Positions 1 to 50,518 of a stretch of 50,518 nucleotides of DNA are shown piece after piece; position 1 is the first letter of the stretch; every line of letters begins with the position of its first letter. The stretch is from a bacterium (GTDB lineage: Bacteria; SAR324; XYD2-FULL-50-16): assembly GCA_024275165.1 (NCBI GenBank), contig JAJRZQ010000025.1, forward strand, positions 1 to 50,518, written 5' to 3'. The translations under genes were made by a program, and so were the position numbers. The notes under the pieces are model-generated. The model ran no database searches and was not told where the DNA came from. It saw only the letters and a list, made by a program, of their open reading frames with translations.

Positions 1-69
1 ATTGACCTTAGAAGAATGAGGGATTAAAGAATCGGCAAAATCTGGCGCCGCCGCTTTCTCAGATGACAT
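1..69 (-). CDS. Partial CDS, 5' end only, unknown product
   Basis: An open frame of 23 codons runs off the left edge of the window. The ATG is at 69-67, preceded on the minus strand by AGGAG about nine bases upstream, and by a good promoter candidate further up. The visible residues (MSSEKAAAPDFADSL and onward) are polar and alanine-rich, with no signal peptide. This resembles a flexible N-terminal tail, but no family can be assigned. It is transcribed divergently from pyruvate kinase. Confidence 0.55.
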   Translation of the reverse strand, partial: MSSEKAAAPDFADSLIPHSSKVN

Positions 70-96
70 GGGGAACTCCTGTTTCGGGCTTAACCT

Positions 97-125
97 ATAA
101 TATCAAAGGGGATAGATAGAGTCTA
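97..125 (-). promoter_or_regulatory. Candidate sigma70 promoter for the leftmost minus-strand gene
   Basis: On the minus strand TAGACT (125-120) is followed by a 17-base spacer and TATTAT (102-97). The -10 ends 27 bases before the ATG at 69, which gives a plausible short leader. This is a consensus match only. Confidence 0.45.
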
Positions 126-244
126 GCTGTGCAGAGGTCTCAAATAAATAAAAAAAATTCTGCAAAGCTCAGAGGTTCTTTATAGGTCAACATCGCCCGC
201 CCTGCCAGCTCTCTGCGCATTTTGCGCTTTCTCCCATAAAAACC

Positions 245-273
245 TTGCCCACCGCCTTGGAGAGGGATAGAAT
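245..273 (+). promoter_or_regulatory. Candidate sigma70 promoter for pyruvate kinase
   Basis: TTGCCC (245-250), a 17-base spacer and TAGAAT (268-273) precede the pyruvate kinase ATG at 297. A GGAG ribosome binding site lies at 286-289. Spacing is ideal and both boxes are near consensus. The rest of 70-244 shows an AT-rich stretch and no gene. Confidence 0.45.
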
Positions 274-296
274 AATGAAACTACCGGAGTCCCTTC

Positions 297-1745
297 ATGC
301 CTTTAGTCATCAGTAAATCCAAGATTCTCTGCACCCTAGGCCCCTCATCGGACAAAGCCGAACAAATCGAAAAACTCATTGCCGCGGGCATGAATTGCGT
401 GCGGATCAATTTTTCTCACGGCACAGAAGAAGACAAAACCACCCTCTTTGAACGGGTACGGCAGGCCAATCCAACCCTGGCCATTTTATGTGATATTCAG
501 GGGCCGAAGATCCGCATTGGGGAGGTCGAAGAAGGGGTGATTCTGCGCCGGGGAGCTTCGTTCATCTTAACCACCGAGCCGGTCATAGGCGATTGGCACC
601 GGGTCAGTGTGAGCTATGCCAACCTACCCAAAGAGGTCAAAAAGGGAGAGATGATCTTCATCAACGATGGAATCGTTGGTTTAGAAATCTTAGGCATCGA
701 AAAAACGGAGATTCACTGCAAAGTCTTAAACGGCGGCCCAATCTATACCAGAAAGGGGTTAAACCTTCCCTCCACGGAATTGGGTTTAAGGGTGCCCACG
801 GAAAAAGACATTCATGACTTGGCTCTTATCGCCAAACTCAACCCCGCTTTTTTAGCGGCGAGCTTTGTCGGCAGCGCCGAAGATGTCACCACCATCCGCC
901 ACATTTTAGCGAGCCACAACAACTTGCAAACCAAGATTATCGCTAAAATCGAGCGGCCTATTGCCGTGGAAAATTTTGATGAAATCCTCCAAGCCTCCGA
1001 CGGGATCATGGTTGCTCGAGGCGATTTAGGAGTCGAGTTGCGCCCCGAAGAGGTGCCCTTTATCCAAAAAGAAATGGTTAAAAAATGCAACCAAGTGGGC
1101 AAACCGGTTATCGTGGCGACCCAGATGCTGGAATCCATGGTCAAGACACCGATTCCCACCAGGGCCGAGGTTTCGGATGTCTACAACGCCATCAATGACG
1201 GGGCCGATTGCGTTATGCTCTCGGCAGAAACAGCGAGTGGAGACTTCCCCACCGAAGCGGTCAAGGTGATGCGCAGGATCATTCGAAACGCGGAAGAACA
1301 CTTAAGCCCTCGTGACCCCGGCAGGTACGATGCCCATAACCAATCCATTCCCGAACTGTTGGGTCACCTGGTACACGATGCCTGCGAACAGCTCATGCAC
1401 GAAGGCTACGGTAGGGGCAAGATTCTCTGCCTCACCCAATCGGGGTTTACGGCTCGCATGATCTCTAAATTTCGTCCCCGCTTGCCGATTGTCGCGGTAA
1501 CCCAAAACCAGCACACCGCCAGGGAAATGAATATTTATTGGGGGGTGCAACCCCTGTATATGCCTAAAATCATGGAACAGAGTAACCGCGCCAGCCGAAT
1601 TCGCCTCATTTGGGAGGAATGCCGCAAACATAACCTGGTCGATGATGATGAGACCTTGGTTTTAGTGGGCGACTTTTTCGACCTCACCCATCGCACCAAC
1701 ATGATCACCCTCATGCGCTCGACGGAAATCGCTCTTTTAGATTAA
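297..1745 (+). CDS. pyk: Pyruvate kinase
   Basis: This enzyme converts phosphoenolpyruvate and ADP to pyruvate and ATP, the last step of glycolysis, in the cytoplasm. At 482 residues it has normal bacterial length. The N-terminal KILCTLGPSS strand opens the TIM barrel. AKIERP near residue 215 and ARGDLGVE near 240 carry metal and substrate ligands, and SAETASGDFP near 308 is the family signature. The C-terminal regulatory domain follows from about 355. The start is supported by GGAG seven bases upstream. In the SFVGSAEDV segment a glycine stands where arginine is common. It stands alone and precedes fliM by 119 bases. Assignment is firm; isozyme type is not. Confidence 0.96.
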   Translation: MPLVISKSKILCTLGPSSDKAEQIEKLIAAGMNCVRINFSHGTEEDKTTLFERVRQANPTLAILCDIQGPKIRIGEVEEGVILRRGASFILTTEPVIGDWHRVSVSYANLPKEVKKGEMIFINDGIVGLEILGIEKTEIHCKVLNGGPIYTRKGLNLPSTELGLRVPTEKDIHDLALIAKLNPAFLAASFVGSAEDVTTIRHILASHNNLQTKIIAKIERPIAVENFDEILQASDGIMVARGDLGVELRPEEVPFIQKEMVKKCNQVGKPVIVATQMLESMVKTPIPTRAEVSDVYNAINDGADCVMLSAETASGDFPTEAVKVMRRIIRNAEEHLSPRDPGRYDAHNQSIPELLGHLVHDACEQLMHEGYGRGKILCLTQSGFTARMISKFRPRLPIVAVTQNQHTAREMNIYWGVQPLYMPKIMEQSNRASRIRLIWEECRKHNLVDDDETLVLVGDFFDLTHRTNMITLMRSTEIALLD

Positions 1746-1864
1746 GGAAAGACTATTTTACTTTTTCCCCTGATTTGGTAAACTTTGTGCAAAACTCTTT
1801 TCAAGCCTTCCTTTCCCCTTGGTTTGGGGGTAAAGGGCCCTTAAAAAAGTCGTAAGAGGAAAAA

Positions 1865-2863
1865 ATGTCCCAGGTTTTAAGCCAAGACGAAGTCGATAGC
1901 CTGCTCAAGGATATCTCCGGTGGAGGAGATGACGACTTCGATATGCCAGATATGGATGCCGATGCGGTCATCCCCTACGATCTCACCAGCCAAGACCGGA
2001 TTATCCGGGGCCGTATGCCCACCTTGGAAATCATCCACGACCGCTTTGTGCGGATGTTCCGCCTGACCTTATCTTCCGCTTTGCGCAAGGTCGTTGATAT
2101 TTCGGTGCGCAGTACGGAATTGATTAAATTCGGAGAATTTTTAAAAACCCTGCCCGTACCCAGTTCCTTAAACCTCTTTCGCATGAACCCCCTGCGGGGA
2201 AATGCCATCTTGGTTTTAGAAACCCGCTTGGTTTTTACCTTGATCGACATCTTTTTTGGTGGCACCGGCGAGTTGGAAGTCAAGGCAGAGGGCCGTGATT
2301 TTACCGCCATTGAGCAAAAAATGGTTAAGCGAGTGGTAATCAGTGCCTTGGAAGACTTACAAAACGCCTGGAAACCGGTGTTTCCCTTGCAGGTGGCCTA
2401 TACCCGTACAGAAATCAATCCTCAGTTCGTTGCCATCGTACCCCATTCCGAAGTGGTGGTGGTGGTTACCTTTGATGTGGAAATGGGTAAGGCCCCCATG
2501 ATGCTCACCATTTGCATCCCCTACTCCATGGTGGAACCAATTCGGGGCAAATTGGATTCCGGTTTTCAATCCGACCAAAACGAAGAGGATCATGTCTGGG
2601 GAAAACGCTTCCGCGATAATCTGGCCGAGGCGAAGATCAATATCTTAGTCGAATTGGGTCGCACCGATGTAACGGTAGAAAAATTCTTGAACCTCCAACC
2701 GGGGGATATATTAAACCTCGATCACGAGGCCAATCAACCCTTGGATATCTTAGTCGAGGGGGTGGTGAAATACCGTGGTTTTCAAGGGAGTTATAAGGGC
2801 AAGCAAGCCATGAAGGTGAGTGAACTGGTCTATATCCCCCCCATTGCCGATGAATTTGAGTAA
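1865..2863 (+). CDS. fliM: Flagellar motor switch protein FliM
   Basis: FliM is the middle component of the cytoplasmic C-ring. It binds phosphorylated CheY and passes the signal to FliG and FliN. The protein is 332 residues, the usual length. LSQDEVDSLL at residues 5-14 is the CheY-binding N-terminal helix, followed by an acidic Gly/Asp-rich linker. The CheC-like middle domain spans roughly 40-230 and includes GEFLKTLPVPSSLN. A C-terminal SpoA/FliN-like domain begins near 255. The start follows a GAGG box at 1856-1859. No other flagellar gene is present in the window, so fliM is detached from the usual fliL-fliM-fliN context. It converges with the acetyltransferase gene, 21 bases apart. Confidence 0.96.
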   Translation: MSQVLSQDEVDSLLKDISGGGDDDFDMPDMDADAVIPYDLTSQDRIIRGRMPTLEIIHDRFVRMFRLTLSSALRKVVDISVRSTELIKFGEFLKTLPVPSSLNLFRMNPLRGNAILVLETRLVFTLIDIFFGGTGELEVKAEGRDFTAIEQKMVKRVVISALEDLQNAWKPVFPLQVAYTRTEINPQFVAIVPHSEVVVVVTFDVEMGKAPMMLTICIPYSMVEPIRGKLDSGFQSDQNEEDHVWGKRFRDNLAEAKINILVELGRTDVTVEKFLNLQPGDILNLDHEANQPLDILVEGVVKYRGFQGSYKGKQAMKVSELVYIPPIADEFE

Positions 2864-2884
2864 CCCTAACTGCGCTTAGAGCTT

Positions 2885-3301
2885 TTACTTCGGGCGACTG
2901 TATCGCATGAAGCTCAGTTCGGCTTCCCTCGCTTTGGTGATAAAGCCGAAAGGCCGGTAAAAAGACTCCATCGCGGGGAGGCAATAAAGTTCAAAATGAG
3001 AAGTATGGGCCAGTTTGGGATATTCTAAGATTGTGGTCATTAACTTTTTTCCCAGCCCCTGGCCCCGTTGGTCTACCGCGATTAGAATATCGAAAAGTAA
3101 AGCTTTGTAGACAAAATCACTCAATACCCGAGCAAAGCCGATCAAGCGTTCGCCCTCCTGAAAACCAAAAATGAGGTCGCTGTTTTTCAACATGACTTTT
3201 ACATCCTCAACTTGGCGATGAACGCTCCACCATTCTTGTTGGTATAGCTCGACTAAGTCGAAAGTCTGCGCGTCTGTAAGGTGATCAATGAAGTCCGGCA
3301 T
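2885..3301 (-). CDS. GNAT family N-acetyltransferase
   Basis: A 138-residue single-domain acetyltransferase of the GNAT fold, which uses acetyl-CoA to acetylate an amine. The substrate is unknown. The acetyl-CoA pyrophosphate loop is visible as VDQRGQGLGKKLM near residues 76-88 (the Q/RxxGxG/A motif), preceded by the beta4 strand LLFDILIAV. MESFYRPFGF near 109-118 is the motif-B region. The ATG has GAGG nine bases upstream. The gene is convergent with fliM and divergent from the DUF481-like gene. It could be a small-molecule or a protein acetyltransferase. Confidence 0.85.
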   Translation of the reverse strand: MPDFIDHLTDAQTFDLVELYQQEWWSVHRQVEDVKVMLKNSDLIFGFQEGERLIGFARVLSDFVYKALLFDILIAVDQRGQGLGKKLMTTILEYPKLAHTSHFELYCLPAMESFYRPFGFITKAREAELSFMRYSRPK

Positions 3302-3387
3302 TTTTCCTCAGCAGCTTGATTTAGCGTTCTTCACCCTAAAACTCAATCCCTGTTTTTGTAAAGCGCGTCTACAGCAGGCGGGTTCAG

Positions 3388-3421
3388 TTAAGGAAACTCC
3401 GCGTTTTTCAGAGTTTTCTTA
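3388..3421. repeat. Palindromic repeat, hairpin relative of the 13-kb element
   Basis: TTAAGGAAACTC (3388-3399) faces GAGTTTTCTTA (3411-3421) across an 11-base centre, forming an imperfect hairpin. In reverse complement about 25 consecutive bases match the left end of the element at 12971-13189. This places a dispersed repeat family at two sites nearly 10 kb apart. The second long arm of the larger element is not visible here. Confidence 0.6.
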
Positions 3422-3465
3422 GGCAAGCTGATTGCTTTTTGAAAAAAACAAAAACACGGATTTGC

Positions 3466-3477
3466 CAAGGTACCTTG
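3466..3477. promoter_or_regulatory. Perfect 12-bp palindrome upstream of the DUF481-like gene
   Basis: CAAGGTACCTTG is a perfect palindrome ending 19 bases before the ATG at 3497. Position and symmetry suit a dimeric repressor site or a leader hairpin. No regulator is identified. Confidence 0.25.
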
Positions 3478-3496
3478 AGCAGGCTAACCTGCATCC

Positions 3497-4237
3497 ATGA
3501 AATCATTCCTTTATTTGCTTGTTTGCTGCGGCTTTGCCTTGCCTGCGCAAGCTATCGTGAACATCGAAAGCCAGCGGAAACTATTTTCGCAAGAGGGGCT
3601 GCATGGCCGAGCTAAACTTAGGCTGGATCAACGCAAAGGGGCAAAGGATATTGATAAAACCTCCTTCAGCCTCACCCTCGCTTATCTATCCCAAACCAGT
3701 GAAACCCTACTTTTTGCCAGCAACGACTATGCGAAAAGTCATCAAGTCGTGGCAGAGGATGAAAGCTTTTTTCATCTAAGGCAGGTTTGGCCTCGGGGGC
3801 AAACCTGGGCAGGGGAAGTCTTTATCCAACAAGAACGAGATCTGTTTACTCTCTTGCAACGCCGTCGTTTGTGGGGGGCCGGAGCCCGCTATAGGGCCAG
3901 CGAGGAAGAGGCGACCTGGAGGCAATATTTAGGGGCCGGGGCCTTTGCGGAAGAAGAGATCTACGCAAACGAAAAAGAAGCAAGAAAAAGGGGCAACTTC
4001 TATTGGCAGACTCAAGCCAATTTTGAGCAAACAAGTTTTTCACAGGTATTATATTACCAGCCTGCCGCTGAAAACAGTTCTGATTTTAGAATTTTAGAAG
4101 AATTCACTTGGTCCTTGAAAGGGCAAAACGGATTGGGTTTAAGTCTTTCTTTGCGTTTTCGGCATGACAACGCGCCTTATGGGGAGGACCCCAAACAAGA
4201 TTGGCGAGTGACCCAAGGCATAACCTACAGTTTTTAG
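3497..4237 (+). CDS. DUF481-like outer-membrane beta-barrel protein
   Basis: A 246-residue exported protein. Residues 1-19 form a signal peptide (hydrophobic core, AQA cleavage site before IVNIES). The rest alternates polar and aromatic residues in beta-strand style and ends DWRVTQGITYSF, with the terminal phenylalanine typical of BAM-inserted barrels. The layout (repeated long strands, paired aromatic residues, FRHDNAPYGED near the end) resembles the DUF481/YdiY family. Function is unknown. No strong ribosome binding site precedes the ATG. The gene is monocistronic, flanked by a divergent acetyltransferase and the ferritin-like gene. Outer-membrane location is the firmer call; the DUF481 label is inference. 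Confidence 0.7.
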   Translation: MKSFLYLLVCCGFALPAQAIVNIESQRKLFSQEGLHGRAKLRLDQRKGAKDIDKTSFSLTLAYLSQTSETLLFASNDYAKSHQVVAEDESFFHLRQVWPRGQTWAGEVFIQQERDLFTLLQRRRLWGAGARYRASEEEATWRQYLGAGAFAEEEIYANEKEARKRGNFYWQTQANFEQTSFSQVLYYQPAAENSSDFRILEEFTWSLKGQNGLGLSLSLRFRHDNAPYGEDPKQDWRVTQGITYSF

Positions 4238-4256
4238 CTGAAGCTTCTTTGGTATT

Positions 4257-4266
4257 TTGCTATACT
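4257..4266 (+). promoter_or_regulatory. Candidate extended -10 promoter for the ferritin-like gene
   Basis: TGCTATACT (4258-4266) is an extended -10 element with no clear -35. The ferritin-like ATG lies 56 bases downstream behind a strong GAGGAGG at 4311-4317. Confidence 0.4.
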
Positions 4267-4321
4267 CCTAGTGGGAGGGTCTATAAAGACCCTCTTGATT
4301 ACCCCAATCCGAGGAGGAATC

Positions 4322-4828
4322 ATGCTAGAAAGCAAATATACACGCCGCCTCAGCGTGAAAGACTTGCTTGCTCTCGGGGTCATTTTCGAGTCTCAAGCGG
4401 CTCGATTCTATACCCAAGTGGCCAAGACCTTTCACAAAGACGCAGCGTTCAAAGAAAAAATGATGAATTTTGCTCAGGAGGACTGGGCAAACCGAAAACA
4501 TTTTAAAGAAATGATCGCTCGTTTAAGGGAAAACGAAAGCATTTTCGTTGATGAAGCGGAGTACCAGCATCTGCGGCAGATGCGACCGGAAAATTTTGTC
4601 GCCATGGATATGGAGCATCACCAGCACATGGGGCCGCAAGCGGCCTTAAAGGGGATCTTGAAGTTTGAACGAGGCTTCATGAGCTTTACCAAGGATCTGC
4701 TCTCAAATCCGAGGGGCTATAATCAGTCCTTGTCTCCCACCGCGGAAGTGATGGAGATGCTATCTTGTGAGCAGAAACACCTAGAAAAGGTGGAAAAATT
4801 CCTTCATGATCATTATCCGCTTGCCTAA
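4322..4828 (+). CDS. Ferritin-like / rubrerythrin-type diiron protein
   Basis: A 168-residue, all-helical cytoplasmic protein with the layout of the ferritin-like four-helix bundle. Helix A contains ESQAARFYTQVA (E ligand candidate). Helix B has EDWANRKHFKEM. The last helix has EQKHLEKVEKFL with the ExxH pair expected for diiron binding. A His/Met-rich loop (MEHHQHMG) lies between. No rubredoxin-like CxxC domain follows, so this is the erythrin domain alone. The ATG at 4322 is chosen over an upstream in-frame ATG at 4271 because GAGGAGG sits five bases before it. Likely role is peroxide or iron handling. The exact subfamily is uncertain. Confidence 0.75.
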   Translation: MLESKYTRRLSVKDLLALGVIFESQAARFYTQVAKTFHKDAAFKEKMMNFAQEDWANRKHFKEMIARLRENESIFVDEAEYQHLRQMRPENFVAMDMEHHQHMGPQAALKGILKFERGFMSFTKDLLSNPRGYNQSLSPTAEVMEMLSCEQKHLEKVEKFLHDHYPLA

Positions 4829-4852
4829 GAGAAACCGGATATCGCAAAAGGT

Positions 4853-4879
4853 GACGGCACCTTAAAAAAGGGTGCCGTC
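4853..4879 (+). terminator. Stable hairpin after the ferritin-like gene
   Basis: GACGGCACC (4853-4861) pairs with GGTGCCGTC (4871-4879) across a nine-base A-rich loop, 24 bases after the stop codon. No T-run follows directly, so it is a transcript-end hairpin candidate rather than a classic intrinsic terminator. Confidence 0.4.
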
Positions 4880-4983
4880 CGGCATAAAAAACCCCAGGCC
4901 TGTCGCTTTATTTAAATAATGTTTTTTTATTGCTCTATAAAAAAAAGCAACCTACACTTTGCTCAACCCGCAAAAAGAGCTAA

Positions 4984-5361
4984 ATGGACAAAAAACGGAT
5001 TTATTTTATCGGCGATGACTTTTATTTTTTAGTTCTTTTAAAAAAATACTTCACTGCCCAAGGCTATGAGCTTTCTACCTTTACTTCTGGCATAAAAGGC
5101 TTAAGGGCCTATGAAAAACTACCCCCTGCCTTACTGATCACCGACATCTATATGCCCGACCTTGATGGAGTTGATCTCATGCGCAGCATCCGTGCCATCA
5201 ATCCACAGGCGAAGGTCTTCACCATGACCGCGTTCGAGGCCGGTACCTTTATCGACCCCTTGGAGGTGTGCCGGCAATTGGGTTCGCAAGCTTGCTTTCA
5301 TAAACCCTTTGATTTTCGTGAAATGCGCCAGCGGATTGAGGAATGCTTAAAATCCGCCTAA
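4984..5361 (+). CDS. Single-domain response regulator (receiver only)
   Basis: A 125-residue CheY-like receiver with no output domain. Conserved positions are present: acidic pair D11/D12, phospho-acceptor D54 in ITDIYMPDLDG, T82 in FTMTA, and K107 in HKPFD. It would accept phosphate from a histidine kinase and act by protein contact. No kinase is encoded nearby, so its partner is unknown. The gene stands alone after a hairpin and converges with alanine dehydrogenase. The upstream bases (AAAAAGAGCTAA) give a weak GAG ribosome binding site. Given fliM 2 kb away a motility role is possible but not shown. Confidence 0.88.
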   Translation: MDKKRIYFIGDDFYFLVLLKKYFTAQGYELSTFTSGIKGLRAYEKLPPALLITDIYMPDLDGVDLMRSIRAINPQAKVFTMTAFEAGTFIDPLEVCRQLGSQACFHKPFDFREMRQRIEECLKSA

Positions 5362-5392
5362 GGGGGCGCCAACCTGCTTTGCCGCTTTCCAT

Positions 5393-5411
5393 GCGTTGTT
5401 GAAGGCAACGC
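5393..5411. terminator. Hairpin between convergent genes
   Basis: GCGTTG (5393-5398) pairs with CAACGC (5406-5411). It lies in the 59-base gap between the receiver gene and alanine dehydrogenase. No T-run is present, so termination is inferred only from position. Confidence 0.25.
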
Positions 5412-5420
5412 CCCAAGGCG

Positions 5421-6455
5421 TTAAAACTCGATTTTCAACCTGCCGTCACTTAAGTTTAAGGCCCCTTGCAATTCTTTACTCGGCTGACCCTCGGCCAGCT
5501 CCAGCAGATAAGGCAAAATCGCCGCCCCTAAGTTGATCGAGCCCGTGCGCGGTACGGCAGCGGGTAAATTGGGGATAGCGGAAATCTGTATCCCCTCCCA
5601 TTGAAAAACCGGGTTTCCATGACTACAGGGCCGGGTTACGCTAAAACATCCCCCTTGATCCACCGCAATATCCACCGCGACCGCCCCTGGCGGTAAAAAG
5701 CGCAAATGCTCTTCTTGGATCACTTTGACCGCTCTTCGCCCCGGGTTGTAGACCGCCCCGATTAAGACATCCGCCCCTTGCAAGGCTTGGGCTAGGTTTT
5801 CGGGGGTATTTATATAAGTGGTGACCCCGGGGTATTGGGCCCGCAAACGCTCTAGTCTCGCCTCCTTTAAATCCAACACCCTTACCTTTGCCCCCATGCC
5901 CCAAGCCAATTCTAAAGCACTGGTTCCGGCAATGCCCGCCCCGATAAGGGTAACGACTCCGCTCCGCCCCTCAAGGCTGCCCCCTAAAAGGCTGCCTCGG
6001 CCCCCTTGGGTCGCTTGCAAGTACCAACTCCCGATTTGCACGGCCAAGCGCCCGGCCAAGCGGCTCATGGGGGCTAAAAGAGGGGTTTGCCCCTCCTTGA
6101 CCAAGCATTCAAAGCCGTAAGCGGTCACGCCGGTGGCGGCTAAGGCCTGGGTCAACTTGGGTGAGCCCCCCAGGTGGAGGTAGCAAAAAAGCTGATGTTT
6201 TTCGGTGAGTAGCGGGATCTCTTGAACTTGAGGCTCTTTGACCTTCACAATTAAGGAACTGGCCCCGTAAAGAGCTTCCATACTCGGTACAAGCTCCGCT
6301 CCCGCGGCAAGGTATTCCGCGTCCATAAAACCGGCTCTTTGCCCGGCCCCGGCTTGAACCAACACCCTGTGCCCCTGCAATTTTGCCACCTCTTTAGGAG
6401 TCAAGGCAACCCGAGTTTCGTAAGCTTTGATTTCTTTTGGAATTCCGATTTTCAT
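5421..6455 (-). CDS. ald: Alanine dehydrogenase
   Basis: This enzyme interconverts L-alanine and pyruvate plus ammonia with NAD(H), in the cytoplasm. The N-terminus MKIGIPKEIK...RVALTP is the family signature. The substrate lysine lies in VKVKEP near residue 73 and the catalytic histidine in FCYLHLGG near 95. The Rossmann motif GAGIAGTSALE is near 173-183. At 344 residues it is somewhat shorter than the usual 360-375, mainly at the C-terminus, which ends in an unusual LSDGRLKIEF tail. A strong AGGAGG box lies six bases before the ATG. Monocistronic. The related transhydrogenase alpha subunit is less likely because no pntB follows. Confidence 0.92.
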   Translation of the reverse strand: MKIGIPKEIKAYETRVALTPKEVAKLQGHRVLVQAGAGQRAGFMDAEYLAAGAELVPSMEALYGASSLIVKVKEPQVQEIPLLTEKHQLFCYLHLGGSPKLTQALAATGVTAYGFECLVKEGQTPLLAPMSRLAGRLAVQIGSWYLQATQGGRGSLLGGSLEGRSGVVTLIGAGIAGTSALELAWGMGAKVRVLDLKEARLERLRAQYPGVTTYINTPENLAQALQGADVLIGAVYNPGRRAVKVIQEEHLRFLPPGAVAVDIAVDQGGCFSVTRPCSHGNPVFQWEGIQISAIPNLPAAVPRTGSINLGAAILPYLLELAEGQPSKELQGALNLSDGRLKIEF

Positions 6456-6561
6456 TTGTTCCTCCTTGGAGTCTCACTTTACCCTGCTTGCTACAAAAAA
6501 CAAAGCCCTAGGAAATTTTTCCCGCTCTTGCTAAGTTGGGAGCAAAACAAAAAGGTAAGGC

Positions 6562-8217
6562 ATGAAGAAATGGACTTGGGTTTTGATCCCCCTAACCGCA
6601 TTGGTGGTTTATTTAGTTTCCAAACCCGCTGAGATACCGCCAAAAGCCCCTTTGCAGGGGCCTTTTGCCCCGGCCTTGACCCGCTTGAGCCCCGTTACCC
6701 TAAAAGCAGACCTCTCCGACCTGGCTTTGAAGGATCAAAAGGCCTTAGGGCTGTTGATCCAAGCCAGCGTCATCATTGATCGGCTCTATTGGCTGCAGCA
6801 TTACGGCGACCCGATTCCTCTTTTGGCCCATGCCCCCGACGAGGTTGCCCGGCAATTGTTGCTTGAAAACCACGGCCCTTGGGATAAATTAAGGGATCTC
6901 GCCCCTATTTTTGGCGACTTCCCCCCCCAGCCCCTGGGCGCGAACTTTTACCCCAGCGATTTCGATGAAACCAAGGCCAAACAGCTCCCCTTAAAGATCC
7001 GCCAAAACCCCTACAGCTTGGTTCGACAAAACCAAAAGGGGCAGTTGCGGCAAGTCCCCTACGCGCGGGCCTTTCAACCGGAATTGGCCCAGGTCGCCCG
7101 CCTCTTGCGGCAAGCGGCGGCTCTTTTTTCCGATACTCAATTTGCCGCCTATCTCAAGGCCCGGGCCGAGGGCCTGCAAACAGACCGCTTTCAGCCCTCG
7201 GATCGTCTCTGGGTTGCCTTAAAAACCAACCCCTTTGATTTAATCATCGGCCCGATTGAGTCCTACGATGATCGTTTGTTAGGGGTGAAAACCGCTTATG
7301 AGGCGATGCTTTTAAAGCGAGATTTCACTTGGGATCAAAAGCTTTCCCAATGGGAGGCCCAACTCCCTCACTTTCAGCAGAGCCTACCGGTTGAGGCTGA
7401 ATATAAAAGTGAGACCCCAGGCCCCACCGCGGGCTTAGCGGTCTTTGATCTACTCTACGCCAGGGGGCAGGCCAATTCCGGCCCCAAGGCCTTAGCCGTC
7501 AACTTGCCCAATAGCGAAGAAATTCAACTCCAGCAGGGCAGCCGCCGGATTCAGTTAAAAAATGTGATGGCCGCAAAATATGAGCGAATCTTAAAACCCA
7601 TTGCCCTGGAACTGTTGGCTTTAGACCAAGCGGAACAAACAAGCTTTGCCGCCTTTTTTAACACCACCATGTTTCATGAGGTGGCCCACGGGTTGGGCCT
7701 CAAACACCTTGTCGGCAGGTCGGGAACGGTGCGGCAAGCCTTAGGCGAAGTCGCCGATGATTTAGAAGAGAACAAAGCCGATTTGTTGGCCCTTTATTTT
7801 ATCGCTCAATTGTTGGAGGAAGACCAACTCCAGGGCGACTTAGAAACCTATTACCTCACCTTTACCGCCGACATGCTGCGCAGCATGCGCTTTGGCATGG
7901 AAAGCGCGCACGGACGAGCCGCCATGGCCCGTTGGAATCGTTTTATCCAAGCCGGCGCCATTGTGCGTCAAGAGGGGCGTTATCGGGTCCAGGTTCCAAC
8001 CATGGGCAAAGAGATCACGGCCCAAGCGCGAGAAGTCTTGCTTTTTCAGGGGCAAGGCGACTTGGCTCAAGTCAAGGCTTGGTTAAAAACCAACGCCCAG
8101 CTCAACCCCGACTTAAAGCAAGACTTGGCTCGTTTGGAAAAGGCAAATATTCCCGCGGATATTCGCTTTATTCAAGGAGAAGAGTTTTTAGGGCTCCAGC
8201 CCAAAGAGGAGAACTAA
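6562..8217 (+). CDS. Membrane-anchored M49-like (dipeptidyl-peptidase III-type) metallopeptidase
   Basis: A 551-residue protein with an N-terminal hydrophobic segment (residues 4-20) that should anchor or export it. The zinc site is visible: HEVAHGLGLKH near residue 372, then about 30 residues on EENKADLLALYF, matching the second ligand motif EExxA(D/E) of peptidase family M49. Classic DPP III has HExxGH; here the motif is the canonical HExxH, as in the M49-like domain attached to plant Nudix proteins. Its C-terminus ends seven bases before glpD, so the three genes 6562-10820 are probably one transcript. Substrate is unknown. Peptidase activity is inferred from the intact ligands. Confidence 0.75.
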   Translation: MKKWTWVLIPLTALVVYLVSKPAEIPPKAPLQGPFAPALTRLSPVTLKADLSDLALKDQKALGLLIQASVIIDRLYWLQHYGDPIPLLAHAPDEVARQLLLENHGPWDKLRDLAPIFGDFPPQPLGANFYPSDFDETKAKQLPLKIRQNPYSLVRQNQKGQLRQVPYARAFQPELAQVARLLRQAAALFSDTQFAAYLKARAEGLQTDRFQPSDRLWVALKTNPFDLIIGPIESYDDRLLGVKTAYEAMLLKRDFTWDQKLSQWEAQLPHFQQSLPVEAEYKSETPGPTAGLAVFDLLYARGQANSGPKALAVNLPNSEEIQLQQGSRRIQLKNVMAAKYERILKPIALELLALDQAEQTSFAAFFNTTMFHEVAHGLGLKHLVGRSGTVRQALGEVADDLEENKADLLALYFIAQLLEEDQLQGDLETYYLTFTADMLRSMRFGMESAHGRAAMARWNRFIQAGAIVRQEGRYRVQVPTMGKEITAQAREVLLFQGQGDLAQVKAWLKTNAQLNPDLKQDLARLEKANIPADIRFIQGEEFLGLQPKEEN

Positions 8218-8223
8218 CCTCCC

Positions 8224-9903
8224 ATGAAATCAGGCCCCGTGAACCGTCATCACCGAGACCTAAGCCCCCTAGAGCCCATTCGCTACGATCTGCTGATCCT
8301 CGGTGGAGGGGTAACCGGGGCCGCCATTTTATGGGATGCCAGCTTGAGAGGGCTAAAATGCCTGCTGTTGGAAAAGGAGGACTACGCCCATGCCACAAGT
8401 TCGGCAACCAGCAAGATGGCCCACGGCGGTTTGCGCTACCTCAAAATGCTGGATTTTTCCCTGGTACGCGAATCCCTGCGCGAGCGACGGATTTTGCAAG
8501 AGATTGCCCCCCACCAAGTCACCCCCTTAAGCTTTCTCTTACCGACCTATAAAGATTGGGGGCGCAGCCGGGTTTTTTTCTGGTCTGCCATGGCCTTGTA
8601 TGAGGCCTTGAGCTACGATAAGGCCGATCTCGCCGACCCAGACCAAAGGCTGAAATCCTTTTTCTCCCTTAATTCGGCTCAAGTGCTGGAACAAGCGCCG
8701 ATTTTACCCCCAAAAAACCTGACGGGAGGTTTTGTTTACCAAGACTGCCAGATGCACGACCCGGAACGCATTGTCTGGAGCTTGATCCGAGGGGCCAAGG
8801 AGCAGGGCGCCGAGGCCCACAACTACCTCGAGGCCACTGCCCTGCGCTATCAAGGGAGAAGGGTCGTGGGGGTGGAGGCAAAAGATCGACTGAGTGAGAA
8901 AACCTATCATTTTACTGCCCAGGCAGTCATCAACGCCAGCGGACCCTGGTCGGATCAAATCGCCGGCTGGCTGCAAAACAAACCGACGCATCACCTCATG
9001 CGCTCCAAGGGGATTCATATTTTGGTCGACCGCCTCCCCCATCAAGAAGCGATTGCCCTGTTTACAAAAAAGGGTCGCCATCTCTTTATTCTGCCCTGGC
9101 AGGGGATGACCCTCTTCGGCACCACCGATGAAGCCTTTTTAGGCGGGCCCGATGAACTCACCTTAGACGAAGGGGATTTGACCCGTTTTTTGGCGGTGAT
9201 CAACGAGGCCCTCCCCGCCTTGCGGTTAACCCTAAAAGATATCCGTCATTTTTATGCGGGCATCCGCCCCATGACAGCGAGCCAGACCCAAGAAGCCACC
9301 AACTCCTACCAAGTGAGCCGAAAGCATGAGCTTATCCATCACGCGACCGAGGGCTACCCCGGATTTTACAGCGCTACTGGGGGAAAATTCACCACCAGTC
9401 GGGGCTTGGCTGAAGAATGTATTGATCTGGTAGCGCAACAAGAGGGGTGGAACCTCCCCCCCTGCAAAACCGCCTCAACCCCTTTGTGGGGGGGCGATAT
9501 CGGCAACTTGGCCCGCTTTACCCAAAGCTTAGCAGAAGCCTGCCCCAACCTCCCCCCCCTGTGGGTACAAGGCTTGGCCCGCAGGCAGGGAAGCAAGGCT
9601 AGAGAGATCGCGGAACAGGCAATGGAGAAAAAAAGCTTACAGCAAAAAATCGGCTTGAACCTGCTGCGGGCAGAGGTGGAATTCATTTTAGAAGAAGAAC
9701 AGGTATGGCACCTCAGTGACCTGCTCTTTCGCCGCTTGGGCCTGGGCAACTTAGGGGACCCCGGTTCTTCTTTTTTATTTCACCTCGCCCATATTGCCGG
9801 GCAAAAATGGGGTTGGGACGAAGCAAGGATCAAAGCGGAAGCGAAATCCTGCCAATCCCATTACATCCCCGGCAAACCACTTTATCAAACCCCGGGCCCA
9901 TGA
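8224..9903 (+). CDS. glpD: Aerobic glycerol-3-phosphate dehydrogenase (FAD)
   Basis: This membrane-associated flavoenzyme oxidises sn-glycerol 3-phosphate to dihydroxyacetone phosphate and passes electrons to quinone. The 559-residue length is right for GlpD. The FAD dinucleotide motif LLILGGGVTGAA is near residues 23-34, followed by SSATSKMAHGGLRYL, the GlpD signature. GPWSDQIA and YSATGGKFTT are further FAD-contact regions. The C-terminal helical domain begins near 390. The ATG overlaps no upstream gene, but its GAGGAG box lies in the end of the peptidase gene. The stop overlaps the lipid kinase start (ATGA at 9900-9903), indicating translational coupling and a link to glycerolipid metabolism. 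Confidence 0.93.
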   Translation: MKSGPVNRHHRDLSPLEPIRYDLLILGGGVTGAAILWDASLRGLKCLLLEKEDYAHATSSATSKMAHGGLRYLKMLDFSLVRESLRERRILQEIAPHQVTPLSFLLPTYKDWGRSRVFFWSAMALYEALSYDKADLADPDQRLKSFFSLNSAQVLEQAPILPPKNLTGGFVYQDCQMHDPERIVWSLIRGAKEQGAEAHNYLEATALRYQGRRVVGVEAKDRLSEKTYHFTAQAVINASGPWSDQIAGWLQNKPTHHLMRSKGIHILVDRLPHQEAIALFTKKGRHLFILPWQGMTLFGTTDEAFLGGPDELTLDEGDLTRFLAVINEALPALRLTLKDIRHFYAGIRPMTASQTQEATNSYQVSRKHELIHHATEGYPGFYSATGGKFTTSRGLAEECIDLVAQQEGWNLPPCKTASTPLWGGDIGNLARFTQSLAEACPNLPPLWVQGLARRQGSKAREIAEQAMEKKSLQQKIGLNLLRAEVEFILEEEQVWHLSDLLFRRLGLGNLGDPGSSFLFHLAHIAGQKWGWDEARIKAEAKSCQSHYIPGKPLYQTPGP

Positions 9904-10820
9904 ATCCCTTTGTGATCTTCAACCCCGCTGCCCAAGGCGGCAAGGCGGAAAAACTCTGGCCCAAGGTGCAAGCTTTATTAAAAAACCAGCTCGGCCCCTT
10001 TGAATTTGCCTTGACAACCGCCCAGGGAGAGGCGGAGAGCCTAGCTCAAACAGCGCGGGAAGCGGGCTTTAACTGGTTTATTGTTTTCGGCGGCGACGGC
10101 ACCTTGAGCGAAACGGTCAACGGTCTCTTTGACCCCAAACAGAACAAAGTCGCCCCTCTTTTCAGCTTTTTAACGCTCGGTACGGGAGGGGATTACGAAC
10201 GGAGTTTTTCCCTGGCCAAAGATTTACCCACAAAGCTTCATGGTATTGTGAACAACCCCATCCAAGAAGTGGATATAGGCCGCTATCGCTTTATCGACTG
10301 GGAAGGAAAGGAGTCCACCCGCTGCTTTATCAATGCCGCGAGTTTTGGCATGAGCGGCGAAGTGGGGAAATGGGTCAACGAGGCCAAGGGATCGAAGTTG
10401 TTGGGGGGCACGGTGGTTTTTTACCTCTCCACCTTAAAAGCCCTCTTTGCCTATCCCAATCCGCTCATTTCCATCAAGGCCGAAGAACGGGAATTGGAAT
10501 TTCGTTCCAATTCGGTCGCTTTGGCGAACGGTCAATTCTTTGGCGGGGGGATGTGGATCGCTCCTAAGGCGAAATTGAACGATGGGCTGTTGAATGTGGT
10601 TTGCTTTGGGGATGTCAAACCCTTAGATTTAATCCTTTCGACCAAAAAACTCTACAGCGGGCACATTGGAGAGCATCCGAAGGTGGAGGAATTTACCAGC
10701 AAACGACTCAGCGCGGAATGCAAAGAGCGGGAGGTACGCTTGGAAATCGATGGAGAAAACCCGGGAAAACTCCCCGCCACCTTTTGGATTCTGCCCAAGG
10801 CCATGAGAATCAAAATCTAA
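9900..10820 (+). CDS. Diacylglycerol/lipid kinase family protein
   Basis: A 306-residue protein with the DAGK catalytic fold (YegS/DgkB/sphingosine-kinase superfamily), which phosphorylates a lipid hydroxyl with ATP. It opens with FVIFNPAAQGGKAEKLW, the phosphate-binding NPxxxxGK pattern, and has FGGDGTLSETVNG near residue 63. The family motif GTGNDFAR appears as LGTGGDYERSF. A beta-sandwich C-terminal half follows, with FGGGMWIAPKAKLNDGLL. The ATG at 9900 is preferred over an in-frame upstream start because it begins exactly at the conserved N-terminus and overlaps the glpD stop. Lipid substrate unknown. It converges with the next gene. Confidence 0.87.
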   Translation: MNPFVIFNPAAQGGKAEKLWPKVQALLKNQLGPFEFALTTAQGEAESLAQTAREAGFNWFIVFGGDGTLSETVNGLFDPKQNKVAPLFSFLTLGTGGDYERSFSLAKDLPTKLHGIVNNPIQEVDIGRYRFIDWEGKESTRCFINAASFGMSGEVGKWVNEAKGSKLLGGTVVFYLSTLKALFAYPNPLISIKAEERELEFRSNSVALANGQFFGGGMWIAPKAKLNDGLLNVVCFGDVKPLDLILSTKKLYSGHIGEHPKVEEFTSKRLSAECKEREVRLEIDGENPGKLPATFWILPKAMRIKI

Positions 10821-10824
10821 CACC

Positions 10825-12225
10825 CTAGACCGCTTCTTGACTCTCTGAATTTTCCAGTCTCCCTTCCGTATCGAGGTCTTCATCGGCTAAGGGGTCGCTT
10901 TCCATGTCGAGCTTTAAATTGGGGTCTGCGTCCAAGAGCCCATCTAAACGGCTCATCAGCTCATCACTCATCTGCATAAAACGCCGGTCATCGCTTCCAT
11001 CCAGCAGGGCCACCCGTTCTAAAACCTTCATGGCCGCGCTCACCATTTTATTGCGCTCTGTTGGTTTATACAAATTCAGGCTGAATTCGGTAATCAAGGC
11101 CAGATTTAAGTAAGGGTCGAATTCAGAGGCATGCCGGATACTGCGGTTGCGCACCGTTTTCAGCATTTTTAGGTTTACGCTGTAGATCCTCTTGGCAAGC
11201 TTTTTCATGGTATCAATATCGTGCATGGTCACGGCGATTTTGAACTCGAAGAAAAGCCGAGAGGAAAAGATCGCCACCTGCTGCATGCGCATGTTGATTT
11301 TAGTGGAGGCCAAGGCCTTCATCAGCTCGTTGACCAAAGGGTCTAACACGGGAATCTTCGCCAAGGTGTTGGTAATCCCCGCCACATATTCTACGATTTT
11401 ATCAGCCTGACCTTGGGCTAACTTTTTCATGGGCATCCCCCCATTGATATAATCCACCGCCTTTTTAATGGTCAAAAAATCAAAATGGGTATTGGCCATG
11501 CTCGATTTATTGAATTTTTCGGTAAGATAGCCCAACATGGCATTGCAGCCCTTTTGCTTTTCTTTTAAGAGATCGGTAATCTGCATGGCGTAGATCAAAT
11601 TGAGGCGCAAGGCGCCATAGGCTTGATCATTGCGCACCAAGTCATAGGCCCTTTGTTGCAGCCGCTGCAATTTTTCCAAATAGGCAAAATAGATTTCAAA
11701 AAAATGCCGTAGATTGTTTAAGGTCAGGCCGTCGCTGAGCAGCGCCGTAGACGCGTCCAATACCGCCATGCGCAGTCCGCTGACAATATTGGAAAGTTCC
11801 CCCTTGGTGTGGCGCAACATGCGATGGGTGCAAAGCGCGCTGAGCATGTACAGGTCCCGCTTTTTGGGGAAGGATTTGATGAGGTTCTGCACCTCCATGC
11901 GGGTGCTGCCCGGGGTTTTTTCCGCCTGCTCTTTGAGTTGGACCAGTTTTTTTTCCGTAAGTTCAGAGCGGCCAATCAAGCCTTTTTTCTTCCGGCTTTT
12001 GTCTTTGAGCAGGTCTTTTACCTGCCACATGACATCCAGTTTCGGCACGGGAACATTTGCCGCGTCCAGCAGTTTGCGTTCTGTTTCCTGATCGCGAAAG
12101 CGGTGTTGACCGATTTGATAATTCTTATTTAAGCCCTGGGGATTTGCCGCCAGTAAACTTTGCTGGTCGCCTCGCAGTTTGAGGTGCTTTTTTTTCGGCT
12201 CTTTGACTGTCAACTTTTTTCCCAT
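10825..12225 (-). CDS. Uncharacterised helical protein
   Basis: A 466-residue protein from ATG 12225, chosen over ATG 12249 because GGAG lies nine bases upstream. I recognise no family. The N-terminal 100 residues are Lys-rich and polar (MGKKLTVKEPKKKHLKL), with no signal peptide or membrane span. The middle (about 110-400) is long amphipathic helices with many Leu, Met and Lys, and recurring patterns such as LYMLSALCTHRML and NLRHFFEIYFAYLEKLQ. The final 50 residues are strongly acidic (ESDPLADEDLDTEG). The basic head and acid tail suggest a cytoplasmic scaffold or binding protein. It is monocistronic; the 174 bases between it and the next ORF contain no other feature but a possible TGTTAAAAT extended -10 at 12311-12319. 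Confidence 0.75.
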   Translation of the reverse strand: MGKKLTVKEPKKKHLKLRGDQQSLLAANPQGLNKNYQIGQHRFRDQETERKLLDAANVPVPKLDVMWQVKDLLKDKSRKKKGLIGRSELTEKKLVQLKEQAEKTPGSTRMEVQNLIKSFPKKRDLYMLSALCTHRMLRHTKGELSNIVSGLRMAVLDASTALLSDGLTLNNLRHFFEIYFAYLEKLQRLQQRAYDLVRNDQAYGALRLNLIYAMQITDLLKEKQKGCNAMLGYLTEKFNKSSMANTHFDFLTIKKAVDYINGGMPMKKLAQGQADKIVEYVAGITNTLAKIPVLDPLVNELMKALASTKINMRMQQVAIFSSRLFFEFKIAVTMHDIDTMKKLAKRIYSVNLKMLKTVRNRSIRHASEFDPYLNLALITEFSLNLYKPTERNKMVSAAMKVLERVALLDGSDDRRFMQMSDELMSRLDGLLDADPNLKLDMESDPLADEDLDTEGRLENSESQEAV

Positions 12226-12399
12226 AAATACTCCACTGGAGCCTACCAATGCAAAAGGCCCGCCTTTATCCCTAATAGCTTCAATTTAATCCTTTTTCTA
12301 TGAATGTCCATGTTAAAATATAAAAGATCAAAGTGGATTCATCCCTAACAGGCCAGAGCCCTCTTCTGCTTTTTCTTTTCATTTCGGAGGGGAAAAGCT

Positions 12400-12483
12400 A
12401 TGCTGATAAAAAAATTCCATAAGACCGCTTATGGCCTTGCCGAAGTTCTTTACTCGAGCAATCGACTTAAGCCCTCTTATTGA
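12400..12483 (+). CDS. Short leader ORF, 27 residues, overlapping the hemerythrin start
   Basis: The ATG at 12400 is preceded by the strongest ribosome binding site in the area, GGAGGGG at 12386-12392, seven bases away. The frame encodes MLIKKFHKTAYGLAEVLYSS and seven more residues, then stops with TGA at 12481-12483. That stop overlaps the TTG start of the hemerythrin frame (TTGA at 12480-12483), the usual geometry of translational coupling. The peptide is basic at first and has no recognised family. It may be a regulatory leader peptide or a genuine small protein. Coding is inferred from the initiation signal alone. Confidence 0.42.
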   Translation: MLIKKFHKTAYGLAEVLYSSNRLKPSY

Positions 12484-12974
12484 AGTCAAAGACGATACCA
12501 GCATACACCGAGGCTTGCCCCAACTTAAAGCATTTTGTCATGAAACAAGCAAATCAATTGATCGAGTGGGATTCAAAACTAGAAACGGGGATTTTTGTTA
12601 TTGATCAAGAGCATCGTTTTCTCATCGAAAACATCAACCTATTGCACCAGATCTCGACCCATCCGCAGGAGGACGCCGCGGCGCTGGAAAACGAACTCAC
12701 CGCGGTTTTTGATAACCTGGTGCATTATTCCCGCACCCATTTTGTGGTGGAAGAAGAATTGATGCGGGTTTGGTCCTATGAGGGGCTCCATTCCCATAAA
12801 CTGGAACACGACCGCTTTTTACAGCGCATCTTGAGTTTACAGCAAGATATGCAAGAGCAGGAGGTTCAACTCGGGCAAGCCTTATTGAATTTCCTTAAAG
12901 AGTGGCTCACCCAGCATATTCTAGTCGTAGACCAAGCGATGGCCCATTATTTAAAAGCCAAAGGCCAAAATTAA
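12480..12974 (+). CDS. Bacteriohemerythrin-type oxygen-binding protein
   Basis: A 164-residue diiron protein of the hemerythrin HHE fold, which binds O2 reversibly. From the TTG start the iron ligands are H45 (DQEH), H87 and E91 (HFVVEEELM), H106 and H110 (HKLEH), and H146 and D151 (HILVVDQ), a full set. The core family normally begins at about LIEWDSKLETG, so the ATG at 12540 giving 144 residues is an alternative start; the TTG at 12480 is favoured by its overlap with the leader ORF. Likely roles are oxygen storage or sensing. The TAA stop at 12972-12974 lies inside the left repeat of the following element. Confidence 0.88.
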   Translation: MKSKTIPAYTEACPNLKHFVMKQANQLIEWDSKLETGIFVIDQEHRFLIENINLLHQISTHPQEDAAALENELTAVFDNLVHYSRTHFVVEEELMRVWSYEGLHSHKLEHDRFLQRILSLQQDMQEQEVQLGQALLNFLKEWLTQHILVVDQAMAHYLKAKGQN

Positions 12975-13189
12975 GGAAACTCTGAAAAACGCGGAGTTTC
13001 CCAGCAAGGCAGGGACGCCTTGCCAAATCAAAAAGCGCGACTTATTGATTCGCGTTGGGATTGTGGATTTCCTTCCCCACCGAAACGACCGAAAAACTTG
13101 ACGCGCCCCAAGGGCTATAATCAGCCCAAAGGGCATGAACCTACCGCTTGAACAAGCGGTAGGCAAGGAGTTTTTCAGAGGTTCCTTAA
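12971..13189. mobile_element. MITE-like non-coding element with 20-bp inverted repeats
   Basis: TTAAGGAAACTCTGAAAAAC (12971-12990) is matched at 19 of 20 positions by the reverse complement of 13170-13189. The 219 bp between include a hairpin at 12975-13001 (GGAAACTC/GAGTTTCC) and a near-perfect stem at 13140-13163 (CCTACCGCTTG, AA loop, CAAGCGGTAGG). There is no transposase or convincing ORF, so it would be mobilised in trans or be a repetitive palindromic element. A hairpin relative occurs at 3388-3421. From 13190 to 13253 only a weak hairpin near the next gene's 3' end is seen. Confidence 0.6.
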
Positions 13190-13253
13190 GCCCAGGAGAA
13201 TGAAAGGCCTTCAGCAACAGGTTTGAGTTTGATTAGCCCCTGCCGAAAAGGCT

Positions 13254-16157
13254 TTAGGGGGTTATGGTGGGGTCTGCCTTGCGGCCTAGCCATTGATCGA
13301 ATTTCAAATCATTGACCATCATTTTGTGCGATTCCACCGCTAAGCTCCCCCATAGGGCTTCGGGTTGTTTTTTTGCCTGCTCAATCAACTCTTCAAAGAT
13401 TTTTAAGGCCTTTTCCTTCTGGTTGTATTTAATGTAAATCTGGCCCTTTTGATATTTTGCCCAGGGGGTTTTTTCCGAAGCGGGAAACAGGGCAATCGCC
13501 TCGTTGTAGGCCGCTAAAGACTCGGGCAGGGCAGAGAGCTCGTAATAGAGGTTGCCTAAGATAAAGTGGGTATCGACCACAATCTCGGCCACATCTTTAT
13601 CTTGCAGCGGATGCTCATACATCGAGATCACTTTTTTATAAGAATCAATGGCTTGATCATACTTGCCAATGGCCTGGTAGAGGTTTCCCAGGGCAAAATA
13701 ACAGGGTACGATCACCTCTCGATCCAAGGGGTTGACCGAGTCTCGATAATCGCGAATCGTCTGGTTGTAAATCCGAATCGCCTTATCCACCCGGTCAAAC
13801 TTATGCACCTTGTAATAGGCATCTCCAAAGGCCTTTTTGACATAGGGAACCAAGGTGTGCTGAGGAAACTTGACAATCCAATCGCTATAAATCTGTTGGC
13901 TTTCTTCTGGTTTTTCCAAACTATCATAGATCTGCCCTTTGTTAAACCAAGCGAGAGGGGCTAAGGGGTCTTGGGGATTTTTCAAGATTTCGTCATAGAG
14001 GCTCAAGGCTTTTGTATGCAGACCCAAGCGATAATAGGAGTCGGCGATTAAAAACAAAGGAGCCCGTTGCACAATGGGGAGGGTGCGCTCCCCAAAACCC
14101 GTTTCTTTGGGTAAATGGTAACAGGCTGAGCTTTGGGGCCGATAATAATAATTGTTTTCGTACTTTTCCCAAACCGATAAGGCTTCCAGGTAAAGCCGTT
14201 GGTCATAGTAATCGGTAATATAAGCGCTGATGGTATCGAGCAAGCGGTCATGAAGAATCCCATTTTTGACATAGATGTTTTTAGGGTACTTTTTGCAAAA
14301 GCCTTCCATGGTATCAACGGCTTTGGGGTATTCTTGGAATAAAGATTGGGTCAACCCCTTTCTCAACCAGGCCTCTTCCACCTGATCCGAAAAGGGATGT
14401 TTATGGATCACAAAATCATAGATCGCCAGGGCTTTTTTGTATTCCTTTTCTTCAGGTCGCTCCGCATAGATGTTGGCGATGCGCATCTTGCCGATCAGCA
14501 AAAGCTCTTTGGCATAACTGACAATCGCTTTTTCATAGGCCTTAATCGCGTCTTCATACTTCCCCTCTTCCCTTAAAAAGTCGCCAATCCGAATGGCGAC
14601 CAGGTTGGAAAAGTTCTCTTTAGGGTAAAGATCAATCAAGTCTTCATAGATACTGCGCGCTGTTTGGTAATCCTTGTTTTCAAAATAAGCCTCTCCCATA
14701 TGAAACATCAGCACCGGATCGGATTTCATATATTTTTCATCCATACTCCACGCTTTGTCGAAATTCTTTTTCGCGTCCGCAAAGCGATTGAGCTGAAACT
14801 GCGCCTCGCCCACTTTATAATAGGCCCCCGGAACATGGCGCGAGCGGCTGTTTTCGCTGATAAAGGCCTGCAAGGTCTCAATGGTTTGGTCGTAACGCTG
14901 CAAACTGAGTTGGATCACCCCTTTTTGAAAAAGCGCCTCTTTGGAAAAGGGCGAATTCGGGTGCAGTTGAAGAATAATTTCAAAAAAGTTGAACGCCTCG
15001 GTATAGAGTTTTTTCGACAGCAATATCCGCCCCATATTATAATAGGCCCGGGGGACATCTTCATACCCTAAATCGGCGGTTAAGGCCGTATTGATGGCAA
15101 TGCGGTATTCTTGCAGCACAAAGGCATGATCTTTGGTAAAGTCTTCCTTCTTCACGGATTCCACCTGATAATAAGAGTCCGCGCTGCGAAAGGCGGCTCG
15201 GACACCCATTTCAGAAAGAGGGCTGAAGTTGTAGATATTCTTAAACATCAAGCCGGCCTTAGAATAATTACCTAAGCGAAATTGGTATTCCGCCTCTTCA
15301 AACTTTTTTGCCATGAAACGCTCGCGTTCGAGCTGTTCTTTATCCGATTCCGCGGCTTGCTGTTTCTTTTTTTCCTCAATGATCGCTATATCGGCAAGGG
15401 CTTTTGTTTTATCTTCGGAAATACTTAAAATGATCTGAAATTCCGGGCTTTTAATCACCCTTTGGTTGATTTTTAAGACAAATCGAGCCGGGGCTAGAGT
15501 AAAGAGCAAATACTTACCCCGCTGCTCCATCTGTACCGATTTGATCATTTTGGTTTTTGCCGAGGGCACGATTAAATCCGGCGGGGCCTTGGCGGCCAGT
15601 AAGCGCACCTTGACAAGGCCACCGGGTTGGCTTTGATCCCGAATCACATCATACTGAACCGGACGATCAAGGGTGATCAGCAACCGCTCTGAATTTGGAT
15701 TTAGCTCTCTAAACATTTCAACAACTTCAGCCTTATCCGAGCTTTTTGCCGCCGTGACCTCTCGATTGAAACGAATGGTAAGCTTATTTTTATTTTTTTG
15801 TTGGGGAATCACGCGATACAACAGCCCGGGATGCTTGGTTTTAAGCTTAGCCCAGACCTCGTTTTTTTTGATCTTGATAATCTCGATCCCCGCGAGTAGA
15901 GGATCTTGAAAGACGATCAAATTGGGGAGTTCGCCCAACTGGACATTGCGAAGCTTTAAAATCAACACCCTCGCTTTCAGGTTTTCTTGGATTTCAAACA
16001 GGGGGCGCCGGGTAAACTCAAAGGTGAGTAAGGTTTCGGTTTCAGTGGTAGGCTGGTTGAGAATGCGTTGCAATTGGTTGGAAGATTGGGCAAAAACCTC
16101 CCCCCCTCCTCCGTAGAAGAACCACAACAAAAATAAAATAGGTAATTTTTTCAGCAT
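13254..16157 (-). CDS. Large exported TPR-repeat protein with N-terminal beta domains
   Basis: A 967-residue protein. Residues 1-23 are a signal peptide ending VFAQ. Residues about 40-260 look like two tandem beta-rich, AMIN-like segments (LLTFEFTRRPLFEIQ; LLITLDRPVQYDVI). A charged coiled coil (EKKKQQAAESDKEQLERERF) spans roughly 265-290. From about 290 to 950 a long array of TPR-like helix pairs follows (for example AYYNMGRILLSKKLYTEAFN, DYQTARSIYEDLIDLYP). A periplasmic scaffold is implied. It lies downstream of the bactofilin and membrane-protein genes on the same strand, separated by a probable terminator. AMIN-type beta domains can target proteins to peptidoglycan or polar complexes; that role is inference. 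Confidence 0.8.
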   Translation of the reverse strand: MLKKLPILFLLWFFYGGGGEVFAQSSNQLQRILNQPTTETETLLTFEFTRRPLFEIQENLKARVLILKLRNVQLGELPNLIVFQDPLLAGIEIIKIKKNEVWAKLKTKHPGLLYRVIPQQKNKNKLTIRFNREVTAAKSSDKAEVVEMFRELNPNSERLLITLDRPVQYDVIRDQSQPGGLVKVRLLAAKAPPDLIVPSAKTKMIKSVQMEQRGKYLLFTLAPARFVLKINQRVIKSPEFQIILSISEDKTKALADIAIIEEKKKQQAAESDKEQLERERFMAKKFEEAEYQFRLGNYSKAGLMFKNIYNFSPLSEMGVRAAFRSADSYYQVESVKKEDFTKDHAFVLQEYRIAINTALTADLGYEDVPRAYYNMGRILLSKKLYTEAFNFFEIILQLHPNSPFSKEALFQKGVIQLSLQRYDQTIETLQAFISENSRSRHVPGAYYKVGEAQFQLNRFADAKKNFDKAWSMDEKYMKSDPVLMFHMGEAYFENKDYQTARSIYEDLIDLYPKENFSNLVAIRIGDFLREEGKYEDAIKAYEKAIVSYAKELLLIGKMRIANIYAERPEEKEYKKALAIYDFVIHKHPFSDQVEEAWLRKGLTQSLFQEYPKAVDTMEGFCKKYPKNIYVKNGILHDRLLDTISAYITDYYDQRLYLEALSVWEKYENNYYYRPQSSACYHLPKETGFGERTLPIVQRAPLFLIADSYYRLGLHTKALSLYDEILKNPQDPLAPLAWFNKGQIYDSLEKPEESQQIYSDWIVKFPQHTLVPYVKKAFGDAYYKVHKFDRVDKAIRIYNQTIRDYRDSVNPLDREVIVPCYFALGNLYQAIGKYDQAIDSYKKVISMYEHPLQDKDVAEIVVDTHFILGNLYYELSALPESLAAYNEAIALFPASEKTPWAKYQKGQIYIKYNQKEKALKIFEELIEQAKKQPEALWGSLAVESHKMMVNDLKFDQWLGRKADPTITP

Positions 16158-16173
16158 ATTCAGCCAGCGTTAA

Positions 16174-16196
16174 GAAAAAAGCCCAGCGAGGCTGAA
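16174..16196 (-). terminator. Candidate intrinsic terminator after bactofilin
   Basis: On the minus strand AGCC, a short loop and GGCT are followed directly by TTTTTT, about 40 bases beyond the bactofilin stop. The stem is short, but the T-run is good. It would separate bactofilin transcription from the large TPR gene. Confidence 0.4.
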
Positions 16197-16236
16197 GATG
16201 GTTTAAGCAAAAGTCTTGCCTTTTTCGCTCCCTTGC

Positions 16237-16719
16237 TTAGGGCTCTGTCGCCTCTTCCGAAGATTCTTCCCAAATCGAGACCCGCTCGCTTTGCAGCATA
16301 TGCTCATGATGGATGTTGTAAAAGCCCTCGCGCTTCATCCCTCGCTTGTCTTCGGCAGAGAATTGACGCAGCATCACGCATTCCCCTTGGAACAGGGCTC
16401 CGTCTTGAATCGAAAGGTCGGAAGTATAAACTAAGCCCTCCACCCGAGCCGGGGCAATGAGCTCTAGCTTTTCAATGGCCTTGAGGTTTCCAGAAAGCAT
16501 CCCCGAAACCAAGATCACATCGGCGATGATATTGGCCTCCACCACCGCGTTTTCGGTAATGATCACCGTCGAGGGCTGATTGCTTTTGCAGATGATTTCG
16601 CCATTGACGGCCCCGTCAATCCGCAGGGTTCCGTCAAAAAGAATACGCCCCTCAAACAGGCTCCCGGGGCCTAAAACCCCGGTAATCACCTCTGGGTTGT
16701 TAATGATTCGTTCGATCAT
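16237..16719 (-). CDS. Bactofilin family polymer-forming cytoskeletal protein
   Basis: A 160-residue bactofilin. These proteins self-assemble without nucleotide into filaments on the inner membrane and position envelope or polar machinery. The central right-handed beta-helix (about 15-115) shows the repeating hydrophobic-Gly pattern: LGPGSLFEGRILFDGTLRID, then GAVNGEIICK, IIADVILVSGMLSGNLKA and LELIAPARVEGLVY. The flanks are short; the C-terminal tail is charged and ends SSEEATEP. The start is four bases after the stop of the upstream membrane-protein gene, so the two are cotranscribed. No M23 peptidase lies beside it, unlike the common bactofilin pairing. Confidence 0.9.
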   Translation of the reverse strand: MIERIINNPEVITGVLGPGSLFEGRILFDGTLRIDGAVNGEIICKSNQPSTVIITENAVVEANIIADVILVSGMLSGNLKAIEKLELIAPARVEGLVYTSDLSIQDGALFQGECVMLRQFSAEDKRGMKREGFYNIHHEHMLQSERVSIWEESSEEATEP

Positions 16720-16723
16720 GGTA

Positions 16724-17482
16724 TTATTCCAAGAAAAGCTTTTTATCCAGAGGCAGGGTTTTTTTATGCAACAGGGTTCCCCGGTAAGAATAGAGAAAAA
16801 TCGTCATGTCCGTATAAAACTCTTCTTTTGTCGAAAGCTTGTAATGGAGGGCGACCTTGCGAAATTTATTGGGGCCGATAAAAAATTGATTTCCTGATTT
16901 ATAGCTTTCGGGAAAACCGTCCTTCCCCAATTTTCCACCGGTTACGGCGGTATAGGTAATGGGGGCGACATCCTTGTTGATGAGGGAAACAAAAATATAA
17001 CCGCCGATATCTTGCGGGGGCACGGAAATATTTTGAATGCGCACATAGATGGAAAGGCGGTCGCCATGCAATTCCACCAAGGTTTTGGGAATTTCCAAAT
17101 CCAGACTCTCCACCTTAACGCTCTCGCTCCCGCCACCGATCCACAGACCCGTGGTATCCACCTCTTCTTGTTGGGTCAGGCTTTCTTCCAAGCTGCCGTC
17201 TTGCAGGGGGCTCTGGTTTGCTTTTGCCAGACGAGCTTTTTCAATCTCCTGCAGGTGGTGATTGAGGGCGATGATTTTCTTGCCTTGCGCTTGCATGGAC
17301 AGGCGCAAGGTTTTTTGTCGGGCAGAAAGCACCAAGTAATCCGAAACCATGAAAACGAGCAGCACAGAGAGCGACAACAGCGCGATCAAAGCCAACCAGA
17401 CCTTTTTTCGTTCTAAGGTAAAGGATACCGGAGAGCCGTAATTGCGTAAAATGGTAATGGTGTAGTGAACCTTTTCTTTCAT
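16724..17482 (-). CDS. Single-pass inner-membrane protein with periplasmic domain
   Basis: A 252-residue protein of unrecognised family. A basic cytoplasmic N-terminus (residues 1-27) is followed by one membrane segment (about 28-48, VWLALIALLSLSVLLVFMV), a short coiled coil (about 55-85) and a periplasmic beta-rich domain (about 110-252) containing LVELHGDRLSIYVRIQNIS and FIGPNKFRKVALHY. The domain resembles a small immunoglobulin-like or adhesion fold in pattern only. It sits four bases upstream of bactofilin, which suggests it couples a cytoplasmic filament to the envelope. The start is preceded by the weak box AAAGCGGAATTG-like purines; no alternative is better. Confidence 0.75.
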   Translation of the reverse strand: MKEKVHYTITILRNYGSPVSFTLERKKVWLALIALLSLSVLLVFMVSDYLVLSARQKTLRLSMQAQGKKIIALNHHLQEIEKARLAKANQSPLQDGSLEESLTQQEEVDTTGLWIGGGSESVKVESLDLEIPKTLVELHGDRLSIYVRIQNISVPPQDIGGYIFVSLINKDVAPITYTAVTGGKLGKDGFPESYKSGNQFFIGPNKFRKVALHYKLSTKEEFYTDMTIFLYSYRGTLLHKKTLPLDKKLFLE

Positions 17483-17507
17483 TGCGGTAAAGCGGATTTG
17501 ACTCTTG

Positions 17508-19883
17508 CTACCTTAAGGGGAAGCCCTCTTGGGCCAAAGTGGCGATCATTTTATCTTGCAAGGCCTTAATCTCATCTGGTTCCAAGGTTTTTTGGTGGTC
17601 GCGAAACAGCAGGCTTACGGATAAGGACTTCCTTTCTTTTTCTAAAGTAAATTGGTCTAAAAAGGTGACCTGAACGACCTTTTTACTGGCCTGAAACAAA
17701 AGGTCTCGCACTTGGGCAAAAGTCACCCTTTCTGGGGTCACTACAGAAAGCTCAAAATGCACCCCAGGATACCTATAAGGTTCTTGGTAACGATATTCTG
17801 CCTGATCCATCTGAAAAAGTAAATCCAAGTCGATTTCAGCCAAGGCGACTTCGCCTTTCAGCTCTTGGGATTGACAGGTTTGGGGGTGCAGGTGAAAAAT
17901 CTCGGCAAAGGTTTTTTGGCCTTGGAGCAATTCTGCTTGAATGTGAGGATGCTGGTACAGAGCCAATTGATCCGCTGCTTTTTGCCGGACCTCCAAGCCC
18001 CCCACTTGGATTTGACCGAGTAGGGAAAGCAGATCGGCTTTTAACTGATAAAAGGCCTGACCGAGTTCCCCCTTGTCGACAGAAAGACCTAAAATGAGGT
18101 GATTGCGCTCTACAATTTGCCCCTCGATTTTTTTATAGCTGCGTCCAAGTTCGAAGAGACGAAAGTGAAGGTCTTCTTTTTGGGCTTGGCGCACGCGCTC
18201 GACAAAGTGAGGAATCAAGCTGGTGCGCATCTGGCTATGGAGGTCGCTGACCGGGTTGATGAGACGCATCACCCCCTTTTGGTCCAGGCCGTAGGGAGCC
18301 TCTTTCTTATCGGTGGTCATGGGATAGCAATAAACCTCATAAAAACCCAAATCCACTAAACATTGCTGAATCCTTCGTTCCAGGCGCACCTTTGGATTCA
18401 GGCGCGGTTTTTCAATGGGAAAGCTGGGCGCCTGCGGCTCGATATGGTTAAATCCATGAATCCGCCCCACCTCTTCGATCAAGTCTTCTGCGATGGCGAT
18501 GTCTTTGGTGGCGCGAAAGCTGGGTACAACGACCTCCAAGCGGTTTTCCAACGGCTTCACCCCAAAGCCTAAACGAGTTAATATATCTATTGTTTCAGCA
18601 GATTCAATCTTTTTTCCCAAACGGCGAGAGATCAACTCCTCGCTGATTTGCAGGGGGAGCGATTCCTTTGCGGCCGCTTGATGATCAAAGAGCCCCCCGT
18701 AAAAGCTCAAATTGGGGCAGGTCAACCGCAACAGCTCCAGGGCGCGCCCCAGAGCAGGCAGGGTCAGGCTCGAATCGAGCGACTTTTCAAAGCGCTGACT
18801 CGAATCGGTGCGCAGCCCAATGCGGGTTGAGGTTTTCCGCACCGCCACGGGGTTCCAGTTCGCCGCTTCCAACAACAATTGACGGGTGGAATCCTTGACC
18901 CCCGAGCCTTCGCCCCCGACGATCCCCGCGATAACGGCCGGCCCCTGGGCATCGCAAATCAAGAGGTCTTCCGGGGTAAAAACCGCTTCCTTCCCCACCA
19001 GGGTGGAAAGCCGTTCCCCTGCTTGGGCTTGGCGGATGAGCAGTTCCCCCCCCTGGATGGCCTGAAGGTCAAAGGCGTGCATGGGCTCACCCAACTCGAG
19101 CATCACAAAATTGGTGGCATCCACCGCGTTGTTGATCGCGCGCAGGCCTAAACGATAAAGGCGGTGGCGGACCCAAGCCGGGCTGTGGGCGATTTTCACC
19201 CCGGTTATGGCCAAGGCGGAGTAGCGAGGGATTAAGGCGGGAGCCTGCAACGAAATTCGCACCGGGCAAGGGTCTTGTTTTAAGGGGAGGGCAATAACGG
19301 GGTAGGGCTTGAGCTTGACCCGATAAATAGCGGCAAGCTCACGGGCAAAGCCGTAATGCCCCCATAAATCAGGCCGATGGGTGATGGATTTGTTGTCAAT
19401 TTCCATGACCAAATCCACCTGATCCGGATAAATCTCACTCAAGGGGGTGCCCGGTTTCGCCTCTGGTTCTAAGATCATCAAACCGTCATGTTCATCCGAA
19501 AAGCCGAGTTCATCTTCGGCGCAGAGCATCCCTAAGGACTCCACCCCGCGAATTTTCACTTTTTTAAGCTTAAATCCCCCGGGAAGCTCAACCCCTAGGC
19601 CCGCAAAGGCCACCTTGTCGCCAACGGCAAAGTTCCAGGCCCCGCAAACTACCCTTTCTTGGCCTTGACCGGGGTTGATGGTCACGAGTTGCAGCTTCTC
19701 CGCGTTGGGATGGGGTTCAATGGCAATGACCTCAGCCGCTACGATGTCCTTTAGATGATTTCCCTTTGCTTCATAAGCTTCCACCTCGCAGGTAGAAAGG
19801 GTGATGGATTCCACCAAATCTTTGGGTTCGGGGCAATGGGGGAGGTCCACAAATTCTAAAATCCAGTTGAGAGAAAGCTTCAT
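17508..19883 (-). CDS. pheT: Phenylalanine-tRNA ligase beta subunit
   Basis: The beta subunit of the alpha2-beta2 enzyme that charges tRNA-Phe, with tRNA binding and editing roles. At 791 residues it has the long bacterial form. The N-terminus MKLSLNWILEFVDLP starts the family; an EMAP-like tRNA-binding domain spans about 40-150. The B3/B4 editing region is in the middle (HAFDLQAIQGGELLIRQA, LLEAANWNPVAVRKTS). B5 and the catalytic-like core follow, and a ferredoxin-fold anticodon-binding domain closes the protein (YRYPGVHFELSVV onward). Its ATG overlaps the pheS stop by four bases (ATGA), showing coupled translation. Confidence 0.96.
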   Translation of the reverse strand: MKLSLNWILEFVDLPHCPEPKDLVESITLSTCEVEAYEAKGNHLKDIVAAEVIAIEPHPNAEKLQLVTINPGQGQERVVCGAWNFAVGDKVAFAGLGVELPGGFKLKKVKIRGVESLGMLCAEDELGFSDEHDGLMILEPEAKPGTPLSEIYPDQVDLVMEIDNKSITHRPDLWGHYGFARELAAIYRVKLKPYPVIALPLKQDPCPVRISLQAPALIPRYSALAITGVKIAHSPAWVRHRLYRLGLRAINNAVDATNFVMLELGEPMHAFDLQAIQGGELLIRQAQAGERLSTLVGKEAVFTPEDLLICDAQGPAVIAGIVGGEGSGVKDSTRQLLLEAANWNPVAVRKTSTRIGLRTDSSQRFEKSLDSSLTLPALGRALELLRLTCPNLSFYGGLFDHQAAAKESLPLQISEELISRRLGKKIESAETIDILTRLGFGVKPLENRLEVVVPSFRATKDIAIAEDLIEEVGRIHGFNHIEPQAPSFPIEKPRLNPKVRLERRIQQCLVDLGFYEVYCYPMTTDKKEAPYGLDQKGVMRLINPVSDLHSQMRTSLIPHFVERVRQAQKEDLHFRLFELGRSYKKIEGQIVERNHLILGLSVDKGELGQAFYQLKADLLSLLGQIQVGGLEVRQKAADQLALYQHPHIQAELLQGQKTFAEIFHLHPQTCQSQELKGEVALAEIDLDLLFQMDQAEYRYQEPYRYPGVHFELSVVTPERVTFAQVRDLLFQASKKVVQVTFLDQFTLEKERKSLSVSLLFRDHQKTLEPDEIKALQDKMIATLAQEGFPLR

Positions 19884-20929
19884 CGACGAAAGGCCAGGTC
19901 AGCGGGCAGGGTGAAATCGCGCATGAACCCCAGACCGCCGTTGTGGAGTTCGCGAATATCGGAAATGGCATACTTCATCATGGCCAAGCGATCCAGGCCA
20001 ACGCCAAAGGCAAAACCGGAATATCGCTGGGGGTCGATTCCCCCGGAGCGCAAGACACTAGGATGGACCATGCCGCAACCTAAAAGCTCCAACCAGCCCA
20101 CCCGCTTGCAGACGCTGCAACCCTTACCGTCACAGATCAAGCAAGAGATTTCCAACTCGAACCCGGGTTCGACAAAGGGGAAATAGCCCGGGCGCAGGCG
20201 CACCTTGACCTCTTTTTCAAAAATCTCGGTGAGCATGGTTTTCATGAAATAGATCAAATGGGCAACGGAGATGTCTTCATCCACCATCATGCCTTCAATT
20301 TGGTGAAAGCAGCTATCATGGCTCGCGTCGGCTCGTTCGCAACGAAAGACCTTGCCCGAAGCGATAATCCGCAAAGGCGGCTTGAGGTATTCCATGCCGC
20401 GAATCTGAATCGTGCTGGTCTGGGTGCGTAAAAGATGCCCGTCTGTAAAGTAGAAGGTATCTTGCATATCCCGGGCAGGGTGATGCGCGGGGATGTTTAG
20501 GGCCTCGAAGTTGTAATGCTCTGTTTCGATATGGGGCCCGTCTAAAATCTGAAAACCCATGGCCGTAAAAAGCCCTTCCAACCTGCGTTGGATCAAGCTA
20601 ACGGGGTGAAAAGCGCCTAAGCCCCGATCAGCGGGGTTTAAGGTCACATCAATCCATTCGGCGTCCAGCGCCCGGGCTTGCTCGGCCTGGGCAAAGGCCT
20701 TGGTTTTTGCTTCCAAGCCCGCTTGCAGGCTTTGTTTGAGGTCGTTGATCCCCTTACCGGCGGCGGCTTTGTCTTGGGGGGGTATGGATTTGAGTTCCGC
20801 CATCAAACCGCTGAGCCGCCCTTTCTTCCCCAGGTAGGCAACCTTGAGTTCTTCTAAGGTTTTTGAGTCTCCCGCTTGTTCCAGCGCGGTCTGGAACTCT
20901 TGTTTTAACCGCTTGAGTTGTTCTTTCAT
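19880..20929 (-). CDS. pheS: Phenylalanine-tRNA ligase alpha subunit
   Basis: The catalytic alpha subunit, which activates phenylalanine with ATP and transfers it to tRNA-Phe. It has 349 residues. The N-terminal coiled-coil arm (1-85) precedes the class II core. Motif 2 lies around KVFRCERADASHDSCFHQIEG (residues near 197-217) and motif 3 is GFAFGVGLDRLAMMKY near 308. The family-typical segment DGPHIETEHYNFEALNIP is near 130. An extra Cys cluster (CLICDGKGCSVCKRVGW) sits in the core, as seen in a subset of bacterial PheS. It starts one base after the gatA stop region, so gatA, pheS and pheT are adjacent on the same strand. Confidence 0.96.
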   Translation of the reverse strand: MKEQLKRLKQEFQTALEQAGDSKTLEELKVAYLGKKGRLSGLMAELKSIPPQDKAAAGKGINDLKQSLQAGLEAKTKAFAQAEQARALDAEWIDVTLNPADRGLGAFHPVSLIQRRLEGLFTAMGFQILDGPHIETEHYNFEALNIPAHHPARDMQDTFYFTDGHLLRTQTSTIQIRGMEYLKPPLRIIASGKVFRCERADASHDSCFHQIEGMMVDEDISVAHLIYFMKTMLTEIFEKEVKVRLRPGYFPFVEPGFELEISCLICDGKGCSVCKRVGWLELLGCGMVHPSVLRSGGIDPQRYSGFAFGVGLDRLAMMKYAISDIRELHNGGLGFMRDFTLPADLAFRR

Positions 20930-20930
20930 C

Positions 20931-22394
20931 TTATAGGGCCAGTGGGGGAGGGCTCAAGGTTTGGTTTTGCTCAAACCAATGGGCAAGGCGAAATATTTTT
21001 TCTTCTTGCAAGAGACCGCCTAAAATCTGCAAGCCCACGGGCAAGCCCTCTTGAGTAAAGCCGGCGGGAACCGAAATACCGGGGATCCCCGCCAAATTAC
21101 CGGGAATGGTAAAGGCATCGGAAAGATACATCTGTAAGGGGTCGGCTAAATGGGCATTCAACTTAAAGGCCGGGGTCGGGGTCACGGGACTCACAATGGC
21201 GTCCACTTGGGTAAAGGCCTTTTGGAACTGCGCGCGAATGAGGTTTTGCACCTGCTGGGCCTTTAAGTAATAGGCATCGTAATAACCGGCGGACAAGGCA
21301 AAGGTGCCAAGCAGGATGCGCAATTTGACTTCCCGACCCAGCCCCGCCTCCCGACTCAGTTGGTAAACCTCGCCGAGGTTTTTTGCCTCCGGGGAGCGAT
21401 ACCCGTAGCGAATTCCGTCATAGCGGCCTAAGTTACTGCTCGCCTCACTGGGGGCTAAAACATAATAAGTGGCTACGGCGTGCTGGAGGTTGGGCAGGCT
21501 CACCGGGCAAATCTCCGCGCCCCCTTGTTTTAGGGTCTCTAGGTTTTCTGCAAAAACCCGTTGCACCTCTGAGTCGCAGGCAGAGAGGTCTAAATCTTGA
21601 ATCACCCCAATCTTCATTCCCTTCACCTCTTGACGCAAAGAGGCCATGAGGTCGGGCGGGGTAGCGGTTAAGCTGGTGGAATCGTTTTTGTCATGGCCCA
21701 TGATGGCTTCCAGCATTAAGGCGGCGTCTTCCACATCACGGGTCATGGGGCCTGCTTGGTCTAAACTGCTCGCGTAGGCGACGATCCCCCAACGGCTGAC
21801 GCGCCCGTAGGTCGGTTTGACCCCGACAATGCCGCAAAAGCTAGCCGGTTGGCGGATGCTGCCGCCCGTATCGGTACCCAAGGCGGCCAAGGCTTGCCCA
21901 GCGGCTACCGCAGAGGCAGAGCCCCCAGAAGAGCCCCCGGGAACCCGCTCTAAATCCCAAGGGTTTTTGGTGACCTGAAAAGCGGAGTGCTCGGTGGAGG
22001 ATCCCATGGCAAACTCATCCATATTGGTTTTACCCACTAGATTATAGCCCTGAGCCAAAAGTTTTTGGGTCACCGTGGATTCGTAAGGAGCGATGAAGTT
22101 TTTCAACATCTCGCTCGCGCAGGTGGTGGCCTGCCCCTTGATGTTGAAAATATCCTTTACCGCTATGGGCATCCCGGCTAAGGGGTTGACCTCTTCCCCT
22201 TTTTGGAGTTGTTGGTCCACCGCTTTTGCCCGCTCCATCACCGCTTCAGACTGCTCTACAGCTAAATAGCTGCCTAATCGCTGTTCTGTTTCGGTGATGC
22301 GTTGCAGCACTGATTGGGCGATTTCCTCGGTGGTGACTTCTTTGGCGAGACGCTGTTGGTGCAGGGTATGGATCGGTTTTTGGTAGAGCTTCAT
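20931..22394 (-). CDS. gatA: Asp/Glu-tRNA amidotransferase subunit A
   Basis: GatA hydrolyses glutamine to provide ammonia for converting Glu-tRNA-Gln or Asp-tRNA-Asn to the amide. The amidase triad is intact: K80 (IAVKDIF), cis-Ser S155 (PGGSSGG) and nucleophile S179 (GTDTGGSIRQP). At 487 residues it has family length. It is followed at once by pheS, so translation genes are grouped. GatB and GatC, its partners, are not in the window; the upstream strand changes to the TauE-like gene, so gatA seems detached from gatC. No clear ribosome binding site precedes the ATG at 22394. Confidence 0.95.
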   Translation of the reverse strand: MKLYQKPIHTLHQQRLAKEVTTEEIAQSVLQRITETEQRLGSYLAVEQSEAVMERAKAVDQQLQKGEEVNPLAGMPIAVKDIFNIKGQATTCASEMLKNFIAPYESTVTQKLLAQGYNLVGKTNMDEFAMGSSTEHSAFQVTKNPWDLERVPGGSSGGSASAVAAGQALAALGTDTGGSIRQPASFCGIVGVKPTYGRVSRWGIVAYASSLDQAGPMTRDVEDAALMLEAIMGHDKNDSTSLTATPPDLMASLRQEVKGMKIGVIQDLDLSACDSEVQRVFAENLETLKQGGAEICPVSLPNLQHAVATYYVLAPSEASSNLGRYDGIRYGYRSPEAKNLGEVYQLSREAGLGREVKLRILLGTFALSAGYYDAYYLKAQQVQNLIRAQFQKAFTQVDAIVSPVTPTPAFKLNAHLADPLQMYLSDAFTIPGNLAGIPGISVPAGFTQEGLPVGLQILGGLLQEEKIFRLAHWFEQNQTLSPPPLAL

Positions 22395-22571
22395 GTCGCG
22401 TTGGGATCAGGTATCAAAGCATAAAGAATCTTTTTATCCCGAACAGGGCATACTGACAAGCCCAAAGGGGGGGAAGGGCTTGCTACAATGCGTAAATCAC
22501 ATTATATTGCGGCTCAAAACTCGAGTTTTTCTTGCCTGTGCCCGGTCTGCAACCTCAAAGCATTTTGCTCT

Positions 22572-23390
22572 ATGCTCTGGTCTGAAATTTTAATCTTTCT
22601 GTTTGCCGGGGCAATGGCCGGCACCTTGGCGGGCTTGATGGGGATTGGCGGCGGAGTGATCTATGTGCCCCTGTACCTGTGGTTTTTTGCCCAACACCCT
22701 CTGCCCCATTCCTTGGCCCCCTTGGTCTCGGTATCCACCAGTTTGCTGGTGATTTTTCCTTCCATCTTAATCAGTGGTTACACCCACTACCAGGCAGGCA
22801 ACCTGCGGATTCGCCCCTTGAAGGGATTGATTCTTTCTGGGATTTTTGGGGCCTTGGCGGCAACCCTGGCCCTGCGCTATATTTCCGCCGATCCCTTTAA
22901 AACCGTCTTAGGGCTTTTTCAGCTTTATTTGGGGGGGCTCTTTGTTTTTGGCAACGCCATGCATCACCAAGAGCAGAGTACCAAAACTTGGCGCTTTTGG
23001 GGAATTGGGGCCATCGCCGGATGGATTTCCGGTTTTTTTGGGGTCGGAGGGGGGATGTTGGTCACCCCTTTGCTGCACCTCAGCGCGGGCTTTAGTTTAC
23101 CTGCTGCCGTAGGCACGGCCACGGGGTTCATGATTTTTTCTGTGGGGGTCAGCCTGCTGAGCTATTTTACCCAGAGCCTTAGCGTGGATTACGAAATCGC
23201 GGGGCTTTGGGGGAGTTTTTATCTCCCCGCTGTTGGAGCGATCCTCCCCACGGCGTTTGTTTTTAGCCGAATTGGGGCTTTGTCGGTGGGGCGCGTTCCG
23301 GCCCATAAGCTAAAAAAAGCCTTTGGCTGCCTGGTCATGGCCTTGGGGCTCTATTCAATCTCACAAGGCCTCAGGGGCCTGCTTACTTGA
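22572..23390 (+). CDS. TauE/SafE family sulfite exporter-like permease
   Basis: A 272-residue polytopic inner-membrane protein of the TSUP (TauE/SafE, DUF81) family, which moves sulfur- or carbon-containing anions. Two homologous halves each begin with the glycine-rich motif: GLMGIGGGVIYVPL near residue 17 and GFFGVGGGMLVTPLL near 157. About eight membrane segments are predicted by eye. The ATG 22572 begins right before the first membrane helix. A longer in-frame start at 22488 would add 28 residues with five cysteines, including SCLCPVC. Neither start has an ideal ribosome binding site. Substrate is unknown. The gene is divergent from gatA and its 3' end overlaps the Sco gene by eight bases. 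Confidence 0.85.
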   Translation: MLWSEILIFLFAGAMAGTLAGLMGIGGGVIYVPLYLWFFAQHPLPHSLAPLVSVSTSLLVIFPSILISGYTHYQAGNLRIRPLKGLILSGIFGALAATLALRYISADPFKTVLGLFQLYLGGLFVFGNAMHHQEQSTKTWRFWGIGAIAGWISGFFGVGGGMLVTPLLHLSAGFSLPAAVGTATGFMIFSVGVSLLSYFTQSLSVDYEIAGLWGSFYLPAVGAILPTAFVFSRIGALSVGRVPAHKLKKAFGCLVMALGLYSISQGLRGLLT

Positions 23391-24012
23391 GCATCTTGCT
23401 CAACCAATTTTCTCCAGGGGCTAAGGATGTGCTGCCCAAACCCTTCAAAAGCATTTCGGTCATTTGCAGGTATCTTTCCACCGGGCTTTTGGAGGGGAAA
23501 ATAAAACGCAAGGCACCCCCCTTATCCGTCAAATAGACCGCGCCGGTGTGATCAATGGAATAACCCAAGGCACTGCGGAGCTTTCGCTTTTGAAAAAAGG
23601 CGCTGTATTGTTTGGCCACCGCGGTGATTTCCTTCACGCTCCCGGTTAAACCGATCAGGCTTTCATCAAAGTTGATCAAATAATTTTTTAGGTTTTCCGA
23701 GGTATCCCGCTCTGGGTCGAGGGTGATAAACACCATCATCACCTTGTCTTGATTGGGACCCAACATTTTTTTCACCTTCAGCATTTCCATTAAGGTGGTG
23801 GGGCAAATATCGGGGCAATTAAGATAGCCGAAAAAAATCAAAGCGATTTTATTTTGTTTGGCTAAGTTCCAAGGTTTGCCAAACTGATCGGTGAGGGTGA
23901 AATCTCCTCCCCGCTTTTTGTATTCCTTTAAGCTTAACCGTTCCCTTGCGTACGAGGAGGTGGAAAAAACACTCAACAACAACAACAAGGTCAAAAAGCG
24001 CAATGTTTTCAT
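23383..24012 (-). CDS. SCO1/SenC family copper chaperone
   Basis: A thioredoxin-fold periplasmic protein that delivers copper to the CuA site of cytochrome c oxidase or reduces its cysteines. From ATG 24012 the protein is 209 residues with a signal peptide (1-22, ending SYA). The copper site is C66 and C70 (NCPDICPTT), with the conserved distal histidine in YSIDHTGAVYL. The start at 24012 is favoured over 24030 because GGGG lies eight bases upstream, the signal peptide begins there, and it follows the preceding gene's stop by one base. It forms a tight pair with the PCu(A)C gene. Confidence 0.92.
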   Translation of the reverse strand: MKTLRFLTLLLLLSVFSTSSYARERLSLKEYKKRGGDFTLTDQFGKPWNLAKQNKIALIFFGYLNCPDICPTTLMEMLKVKKMLGPNQDKVMMVFITLDPERDTSENLKNYLINFDESLIGLTGSVKEITAVAKQYSAFFQKRKLRSALGYSIDHTGAVYLTDKGGALRFIFPSKSPVERYLQMTEMLLKGLGSTSLAPGENWLSKMLK

Positions 24013-24013
24013 T

Positions 24014-24559
24014 TTAATGCCCCATTCCATGCATGCCCGCGTGAGGGCCCATTTTTAAGACCGGTACCTTTAGCGTCACCTTCCCCGCTTTTTTAAACTC
24101 AAAGGTAACCTGAATCTGGTCCCCTTTTTTCAGATTCTTTTTTAAGCCGATCAACATGAGGTGATAGCCCCCGTGCCGAAAGGCCAACTTGCCGCCGGCG
24201 GGGATTTTGATGGATTTCACGGGCAGCATTCGCAGGACCTCTCCTTGTTGCTTGCTTTCATGAATTTCAACGGCTTTCGCTATCTTGCTTTGCGCGCCTA
24301 GCAATTCATCTTCTACTTTTGCGGTGTTGGTCATCATCACAAAAACCACCGCCGGCACCGAAGCAATGGTCGGCAAACTGTAAGCCCCCACAATATGCAT
24401 GGCGGTGCTTTCATTGCGGATCAAGGCCGGGGCATGGGGGTGTTTTTGAATTGAGCCGCTCAAGCCGTGATTCTTCTGGGGGTGGCAGGGCTGAGGGTTG
24501 GCGGCCCATAGGGCGGCAGGAAGCAAGAGACTAATAAAAATCAGCGCAATGGGTTTCAT
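24014..24559 (-). CDS. Periplasmic PCu(A)C copper chaperone
   Basis: A 181-residue exported protein (signal peptide 1-19, ending LWAA) of the PCu(A)C/DUF461 family, which carries Cu(I) to Sco or directly to oxidase CuA. The family motif H(M)x10M...HxM is visible as AMHIVGAYSLPT followed by FVMMTN, and later GGYHLMLIGL. Additional His residues at both ends (NPQPCHPQKNH and GPHAGMHGMGH) may bind metal. It starts the two-gene unit PCu(A)C-Sco and is divergent from cyoE. The region 24560-24753 before it holds a repeated TCGCGA box and no gene. Confidence 0.9.
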   Translation of the reverse strand: MKPIALIFISLLLPAALWAANPQPCHPQKNHGLSGSIQKHPHAPALIRNESTAMHIVGAYSLPTIASVPAVVFVMMTNTAKVEDELLGAQSKIAKAVEIHESKQQGEVLRMLPVKSIKIPAGGKLAFRHGGYHLMLIGLKKNLKKGDQIQVTFEFKKAGKVTLKVPVLKMGPHAGMHGMGH

Positions 24560-24664
24560 GCGAAATTTCCTTCAAAGGGGGGTTGGCTTGTGTAGAATAT
24601 AAGCCTAAGCTCTCCAAGGTACAGAGGCAAGGTTTTTTGCTACTCAAAGCGGGAAAAAACCACC

Positions 24665-24687
24665 CCTCGCGAATCGGCCCTCGCGAA
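24665..24687. promoter_or_regulatory. Paired CCTCGCGAA boxes in the Sco-CyoE divergent region
   Basis: CCTCGCGAA occurs at 24665-24673 and again at 24679-24687, 14 bases apart, each with the palindromic core TCGCGA. Lying between divergent copper and haem-assembly genes, they are a candidate operator. No regulator gene is nearby. A weak promoter for cyoE (TTGCTG, 17 bases, CATAAA; 24696-24724) follows. Confidence 0.3.
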
Positions 24688-24753
24688 GTTCTTAGTTGCT
24701 GCAATACTACAAAGCTGGCATAAATAATCCTTTTAGCCGGCTTAATATTCTAA

Positions 24754-25629
24754 ATGAATCCATTTTTACCGCTCCTAAAGCTCACCAAGCCTAGAATTTT
24801 CTTAGCCATTGGCCTGACATCCTGGTTGGGCTTTTTTTTAAAAGAAGACTTCTTCAACTTTCGTTTTGTCGATTCGGTGATGCTCTTTTTATGTACCGCT
24901 TTGGCCAGTAGCTCTGGAGCGGTCTTCAATCACTATTTCGAGCGCAAGACCGATGCCTTGATGCCTCGCACCCAAAAGCGCCCCCTCGTCAACGCGGATC
25001 AAGGCACTCTAACCTTGGCCTTAGCCTTTGGCGCTCTTTTGGGTCTCTTGGGCCATGGTTTGAGTTGGTACTTGTTTGGCATGGTCAGCGCCTTTTGGCT
25101 TTTTATGGGCTGGATCAACTATGTGGTGTTTTATACCCTGATCTTTAAGCACCACAGCCACTGGAATGTCACCATTGGCAGCTTTGCCTCCAGTTTTGCC
25201 GTGCTTGCGGGGGACACCGCCTTTTCAGGGGAACTCACCACCAAAGGAATACTGCTTTCTTTGCTCCTGTTTTTTTGGAACCCTGCCCACTTTTGGAACC
25301 TCACCGCCTTATATCAAACCGATTACGAAGCGGCCAAGATCCCCATGCTCACCTCTTGGGTCGGGCGGAAAAAGGTGGTGGGGATGATTCTTCTGCACCT
25401 GTTGGCCGTCTTGGCTTGCGTATATGGGCTATGGCATTTCGGCAACCTCGGCCTCATCTACTTGATCGGCGGTTTGGGCACTTGGGGCCTTTTTTTCGCC
25501 TTGAACCTGCAAAACTACTTTGTTTTGAGTGACCGTTATTTTAAGCGAAATTTCATTATCTCCAACATCTATCTTCTGGTTTTGTACTTTACCGTGGTGC
25601 TGGACCGGATTTATCCATTTTACTTGTAA
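24754..25629 (+). CDS. ctaB: Protoheme IX farnesyltransferase (haem O synthase)
   Basis: This UbiA-family inner-membrane prenyltransferase attaches farnesyl to haem b to make haem O for haem-copper oxidases. At 291 residues it has normal length and about eight or nine hydrophobic spans. The family signature is FNHYFERKTDALMPRTQKRP (near residues 51-70). The second polar loop has WNPAHFWNLTALYQTDYEAA and PMLTSW, also conserved. It is divergent from the PCu(A)C-Sco pair, and the three genes together serve oxidase assembly. Oxidase subunits themselves are not in the window. LeuB follows after nine bases. Confidence 0.92.
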   Translation: MNPFLPLLKLTKPRIFLAIGLTSWLGFFLKEDFFNFRFVDSVMLFLCTALASSSGAVFNHYFERKTDALMPRTQKRPLVNADQGTLTLALAFGALLGLLGHGLSWYLFGMVSAFWLFMGWINYVVFYTLIFKHHSHWNVTIGSFASSFAVLAGDTAFSGELTTKGILLSLLLFFWNPAHFWNLTALYQTDYEAAKIPMLTSWVGRKKVVGMILLHLLAVLACVYGLWHFGNLGLIYLIGGLGTWGLFFALNLQNYFVLSDRYFKRNFIISNIYLLVLYFTVVLDRIYPFYL

Positions 25630-25638
25630 GAAATAACC

Positions 25639-26745
25639 ATGAAGACCTATAAAATCGCGGGTCTCGCCGGCGATGGGATTGGCGAGGAAATCATGAACGA
25701 GGCCGTTAAGGTCTTAAAGGTTCTTGAAGAAAGAAACCCGGTCCAATTCGAGATTACCCAAGCCCTCTTTGGTGGGGTCGCCTACTTTAAAACCGGTCAA
25801 TCCTTCCCCGAAGAGACAAAAAAAATCTGTGACGAGGCCGATGCCATTTTAAAAGGCACCATTGGGCTCACCCACGCGGAATCGCAAAAAATTCCGGTGG
25901 AGGAGCGACCCGAGCGGGGCGCCTTACTCCCCTTGCGGAAACGATACAACACCTATGCGAACTTCCGCCCCGTGTACCTCCCGAAGTCCTTGGCGCATTT
26001 TAGTCCCCTCAAGGCCGAAGTCGTGGGGGAAGGGATTCATATCCTGATGATTCGCGAATTGGTGGGGGGGCTTTATTTTGGTAAAAAAGAGCGCGGGGTC
26101 AATGCCCAGGGCAAACGATTTGTGCATGAGCTTTTAGAATATGACGAAGATCAAATCCGTCAGGTGCAGATCGTCGCCTTTAAAGAAGCGATGAAACGCA
26201 AAAAAACTCTCCACAATGTGCAAAAAAACAATGTCTTATTGAGTTCGGTCTTGTGGAATGAGATTTTAGACGAAGTCCATCAAGATTATCCCGAGGTGAA
26301 GGTAGAGCATATTTTGGTCGACGCGGCAGCGACCTACCTCTGCCTAAACCCCACCCAGTTAGATGTCATGGTGATGGAAAACATGTTTGGCGATATTTTA
26401 TCCGATCAGGCCGGGGGGATTTTAGGCAGCTTGGGCCTCATGCCCAGCGCCTGCATCGGCCCCGATAAGGCCTACTACGAGCCAAGCCACGGGTCTGCCC
26501 CCGATATTGCGGGGAAAAACATCGCCAATCCCTACTCCATGATCGGCAGCGTGGCCATGATGTTGGAGATGAGCTTTGGCATGAAACAAGAAGCCGACAA
26601 CCTCTGGAAAGCCATGCAAGAAGTTTTTATCCAGGGCTACACCACCCCGGATTTATCTAAATTCGGCGGATCGGCTAAGCAAATCAGCACCAGCGCCTTT
26701 GGCGACAAGGTAGTTGAAGAACTCTTGAAAATGCCGAAGGTTTAG
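25639..26745 (+). CDS. leuB: 3-isopropylmalate dehydrogenase
   Basis: The third committed step of leucine synthesis: NAD-dependent oxidation and decarboxylation of 3-isopropylmalate. It has 368 residues. GDGIGEEIMNEAVKVL at the N-terminus, RELVGGLYFG near 137, MENMFGDILSDQAGGILGSL near 236, and EPSHGSAPDIAGKNIANP near 282 are the standard LeuB signatures. It is separate from other leucine genes, and follows cyoE by nine bases. Its stop (TAG, 26743-26745) marks the left edge of the AT-richer insert. Confidence 0.95.
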   Translation: MKTYKIAGLAGDGIGEEIMNEAVKVLKVLEERNPVQFEITQALFGGVAYFKTGQSFPEETKKICDEADAILKGTIGLTHAESQKIPVEERPERGALLPLRKRYNTYANFRPVYLPKSLAHFSPLKAEVVGEGIHILMIRELVGGLYFGKKERGVNAQGKRFVHELLEYDEDQIRQVQIVAFKEAMKRKKTLHNVQKNNVLLSSVLWNEILDEVHQDYPEVKVEHILVDAAATYLCLNPTQLDVMVMENMFGDILSDQAGGILGSLGLMPSACIGPDKAYYEPSHGSAPDIAGKNIANPYSMIGSVAMMLEMSFGMKQEADNLWKAMQEVFIQGYTTPDLSKFGGSAKQISTSAFGDKVVEELLKMPKV

Positions 26746-26806
26746 ACTATGTTCTAAAGAAGAATCCCTGCCCCCTAGTGGAAATAAACTTTAAAATAGG
26801 CATGAG

Positions 26807-27439
26807 TTGGTTTATAGTAATACGCAACTAGAGGCTATTTTAGGTGATTTGGAATCCGACCTGTACGAAAGGAAAGAAGCCTGGAAAGGAAAGGTTCCAG
26901 ATGCAGGTCGAGCAGCGGTTTGTGCCTTTGCCAACGACCTCCCAGACCACCAAAAACCTGGCATCCTCTTTGTCGGAGTAGACGATAACGGCACCCCCAC
27001 AGGTTTGGAGATTACAGACCAGTTATTACAAACTCTTGCGGATATTAAAACAGACGGACAGATTTTACCTCAACCGAGCCTGATCATTGAAAAAAGAAAG
27101 CTTAAAGACATTGAAGTTGCCGTGATTTCGGTACAACCTGCCACTTCCCCCCCTGTTCGCTACAAAGGACGCATTTACATTCGTACAGGCCCCCGAAAAG
27201 GCATCGCAAGTGCTCAAGACGAAGCCGTTTTAAACGAAAAGCGACGGTTTAAGGATATTCCTTTTGATATCCAACCCTTCGCTTCTGCGACTCTAGAGGA
27301 TATTGATCGAAGAAGTTTTGAAGAGGAGTATTTGCCTCAAGCAACGGAAATCCGGAGCTTCAATTTACCATCGAAGCAACAACAATTCTGTGTACTCTTT
27401 GGAGGTGTACATGACCGTTCCAGTTTTAACCTTTTTTAA
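26807..27439 (+). CDS. AlbA_2 domain protein, apparently C-terminally truncated
   Basis: A 210-residue frame with the Schlafen-type AlbA_2 domain (COG2865-like), usually an N-terminal nucleic-acid-binding module. It opens LEAILGDLESDLYERKEAW, then CAFANDLPDHQKPGILFVGVD and, near residue 120, RYKGRIYIRTGPRK, all typical of the domain. Family members often run to 400 or more residues past the FEEEYLPQA segment; here that segment (near 170) is followed by an unlike 35-residue tail and a stop. The tail overlaps the ParA start by 29 bases. The TTG start lacks a strong ribosome binding site; an out-of-frame ATG lies five bases before. It is probably a decayed or standalone form. Confidence 0.65.
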   Translation: MVYSNTQLEAILGDLESDLYERKEAWKGKVPDAGRAAVCAFANDLPDHQKPGILFVGVDDNGTPTGLEITDQLLQTLADIKTDGQILPQPSLIIEKRKLKDIEVAVISVQPATSPPVRYKGRIYIRTGPRKGIASAQDEAVLNEKRRFKDIPFDIQPFASATLEDIDRRSFEEEYLPQATEIRSFNLPSKQQQFCVLFGGVHDRSSFNLF

Positions 27440-28415
27440 CAATAAGGGCGGCGTAGGAAAAACCTCTTTAGTTTATCATGTCGCGTGGATGTTATCTGAA
27501 ATGAGGAAAAGGGTGGTTGTGGTCGATTTAGATCCGCAAACCAATCTGACTACCGCTTTTTTAGACGAAAATCGGCTCGCCGAGATTTGGCTTCATGACT
27601 GCAAGGAAAAACCCAATACGATTTATCGTGCTGTTCGCCCCTTAACCCGTGTCGGTGATCTACTCAACCCAAAAACAGAAAGCATTAACCATAATCTATG
27701 GTTAATACCAGGGGATGTGGCTTTATCTGAATTTGAAGAACCTTTAGCAGAATGCTGGATCAAAACCATGGGCAGCGGAGATGAGCTATATCGTTCTTTT
27801 CGCATTGTTACCGCATTCTGGCAAGTGGCACAAAAAGTGGCCGAATTCCAAAACGCCGACCTCATTATCGCTGATATAGGCCCTAACTTAGGAGCTTTAA
27901 ACCGTAGTGTTTTGGTAGCCAGTGATTATATCATCATTCCTCTCGCAGCAGATATCTATTCCCTGCAAGGTCTAACAAACCTTGGCCCCACCTTGACTCG
28001 ATGGAAACAAGATTGGAAAAAAAGAGTCGAGAACTGGCAGAATCCCTCGTTTGACATCCCTAACGGAAACATGCGGCCTATCGGTTATATTTGCCAACAG
28101 CACGCCGTCCGAAATAACAAACCGGTTCAAGCCTATGATAAATGGCTCAATAAAATTCCCGACGAATATCGGAATAGTATCCTTAGAAGCAAAGATCAAC
28201 CTACCCACCTCAAACCGGATAAGGATCCCTTGTGTCTAGCCACCATTAAGCATTACCGTAGTCTGGTTCCCATGGCGCAAGAACAAAGAAAGCCCATTTT
28301 TCACTTAACCACGGCCGATGGCGCTATCGGAAGCCATTATAACGCGGTGCAAGCAGCTTATGCAGACTTTGAAAAGCTGACAAAAAAAATTCTTAAAAAA
28401 ATACAATTTTCCTGA
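27411..28415 (+). CDS. ParA/MinD-type ATPase, no ParB partner
   Basis: A 334-residue ATPase of the ParA family. The deviant Walker A NNKGGVGKT (residues 10-18) with signature lysine K12, switch I DLDPQTN (39-45) and Walker-B-like LIIADIGPN are intact. The C-terminal half is longer and more divergent than in plasmid ParA proteins. The ATG at 27411 has GGAGG five bases upstream, so the longer in-frame start at 27303 is rejected. No ParB or parS site is apparent. It overlaps the AlbA_2 frame by 29 bases, implying cotranscription. It could act in partitioning, positioning or defence; function is unknown. Confidence 0.8.
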   Translation: MTVPVLTFFNNKGGVGKTSLVYHVAWMLSEMRKRVVVVDLDPQTNLTTAFLDENRLAEIWLHDCKEKPNTIYRAVRPLTRVGDLLNPKTESINHNLWLIPGDVALSEFEEPLAECWIKTMGSGDELYRSFRIVTAFWQVAQKVAEFQNADLIIADIGPNLGALNRSVLVASDYIIIPLAADIYSLQGLTNLGPTLTRWKQDWKKRVENWQNPSFDIPNGNMRPIGYICQQHAVRNNKPVQAYDKWLNKIPDEYRNSILRSKDQPTHLKPDKDPLCLATIKHYRSLVPMAQEQRKPIFHLTTADGAIGSHYNAVQAAYADFEKLTKKILKKIQFS

Positions 28416-28433
28416 TCTACCTGATTTTTTGAC

Positions 28434-29234
28434 CTAACAGCAAAACCAAGTCCCCCGCCCCCCTTGGGCGATTTTTTTGATTCCCTTGCCGCAGCGGGGA
28501 CAAGGTTGCCCCTCCTTGCCGTAAACCTGCAAAAAATTTTGGAATTCTCCCTGTTTATCATCCACCCGTCGGTAGTCTGAAATGCTTGTCCCATTGTGTT
28601 TTAGGGCCAGGTTTAAAATACGCTTGGTTTCGCTTAAAAAGCGTTCCCAATCAGCTGAAGTCAGGCGCCCCGCTTGTTTTGTCGGGTTCAGCCTTGCCCC
28701 AAACAGAATCTCACAAGCGTAGATATTGCCGAGTCCTGCCAAAGTACGCTGATCCATGATGAATTCTTTGATGCTTTTGCGGGTTTTTTTGGCCCGGGCT
28801 TTCATCTCCAGCGCACTAGGCGGAGCGCTCAAGGCATCGGGGCCGAGTCGTCGCAGCCGGGGGTGGTTTTCTGCATTGGTGATAAACTCCACAAAACCAA
28901 AACAACGGATTTCAGAAAAAATCAGGTTCGCCCCGTTGGAGAGATGAAAAATCACCCGATCATGCGCTTTGAAGGCTTGAGGATGAGCATCGTAAACAAA
29001 TTTACCCGACATCCCCAAATGAGCCAGCATGGCCCCTTGGCTCAAGTGAAAAAGCAAGTATTTCGCTTTGCGCTCAACCTGTTGAAAGCTACAACCTGTT
29101 AAGCTCTGTACAAAAGCCCCATGATCCTTTCGCACCACCGAGGGGCGCAAGACTTCCACTTGAGCAATCACCTGCCCGGGCAATACTTGTCGCAACTCCC
29201 GGCAAATGGTTTCTACTTCAGGGAGTTCAGGCAC
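28434..29234 (-). CDS. mutM: Formamidopyrimidine-DNA glycosylase, zinc finger incomplete
   Basis: MutM excises 8-oxoguanine and formamidopyrimidines. It starts GTG-PELPEVETICREL, with catalytic P2 and E3. KDHGAFVQSL, LAHLGMSGKF and the helix-two-turn-helix AGLGNIYACEILFGA are conserved. The C-terminal zinc finger starts CPRCGKGI and has its third cysteine in TWFC, but one further Cys codon is followed directly by TAG, so the fourth ligand and the usual terminal Gln are absent. The stop lies 18 bases from the end of the ParA-like gene, at the edge of the accessory insert. The GTG overlaps the PlsC stop by eight bases. Confidence 0.92.
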   Translation of the reverse strand: MPELPEVETICRELRQVLPGQVIAQVEVLRPSVVRKDHGAFVQSLTGCSFQQVERKAKYLLFHLSQGAMLAHLGMSGKFVYDAHPQAFKAHDRVIFHLSNGANLIFSEIRCFGFVEFITNAENHPRLRRLGPDALSAPPSALEMKARAKKTRKSIKEFIMDQRTLAGLGNIYACEILFGARLNPTKQAGRLTSADWERFLSETKRILNLALKHNGTSISDYRRVDDKQGEFQNFLQVYGKEGQPCPRCGKGIKKIAQGGRGTWFCC

Positions 29235-30006
29235 GGGGATTGGACTTGCTGATTCCGGGGAAGCCCTCCCCTTCCGGTAAAGGAGCCGGATAAGAATGAG
29301 GCAGGGGGTCGCCGGCGATCAGCGCTTCCATGGTTTGGCGCAAATCGGCCATCAGCTTTTTCCGCCCCCTTTCCCCATAATTTTGCGTTTCAATGGGTTT
29401 GCCCAGGCGCAGCGTTACCTCGCAACCCTTGACAATGGATACCTTGCCCTTCGGCATAATCTTTTCACTCCCTAAGATCACACTAGGCACGATCACCGCC
29501 TTCATATCCATCGCCATCTTAAATCCCCCAGGCTTAAAATTGCCCAGTTCACCGTTTTCAGAACGGGTTCCCTCCGGGGCAATCCAGATCATTACCCCCT
29601 CTTTCATCTTTTCTTTCGCCTGTTCCAAGGACTCCATTGCTTTTTGCGCGTCCCGCCGATCAATGGAGATAAATTCCGCCCGCCGCATGGCAGCCGACCA
29701 TAGAGGAATGTCAAAGAGCTCTTTTTTGGCCAGCATGCGAATGGTCCATTGACTCAAACCCAAAATAGAAATGGGAATATCGTAAAAGCTGCGATGATTG
29801 CACATTAAGATATAGGGTTGATGCGGCTTCAGCAGAATCGGCTCGTCATATTCCACCCGAACCTTCACCCTTGCTTGATGGATCAAGTTTTGGGCCCAAG
29901 AGACCAACCTTTTTTGGATTCTTTTTCTGGAAAAGGGAAAGGGCGCCTCCATCAAGGTCGCCAAAGAAACCCTTAAGGTACTTAAAAACATACGAAAAAA
30001 AACCAA
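29227..30006 (-). CDS. 1-acyl-sn-glycerol-3-phosphate acyltransferase family protein
   Basis: A 259-residue PlsC-type acyltransferase that adds the second acyl chain to lysophosphatidate, or a related acyltransferase. Motif I is NHRSFYD (NHx4D) near residue 70, and motif III is APEGTRSENGEL near 143. An N-terminal hydrophobic helix suggests membrane association. The TTG start at 30006 has AGGAGG four bases upstream; an ATG five codons later is possible. It forms a tight run with mutM downstream and the DsbD-like gene upstream. The C-terminal 30 residues (LPHSYPAPLPEGEGFPGISK) are proline-rich and poorly conserved. Confidence 0.87.
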   Translation of the reverse strand: MVFFRMFLSTLRVSLATLMEAPFPFSRKRIQKRLVSWAQNLIHQARVKVRVEYDEPILLKPHQPYILMCNHRSFYDIPISILGLSQWTIRMLAKKELFDIPLWSAAMRRAEFISIDRRDAQKAMESLEQAKEKMKEGVMIWIAPEGTRSENGELGNFKPGGFKMAMDMKAVIVPSVILGSEKIMPKGKVSIVKGCEVTLRLGKPIETQNYGERGRKKLMADLRQTMEALIAGDPLPHSYPAPLPEGEGFPGISKSNPRA

Positions 30007-30014
30007 CAGCCCTC

Positions 30015-30470
30015 CTAACGCGTTGTGGTAAAAGCCGATTTTTGCGGCAAACTACAGATAAATTGATCGCAAATTTGATAGAGCAAATAACCGGTTACCG
30101 GGCCTTGGAGATTTTTGGAAAAACTTGCCCTCAGGCGCATTTCCCGCTCATGCGCCAACAGTTCGATACCAAAAGCTTGATCCAATATTTTTTTGGCTTT
30201 GGATTCGGTTAAATCTTCTTTGGGGACTTCCACCCCTGGGGACAAAAAAAGTCTCGTGGGTTGCGGCCCCAGTTCGGGATCCACATAAATCGAATATAAA
30301 TGCGCCCCTGGGGGAATGCGTACCCAGAGTTCTAAGTGATTTTGCCTTATTTCCGCAAGAATCTCACCCAGGACTAAGCTTGATGGAGAAACCCATACCT
30401 GGGCAGAGCCAAAAAGGGGCATGGCGACAAGCAAAAAAAAGCCAAGAAGAAAAAAACGCATTTTTTGCAC
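30015..30470 (-). CDS. Standalone DsbD N-terminal (alpha) domain-like protein
   Basis: A 151-residue exported protein (signal peptide about 1-23, ending SAQ). It matches the immunoglobulin-like alpha domain of DsbD, which passes electrons to periplasmic thiol partners. The redox pair is visible in YQICDQFICSLPQK near 131-143 (C-x4-C). No membrane domain or thioredoxin-like gamma domain follows, so electron input would need another protein such as CcdA. The stop lies eight bases before plsC, so both are likely one transcript. It could instead be a partner for cytochrome maturation. Confidence 0.75.
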   Translation of the reverse strand: MQKMRFFLLGFFLLVAMPLFGSAQVWVSPSSLVLGEILAEIRQNHLELWVRIPPGAHLYSIYVDPELGPQPTRLFLSPGVEVPKEDLTESKAKKILDQAFGIELLAHEREMRLRASFSKNLQGPVTGYLLYQICDQFICSLPQKSAFTTTR

Positions 30471-30587
30471 CCCTCTGAGTCATTTTGGAATTAAAATAGC
30501 ATTCCTTTTTAAAGAAGCCAAGCCGCCAAAAGGCTTTTGCAGGGTTCCAAGGTAGGCTCAAGTCCTTTTTTTTTTAACAAATGGGGT

Positions 30588-30616
30588 TTGCCAAGGGTGT
30601 TTTCTTGGGTTAATGT
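30588..30616 (+). promoter_or_regulatory. Candidate promoter for the IHF-like gene
   Basis: TTGCCA (30588-30593), 17 bases, and TAATGT (30611-30616) precede the ATG at 30656, with GAGGA at 30648-30652 as ribosome binding site. The -35 is strong and the -10 weak. Confidence 0.35.
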
Positions 30617-30655
30617 GTTATTCTAGGTCAATCTACAGCCATATTACGAGGAACC

Positions 30656-30937
30656 ATGACGAGGATTAAGGAAGACATCATTCGAGATGTAATGAACCGA
30701 ATCACCCTAGACCGAAAATACGCAAAAAACTTGGTAGAAACCATTTTAAAAATCATGAAAAACAGCTTGGAACAGAGCGAAGAAGTCATGATTTCCGGGT
30801 TTGGCCATTTTAAGGTACGCCGCAAGAACCCCAGAATGGGTAGAAACCCCAAGACAAAAGAATCTTACGAAATTTCTGAGCGCACGGTGGTCACCTTTTA
30901 CCCCTCTAAAGTTTTTCGTAAGGAATTGAACTCCTAG
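30656..30937 (+). CDS. ihfA: IHF/HU-family DNA-bending protein (IHF alpha-like)
   Basis: A 93-residue histone-like protein. MTRIKEDIIRDVMNRI is the IHF alpha N-terminal helix; EEVMISGFGHFKVRRKNPRMGRNPKTKE carries the beta-arm with GRNPKT at its tip, including the intercalating proline. It bends DNA as a dimer and helps recombination, replication and sigma54 promoters. GAGGA lies four bases from the ATG. It stands alone, unlike the common pheT-ihfA pairing, although pheT is in the window 10 kb away. The assignment to alpha rather than beta is by resemblance. Confidence 0.9.
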   Translation: MTRIKEDIIRDVMNRITLDRKYAKNLVETILKIMKNSLEQSEEVMISGFGHFKVRRKNPRMGRNPKTKESYEISERTVVTFYPSKVFRKELNS

Positions 30938-30985
30938 CCCGGCGGCAAGGCCCAAACAAACCTTTTTTCCCTTGAGGTTTTTGCC

Positions 30986-31417
30986 GTGAATAAATTCCTG
31001 GCAGGGGCATTGACCCTTTTGTTTTTTCTTTCAAGCCTTACCCCTCTCATGGCGCAGGATGAAGCCCCTTTGACGCTTCAAAAAAATCCCCCCATGAGGA
31101 ATGTTTTTTTTAATGTGCTCTGGGGCTCGATGGCTGGTGGAATGACTTATGTCTCCTTATCCATCTTGGATGATTCCAAGCCCAAAGGAGAACGCTACTC
31201 CTTTAAAAACCTGACCAGTAAATTTATCTTAGGCGCTACGGGAGGGGGGTTGCTTGGATTGGCCGCGGGGGCATACTTTTCCTTATCCGATATCAGCTTT
31301 GACCCGAATCGCTCTCGCATCAGCCAGAACTTGAGTCAGCCCGGCCTGCCCGATGAAGGGCCCCGGCAAATGCGCGCGGATCAAATCCCCCTATTGCATG
31401 TCAATGTTCGATTTTAG
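30986..31417 (+). CDS. Small exported hypothetical protein with hydrophobic glycine-rich segment
   Basis: A 143-residue protein from a GTG start with GAGG nine bases upstream. A signal peptide covers about 1-24 (LLFFLSSLTPLMAQ). Two hydrophobic, glycine-rich stretches follow (VLWGSMAGGMTYVSLSIL and ILGATGGGLLGLAAGAYFSL), which could form membrane hairpins. The C-terminal 40 residues are polar and end with HVNVRF. No family is recognised. The glycine pattern resembles small envelope lipoproteins or glycine-zipper proteins, but that is only a resemblance. It lies 48 bases after ihfA and 33 bases before folK on the same strand. Confidence 0.65.
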   Translation: MNKFLAGALTLLFFLSSLTPLMAQDEAPLTLQKNPPMRNVFFNVLWGSMAGGMTYVSLSILDDSKPKGERYSFKNLTSKFILGATGGGLLGLAAGAYFSLSDISFDPNRSRISQNLSQPGLPDEGPRQMRADQIPLLHVNVRF

Positions 31418-31450
31418 TCCTTGAGAGTTCATTTTTATAGATAAACCAAA

Positions 31451-31960
31451 ATGCCCCGAGTTCTGTTGGGGTTGGGCTCAAGCCTCGACCCCTTAATTCA
31501 TCTCGCTCAAGCCAGACAAGCCCTCACCCTTCGCTTTGGCCCTCTCAAAGCGAGCCGCGTCTACCAAAGTGCCCCCTATCACCATTTAGATCAGCCCCCT
31601 TACTCCAATCAGGTTCTTTCGCTGCAAACCCGTCGCGACCCCCTGGAGGTATTAGACCAAATCTTAGAAATCGAGCGGAGCTTAGGGCGAGTTCGTGGGG
31701 AACGGCGTTGGGAAAACCGAAGTTTGGATATTGACATCTTAGATTACGCCGGTCAGGTTTTAGATAGTTCACGCCTAACTCTGCCCCATTATGACCTAGC
31801 GGGAAGAGATTTTTTCCTGCTCCCTTTAGCCGAGGTCGAACCCGACTATATTCATCCGCGCAGTCAAAAAAACCTCGCGACCCTCATTGCCGAGATTCCC
31901 CCACAACTGCAAACCCAGGCGACCCCCTTTCATGAAGATCGTAACGATTCCCTACTTTGA
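31451..31960 (+). CDS. folK: 2-amino-4-hydroxy-6-hydroxymethyldihydropteridine diphosphokinase
   Basis: HPPK transfers pyrophosphate from ATP to the pterin in folate synthesis. The protein is 169 residues. LLGLGSSLDP opens the ferredoxin-like fold; the signature RRWENRSLDIDIL (near 82-94) contains the two catalytic aspartates DxD. LPHYDLAGRDFFLLPLAEV is the conserved C-terminal strand-helix. No strong ribosome binding site is seen. Its 3' end overlaps the glyoxalase II start by 29 bases, implying coupled translation. Partner folP or folB is not in the window. Confidence 0.92.
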   Translation: MPRVLLGLGSSLDPLIHLAQARQALTLRFGPLKASRVYQSAPYHHLDQPPYSNQVLSLQTRRDPLEVLDQILEIERSLGRVRGERRWENRSLDIDILDYAGQVLDSSRLTLPHYDLAGRDFFLLPLAEVEPDYIHPRSQKNLATLIAEIPPQLQTQATPFHEDRNDSLL

Positions 31961-32684
31961 CAACAATTTTGCTCACCTGCTCACCGATGGGGAGGATGTA
32001 GCTATTTTTGATTGCGGCTCTGATAAAGAGGTCTTTCAGGCCTTAGGGGATTTAGGATTAAGGCCCACCCATCTTTTTGTAACCCACCATCACCATGATC
32101 ATCTAGGCGGGGTAGAGAGCCTGCTCCATCGCTTTAAGGAGCTCAAACTGTACCACCCCCCATTCAACAAGCCCTTTTGTCGGGTGGAAGGCGTGGTCGC
32201 AGAAGGGGACAAAATCCCTTTTGGAAAGGGGTACATCTCAATATTTTCAACTCCTTATCATACAAGAACCAGCGTTTGCTACCTCTATCAAGGCAACCTC
32301 TTTGTAGGAGACAGTCTTTTTTTATTCGGCTGTGGCCACCTCTTTGAAGGGCGCCCCAAAGACCTTTACCGTGCCATGGAACGCTTCAAAAGCCTGCCTG
32401 AGGAGGTTCAACTCTTTGTAGGACACGATTACGCCAACAGCAACCTCCGTTTTGCCCAGGCAGTAGAGCCCCATAACCGGCAAATTCAAGAGCGGGCAAA
32501 AAAAATTCGCCACCGCCTGAACCAAGGGGAATTCATCTCCATGACCACGGTAGAAGAAGAAAAACAAACCAACCCCTTTTTGCGCATTGAGCAACCCACG
32601 GTGATCGCGGCGATTGATCCGGAAAAAAAATTCAGCCCCAGCGAGCGAATGGGCCGTTTACGCCAGTGGAGAAACCACTTCTGA
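31932..32684 (+). CDS. gloB: Hydroxyacylglutathione hydrolase (glyoxalase II) family
   Basis: A 250-residue metallo-beta-lactamase-fold hydrolase. THHHHDHLGGVES near residue 54 is the metal-binding THxHxDH motif; FVGDSLFLFGCG contains the bridging Asp, and HDYANSNLRFA the last histidine. The C-terminal region (after 170) includes KKIRHRLNQ, typical of the substrate domain that binds glutathione. It would hydrolyse S-lactoylglutathione to lactate. The ATG at 31932 begins at the conserved MKIVTIPYFDNNF, inside the folK end; an upstream in-frame start lacks homology. No glyoxalase I gene is seen nearby. Confidence 0.88.
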   Translation: MKIVTIPYFDNNFAHLLTDGEDVAIFDCGSDKEVFQALGDLGLRPTHLFVTHHHHDHLGGVESLLHRFKELKLYHPPFNKPFCRVEGVVAEGDKIPFGKGYISIFSTPYHTRTSVCYLYQGNLFVGDSLFLFGCGHLFEGRPKDLYRAMERFKSLPEEVQLFVGHDYANSNLRFAQAVEPHNRQIQERAKKIRHRLNQGEFISMTTVEEEKQTNPFLRIEQPTVIAAIDPEKKFSPSERMGRLRQWRNHF

Positions 32685-32708
32685 ATTTGCGCCCTCCTGC
32701 ATTTTCAG

Positions 32709-32737
32709 GTGGCAAAGCAGCTTGAAAGGAGTATATT
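32709..32737 (+). promoter_or_regulatory. Candidate sigma70 promoter for the hibernation factor
   Basis: GTGGCA (32709-32714), 17 bases, TATATT (32732-32737), then the ATG at 32811 behind a GAGGAG box. The adjacent TGGCA...TTGA resembles a sigma54 site but has wrong spacing. Confidence 0.4.
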
Positions 32738-32810
32738 TAACCTGTCCACAAAAGCGCGATGGATCGCGCTCGAATCTACGGCAAAAAGCCAAACTAGAGG
32801 AGTAAAAGAT

Positions 32811-33194
32811 ATGGATTTAAATATTTCCGCTAAACACATGGAACTCACCGACGGTTTAAAACAGCACATTGAAGAACGCATGGGCCGCATCCGCAAATAT
32901 ACCGATGCCCCCTTACACGCGGAAGTGCATATTGGGGTTGAAAAATACCGCAATCACATCCACGCGACCGTCAAGGGGAAAGGCGCCGCCTTAAACAGCG
33001 AAGCCCAAGACCCAAACAGCATGTATAAGGCCATTGACCTTTGTGTCGAAAAGCTGGAAAAACAAATGAGGCGGAATAAAAAAAATATCTACCATGACAA
33101 AAAAGTAGGCAAGGAATTCTTGCGAAAGCAGCAAATCGCCGAAAAAGTCTCACCGGCGAAAACCGAAGAAGAAGTTTTAGACGATATCTCATAA
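32811..33194 (+). CDS. raiA: Ribosome hibernation-promoting factor / RaiA family
   Basis: A 127-residue short-form hibernation factor that binds the 30S A and P sites and inactivates ribosomes in stationary phase or starvation. MDLNISAKHMELTDGLKQHI begins the beta-alpha-beta-beta-beta-alpha fold; EVHIGVEKYRNHIHATVKGKG and YKAIDLCVEKLEKQMRRNK are conserved. It has no long C-terminal dimerisation domain; the last 30 residues are charged. The ATG at 32811 is chosen for its GAGGAG box; a longer in-frame start at 32709 lies inside the promoter. A terminator follows directly, so it is monocistronic. Confidence 0.92.
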   Translation: MDLNISAKHMELTDGLKQHIEERMGRIRKYTDAPLHAEVHIGVEKYRNHIHATVKGKGAALNSEAQDPNSMYKAIDLCVEKLEKQMRRNKKNIYHDKKVGKEFLRKQQIAEKVSPAKTEEEVLDDIS

Positions 33195-33198
33195 TGCT

Positions 33199-33229
33199 AA
33201 AAAAGCCGGGGGGCAACCCGGCTTTTTTA
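33199..33229 (+). terminator. Rho-independent terminator after raiA
   Basis: AAAAAGCCGGG and CCCGGCTTTTTT form a GC-rich stem with a short loop, then a T-run, starting five bases after the stop codon. Confidence 0.9.
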
Positions 33230-33243
33230 CTCGGACTGGATGA

Positions 33244-34479
33244 ATGAACCTGCATAATCGCTATCATAGCCAGATACTCAAACTTATTGAGTTAAAGTTG
33301 AATCTCGGGCAGAATGACGGCCCACTCGATAAAAAACTCCAACGGTATTTTCGCAAAAACAAACAGTTTGGCAGTAAAGACCGGAAATGGTGCAGCGCCG
33401 TTCTTTTTGGGTATTGGCGCTGGCATGGCTGGCTGCGATATTTAGAAAGCGATGAACTCCAACTTTTTTTGGGCTACCTGTTTGACAGCAACGAAATCGG
33501 GCCCCTAGCCCGGGACTGGGCCAATAAGCTGGGACTGGGGTTGGATTTTTTAAAAAATTTCGAACACTCGGATCGCTTTGATCTAGAAAAAAAGTTAAGG
33601 CTTTTGCAAAGTTTTTTACCTCAGTTGCAACTCGATGACCTCAACCCGGAATTTATTCCCGCTTGGCCGCTCAGCCTGCATGATGCCATGCAAAAGCGTG
33701 CCGACCTCTGGCTGCGCAGGCAAGGGATGGGTCGGGCCAAGCTGGTCGAAGCCTTGACCCCCTTAGAGGTAGAATATGAATTTCACGAAAAGTTACCCAG
33801 CGCGGTTCGCCTTTGCAAACCCGTTGTTCTAGACGACTTCCCCCCCTATCAGAAGGGCCTCGTTGAGGTGCAAGACCTGCACAGCCAATTGGTGGGCACC
33901 CTCGCGGCCCCTCAATCAGGGCAAAAATGGTTGGACCTCTGCGCCGGGGCGGGCGGCAAATCCTTACACCTAGCCTCGATCATGCGGCCCAAGGGGCGCA
34001 TCCTCGGCTTGGAGATCCGCCCTAAAATGGTTGAAGAGGCTCGCAAGCGGGCCAAGCGGGGATTTTTCCCCAACTTGGAGTTTCGTCACTGGAATGGGGT
34101 AGAACTTCCCCAAATCGGGCCCTTTGACGGGGTGTTGGTCGATGCCCCCTGCACGGGTTCGGGTACCTGGCGGCGTGCCCCCGACCTCCGCTGGCGCACC
34201 CAGGCAAACAGTGCCGAGATAATGGCAAAGACCCAAAAAGACCTCCTGCAAAAGGGGGCCTCTCAAACCCAGAAAGGGGGGCTTTTGGTTTATTCCACTT
34301 GCTCCATCTTTACAAAAGAAAACCAAGAGGTGATTGAGCATTTTTTAAGGCATAACCCTGATTTTTCTCTCCAGCCCTTTTTCCACCCCTTCACCGGTGA
34401 AATGACTCAAGGGATGCACCTCTTCATACCCCCAGACGGTGACGGTATTTTCATTAGCACCTTGCGTCGCCAAGCTTAG
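33244..34479 (+). CDS. RsmB/NOP-type 16S rRNA cytosine-C5 methyltransferase
   Basis: A 411-residue SAM-dependent RNA m5C methyltransferase. The catalytic domain has WLDLCAGAGGKSLHLA (motif I, near 230), DAPCTGSGTWRRAPDL (motif IV with the catalytic Cys, near 300), and YSTCSIFTKENQEV (motif VI with the second Cys, near 351). The N-terminal 160 residues resemble the NusB-like region of RsmB-type proteins but are divergent. A 5'-nucleotidase gene overlaps its 3' end by 41 bases. Exact rRNA or tRNA target is inferred only. Confidence 0.88.
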   Translation: MNLHNRYHSQILKLIELKLNLGQNDGPLDKKLQRYFRKNKQFGSKDRKWCSAVLFGYWRWHGWLRYLESDELQLFLGYLFDSNEIGPLARDWANKLGLGLDFLKNFEHSDRFDLEKKLRLLQSFLPQLQLDDLNPEFIPAWPLSLHDAMQKRADLWLRRQGMGRAKLVEALTPLEVEYEFHEKLPSAVRLCKPVVLDDFPPYQKGLVEVQDLHSQLVGTLAAPQSGQKWLDLCAGAGGKSLHLASIMRPKGRILGLEIRPKMVEEARKRAKRGFFPNLEFRHWNGVELPQIGPFDGVLVDAPCTGSGTWRRAPDLRWRTQANSAEIMAKTQKDLLQKGASQTQKGGLLVYSTCSIFTKENQEVIEHFLRHNPDFSLQPFFHPFTGEMTQGMHLFIPPDGDGIFISTLRRQA

Positions 34480-36022
34480 GCGCAAGGGGGCCTGGCTGCG
34501 ACTGCTCTGCGGTTTGCTGGGGTTTTTTCCCTCTGCGGATGCTTGGGGATTGGAAATCAACCTTCTTTTTACCAGCGATATGCACGGCTGGTATTCCTCT
34601 CGCCTCTTACACCCTCGAGCCAAACCTTACGGGCTGGCGCACTTGGTCAAGGCAATTGCCGAGCAACGGAAAAAAGACCCGGATACTCTTCTGCTCGATG
34701 GAGGGGACAGCTTTCAAGGCTCCAACCTGATCACCTGGGCTCACCGGCATCCAGACGCGCCCAATCCCTTTTCGGCTCTTGTCCGCTCTTTAAACTACGA
34801 TGCCTTTGCCTTAGGCAACCACGATCTCGAAGAAAACCCCTACTTTATCCATCAAGAGGTTGAGCCCAACCGCTGGGTTGCCGCTAATGCCTACCTCCAG
34901 GGGAAAAACCTCTTTGCCCCCTACAAAATATTGGAGAAAAAGGGAGTCAAAATCGCCATCTTGGGGCTCACCACCCCAGGAAGCCATATTTGGCTCAACG
35001 ACCAACGCTTGCAAGGCATCCGAATTAAAGATATGGTGAAAGAGGGATTGTTGTGGATTCAACGGATTCAAAAAGAAGAAAACCCGGATTTGTTGATTCT
35101 TTTGGTCCACTCCGGTTTAAATCCTCTGCGTGATGATCAAACCGCGAAAACCTTGGGGTTACCGGCGGCCAACGCCACCACCGCTTTGTTGCTTCAGGCC
35201 AAGGGGGTTGACCTTGCCTTGAGCGGGCATGATCATCGTTTCCTGCCTACCCGCTCTGGTCCCTTGCCCTATATCGGCACCACCGCGGTGGTGGGCGGCG
35301 GGTATCACGCCAAGGGCTTGATGCACCTCCGCCTGAGTTTGCGGGCCAAACCAGGCGGTTGGAGCTTGACCCAGAGTTGGGCCGAGGTGATTGCCCCCCA
35401 ACCCCTTTCTCGAAAAAAAATCCTCCAACGCTTGCCCCAAGCCTATTTGGATTGGCTGAAAGCCCCCCTGCCCTACTCTCTCCAAAGAAGAAACAAAAAG
35501 GCCTTAAACCAATGCCTCAATCAACTCCAAGCCCAGATGCTGCAACCTCCGGGAATCGCGGGGAGTTTACTCCCCCGGATTTTTACGAAAAACTTGCCCA
35601 AAAAACGGCCAATTCAACGCCAAGACCTCTATAATTGGATCGCCTACGACAATCAGATTGTCTCTGTCCGGCTTTCGCCCCGGCAGATTGAGCTCTTCAC
35701 CCACCCCCCGAAAAAGCGAGGTAAGGTGGCTTATAACCAAAAGCTTTATCTTTTTTTAAAGCGGCCCCTGCTGTTGGAGTCCAACCCCTGGCTACCCCGC
35801 GCCGGGGATTTTCAAGCGACTTGGCCCCTGCTGCTCAGTGGCTATCATGCCCAAGGGGGCGGCGGCTTAGCGGGGATGGGGCAGCTTCAACCAGAGCAGC
35901 GAGAACAGGTACTTGCCCCCAGCATCCGCGAGAGCCTCTTTGCCTACCTAAAAAGCGAGCCCAACCTGCCCCCGCAGTGTTTGGGAATATTGCAAGAAGA
36001 GCAAACTAATCCTGATCATTAA
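34439..36022 (+). CDS. Exported 5'-nucleotidase / metallophosphatase
   Basis: A 527-residue periplasmic UshA-type enzyme. A basic segment and hydrophobic core (residues 14-35, ending ADAWG) form a signal peptide. The metallophosphatase domain has FTSDMHGWY (near 46), LLDGGDSFQGSN, ALGNHDLEENPYF and SGHDHRF; these are metal ligands in all five motifs. The C-terminal substrate domain starts near 370, with YNWIAYDNQIVSV and LLLSGYHAQGGGGLAG. It would hydrolyse nucleotides or UDP-sugars. The GTG start sits inside the methyltransferase gene with no clear ribosome binding site, so coupled translation is likely. Its 3' end overlaps the M23-like gene on the other strand by 17 bases. Confidence 0.87.
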   Translation: MTVFSLAPCVAKLRRKGAWLRLLCGLLGFFPSADAWGLEINLLFTSDMHGWYSSRLLHPRAKPYGLAHLVKAIAEQRKKDPDTLLLDGGDSFQGSNLITWAHRHPDAPNPFSALVRSLNYDAFALGNHDLEENPYFIHQEVEPNRWVAANAYLQGKNLFAPYKILEKKGVKIAILGLTTPGSHIWLNDQRLQGIRIKDMVKEGLLWIQRIQKEENPDLLILLVHSGLNPLRDDQTAKTLGLPAANATTALLLQAKGVDLALSGHDHRFLPTRSGPLPYIGTTAVVGGGYHAKGLMHLRLSLRAKPGGWSLTQSWAEVIAPQPLSRKKILQRLPQAYLDWLKAPLPYSLQRRNKKALNQCLNQLQAQMLQPPGIAGSLLPRIFTKNLPKKRPIQRQDLYNWIAYDNQIVSVRLSPRQIELFTHPPKKRGKVAYNQKLYLFLKRPLLLESNPWLPRAGDFQATWPLLLSGYHAQGGGGLAGMGQLQPEQREQVLAPSIRESLFAYLKSEPNLPPQCLGILQEEQTNPDH

Positions 36023-36914
36023 TAGGGAGGAACTTCACCGGATTTTGGGGAATGTAGTTTAAAAGAACCTCATAGTAAAGTTGTGGGCCTGTGGTCCGGC
36101 CCGTTCCCGCGACCTGAGCCAGCACCTGCCCACGCCGCACCGGGTCCCCTGTTTTCACCGCGGGGCTGGCAAGGTTGCCGTAGCGGGTGCGAATGCCGTT
36201 TCCGTGGTCGATGATCACTAGATGCTCGTAGAGGTCATCGGGGCCCGCGAATTCAACAATGCCCTCGGCAGAAGCGATGACCGGGGCAAAGCTGCGGGTG
36301 GCAAAAACAATCCCCTGCTGGGGCGAACTCTGCCCCGTTAAGGTATCAAAGCGAATGCCGAATTCAGTGATCAGCAAACCTCTGACAGGCCAGGTATTAG
36401 GGATGCGGCTTAAGGGGTCGGCCTCTTCTTGATAAAAGGCGAGTAGGTTGTCCAAGCGTTTTTGCTTGGCCTGGAGATCTTCATCAACCTGCTCCGCGTT
36501 CAGATTGATAATCTCCATCACCCCCTTCTTCTTTGCTTTTTGTACTTGCAACTTCTGGGCTTGGATTTCTTCGGAACTGAGGGTAAAATTACTCGCCTGC
36601 GAACTGGTGATGCTTTTCAGTTTAAAATGCAGTTCCTTGAGGTGATCAAGGTATAAAGAGGCTTCCCGCTGACGATTTTTAAAGATTTGAATCCGGTTTT
36701 CCGCCTTAAAGTAGGCCTGTTTGTTTTTTTCTAAAAACCCCACATTGCTGCGCAGTTGATAGTAATCCACTAAAACCCAGCCCCAAGCGAAAAGAATCCC
36801 CAAAAAAATGAAACCCAAGGTTGTAGCCCAGGGCAAAGGCAGGCGAAATTTTTTGACTAAGCTTGTTTCTTCGGGGAGATAAACTAAAGTAATGTGTTTC
36901 GTAAACCAAGACAT
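36006..36914 (-). CDS. Degenerate LytM (M23-fold) membrane protein, probably non-catalytic
   Basis: A 302-residue inner-membrane protein: cytoplasmic N-terminus, one span (about 30-50), a long coiled coil (about 52-165) and a LytM domain (about 185-295). Active M23 enzymes carry HxxxD and HxH zinc ligands. Here the first site reads SPQQGIVFAT in place of xxHxGxD, YGNLA replaces YxHL, and PQLYYEV replaces HLHFE. All ligand histidines are gone, as in EnvC and NlpD, which activate amidases rather than cut peptidoglycan. The start is two bases after the small membrane gene's stop. A role in cell separation or envelope regulation is inferred. Confidence 0.82.
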   Translation of the reverse strand: MSWFTKHITLVYLPEETSLVKKFRLPLPWATTLGFIFLGILFAWGWVLVDYYQLRSNVGFLEKNKQAYFKAENRIQIFKNRQREASLYLDHLKELHFKLKSITSSQASNFTLSSEEIQAQKLQVQKAKKKGVMEIINLNAEQVDEDLQAKQKRLDNLLAFYQEEADPLSRIPNTWPVRGLLITEFGIRFDTLTGQSSPQQGIVFATRSFAPVIASAEGIVEFAGPDDLYEHLVIIDHGNGIRTRYGNLASPAVKTGDPVRRGQVLAQVAGTGRTTGPQLYYEVLLNYIPQNPVKFLPINDQD

Positions 36915-36916
36915 GT

Positions 36917-37111
36917 TTAATACAGGCTATGGGTCGCCAATTTGAACAACAGGATAAAGACCCCTACCCCTCCTTCTGTCAAGGCCAACCGGCGCAGATT
37001 GAGATGAGGGAAAATCTGGCTCAGAAAGCTTTCCAGCTTCGCGAGGTTCATCCAGGAAAAGAGAGCATCGCCCACCATCAGGCCGGCAATCAGGGTCGTG
37101 ATCAAATTCAT
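36917..37111 (-). CDS. Small membrane protein, 64 residues
   Basis: Two hydrophobic segments (LITTLIAGLMVGDALFSWM near 3-21 and GGVGVFILLFKLA near 48-60) flank a short polar loop. No family is recognised. It lies 13 bases after the MCE-gene stop and two bases before the LytM-like gene, on the same strand, so operon packing is the main support for coding. The ribosome binding site is weak. Confidence 0.55.
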   Translation of the reverse strand: MNLITTLIAGLMVGDALFSWMNLAKLESFLSQIFPHLNLRRLALTEGGVGVFILLFKLATHSLY

Positions 37112-37124
37112 TTTATTCTAAAGC

Positions 37125-38078
37125 TTAGGGGCGAGTCAGTACATTGCTGTTGGTGAGACCGAAAAGAGATTTCATATAGTCTTCGGAAAAATTCACCCCA
37201 ATCCCAATGTAGGGGTTCTTTTTGGGTTTGCCGTTTCGATCTAGGGTTTGATTTAAGAGGTCATCCACCCCGCCAACTAGATAAAAGTTTTGCATAAATC
37301 TCCAATAACCGCCAGCGCTGAGATGGGTTGGTTCCGATTCCCGATTGAATTCAAAGGCCTTTAAGTTTAGCCGAAATTGATCTTGCTTGCCGAAATATTG
37401 ATCCAGCCCAAATCCGGCCGTGTTTTCCATCAAGCCGAAGTGCAATTCGGTATCGTAAAATCGTTGGGTCACCAGCAAGCTGATCCGGTAGGCATCCACG
37501 CTGGCATAGGTCGTTTGATTGCTGACCACTTGGTCACTGCTGTTGTCGCGAATCAATTGATCGGTGCGGGTCTGCTTGCCATCGGGATTGGTGACCAAGC
37601 GCACGGTATAGTAATGATCGCGGACCGGGCGCAGCTTCAAGCTGATGTAAGACTTATAGGCGTCGCGTTGGGTCAGCTTTTCGGTTTGAAAACCGAGATC
37701 GAGCTTGAGGCGATTGACGGGGTTTAAGAATTCATTGACCCCATCCAAGGCTTGGTTCACCGAGTCAATCGTTTCTTCATCGTTGATCAATCGGCCTACG
37801 CTACCTTGGCCCGAATCAAGCTTATAGGCAATGGAGTCCAGGCTATCCATGGCCTTGTTCAGGTCTGCCGAGGCATCGCGAATCTCTTCTAAGGAACCGC
37901 GTAGATTGCCGCGGTTTTCCGCCAACATTCCGCTTAAATTGCCGGTAATCTGTGGGCCTTCTTGCGCTAGATTGGCCATGAAGCTGTCGAGGTTGTCTAA
38001 GATGCGGCCCAGCTCCTCTTTGTTCTCCACCGTAAAATCCGCTAGATTCTCGCTGAAATCGCGAAAATTGCTCACCAA
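37125..38078 (-). CDS. C-terminal fragment of MCE/MlaD-like protein
   Basis: A 317-residue frame, the downstream part of a gene cut by TAG at 38115-38117. The segment has helical repeats (NFRDFSENLADF, NLDSFMANLAQEG, MDSLDSIAYKLDSG) and a C-terminal region of beta-rich sequence, LKLRPVRDHYYTVRLVTNPD onward, resembling an outer-membrane barrel or a substrate-binding tail. Its frame continues directly from the upstream fragment (39 bases = 13 codons between the stop and this start codon). Alone it would need a new start; none with a good ribosome binding site is seen. Confidence 0.6.
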   Translation of the reverse strand: MVSNFRDFSENLADFTVENKEELGRILDNLDSFMANLAQEGPQITGNLSGMLAENRGNLRGSLEEIRDASADLNKAMDSLDSIAYKLDSGQGSVGRLINDEETIDSVNQALDGVNEFLNPVNRLKLDLGFQTEKLTQRDAYKSYISLKLRPVRDHYYTVRLVTNPDGKQTRTDQLIRDNSSDQVVSNQTTYASVDAYRISLLVTQRFYDTELHFGLMENTAGFGLDQYFGKQDQFRLNLKAFEFNRESEPTHLSAGGYWRFMQNFYLVGGVDDLLNQTLDRNGKPKKNPYIGIGVNFSEDYMKSLFGLTNSNVLTRP

Positions 38079-38114
38079 CTCTTTGAATTCTTGTCGATTT
38101 TCGCCCGTAATCCC

Positions 38115-38783
38115 CTAGAGGTCGCCGGTAAACTGCTCCAGATTGTTCATGATGGGGCCGATTTTTTCGTTGGTTACGGCCAAGGTGCCTTTTAAATCCG
38201 TGGTGATTTGGTCTAGGTTGTCGACAATGCGGCCTACCTTGGCGCTGCCCTCTTCCCCGCCTAAGCTTTGGCGCAGGCTTTGGGTAACGACTTTTACATC
38301 GGTAAGAATTTGGCTTAGGTTGGAAACGAGGCTATCTAGATCCGAGGCGGGCGCGACCAAAGCGATTTCATCCCCTTGGGTTAAAAGCTCTTGATTGGCG
38401 CTGCCCAAGGTGAGGTCAATGTACTTATCGCCTAAAATACCGATAGATTGAATCCGGGCTAGGGCGTCGCTATGGAGGCGGAACTTTTCATAAACCGCCA
38501 CCTTGACCTGGGCCCGGCCTTTGACCAATTCAATGGCGGCGACTTCCCCCACCTTGATCCCCGCGATACGCACCGCCGTACCCTGAGCCAAACCCGTGAC
38601 ATTGTCAAAGCGAATCGTCAGCTCGTAGGTGTCGGTTAAATCGGGGTCATAGCGGGTTACCCGGATACTGGCGTAGACCAATAGCATGAGGGCAGAGAGG
38701 ATCAACAGCCCCACCTTCATTTCGGTCGAACTTGCCCATCCTTGGCGCAATCCGTCCCATAGTTTCTTTAGAAACTCATTCAA
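38115..38783 (-). CDS. mlaD: MCE/MlaD domain protein, N-terminal fragment
   Basis: A 222-residue substrate-binding subunit of a phospholipid ABC transporter. One membrane span (about 22-42) is followed by the MCE domain (about 48-125; VTGLAQGTAVRIAGIKVGEV, GILGDKYIDLTLG). A helical linker begins and is cut by TAG at 38115-38117. MCE proteins form hexamers that hold lipid in the periplasm. A TTG start at 38783 has AGGG near by. It lies 66 bases after mlaF in the order mlaE-mlaF-mlaD. The fragment alone retains the complete MCE domain and could function. Confidence 0.85.
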   Translation of the reverse strand: MNEFLKKLWDGLRQGWASSTEMKVGLLILSALMLLVYASIRVTRYDPDLTDTYELTIRFDNVTGLAQGTAVRIAGIKVGEVAAIELVKGRAQVKVAVYEKFRLHSDALARIQSIGILGDKYIDLTLGSANQELLTQGDEIALVAPASDLDSLVSNLSQILTDVKVVTQSLRQSLGGEEGSAKVGRIVDNLDQITTDLKGTLAVTNEKIGPIMNNLEQFTGDL

Positions 38784-38849
38784 TCCAGCCCTTTTCAGAT
38801 CAACCGCTCCCTTCCTGGGATCGGCGCTGGGCAGAAAATGCCCTATTAA

Positions 38850-39605
38850 TCAGTAAAAAACATCAAAGGGGCCTGTGAGTTCCCCCTGAATAAATTGCTT
38901 CACCAAGGGATCCTTGGTGTTTTTTACCTCTTCTGCGGGGGCGTCGATGACAATGCGTCCATCATAGAGCATGGCAATCTTATGAGCGATACGAAAAGTG
39001 GCGGCGATATCGTGACTGATCACGATATAGGTACAGCCCGTCGCCTTTTGCGTATCGAGGATCAAACGGTTGATCACCGTGGTTACAATGGGGTCCAACC
39101 CACTAGTAGGCTCGTCAAAGAGGACTACTTGAGGGTCTAGAGCAATCGCCCTGGCCAGCGCAACCCGTTTTCTCATGCCCCCGCTCAAGGAAGCGGTGGA
39201 CTTGTGTTTTGCATTTACTAGGCCAACTAGAGCGAGTTTTTTTTGCACGATCTCGGCAATTTCTTCGCGGCTTTTTTGGGTATGCTCGATTAAGGGAAAG
39301 GCGACATTTTCAAAAACGCTCATGGAATCAAAAAGGGCGGAATTTTGAAAGAGCATGCCGAATTTTTTCCGTTTTTCGCGCCACTGTTGGGGGGTGAAGT
39401 GACCCGAATCCTCTCCATCAATAAAAACAGTGCCTTGATCGGGTTTTAAAAACCCCAAAATATGTTGTAAAATCACCGATTTTCCCGCGCCAGAGCGACC
39501 TACAACCACGGTAATCCGCCCCTTGGGGAAGGCGAGGTCCACGCGCTCTAAAACCTGTTCCCCCCCAAAAGCTTTACTCACGCCCTCAAAACGAATCATG
39601 GCCAA
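38850..39605 (-). CDS. mlaF: Phospholipid ABC transporter ATP-binding protein
   Basis: A 251-residue ATPase of the Mla/Mkl/Ttg2 family. Walker A GRSGAGKS is at 36-43; the signature SLSGGMRKRVALARA and Walker B VLFDEPTSGLDP follow. It powers retrograde or anterograde phospholipid transfer with MlaE. Its start overlaps the end of mlaE by 10 bases. With the MCE gene downstream the cluster is a typical core Mla set, lacking mlaB and mlaC here. Confidence 0.94.
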   Translation of the reverse strand: MAMIRFEGVSKAFGGEQVLERVDLAFPKGRITVVVGRSGAGKSVILQHILGFLKPDQGTVFIDGEDSGHFTPQQWREKRKKFGMLFQNSALFDSMSVFENVAFPLIEHTQKSREEIAEIVQKKLALVGLVNAKHKSTASLSGGMRKRVALARAIALDPQVVLFDEPTSGLDPIVTTVINRLILDTQKATGCTYIVISHDIAATFRIAHKIAMLYDGRIVIDAPAEEVKNTKDPLVKQFIQGELTGPFDVFY

Positions 39606-40444
39606 TCCAACATAAAAGAGCCGATGAAGTAATCGCTCAGCATGATCAAGACGCTGCCCACCACAACGGCCTGGGTCGTAGCTAACCCTACACCCTGGGC
39701 GCCTCCCCGGGTGAAAAAACCCTTATAACAGCCCACAAAAGTCAAAATAAAACCAAAGGCAACCGACTTGGCCAAGCCTTCAAAAAGGTCTTCCATTTGC
39801 ACCAAATCCGAAATTTTAGAAAAAAACATCCCCGCATCGAGCCCTAAGAGATGAACCGCCACCATGTAACTGGCCAGCATAGCCACCATGTTTAAAATCA
39901 GGGTCATAAAGGGGAGAATCAAGGCCCCCGCAAACAGGCGCGGGCTGATGAGATATTGCACCGAATCGACGCTCATGGCTTCTAAGGCGTCGATTTGCTC
40001 GCTGACTCGCATGGCGCCGATTTCAGCGGCAATGGCACTGGCCACCCGGCCATTGATCATCAAACCGCCTAAAAGCGGCCCCAGCTCTTTGGCCATGACG
40101 AGGGCAACAATCCCGCCCACCATGTTTTCGGAAGAAAACTGGGTTAAGGTTGCCGTGAGTTGCAAGGTTAAGATGGCTCCCACGGCAAAACCGGTCAACA
40201 AAATCACCGTTAGGGAGCGATTGCCGATAAATTCCAACTGCTTTGTATAAAGCCTCCAGCGAAAGGGAGGCAAGAACATGACCCGCAAGGACTCGATCAG
40301 CAAAAGACCGATCCGGCCTAGGGCTTGGGTCCAAATCAAGCCCTTTGCCCCTACCCGTTCCGGAAATTGCAGGTATTCCCTGTGCAGCAGGTAGGAAAAA
40401 AAGCGGGCGATAAAGCCCCGGGGCTTAACGGGCTCTGGGCTCAT
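39596..40444 (-). CDS. mlaE: MlaE family phospholipid transporter permease
   Basis: A 282-residue inner-membrane permease. About five or six hydrophobic segments start near residue 60, with the family regions IVALVMAKELGPLLGGLMI, GRVASAIAAEIGAMRVSEQ and TFVGCYKGFFTRGGAQGVG. The cytoplasmic N-terminus is a family-typical extension. The start ATG overlaps the glgP stop by four bases (ATGA at 40444-40441), so glycogen phosphorylase and the lipid transporter are translationally coupled. It is followed directly by mlaF. Confidence 0.94.
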   Translation of the reverse strand: MSPEPVKPRGFIARFFSYLLHREYLQFPERVGAKGLIWTQALGRIGLLLIESLRVMFLPPFRWRLYTKQLEFIGNRSLTVILLTGFAVGAILTLQLTATLTQFSSENMVGGIVALVMAKELGPLLGGLMINGRVASAIAAEIGAMRVSEQIDALEAMSVDSVQYLISPRLFAGALILPFMTLILNMVAMLASYMVAVHLLGLDAGMFFSKISDLVQMEDLFEGLAKSVAFGFILTFVGCYKGFFTRGGAQGVGLATTQAVVVGSVLIMLSDYFIGSFMLDWP

Positions 40445-42954
40445 TCATCGACTTTGCAAGGGTTCACCTGCCAAATCTCTTTCGCGTATTGGTCGATGGT
40501 CCGGTCTGAAGAAAATTTACCCATGCGCGCGACATTCAAGATGCTCATTTCGGTCCAGGCCTTTTGGTCTTGATAGGTAGCCGATACCTTTTCTTGGCAA
40601 TCGATGTAGGCCTGAAAGTCGGCAAGCACGCAAAAGGGGTCGCCCTCATCCAGCAGGCGATGCACGATACCCGCGAAGCGTTGCGGGTCGTTGGGGTTAA
40701 AATAACCGCTTGCGATTTGATCGAGTACCTCTTTTAAGGCGGGAATGCTCTCATAATATTCTCTTGGGTTGTAGCCTTTTGCCTTCAACTCCATGACCTC
40801 GGTCGCGGTCAAGCCAAAGATAAAGATATTTTCCGAGCCGACTTCTTCTTGCATCTCCACATTCGCCCCGTCGAGGGTGCCGATGGTTAGGGCTCCGTTG
40901 AGGGCAAATTTCATGTTCCCCGTGCCGCTGGCCTCCATCCCTGCGGTGGAGATCTGCTCTGAGAGGTCGGAACCGGGAAAAATGTGTTCTGCCAGGCTGA
41001 CCCCATAATTAGGGAGGAAAACGACCTCTAAGTGATTGTGTATCTTTAAATTATGACTGATCTGGTGGGCGACATGACTGATCAAGCTAATGATTTCTTT
41101 AGCCATATGGTAGCCCGGCGCGGCCTTGCCCGCAAAAATCACGGTGCGGGGCACGAAGTTTTCCAACTCCCCTCGCTTGATGCGGTTATAGAGGTAGATC
41201 ACATGCAAAAGGTTTAAGAGCTGGCGTTTGTATTCGTGAATCCGTTTGACCTGCACATCAAAAATACTGTTGAGGTCCACTCGAAGATGAGACTCATGAT
41301 AGATAATCTCAGCGAGCTTCTGCTTGCCCTGTTGTTTCACGGCCTGCCATTTTTCATGAAAAGCGGGGTCTTGGGCGAATTTTTCCAAGCCCTTTAAACA
41401 GCTTAAATCTTTGATCCAGGCATCGCTTTTTAGGGTTTGGCTGATCAAGTCAGAGAGTTCCGGATTCGCGTAGCGGAGCCAACGCCTCGGGGTGATTCCA
41501 TTGGTTTTGTTATTGAATTTATTTGGCCAAAGCTCGTAAAAATCCTTAAAAATCCCCGTTGTGAGCAACTCGCTATGCAGTTGGGCCACCCCATTGACCG
41601 AAAAGCTACCCACAATGGCGAGGTTCGCCATACGCACCTGCTTGGGCACGGCCTCTTCAATAATCGAGATGCGCTCACGCCGCTCCCAATCCCCGGGGAA
41701 CAGACAGCTCACCTCGTCTAAAAAATGCTGATTGATTTCATAGATCAATTGCATATGCCGGGGGAGAATATACTCCATCATGGGGACCGACCACCTTTCC
41801 AAAGCTTCTGGTAAAACCGTATGATTGGTATAGGCAAAGGTCGCCTTGGTGATTTTCCAGGCCTCGACCCAAGGCAGCCGCCGTTCATCCACCAAAATGC
41901 GCATCAACTCCACAATCGCGATGGAAGGATGTGTATCGTTGAGTTGAATCACCGCCTTTTCAGGTAGGGCTTGAATGGGGTCGTCACAACGCTCCAGGCG
42001 GCTTAAGATATCCCTTAAGCTGGCGGCAACCATAAAATACTGCTGCTTGAGCCGCAGTTCCTTGCCTTCAATATTCTGATCATTGGGGTATAAAACCTTA
42101 GAGATCACCTCGCTGGCGTGTTTCTCCTCAATCGCGCCGGTGTAATCGCCGGCGTTAAAGTTTTCTAAGTTGAAGTCGGTCGAGCTTTTGGCAGACCAAA
42201 GCTTTAAACTGTTCACCGTTTCGGTATCGTAACCCGGCACCGGGACATCATAACAAACCGCGACCACCTTTTCAGCGGGATGCCATTCATGGGGGTCGGA
42301 GGGCATTGCCCCCGGGGCCGCGGTAACCACGCCCTTAAAGGGGACCTCGAACTCATCGCGAACCTCAAAGCGGGGAATCTCCCAAGGGCTCCCCTTGGCG
42401 AGCCAATTATCCGCCGCTTCCACCTGGCAGTGGCGCTGAATCCTCTGCTCAAACATCCCGTATTCATACCGGATGCCATAGCCGTAGGCAGGTAGGTTCA
42501 TGGTAGCCATGGAATCTAAAAAACAAGCGGCCAAGCGGCCTAAGCCACCGTTGCCGAGCCCCGCGTCATGCTCCAGTTCTTCGAGTTCGTTCACCCCTTC
42601 AATGTGGCCGAGCCGCTCTAGGGTTCCCGTTGCTTTAAGCTTGGCTTTTAGTTTTTCCATCGCCGCGACGGCCACCTCGGTTTTGCCTAGATTCATCAAG
42701 GCGTTGCCTAGGGTCCGCCCCATGAGAAACTCCAAGGACAAATAATAAACCCGCTTTGGATTTTGTTTATAATAGGTCAACTGGGTTTTCAACCATTTAT
42801 CCACCAACTCATCACGCACCGCATAGGCTAGAGCGGCAAAACGATCTGTGGGGAGGGTGCTTGCCATATCCCGAGCAATGGTAAAATGTACCCGCCGTTC
42901 AAAATCCAAAAGAAAATCATCTACTTCTTGCTCTCTTGTCGTGCTTCTGTTCAT
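40441..42954 (-). CDS. glgP: Glycogen/alpha-glucan phosphorylase
   Basis: An 837-residue cytoplasmic enzyme that releases glucose-1-phosphate from glycogen with phosphate, using pyridoxal phosphate. Near residue 683 EASGTGNMKFALNGAL carries the PLP-binding lysine, followed by LTIGTLDGANVEM. LNDTHPSIAIVELMRIL and the N-terminal LEFLMGRTLGNALMNLG are also typical. AGGGGAAAG precedes the ATG as a ribosome binding site. Upstream lies the TPR lipoprotein gene, downstream mlaE. No other glycogen gene is in the window. Confidence 0.96.
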   Translation of the reverse strand: MNRSTTREQEVDDFLLDFERRVHFTIARDMASTLPTDRFAALAYAVRDELVDKWLKTQLTYYKQNPKRVYYLSLEFLMGRTLGNALMNLGKTEVAVAAMEKLKAKLKATGTLERLGHIEGVNELEELEHDAGLGNGGLGRLAACFLDSMATMNLPAYGYGIRYEYGMFEQRIQRHCQVEAADNWLAKGSPWEIPRFEVRDEFEVPFKGVVTAAPGAMPSDPHEWHPAEKVVAVCYDVPVPGYDTETVNSLKLWSAKSSTDFNLENFNAGDYTGAIEEKHASEVISKVLYPNDQNIEGKELRLKQQYFMVAASLRDILSRLERCDDPIQALPEKAVIQLNDTHPSIAIVELMRILVDERRLPWVEAWKITKATFAYTNHTVLPEALERWSVPMMEYILPRHMQLIYEINQHFLDEVSCLFPGDWERRERISIIEEAVPKQVRMANLAIVGSFSVNGVAQLHSELLTTGIFKDFYELWPNKFNNKTNGITPRRWLRYANPELSDLISQTLKSDAWIKDLSCLKGLEKFAQDPAFHEKWQAVKQQGKQKLAEIIYHESHLRVDLNSIFDVQVKRIHEYKRQLLNLLHVIYLYNRIKRGELENFVPRTVIFAGKAAPGYHMAKEIISLISHVAHQISHNLKIHNHLEVVFLPNYGVSLAEHIFPGSDLSEQISTAGMEASGTGNMKFALNGALTIGTLDGANVEMQEEVGSENIFIFGLTATEVMELKAKGYNPREYYESIPALKEVLDQIASGYFNPNDPQRFAGIVHRLLDEGDPFCVLADFQAYIDCQEKVSATYQDQKAWTEMSILNVARMGKFSSDRTIDQYAKEIWQVNPCKVDE

Positions 42955-42968
42955 TTTCTTTCCCCTGT

Positions 42969-43478
42969 TTACTCTTGGAGTGCTTTTAAAATTTTCTTTT
43001 TTTGTTTCTTAAAGTAATCTAGGCTGCTTTGGTCTTGGTCCAAGGCCCGTTCGATTGCCTTTAAAGCGCGGTTGTACTCCCCTTTAAGAAAGTAGATTTC
43101 CGCTAAGGTGTCTAAATTGGCTGAGGTGGGGCTGATTTGTACGGCTTTTAAAGAGTATTTTAAAGCCAGGTCTAGTTTTCCGGCCAAGGCTTTGTCTTTA
43201 CTGGTCGCGTAAAGCCAAGCGAGATTATTTAAAACCAGGTGATCTTCTGGTCTTTCTTTTAAGATGCGTAGATAAGTCTGCTCTGAGAGCTCGCCCTCTT
43301 GCGCCAGATCATAGTTTAAGGCAAGGCGAATCTGCGCCCAAATGCTATGGGGTCGCAGTTCCAAATGATTGATTAATAAGGCAATCGCATTTTTATGTTT
43401 TTTTTGTACCTCGTAGACCTGCGCCAGCTTGACCAAGATCCAAGGGTTTTTAGGCGCCTGTCGCAAAGCCCGTTCCAA
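42969..43478 (-). CDS. TPR lipoprotein, C-terminal fragment
   Basis: A 169-residue frame of TPR motifs (LVKLAQVYEVQKKHKNAIAL; NLDTLAEIYFLKGEYNRAL). It begins at a TTG 16 codons after TAA 43527-43529, in the same frame, with AAAGG seven bases upstream as a weak start signal. Between stop and TTG the translation PPSKKRLQQIKKAQRLL reads as the start of a TPR helix. It precedes glgP by 14 bases. Alone it could be a small TPR protein, but it reads as the tail of the longer gene. Confidence 0.6.
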   Translation of the reverse strand: MERALRQAPKNPWILVKLAQVYEVQKKHKNAIALLINHLELRPHSIWAQIRLALNYDLAQEGELSEQTYLRILKERPEDHLVLNNLAWLYATSKDKALAGKLDLALKYSLKAVQISPTSANLDTLAEIYFLKGEYNRALKAIERALDQDQSSLDYFKKQKKKILKALQE

Positions 43479-43526
43479 AAGCCTTTGCGCCTTTTTGATT
43501 TGCTGGAGGCGCTTTTTGGAAGGAGG

Positions 43527-44795
43527 TTATCCCTCTTTCATCCCCTCCACGGCGGGCTTTAAGGCCAAGCTCCCTTGATAAAAGAGGTGCCAGGCAAAGG
43601 GACTCTTTTTTAAACCGAGGTCTTTGATGCGAAAGGCGACCTTGCCTCGCTGTTCTAAATACTTGCCAAAAAACCTCAAGTAAGGGGCATGGGGGCTTTT
43701 TTTCAAGCGAGCGAGTTTTTTCTTCGCGGTCTTAAAGTCACGCCGAACCAGATTATCTAAAACTTGATTTGCGAGGCTCCCCTTTTTAAACCCCCATACT
43801 CGATACGATTCGCCCCGTAGATAATAATAAAGCTCTAGACTGGCAAAATCAAAGTTTTCGCTATTTAAGGCCTGATCCAAGCTCAGTCGGGCCTTGGCCG
43901 GATCGGAATGAAGCTGCACATAAGCCAGCTTGGTGAGCAACACCGCTTGGCCCGGACTTTTTTCCAAGGCCTGTTGGTAGGCGATTTCCGCTTTTTGGTA
44001 TTGGCCTAAGTCTTCTAAAGCTTGGGCCCGTACCTCATAAAGGGGTTCTTCTTGCGGGGCCAAGCGGATCGCTTGGTCAATGAGGGCCAAGGCTTTTTTG
44101 CTCTTTCCTTGTTGCAGCATGATAAACGACTTTCTGGCCAAGGGCCAATAATTACCCGGCTGCCGGGCAATCATTTGATCCAAAAGAAACAAGGCCTTGG
44201 TCCACTTTTTCTGCTCCACCCGCAAGTCGACCATATAAGCCAGGGTGCGAGCGGAATCAGGGTCGGCAATGAGGGCTTGATTTAAGTAATCCTCCGCGGA
44301 CTTCAGCTGATCTATTCTTAAATAAAGCGTACCGAGCTTGCTCAAAAGAAAGGCATTGGTCTTGTCTCCCCGCAAAGCGGTTTGATAGGCCCTCAAGGCT
44401 TCGTTTATCTTGCCTCTTTTTTCCAAGAGCAGGCCGTACTCCACCATCAGCATGGGGTTGCCGGGGCTGATCTTCAACCCCTCGACAATCACTCGCTCCG
44501 CTTCAAAGGTATCCCCTTGTTGATTGTAATACTTTGCCAAAGAGCCATAAACCAGCATCTCGGCGCTGCCCTGTCCGCGCAAAATCTCCATCTGCGCAAT
44601 CGCCTTGTTCAGCTTGCCTTGGGTTAGAAAAATTCGGGCAACCGTCAAACGGGCACTTTGGTTTTTTGGTTCTGTTGCCAACCCCTTTAGGTAATGAGGA
44701 ACAGCGCCAGGTAAGTTTCGTTCGCTCATGAGGGTCGCGGCAAGCCGAAAATGCAGGGTCGCGTTGTCGGGGTTGGCGTTTAAGCTTTTTTGCAA
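43527..44795 (-). CDS. TPR protein, middle fragment
   Basis: A 422-residue TPR frame of at least eight repeats (for example LVYGSLAKYYNQQGDTFEAE, AFLLSKLGTLYLRIDQLKSA). It begins at a TTG four codons after TAA 44808-44810, in the same frame, with no ribosome binding site. It ends with TAA at 43527-43529. No signal peptide, so alone it would stay in the cytoplasm. It is best read as part of the lipoprotein gene. Confidence 0.6.
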   Translation of the reverse strand: MQKSLNANPDNATLHFRLAATLMSERNLPGAVPHYLKGLATEPKNQSARLTVARIFLTQGKLNKAIAQMEILRGQGSAEMLVYGSLAKYYNQQGDTFEAERVIVEGLKISPGNPMLMVEYGLLLEKRGKINEALRAYQTALRGDKTNAFLLSKLGTLYLRIDQLKSAEDYLNQALIADPDSARTLAYMVDLRVEQKKWTKALFLLDQMIARQPGNYWPLARKSFIMLQQGKSKKALALIDQAIRLAPQEEPLYEVRAQALEDLGQYQKAEIAYQQALEKSPGQAVLLTKLAYVQLHSDPAKARLSLDQALNSENFDFASLELYYYLRGESYRVWGFKKGSLANQVLDNLVRRDFKTAKKKLARLKKSPHAPYLRFFGKYLEQRGKVAFRIKDLGLKKSPFAWHLFYQGSLALKPAVEGMKEG

Positions 44796-44807
44796 CAGCT
44801 TTTTGCT

Positions 44808-45614
44808 TTATTCCAAGCGACCGGTTTCTAAATAAAGAATGCTCAAGTAACTCGCGTACCAGGGTTCTTGAGGGAATTCGTTCACCTTTTGCAGTAATTT
44901 TTCCTCCAGGGCTTTTCGCTGCCCTGAATAGTACAGTATTTCCAAGTAAAGCTGTTGGTATTGGAGTTTATCCCCCGCCAGGGCCAAAAGTCGTTTTCCC
45001 GTTTTCATCGCTTTATCCCACCGCTTCAATTGAAATTCGATGCGGAGCTTTAAAAAGAGGGCCTCTGGTTTATCGGGGCGATGCGTCAGAGCTTCGGATA
45101 AAATCTCATAAGAAGAGTAGATATTTTTTTCCTTGAGCCGAATCAGGGCCAAGCTCCAGAGTAACTCAAAGCTGCGATAGTCCGTTTTTTGATACACCCG
45201 TTCCAAGTCTTCCTTAGCCGATACATGATACCCCAATTCCGTTAAGAAAAGGCCGCGGGCAACCAGCAAGCTCGGCACTTTTGGGTGGGCTTGAATTTGC
45301 TCGCTTATCTGATCCAAGGCTTTTTGCGCTTGCCCTTGATCCTTTAATATTTTTGCCCAAATGACCCACAGGTTGGGTTGGTCGGGGTCTTGGGTCAAGG
45401 CGGCCTCGATTTCGCTGCGGGCTTGCTCTAATTGATGGGTCTCAATCTTTTGGAGTACCTGGGCAAAAAAATCCGCTTGCGCCTTGCTGGTCTTTTTGCC
45501 GGCCAAGGCCGCGGGCGAGCGGGGCCAATGGGAAAGATCCCGCGAGGGTTGACTGGAGGAACAGCCGATAACAGTGAAGAGGAGAAGGAAAAAAAGGCAG
45601 GCATGTTTGAACAT
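44808..45614 (-). CDS. TPR lipoprotein, N-terminal fragment
   Basis: A 268-residue frame beginning with a lipoprotein signal (LLLFTVIGCSSS, lipobox Cys near residue 18), then TPR motifs from about 70 (NLWVIWAKILKDQGQAQKALDQ). It is an exported, membrane-tethered TPR protein. TAA at 44808-44810 interrupts the last motif at its position 19, where Glu is common. The gene family is probably a PilF- or PEP-CTERM-like TPR lipoprotein, but this is only a resemblance. Confidence 0.7.
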   Translation of the reverse strand: MFKHACLFFLLLFTVIGCSSSQPSRDLSHWPRSPAALAGKKTSKAQADFFAQVLQKIETHQLEQARSEIEAALTQDPDQPNLWVIWAKILKDQGQAQKALDQISEQIQAHPKVPSLLVARGLFLTELGYHVSAKEDLERVYQKTDYRSFELLWSLALIRLKEKNIYSSYEILSEALTHRPDKPEALFLKLRIEFQLKRWDKAMKTGKRLLALAGDKLQYQQLYLEILYYSGQRKALEEKLLQKVNEFPQEPWYASYLSILYLETGRLE

Positions 45615-45784
45615 AATCCAAAAGCGGAATAGTAAAGGTTTTAGTTTAAAGCAATTGGAATAAAAGGAGTAGCGCTTTTTCGGCTCCGGGCGCAGGTTGA
45701 AAAATCGCGAAGTCGCGGCGACTAGCTTAGAGGGACCGCAAAAATTCTGGCCCAGGCAAAAGCGTTTTCAAAAAAAACGGGCTC

Positions 45785-46720
45785 CTAAAAAATAAAATGT
45801 CGCTCTGGGATCAGTTCGAGGGTTTGCCCGGAAGAATTTTTAACCACCCGCAATTTAAAGAGCCTGCCTAGAGCTTGCGTGGGCTCCAATTCGGTAAAGG
45901 TCATCTCTAGGTTCTCATGCAAAAAGTGCGTCTCCACCACGGGATGGGTCATGTCTTGAAAGTAAATTTGAGCTAAAACAGGGTCGAGGAGTTGAGTTTT
46001 TAAAACTTCCGCGTCATCGGCTAGGGGCACTTCGGAGATGGTTGGATCAAAGCCGTTCCACCAGCTAAAGTGGGTGATTTGATATTGGTCATTTTGTCTC
46101 AAGCTGACAAGCCAGCGGGTTTGGGCAAAATTGACGGGGCTGATGCGCACCGATTTGTTTCCCTTAAAGGCTTGGGGCAGGGTGGCATAGATGATGCCTT
46201 GCATGGCCCCTTGGAGTAAAATCAAGAGGGCCACCCCGCTCAACCCGTAGCGGCTCACTTGGTTCCAACTCAGGCCAAACCAGCGTTTCGCCGGCAAAAG
46301 CAATGACCCCAGCAACAAAAACAGGCTGTAGCCCGTCAACACCCAGCCTAAATGAAAAGCGAAGTTCGACCAAGGAGTTAAAAAACTCACCTTTTCCGTG
46401 CTGATTATCGTCAACAGGGCATAAGTCAATAACCCTAAGAGCGGTAAAAAGCGTTTTAAGGCTCTTTTTCCATCCCGAAAATAAACCCAATGGATTAAAG
46501 CGACCAAGGCCCAGAGTAGGGTTTGATAGCTCATACTGTGAAAAAATTGGAGACCCAGCCCCATGCTGGCTTCCCCCAGGCGATAGGCCCACCCGTAATC
46601 CAGCAGGGGTAAAAAAGCGCCAAGGGCCACCCAAAAGCAGTCCCGCTTTGTCCAGCCAAAGTTTTTTGCCCAGAGCCCGTAGGCCAACCAGACAACCAGA
46701 ATGGAGATCAGAGAGTTCAA
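45785..46720 (-). CDS. Membrane protein resembling YdjM/DUF457-type metal-dependent hydrolases
   Basis: A 311-residue protein with about five hydrophobic spans in residues 1-185 and a soluble C-terminal region (about 190-311). [23 protein letters not shown] and [12 protein letters not shown] sit where YdjM-like proteins have their metal-binding Asp/His motifs, so a distant, partly degenerate relation is suggested. The TTG start at 46720 overlaps the transketolase stop (TTGA), so they are translationally coupled. The 170 bases upstream of the TPR gene (45615-45784) contain no gene. Function unknown. Confidence 0.65.
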
Positions 46721-48708
46721 GCGCTTACCATCTCTTGAGCGGCCCTAACCACCGCCTCGACCGTGATGCCAAAATGTTGGAACAAATCCGCTGCCGGCGC
46801 CGAGGCCCCAAAGGATCGCATCCCGATAAAACGACCCTGTTCCCCTATATAGCCTTCCCAGCCGCGGATTAAGCCCGCCTCGATTACAATGCGCTGTTTG
46901 CAAGATGGAGGTACGACCTGAGCTTGATATTGTTTTTCTTGCGCCTCAAAGAGCTCAACAGAGGGCAAACTTACCACCCGGGCAGGAGTTCCCGCCTGAT
47001 CCAATCGCTTTTGCGCCTCTAAGGCGAGGCTCACCTCCGACCCCGTTGCCAGCAACAAAACCTGAAAATCTTGGCGGTCGCTCAAGATATATCCGCCTCG
47101 AGCGACCCCTTGGGTGGCGCTGCCCAATTTTGTTTGATCCAGTACGGGCAAACCCTGACGGCTCAAGGCTAGGCAGACCGGGCCTTGGTGATTCAAGGCA
47201 AAGCGCCAGGCCTCACGGGTTTCATAAGCGTCGGCAGGGCGAAAGCTCACCAAACCGGGCAAAGCGCGCAGGTAACCGACCTGCTCGATCGGTTGGTGGG
47301 TGGGGCCGTCTTCCCCTAGGCCAATGGAGTCATGGGTAAAGATAAAAATCCCCGGGTACTTTGATAAAGCGGCGACCCGCAAACTGGGCAAAAGGTAATC
47401 GGAAAAACTTAAAAAAGTGGCTCCATAGGCCTTCAGCATCTTAGAAAGACCGATTCCGTTGATAATGGCCCCCATGGCATGCTCTCGCACTCCAAAACGC
47501 AGATAACGGCCTTGAGGCTCTTGGGCGTTAAAGTCTTCTGCCCCGGGAAAGTGGGTGTTGTTAGAAGGGGTTAAATCCGCTGAGCCGCCCATAAAGTTCG
47601 GGCTTTTCGGCATCACCGCCGCTAAGACATGACCCGAGGCTTGGCGCGTGGCGATTTTTTCTCCAACTTTAAATTCCAACTGATCGAGTAAGGAAACATC
47701 CCATTGATTTTTTTCAGCCTCCTTAAAGGCCTTTGCCAAATCCGGGTGCGCCTGGGCATAAGCTGCAAAAAGTTGATTCCAATCCGCTTCTTCTTTGGCC
47801 CAAGCAGCTTGCAGGCGGCTAAAATGCTCGTACACCTCGCTGGGAACCTCAAAGGGGCTGTAGGGCCAGTTCAAGGCCTTGCGAGTGGCCTCCATCCCGT
47901 CACCCAAGGGGGAACCATGCGCCCCTGAACTGTCTTGTTTCGGACTGCCAAAACCAATGATGCTTTGAATCTTGATCAGGGCGGGTTTATTTTGCGCCTT
48001 TGCCTGGGCAATGGCTTGATCCAGCCCATCCAAATCATGCCCGTCCCCCTGAAGGCTTTGGCAAAACCAACCATAGGCCTCGTAACGCTGGACGACATCT
48101 TCAGAAAAGCTCAACCGGGTACGCCCATCAATGGTGATCTGGTTGTCATCATAAAGCACAATCAGATTATTGAGCCCCAAATGCCCCGCGAGGCTGCTCG
48201 CCTCGGCAGAGATCCCTTCTTGCATGCAGCCGTCGCCAACCACCACAAAGATATGATAATCCAAAAGAGGGAACCCGGGCCGATTAAAGCGCGCGGCCAA
48301 ATGCTTTTGCGCGATCGCCATCCCTACAGAGGTGCTCAGCCCCTGCCCCAAAGGGCCGGTGGTCATCTCTACCCCCGCGGTATGGCCGTATTCCGGGTGC
48401 CCCGGGGTTTTAGAGCCCCATTGGCGAAAGGCTTTGAGGTCGTCTAGGCTCAAGTCGTAACCGCTTAAGTGCAGCAGGCTGTACAACAGCGCGCTCCCGT
48501 GCCCGGCGCTTAAGACAAAGCGATCCCTCCCCGCCCAATATGGGTTTTTGGGGCTGTGGCGCAGGTGACGGGCAAACAAGTCATAGGCCATGGGAGCAAA
48601 CCCTAAGGGGAGCCCCGGATGCCCCGACTTCGCTTTTTGAATGGCATCGACAGAAAGAAAGCGAATGGCGTTGATCGACGCCTGATCCAGAGGGCTAAGA
48701 GCTTGCAT
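46717..48708 (-). CDS. tkt: Transketolase
   Basis: A thiamine diphosphate enzyme that moves two-carbon units between sugar phosphates in the pentose phosphate pathway. It has 663 residues. [14 protein letters not shown] near 30, [20 protein letters not shown] near 155 (ThDP and metal motif GDGx(22-28)N), and [17 protein letters not shown] near 455 are signatures. Length and motifs fit a full bacterial transketolase. Its stop overlaps the next gene (TTGA). No clear ribosome binding site precedes the ATG. The region upstream (48709-48978) is divergent. Confidence 0.96.
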
Positions 48709-48978
48709 GGTAATTTTTATGAAAGATGAAGTCGTTTGGAGTGCTTTGATTTAGTGCGCTAAAAACTGGCTTTTTATGGGCGATTCATTTACAAAGAAAT
48801 ACTTTTCAGTTAATCCTTAATAGATTAGGCCAAATCTTGTTTCTGAGTTCTTTTTTCGCTGATTCATTGAAGTCTTCAAACCTCAAAGTAGAGAGAACCC
48901 CGGGCTTGATCAAGTGCTTTTTTAAGGCAGGAAGCCGGAACAAAGTCAGCAGGCCGACCGAACCAATAAAGAATTCCG
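48709..48978. other. Divergent intergenic region, tkt and NMO genes
   Basis: 270 bases, AT-rich on the tkt side. CTTGATCAAG is a perfect 10-bp palindrome at 48905-48914, followed within three bases by TTTTTT, so it may act as an attenuator hairpin or an operator. No ORF or clear promoter pair is supported. Confidence 0.35.
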
Positions 48979-50271
48979 ATGAAGACGAAATTAGACGATT
49001 TCCGCCTCCGCCTAGGCAAGAATGAATATGTACCCATCATGATTGGGGGGATGGGGATGGACATCTCCACCAGCAAACTGGTTTTGGAAGCAGCTCGTTT
49101 AGGCGGGATCGCGCACCTATCCGATGCCTTGATCAGCGCTGTGACCGACCGCCATTTCGGCACCAATTACATTAAAGAGCGGGCGAAAAAATATAAAAAA
49201 GACGCCCATTTGGTCAATAAACTCCACGCTCAGTTTGATCTGGAAGAAACCTATCGAGCCGTTCGCCTTTTAGTGGAAGACACGATGGAAAAAAAGCAGG
49301 GGAAAGGAGGCATTTTCCTCAATATCATGGAAAAACTTTCCATGGCCAATTCCAAAGGCACCATGCAGGCTCGCCTCAACGCCGCCTTAGATGGGGGGAT
49401 TGACGGCATCAGCTTGGCAGCGGGGTTGCATCTAGGTAGTTTGAAACTCATTGAAGACAACCCTCGCTTTCGCCATGTAAAAATCGGCATCATCGTCAGC
49501 AGCGCGCGGGCCTTGAAACTCTTTCTCATGCGGGCCGCCAAAATCGACCGCATGCCGGACTATATTGTGGTCGAGGGGCCCCTGGCCGGGGGGCATTTGG
49601 GCTTTAAAGTCGATAATTGGCAAACCTTTAACCTCAAAGACATCACCATGGAGGTTTTGGCTTATTTAAAAAAAGCGGACCTCAATATTCCCGTTATTCC
49701 CGCAGGGGGGGTTTTCACGGGCCGTGACGCCGTGGACTTTATTGAGCTCGGTGCCTCGGCCGTGCAGGTAGCGACTCGCTTTACCGTTACTCGAGAGGCG
49801 GGGTTTCCCGCCAAAACCCAACAGAGATATTTTAAGATCAAAGAAGAAGAGATTGTGGTCAACCTCTATAGCCCCACGGGCTACCCTATGCGGATGCTCT
49901 ACGACAGTCCCTGCATCGGCACCGGCATGAGACCCCAATGTGAAAACTTAGGTTTTATTTTAGATGATGAAGGCGATTGCAGCTATATCTCTGCCTACAA
50001 CGCCGAGGTGGAGCGTACCGAAGGCAAGGGAAAGCTGGTCGTACCGGAGAAAACCTGCCTTTGCACCTACATGAAAACATATGGAACCTGGACCTGCGGT
50101 CACATGGCTTATCGCTTGAAGGAGACGACAAACCAACTCCCTGACGGGAACTATCAACAATTGACGGTCGCTCAGGTCTGGCACGACTACCTCCACAGTA
50201 CCGACCATACCCATATCAAGCCTCCTCTGCCCAAAGAGGCGCAGATCTTAGATCAGCACCCGGATCGTTGA
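48979..50271 (+). CDS. Nitronate monooxygenase (2-nitropropane dioxygenase) family flavoenzyme
   Basis: A 430-residue FMN enzyme of TIM-barrel fold, probably a nitronate monooxygenase or a related enoyl-reductase-like oxidase. PIMIGGMGMDISTSKLVLEAARLGG opens the barrel; VEGPLAGGHLGF near 193 has the catalytic-region GGH; VIPAGGVFTGRDAVDFIELGA near 234 is the phosphate-binding loop. The C-terminal 100 residues are long for the family and Cys-rich (CIGTGMRPQC, CLCTYMKTYGTWTCGH), perhaps a metal or cluster site. No strong ribosome binding site is seen. A terminator follows directly. Confidence 0.82.
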   Translation: MKTKLDDFRLRLGKNEYVPIMIGGMGMDISTSKLVLEAARLGGIAHLSDALISAVTDRHFGTNYIKERAKKYKKDAHLVNKLHAQFDLEETYRAVRLLVEDTMEKKQGKGGIFLNIMEKLSMANSKGTMQARLNAALDGGIDGISLAAGLHLGSLKLIEDNPRFRHVKIGIIVSSARALKLFLMRAAKIDRMPDYIVVEGPLAGGHLGFKVDNWQTFNLKDITMEVLAYLKKADLNIPVIPAGGVFTGRDAVDFIELGASAVQVATRFTVTREAGFPAKTQQRYFKIKEEEIVVNLYSPTGYPMRMLYDSPCIGTGMRPQCENLGFILDDEGDCSYISAYNAEVERTEGKGKLVVPEKTCLCTYMKTYGTWTCGHMAYRLKETTNQLPDGNYQQLTVAQVWHDYLHSTDHTHIKPPLPKEAQILDQHPDR

Positions 50272-50274
50272 GAT

Positions 50275-50307
50275 CAAAAAAACCTCCTAAATTTGGAGGT
50301 TTTTTTT
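50275..50307. terminator. Bidirectional intrinsic terminator
   Basis: ACCTCC (50282-50287) pairs with GGAGGT (50295-50300) across a seven-base loop, flanked by A-run and T-run. It can serve both the NMO gene and the convergent HPP-family gene. Confidence 0.85.
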
Positions 50308-50309
50308 GC

Positions 50310-50518
50310 CTAGAGCCAGTGCTTGGGATAACTTCTCGTATGGGCCAGATTGTTGACCACCAAAGCAACCACCAACATAACCACGGCCCCGCTCAAGGCG
50401 GGGATCAAGGCATAAAGATAGCCCAAGCGGTGAATGGAATCCGACCCCAGCACCGCGATCAAGGCGGTGGCTCCCCCGGGGGGGTGCAGCGTCTTGGTGG
50501 CCTGCATGAGAGCGATGG
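50310..50518 (-). CDS. HPP family membrane protein, partial (C-terminal)
   Basis: The C-terminal part of a membrane protein; the 5' end lies beyond the window. IALMQATKTLHPPGGATALI contains the HPPGGATAL signature of the HPP family, proposed as nitrite or other anion transporters. Further hydrophobic segments (YLYALIPALSGAVVMLVVALVV) are helices. The ATG at 50507 is internal, as upstream codons ATC GCT CTC continue the family sequence to the edge. Confidence 0.85.
   Translation of the reverse strand, partial: IALMQATKTLHPPGGATALIAVLGSDSIHRLGYLYALIPALSGAVVMLVVALVVNNLAHTRSYPKHWL

Follow-up and report, generated by a model that had tools for sequence, protein, structure and literature searches.

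Bacterial MutM (Fpg) is a well-known DNA repair enzyme. Its described forms, among them those of Geobacillus (1r2y), L. lactis (1pm5), and E. coli (1k82), share catalytic and H2TH domains, a Pro-Glu (PE) N-terminus, Lys58, a finger hairpin, and an Arg, and the usual zinc finger reads C-x2-C-x16-C-x2-C-Q. E. coli Fpg mutants in the finger cysteines lose DNA binding, at least as such work is cited in PMC4176347. The L. lactis Fpg mutant C268H, in which His replaces the fourth Cys, complemented an E. coli mutator strain, even though its purification failed (PMC4176347). NEIL1 and plant Fpg have zincless fingers (PMC9266487).

Here, we describe a MutM that is a real but minor variant of this enzyme, encoded at a rearrangement junction in a window of 50,518 nucleotides (the whole stretch of DNA that was analyzed). 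It shares the domains and residues listed above with the bacterial enzymes, but has neither the fourth zinc Cys nor the terminal Gln, and stops one residue past the third Cys. Like the zincless members of the Fpg/Nei family (NEIL1, plant and fungal Fpg, and mimivirus Nei), it has a finger hairpin whose zinc site is incomplete; in those proteins, however, all ligands were lost over long evolution from a finger that is still full-length, whereas here the hairpin is predicted, three canonical Cys are left, and the tail is missing. The C268H laboratory mutant has also lost the fourth ligand, but carries a His in its place and keeps its tail. The features of the locus are as follows:

25639..26745, forward strand: leuB, the end of a conserved SCO1-PCuAC-ctaB-leuB block, at the junction
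26807..27439, forward strand: AlbA_2 (Schlafen-type) gene, truncated, 210 aa (Pfam SLFN_AlbA_2)
27411..28415, forward strand: gene for a ParA/AAA_31-like ATPase (Pfam AAA_31 1.9e-29, PHROG 164), complete and convergent with mutM
28416..28433: gap of 18 bp from the ParA stop to the mutM stop, with the junction in or near it
28426..28434, reverse strand: candidate remnant of the lost tail, GGTCAAAAA, similar to the codons for Cys-Gln-Lys in kin with the register shifted by one base
28434..28436, reverse strand: early TAG stop of mutM
28434..28502, reverse strand: remnant zinc finger, Cys245-x2-Cys248-x16-Cys265-Cys266-stop in translation, where kin have C-x2-C-x16-C-x2-C-Q
28434..29234, reverse strand: mutM (fpg), 266 aa, GTG start, truncated zinc finger (NCBIfam and Pfam)
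29227..30006, reverse strand: acyltransferase gene upstream of mutM, the start of a family-wide syntenic block

The finger of this MutM ends abruptly. The first-pass annotation had claimed that the fourth ligand and the terminal Gln are absent, that 16 residues separate the second and third Cys, and that 18 bases separate the mutM stop from the ParA-like stop. Translation of 28434-29234 (reverse strand) bears out all three: the protein stops one residue past the third Cys, the spacing is Cys248-x16-Cys265, and the stops occupy 28434-28436 and 28413-28415. This description of the tail was exact, but silent on the extra residue being a Cys. The translated protein terminates ...QPCPRCGKGIKKIAQGGRGTWFCC*, the tail itself being CPRCGKGIKKIAQGGRGTWFCC-stop. 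The codons of Cys245 (28500-28502), Cys248 (28491-28493), and Cys265 (28440-28442) preserve the canonical C-x2-C-x16-C spacing; the sole residue that follows is Cys266 (28437-28439), and then TAG. The end reads CPRC-x16-C-C-stop against the usual C-x2-C-x16-C-x2-C-Q; four Cys are still in the finger, the second half-site being C-C instead of C-x2-C.

The remainder of the protein is typical of the family. Matches to the two general Fpg equivalog models of NCBIfam, PRK01103 (285 bits; cut-off 212) and TIGR00577 (270 bits; cut-off 203), both exceed the curated cut-offs. Pfam assigns Fapy_DNA_glyco, H2TH, and zf-FPG_IleRS, the last over 24 of 30 positions, and alignments contain the invariant columns of MutM/Fpg (P2, E3, K58, N170, and G167/G169), with the N-terminal Pro-Glu and the H2TH motif. 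An AlphaFold2 model (pLDDT 95.3) has an intact Fpg fold with hairpin strands at 253-257 and 260-264, although AlphaFold models no zinc and is insensitive to lesions of this type, which leaves the model silent on zinc. Its top Foldseek match is the MutM structure 1r2y (TM 0.95). Mean identity to outgroups is 44.0%, compared with 42.6% and 45.1% for the two nearest kin; since divergence is no higher than in these kin, nothing points to long-standing pseudogene decay. The unaccelerated sequence would also fit a fully functional enzyme. A search with the MutM protein showed mutM to be single-copy in the genome and detected no second Fpg/Nei-type enzyme.

We compared the tail with 139 distinct MutM tails from family and class relatives and from named genomes. 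The fourth Cys is in place, three residues past the third, in 133 of them (3 assigned by eye, having been missed by the script pattern). The other 6 lack it, and each carries five residues (x-x-x-Q-R) past the third Cys and an additional Cys shortly past the second. None of the 139 has fewer than five residues past the third Cys, against one here. A complete Cys4 finger is therefore usual, though not universal, in bacterial MutM, and ours lacks it by virtue of its C-C-stop. Because 133 tails have the fourth Cys in place and the other 6 are full-length, the shortened tail is not chance variation; the 3'-terminal truncation is genuine and, as far as sampled, lineage-specific. MutM of the alphaproteobacterial type also lacks the fourth Cys, but differs from ours in its full-length tail and in the additional Cys, which is possibly a relocated zinc ligand that replaces the fourth. 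The 6 loci concerned are L132, L140, L141, L150, L161, and L175; their named sources are proteobacterial, mostly alphaproteobacterial.

A search of genome contigs with the MutM protein alone found no close relative, and an alignment-based scan of the contigs found 80 distant loci (best, 45%). The nearest kin compared belong to other genera, with MutM 51-54% identical, too distant to date the truncation or to tie it to the rearrangement.

The two flanks of mutM have different histories. On the 5' side lies a block with HU, FolK, GloB, HPF, and RsmB, in the same order in all 8 family genomes whose contig extends there; most of these 8 also have a 5'-nucleotidase-like gene in it. On the 3' side, the neighbor is recQ in the two nearest genera (G002 and G004, overlapping mutM in G004) and a gene for a secreted binding-protein-like product in the other 7 family genomes, including G001, mostly followed by a secretin-like gene; the last two names rest on our reading of translations. 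In the genome studied, the AlbA_2 and ParA-like pair and then leuB occupy this side. The SCO1-PCuAC-ctaB-leuB block is also found in G002 and G004, there on a different contig from mutM. Judged by gene order, the junction is a place where two conserved blocks are joined, with a foreign-looking pair at the seam, and the mutM 3' flank is lineage-specific: no relative examined shares it. As an observation on the family at large, the gene 3' of mutM varies by clade (recQ, binding-protein-like, or AlbA_2-ParA; L031-L039), and this variation marks the mutM 3' flank as a repeated breakpoint.

The AlbA_2 and ParA pair looks foreign. AlbA_2 has a GC3 of 0.39 and ParA one of 0.43, where the window averages 0.575 (SD 0.068); of the window genes tested in their correct frame, no other is as low (the DGK row, read out of frame, is left out of the ranking). 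No equivalent stands beside mutM or leuB in the family genomes. The ParA relatives are 46-47% identical and occur in G018 and G034, genomes of another family, in different neighborhoods; there, AlbA_2 is 394-430 aa long and overlaps the ParA start by ATGA. For the window AlbA_2, alignment ends at residue 177 of 394 and the protein is 210 aa long; an internal deletion of ~0.65 kb has apparently removed ~217 C-terminal residues. ParA is complete, its frame ending about where those of relatives end. Two genes near the junction have thus lost their 3' ends: mutM and AlbA_2.

How was the tail lost? Just past the new stop, GGTCAAAAA matches TGYCARAAR (TGY-CAR-AAR, the Cys-Gln-Lys codons of many kin) with one mismatch. 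Near the expected place, a match of this quality turns up at 0.6% of window positions and in 2.1% of local-composition simulations. These out-of-register Gln-Lys-like codons speak for a tiny in-place lesion rather than a tail replaced by inserted DNA, but fall short of proof. The best explanation, to which we give about an even chance, is a lineage-specific truncation that combines a rearrangement at the mutM 3' end, a very small lesion, and a weakened enzyme. A rearrangement would have set the foreign pair and the leuB block against the mutM 3' end; around that event, a very small lesion would have damaged the last mutM codons and placed a stop one residue past the third ligand. The catalytic N-terminus, the H2TH domain, and the finger hairpin with its phosphate-clamping Arg remain. 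The protein would be made and folded with an incomplete zinc site, giving a hypomorphic 8-oxoguanine glycosylase, and MutY would still handle the A:8-oxoG step. Three parts of this account are inferred: how the events followed one another, the small-lesion mechanism, and the loss of activity.

A clean clip is the next candidate, and an unlikely one: incoming DNA or the rearrangement would have broken mutM behind the Cys265 codon, with the joined DNA supplying the final Cys codon and the stop. The 18 bp between the two stops, the unshared junction, and the foreign composition of the pair speak for it. Against it stand the codons past the stop, which resemble the native tail; the ParA frame, whose ending about as in relatives leaves no breakpoint visible there; and the lack of any insertion hallmark. 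The ORFs and a tRNA check revealed no integrase, transposase, or tRNA at the junction, and with them no mark of a mobile element; matches flanking the pair were at chance level alone, with no convincing direct repeat or site duplication. LeuB, moreover, is also newly beside mutM, which makes this a rearrangement rather than a simple insertion. The first-pass annotation had proposed that insertion of foreign DNA clipped the gene and altered DNA repair. The lineage-specific truncation, the unshared junction, and the foreign-looking pair stand; insertion as the cutting agent is unproven, and the evidence just given weighs against it; altered repair is plausible.

A fully active MutM with a rearranged finger is improbable. 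Zinc would be held by Cys245, Cys248, and Cys265 together with Cys266, the terminal carboxylate, or water, or else the hairpin would work independently of zinc. Consistent with this are the four remaining Cys, the hairpin and Arg260 predicted intact, the absence of rate acceleration, and the alphaproteobacterial proteins with their additional Cys. Neighboring Cys in a pair, however, seldom ligate one zinc, and the prediction comes from the zinc-blind model. Known proteins fall on both sides: NEIL1 and plant Fpg have zincless fingers (PMC9266487) and C268H complements in vivo (PMC4176347), but the E. coli finger mutants lose DNA binding, as far as they are cited in PMC4176347. We hold it slightly more doubtful still that this is a working bacterial MutM whose zinc site was rebuilt as C-x2-C-x16-C-C-COOH and fixed in the lineage after the rearrangement; if true, the Fpg finger would be able to do without its fourth ligand and its tail in nature. 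It is very improbable that the mutM end reflects an assembly or consensus error: this is a draft assembly of 47 contigs and, compared with kin, the tail is shifted in register by one base, but the frame is canonical as far as Cys265, a register change alone gives no fourth Cys (the aligned codon is Gly), and the mutM end has no long homopolymer.

To return to the truncated enzyme, the protein is probably made and folded. Loss of the fourth Cys should destabilize the finger; full inactivation is uncertain because L. lactis C268H still complemented in vivo, and the likeliest state of MutM is that of a hypomorphic (weakened) 8-oxoguanine glycosylase. We do not see a new kind of system here: the case is probably one of ordinary gene decay, and the enzyme may be weakened. 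An impaired MutM would make the lineage a natural G:C to T:A mutator with MutY still in place; an active one would be a natural experiment on how large a part of the Fpg zinc finger the enzyme needs. The case also illustrates the erosion of housekeeping-gene ends where foreign modules and rearranged blocks meet. Since gene ends often decay at rearrangement junctions, the case has modest reach.

Other repair genes give further context. Both MutY and Nth genes are present in the genome (HhH-GPD scan). Of 9 family relatives, 8 have recQ; this genome, 98% complete, lacks it, and its best helicase match is sub-threshold (85.9 bits against a cut-off of 219.8); a search of the genome for the permease found downstream of recQ in kin gave no match. 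Deletion of recQ along with the mutM tail was considered as well. A tree of concatenated neighbors places the genome studied as sister to the G002 and G004 clade, and in G001 and the outgroups mutM is followed by another gene, which weakens that scenario; the mutM-recQ adjacency may be derived in G002 and G004.

The AlbA_2 and ParA genes form a two-gene module, perhaps one for defense. PADLOC returned no convincing system match for it, and a literature search for such a system found no relevant match. In G002, ParA-like proteins (30%) are paired with a RiboL-PSP HEPN protein or an unknown 230-aa protein, an arrangement that suggests a ParA with interchangeable partners.
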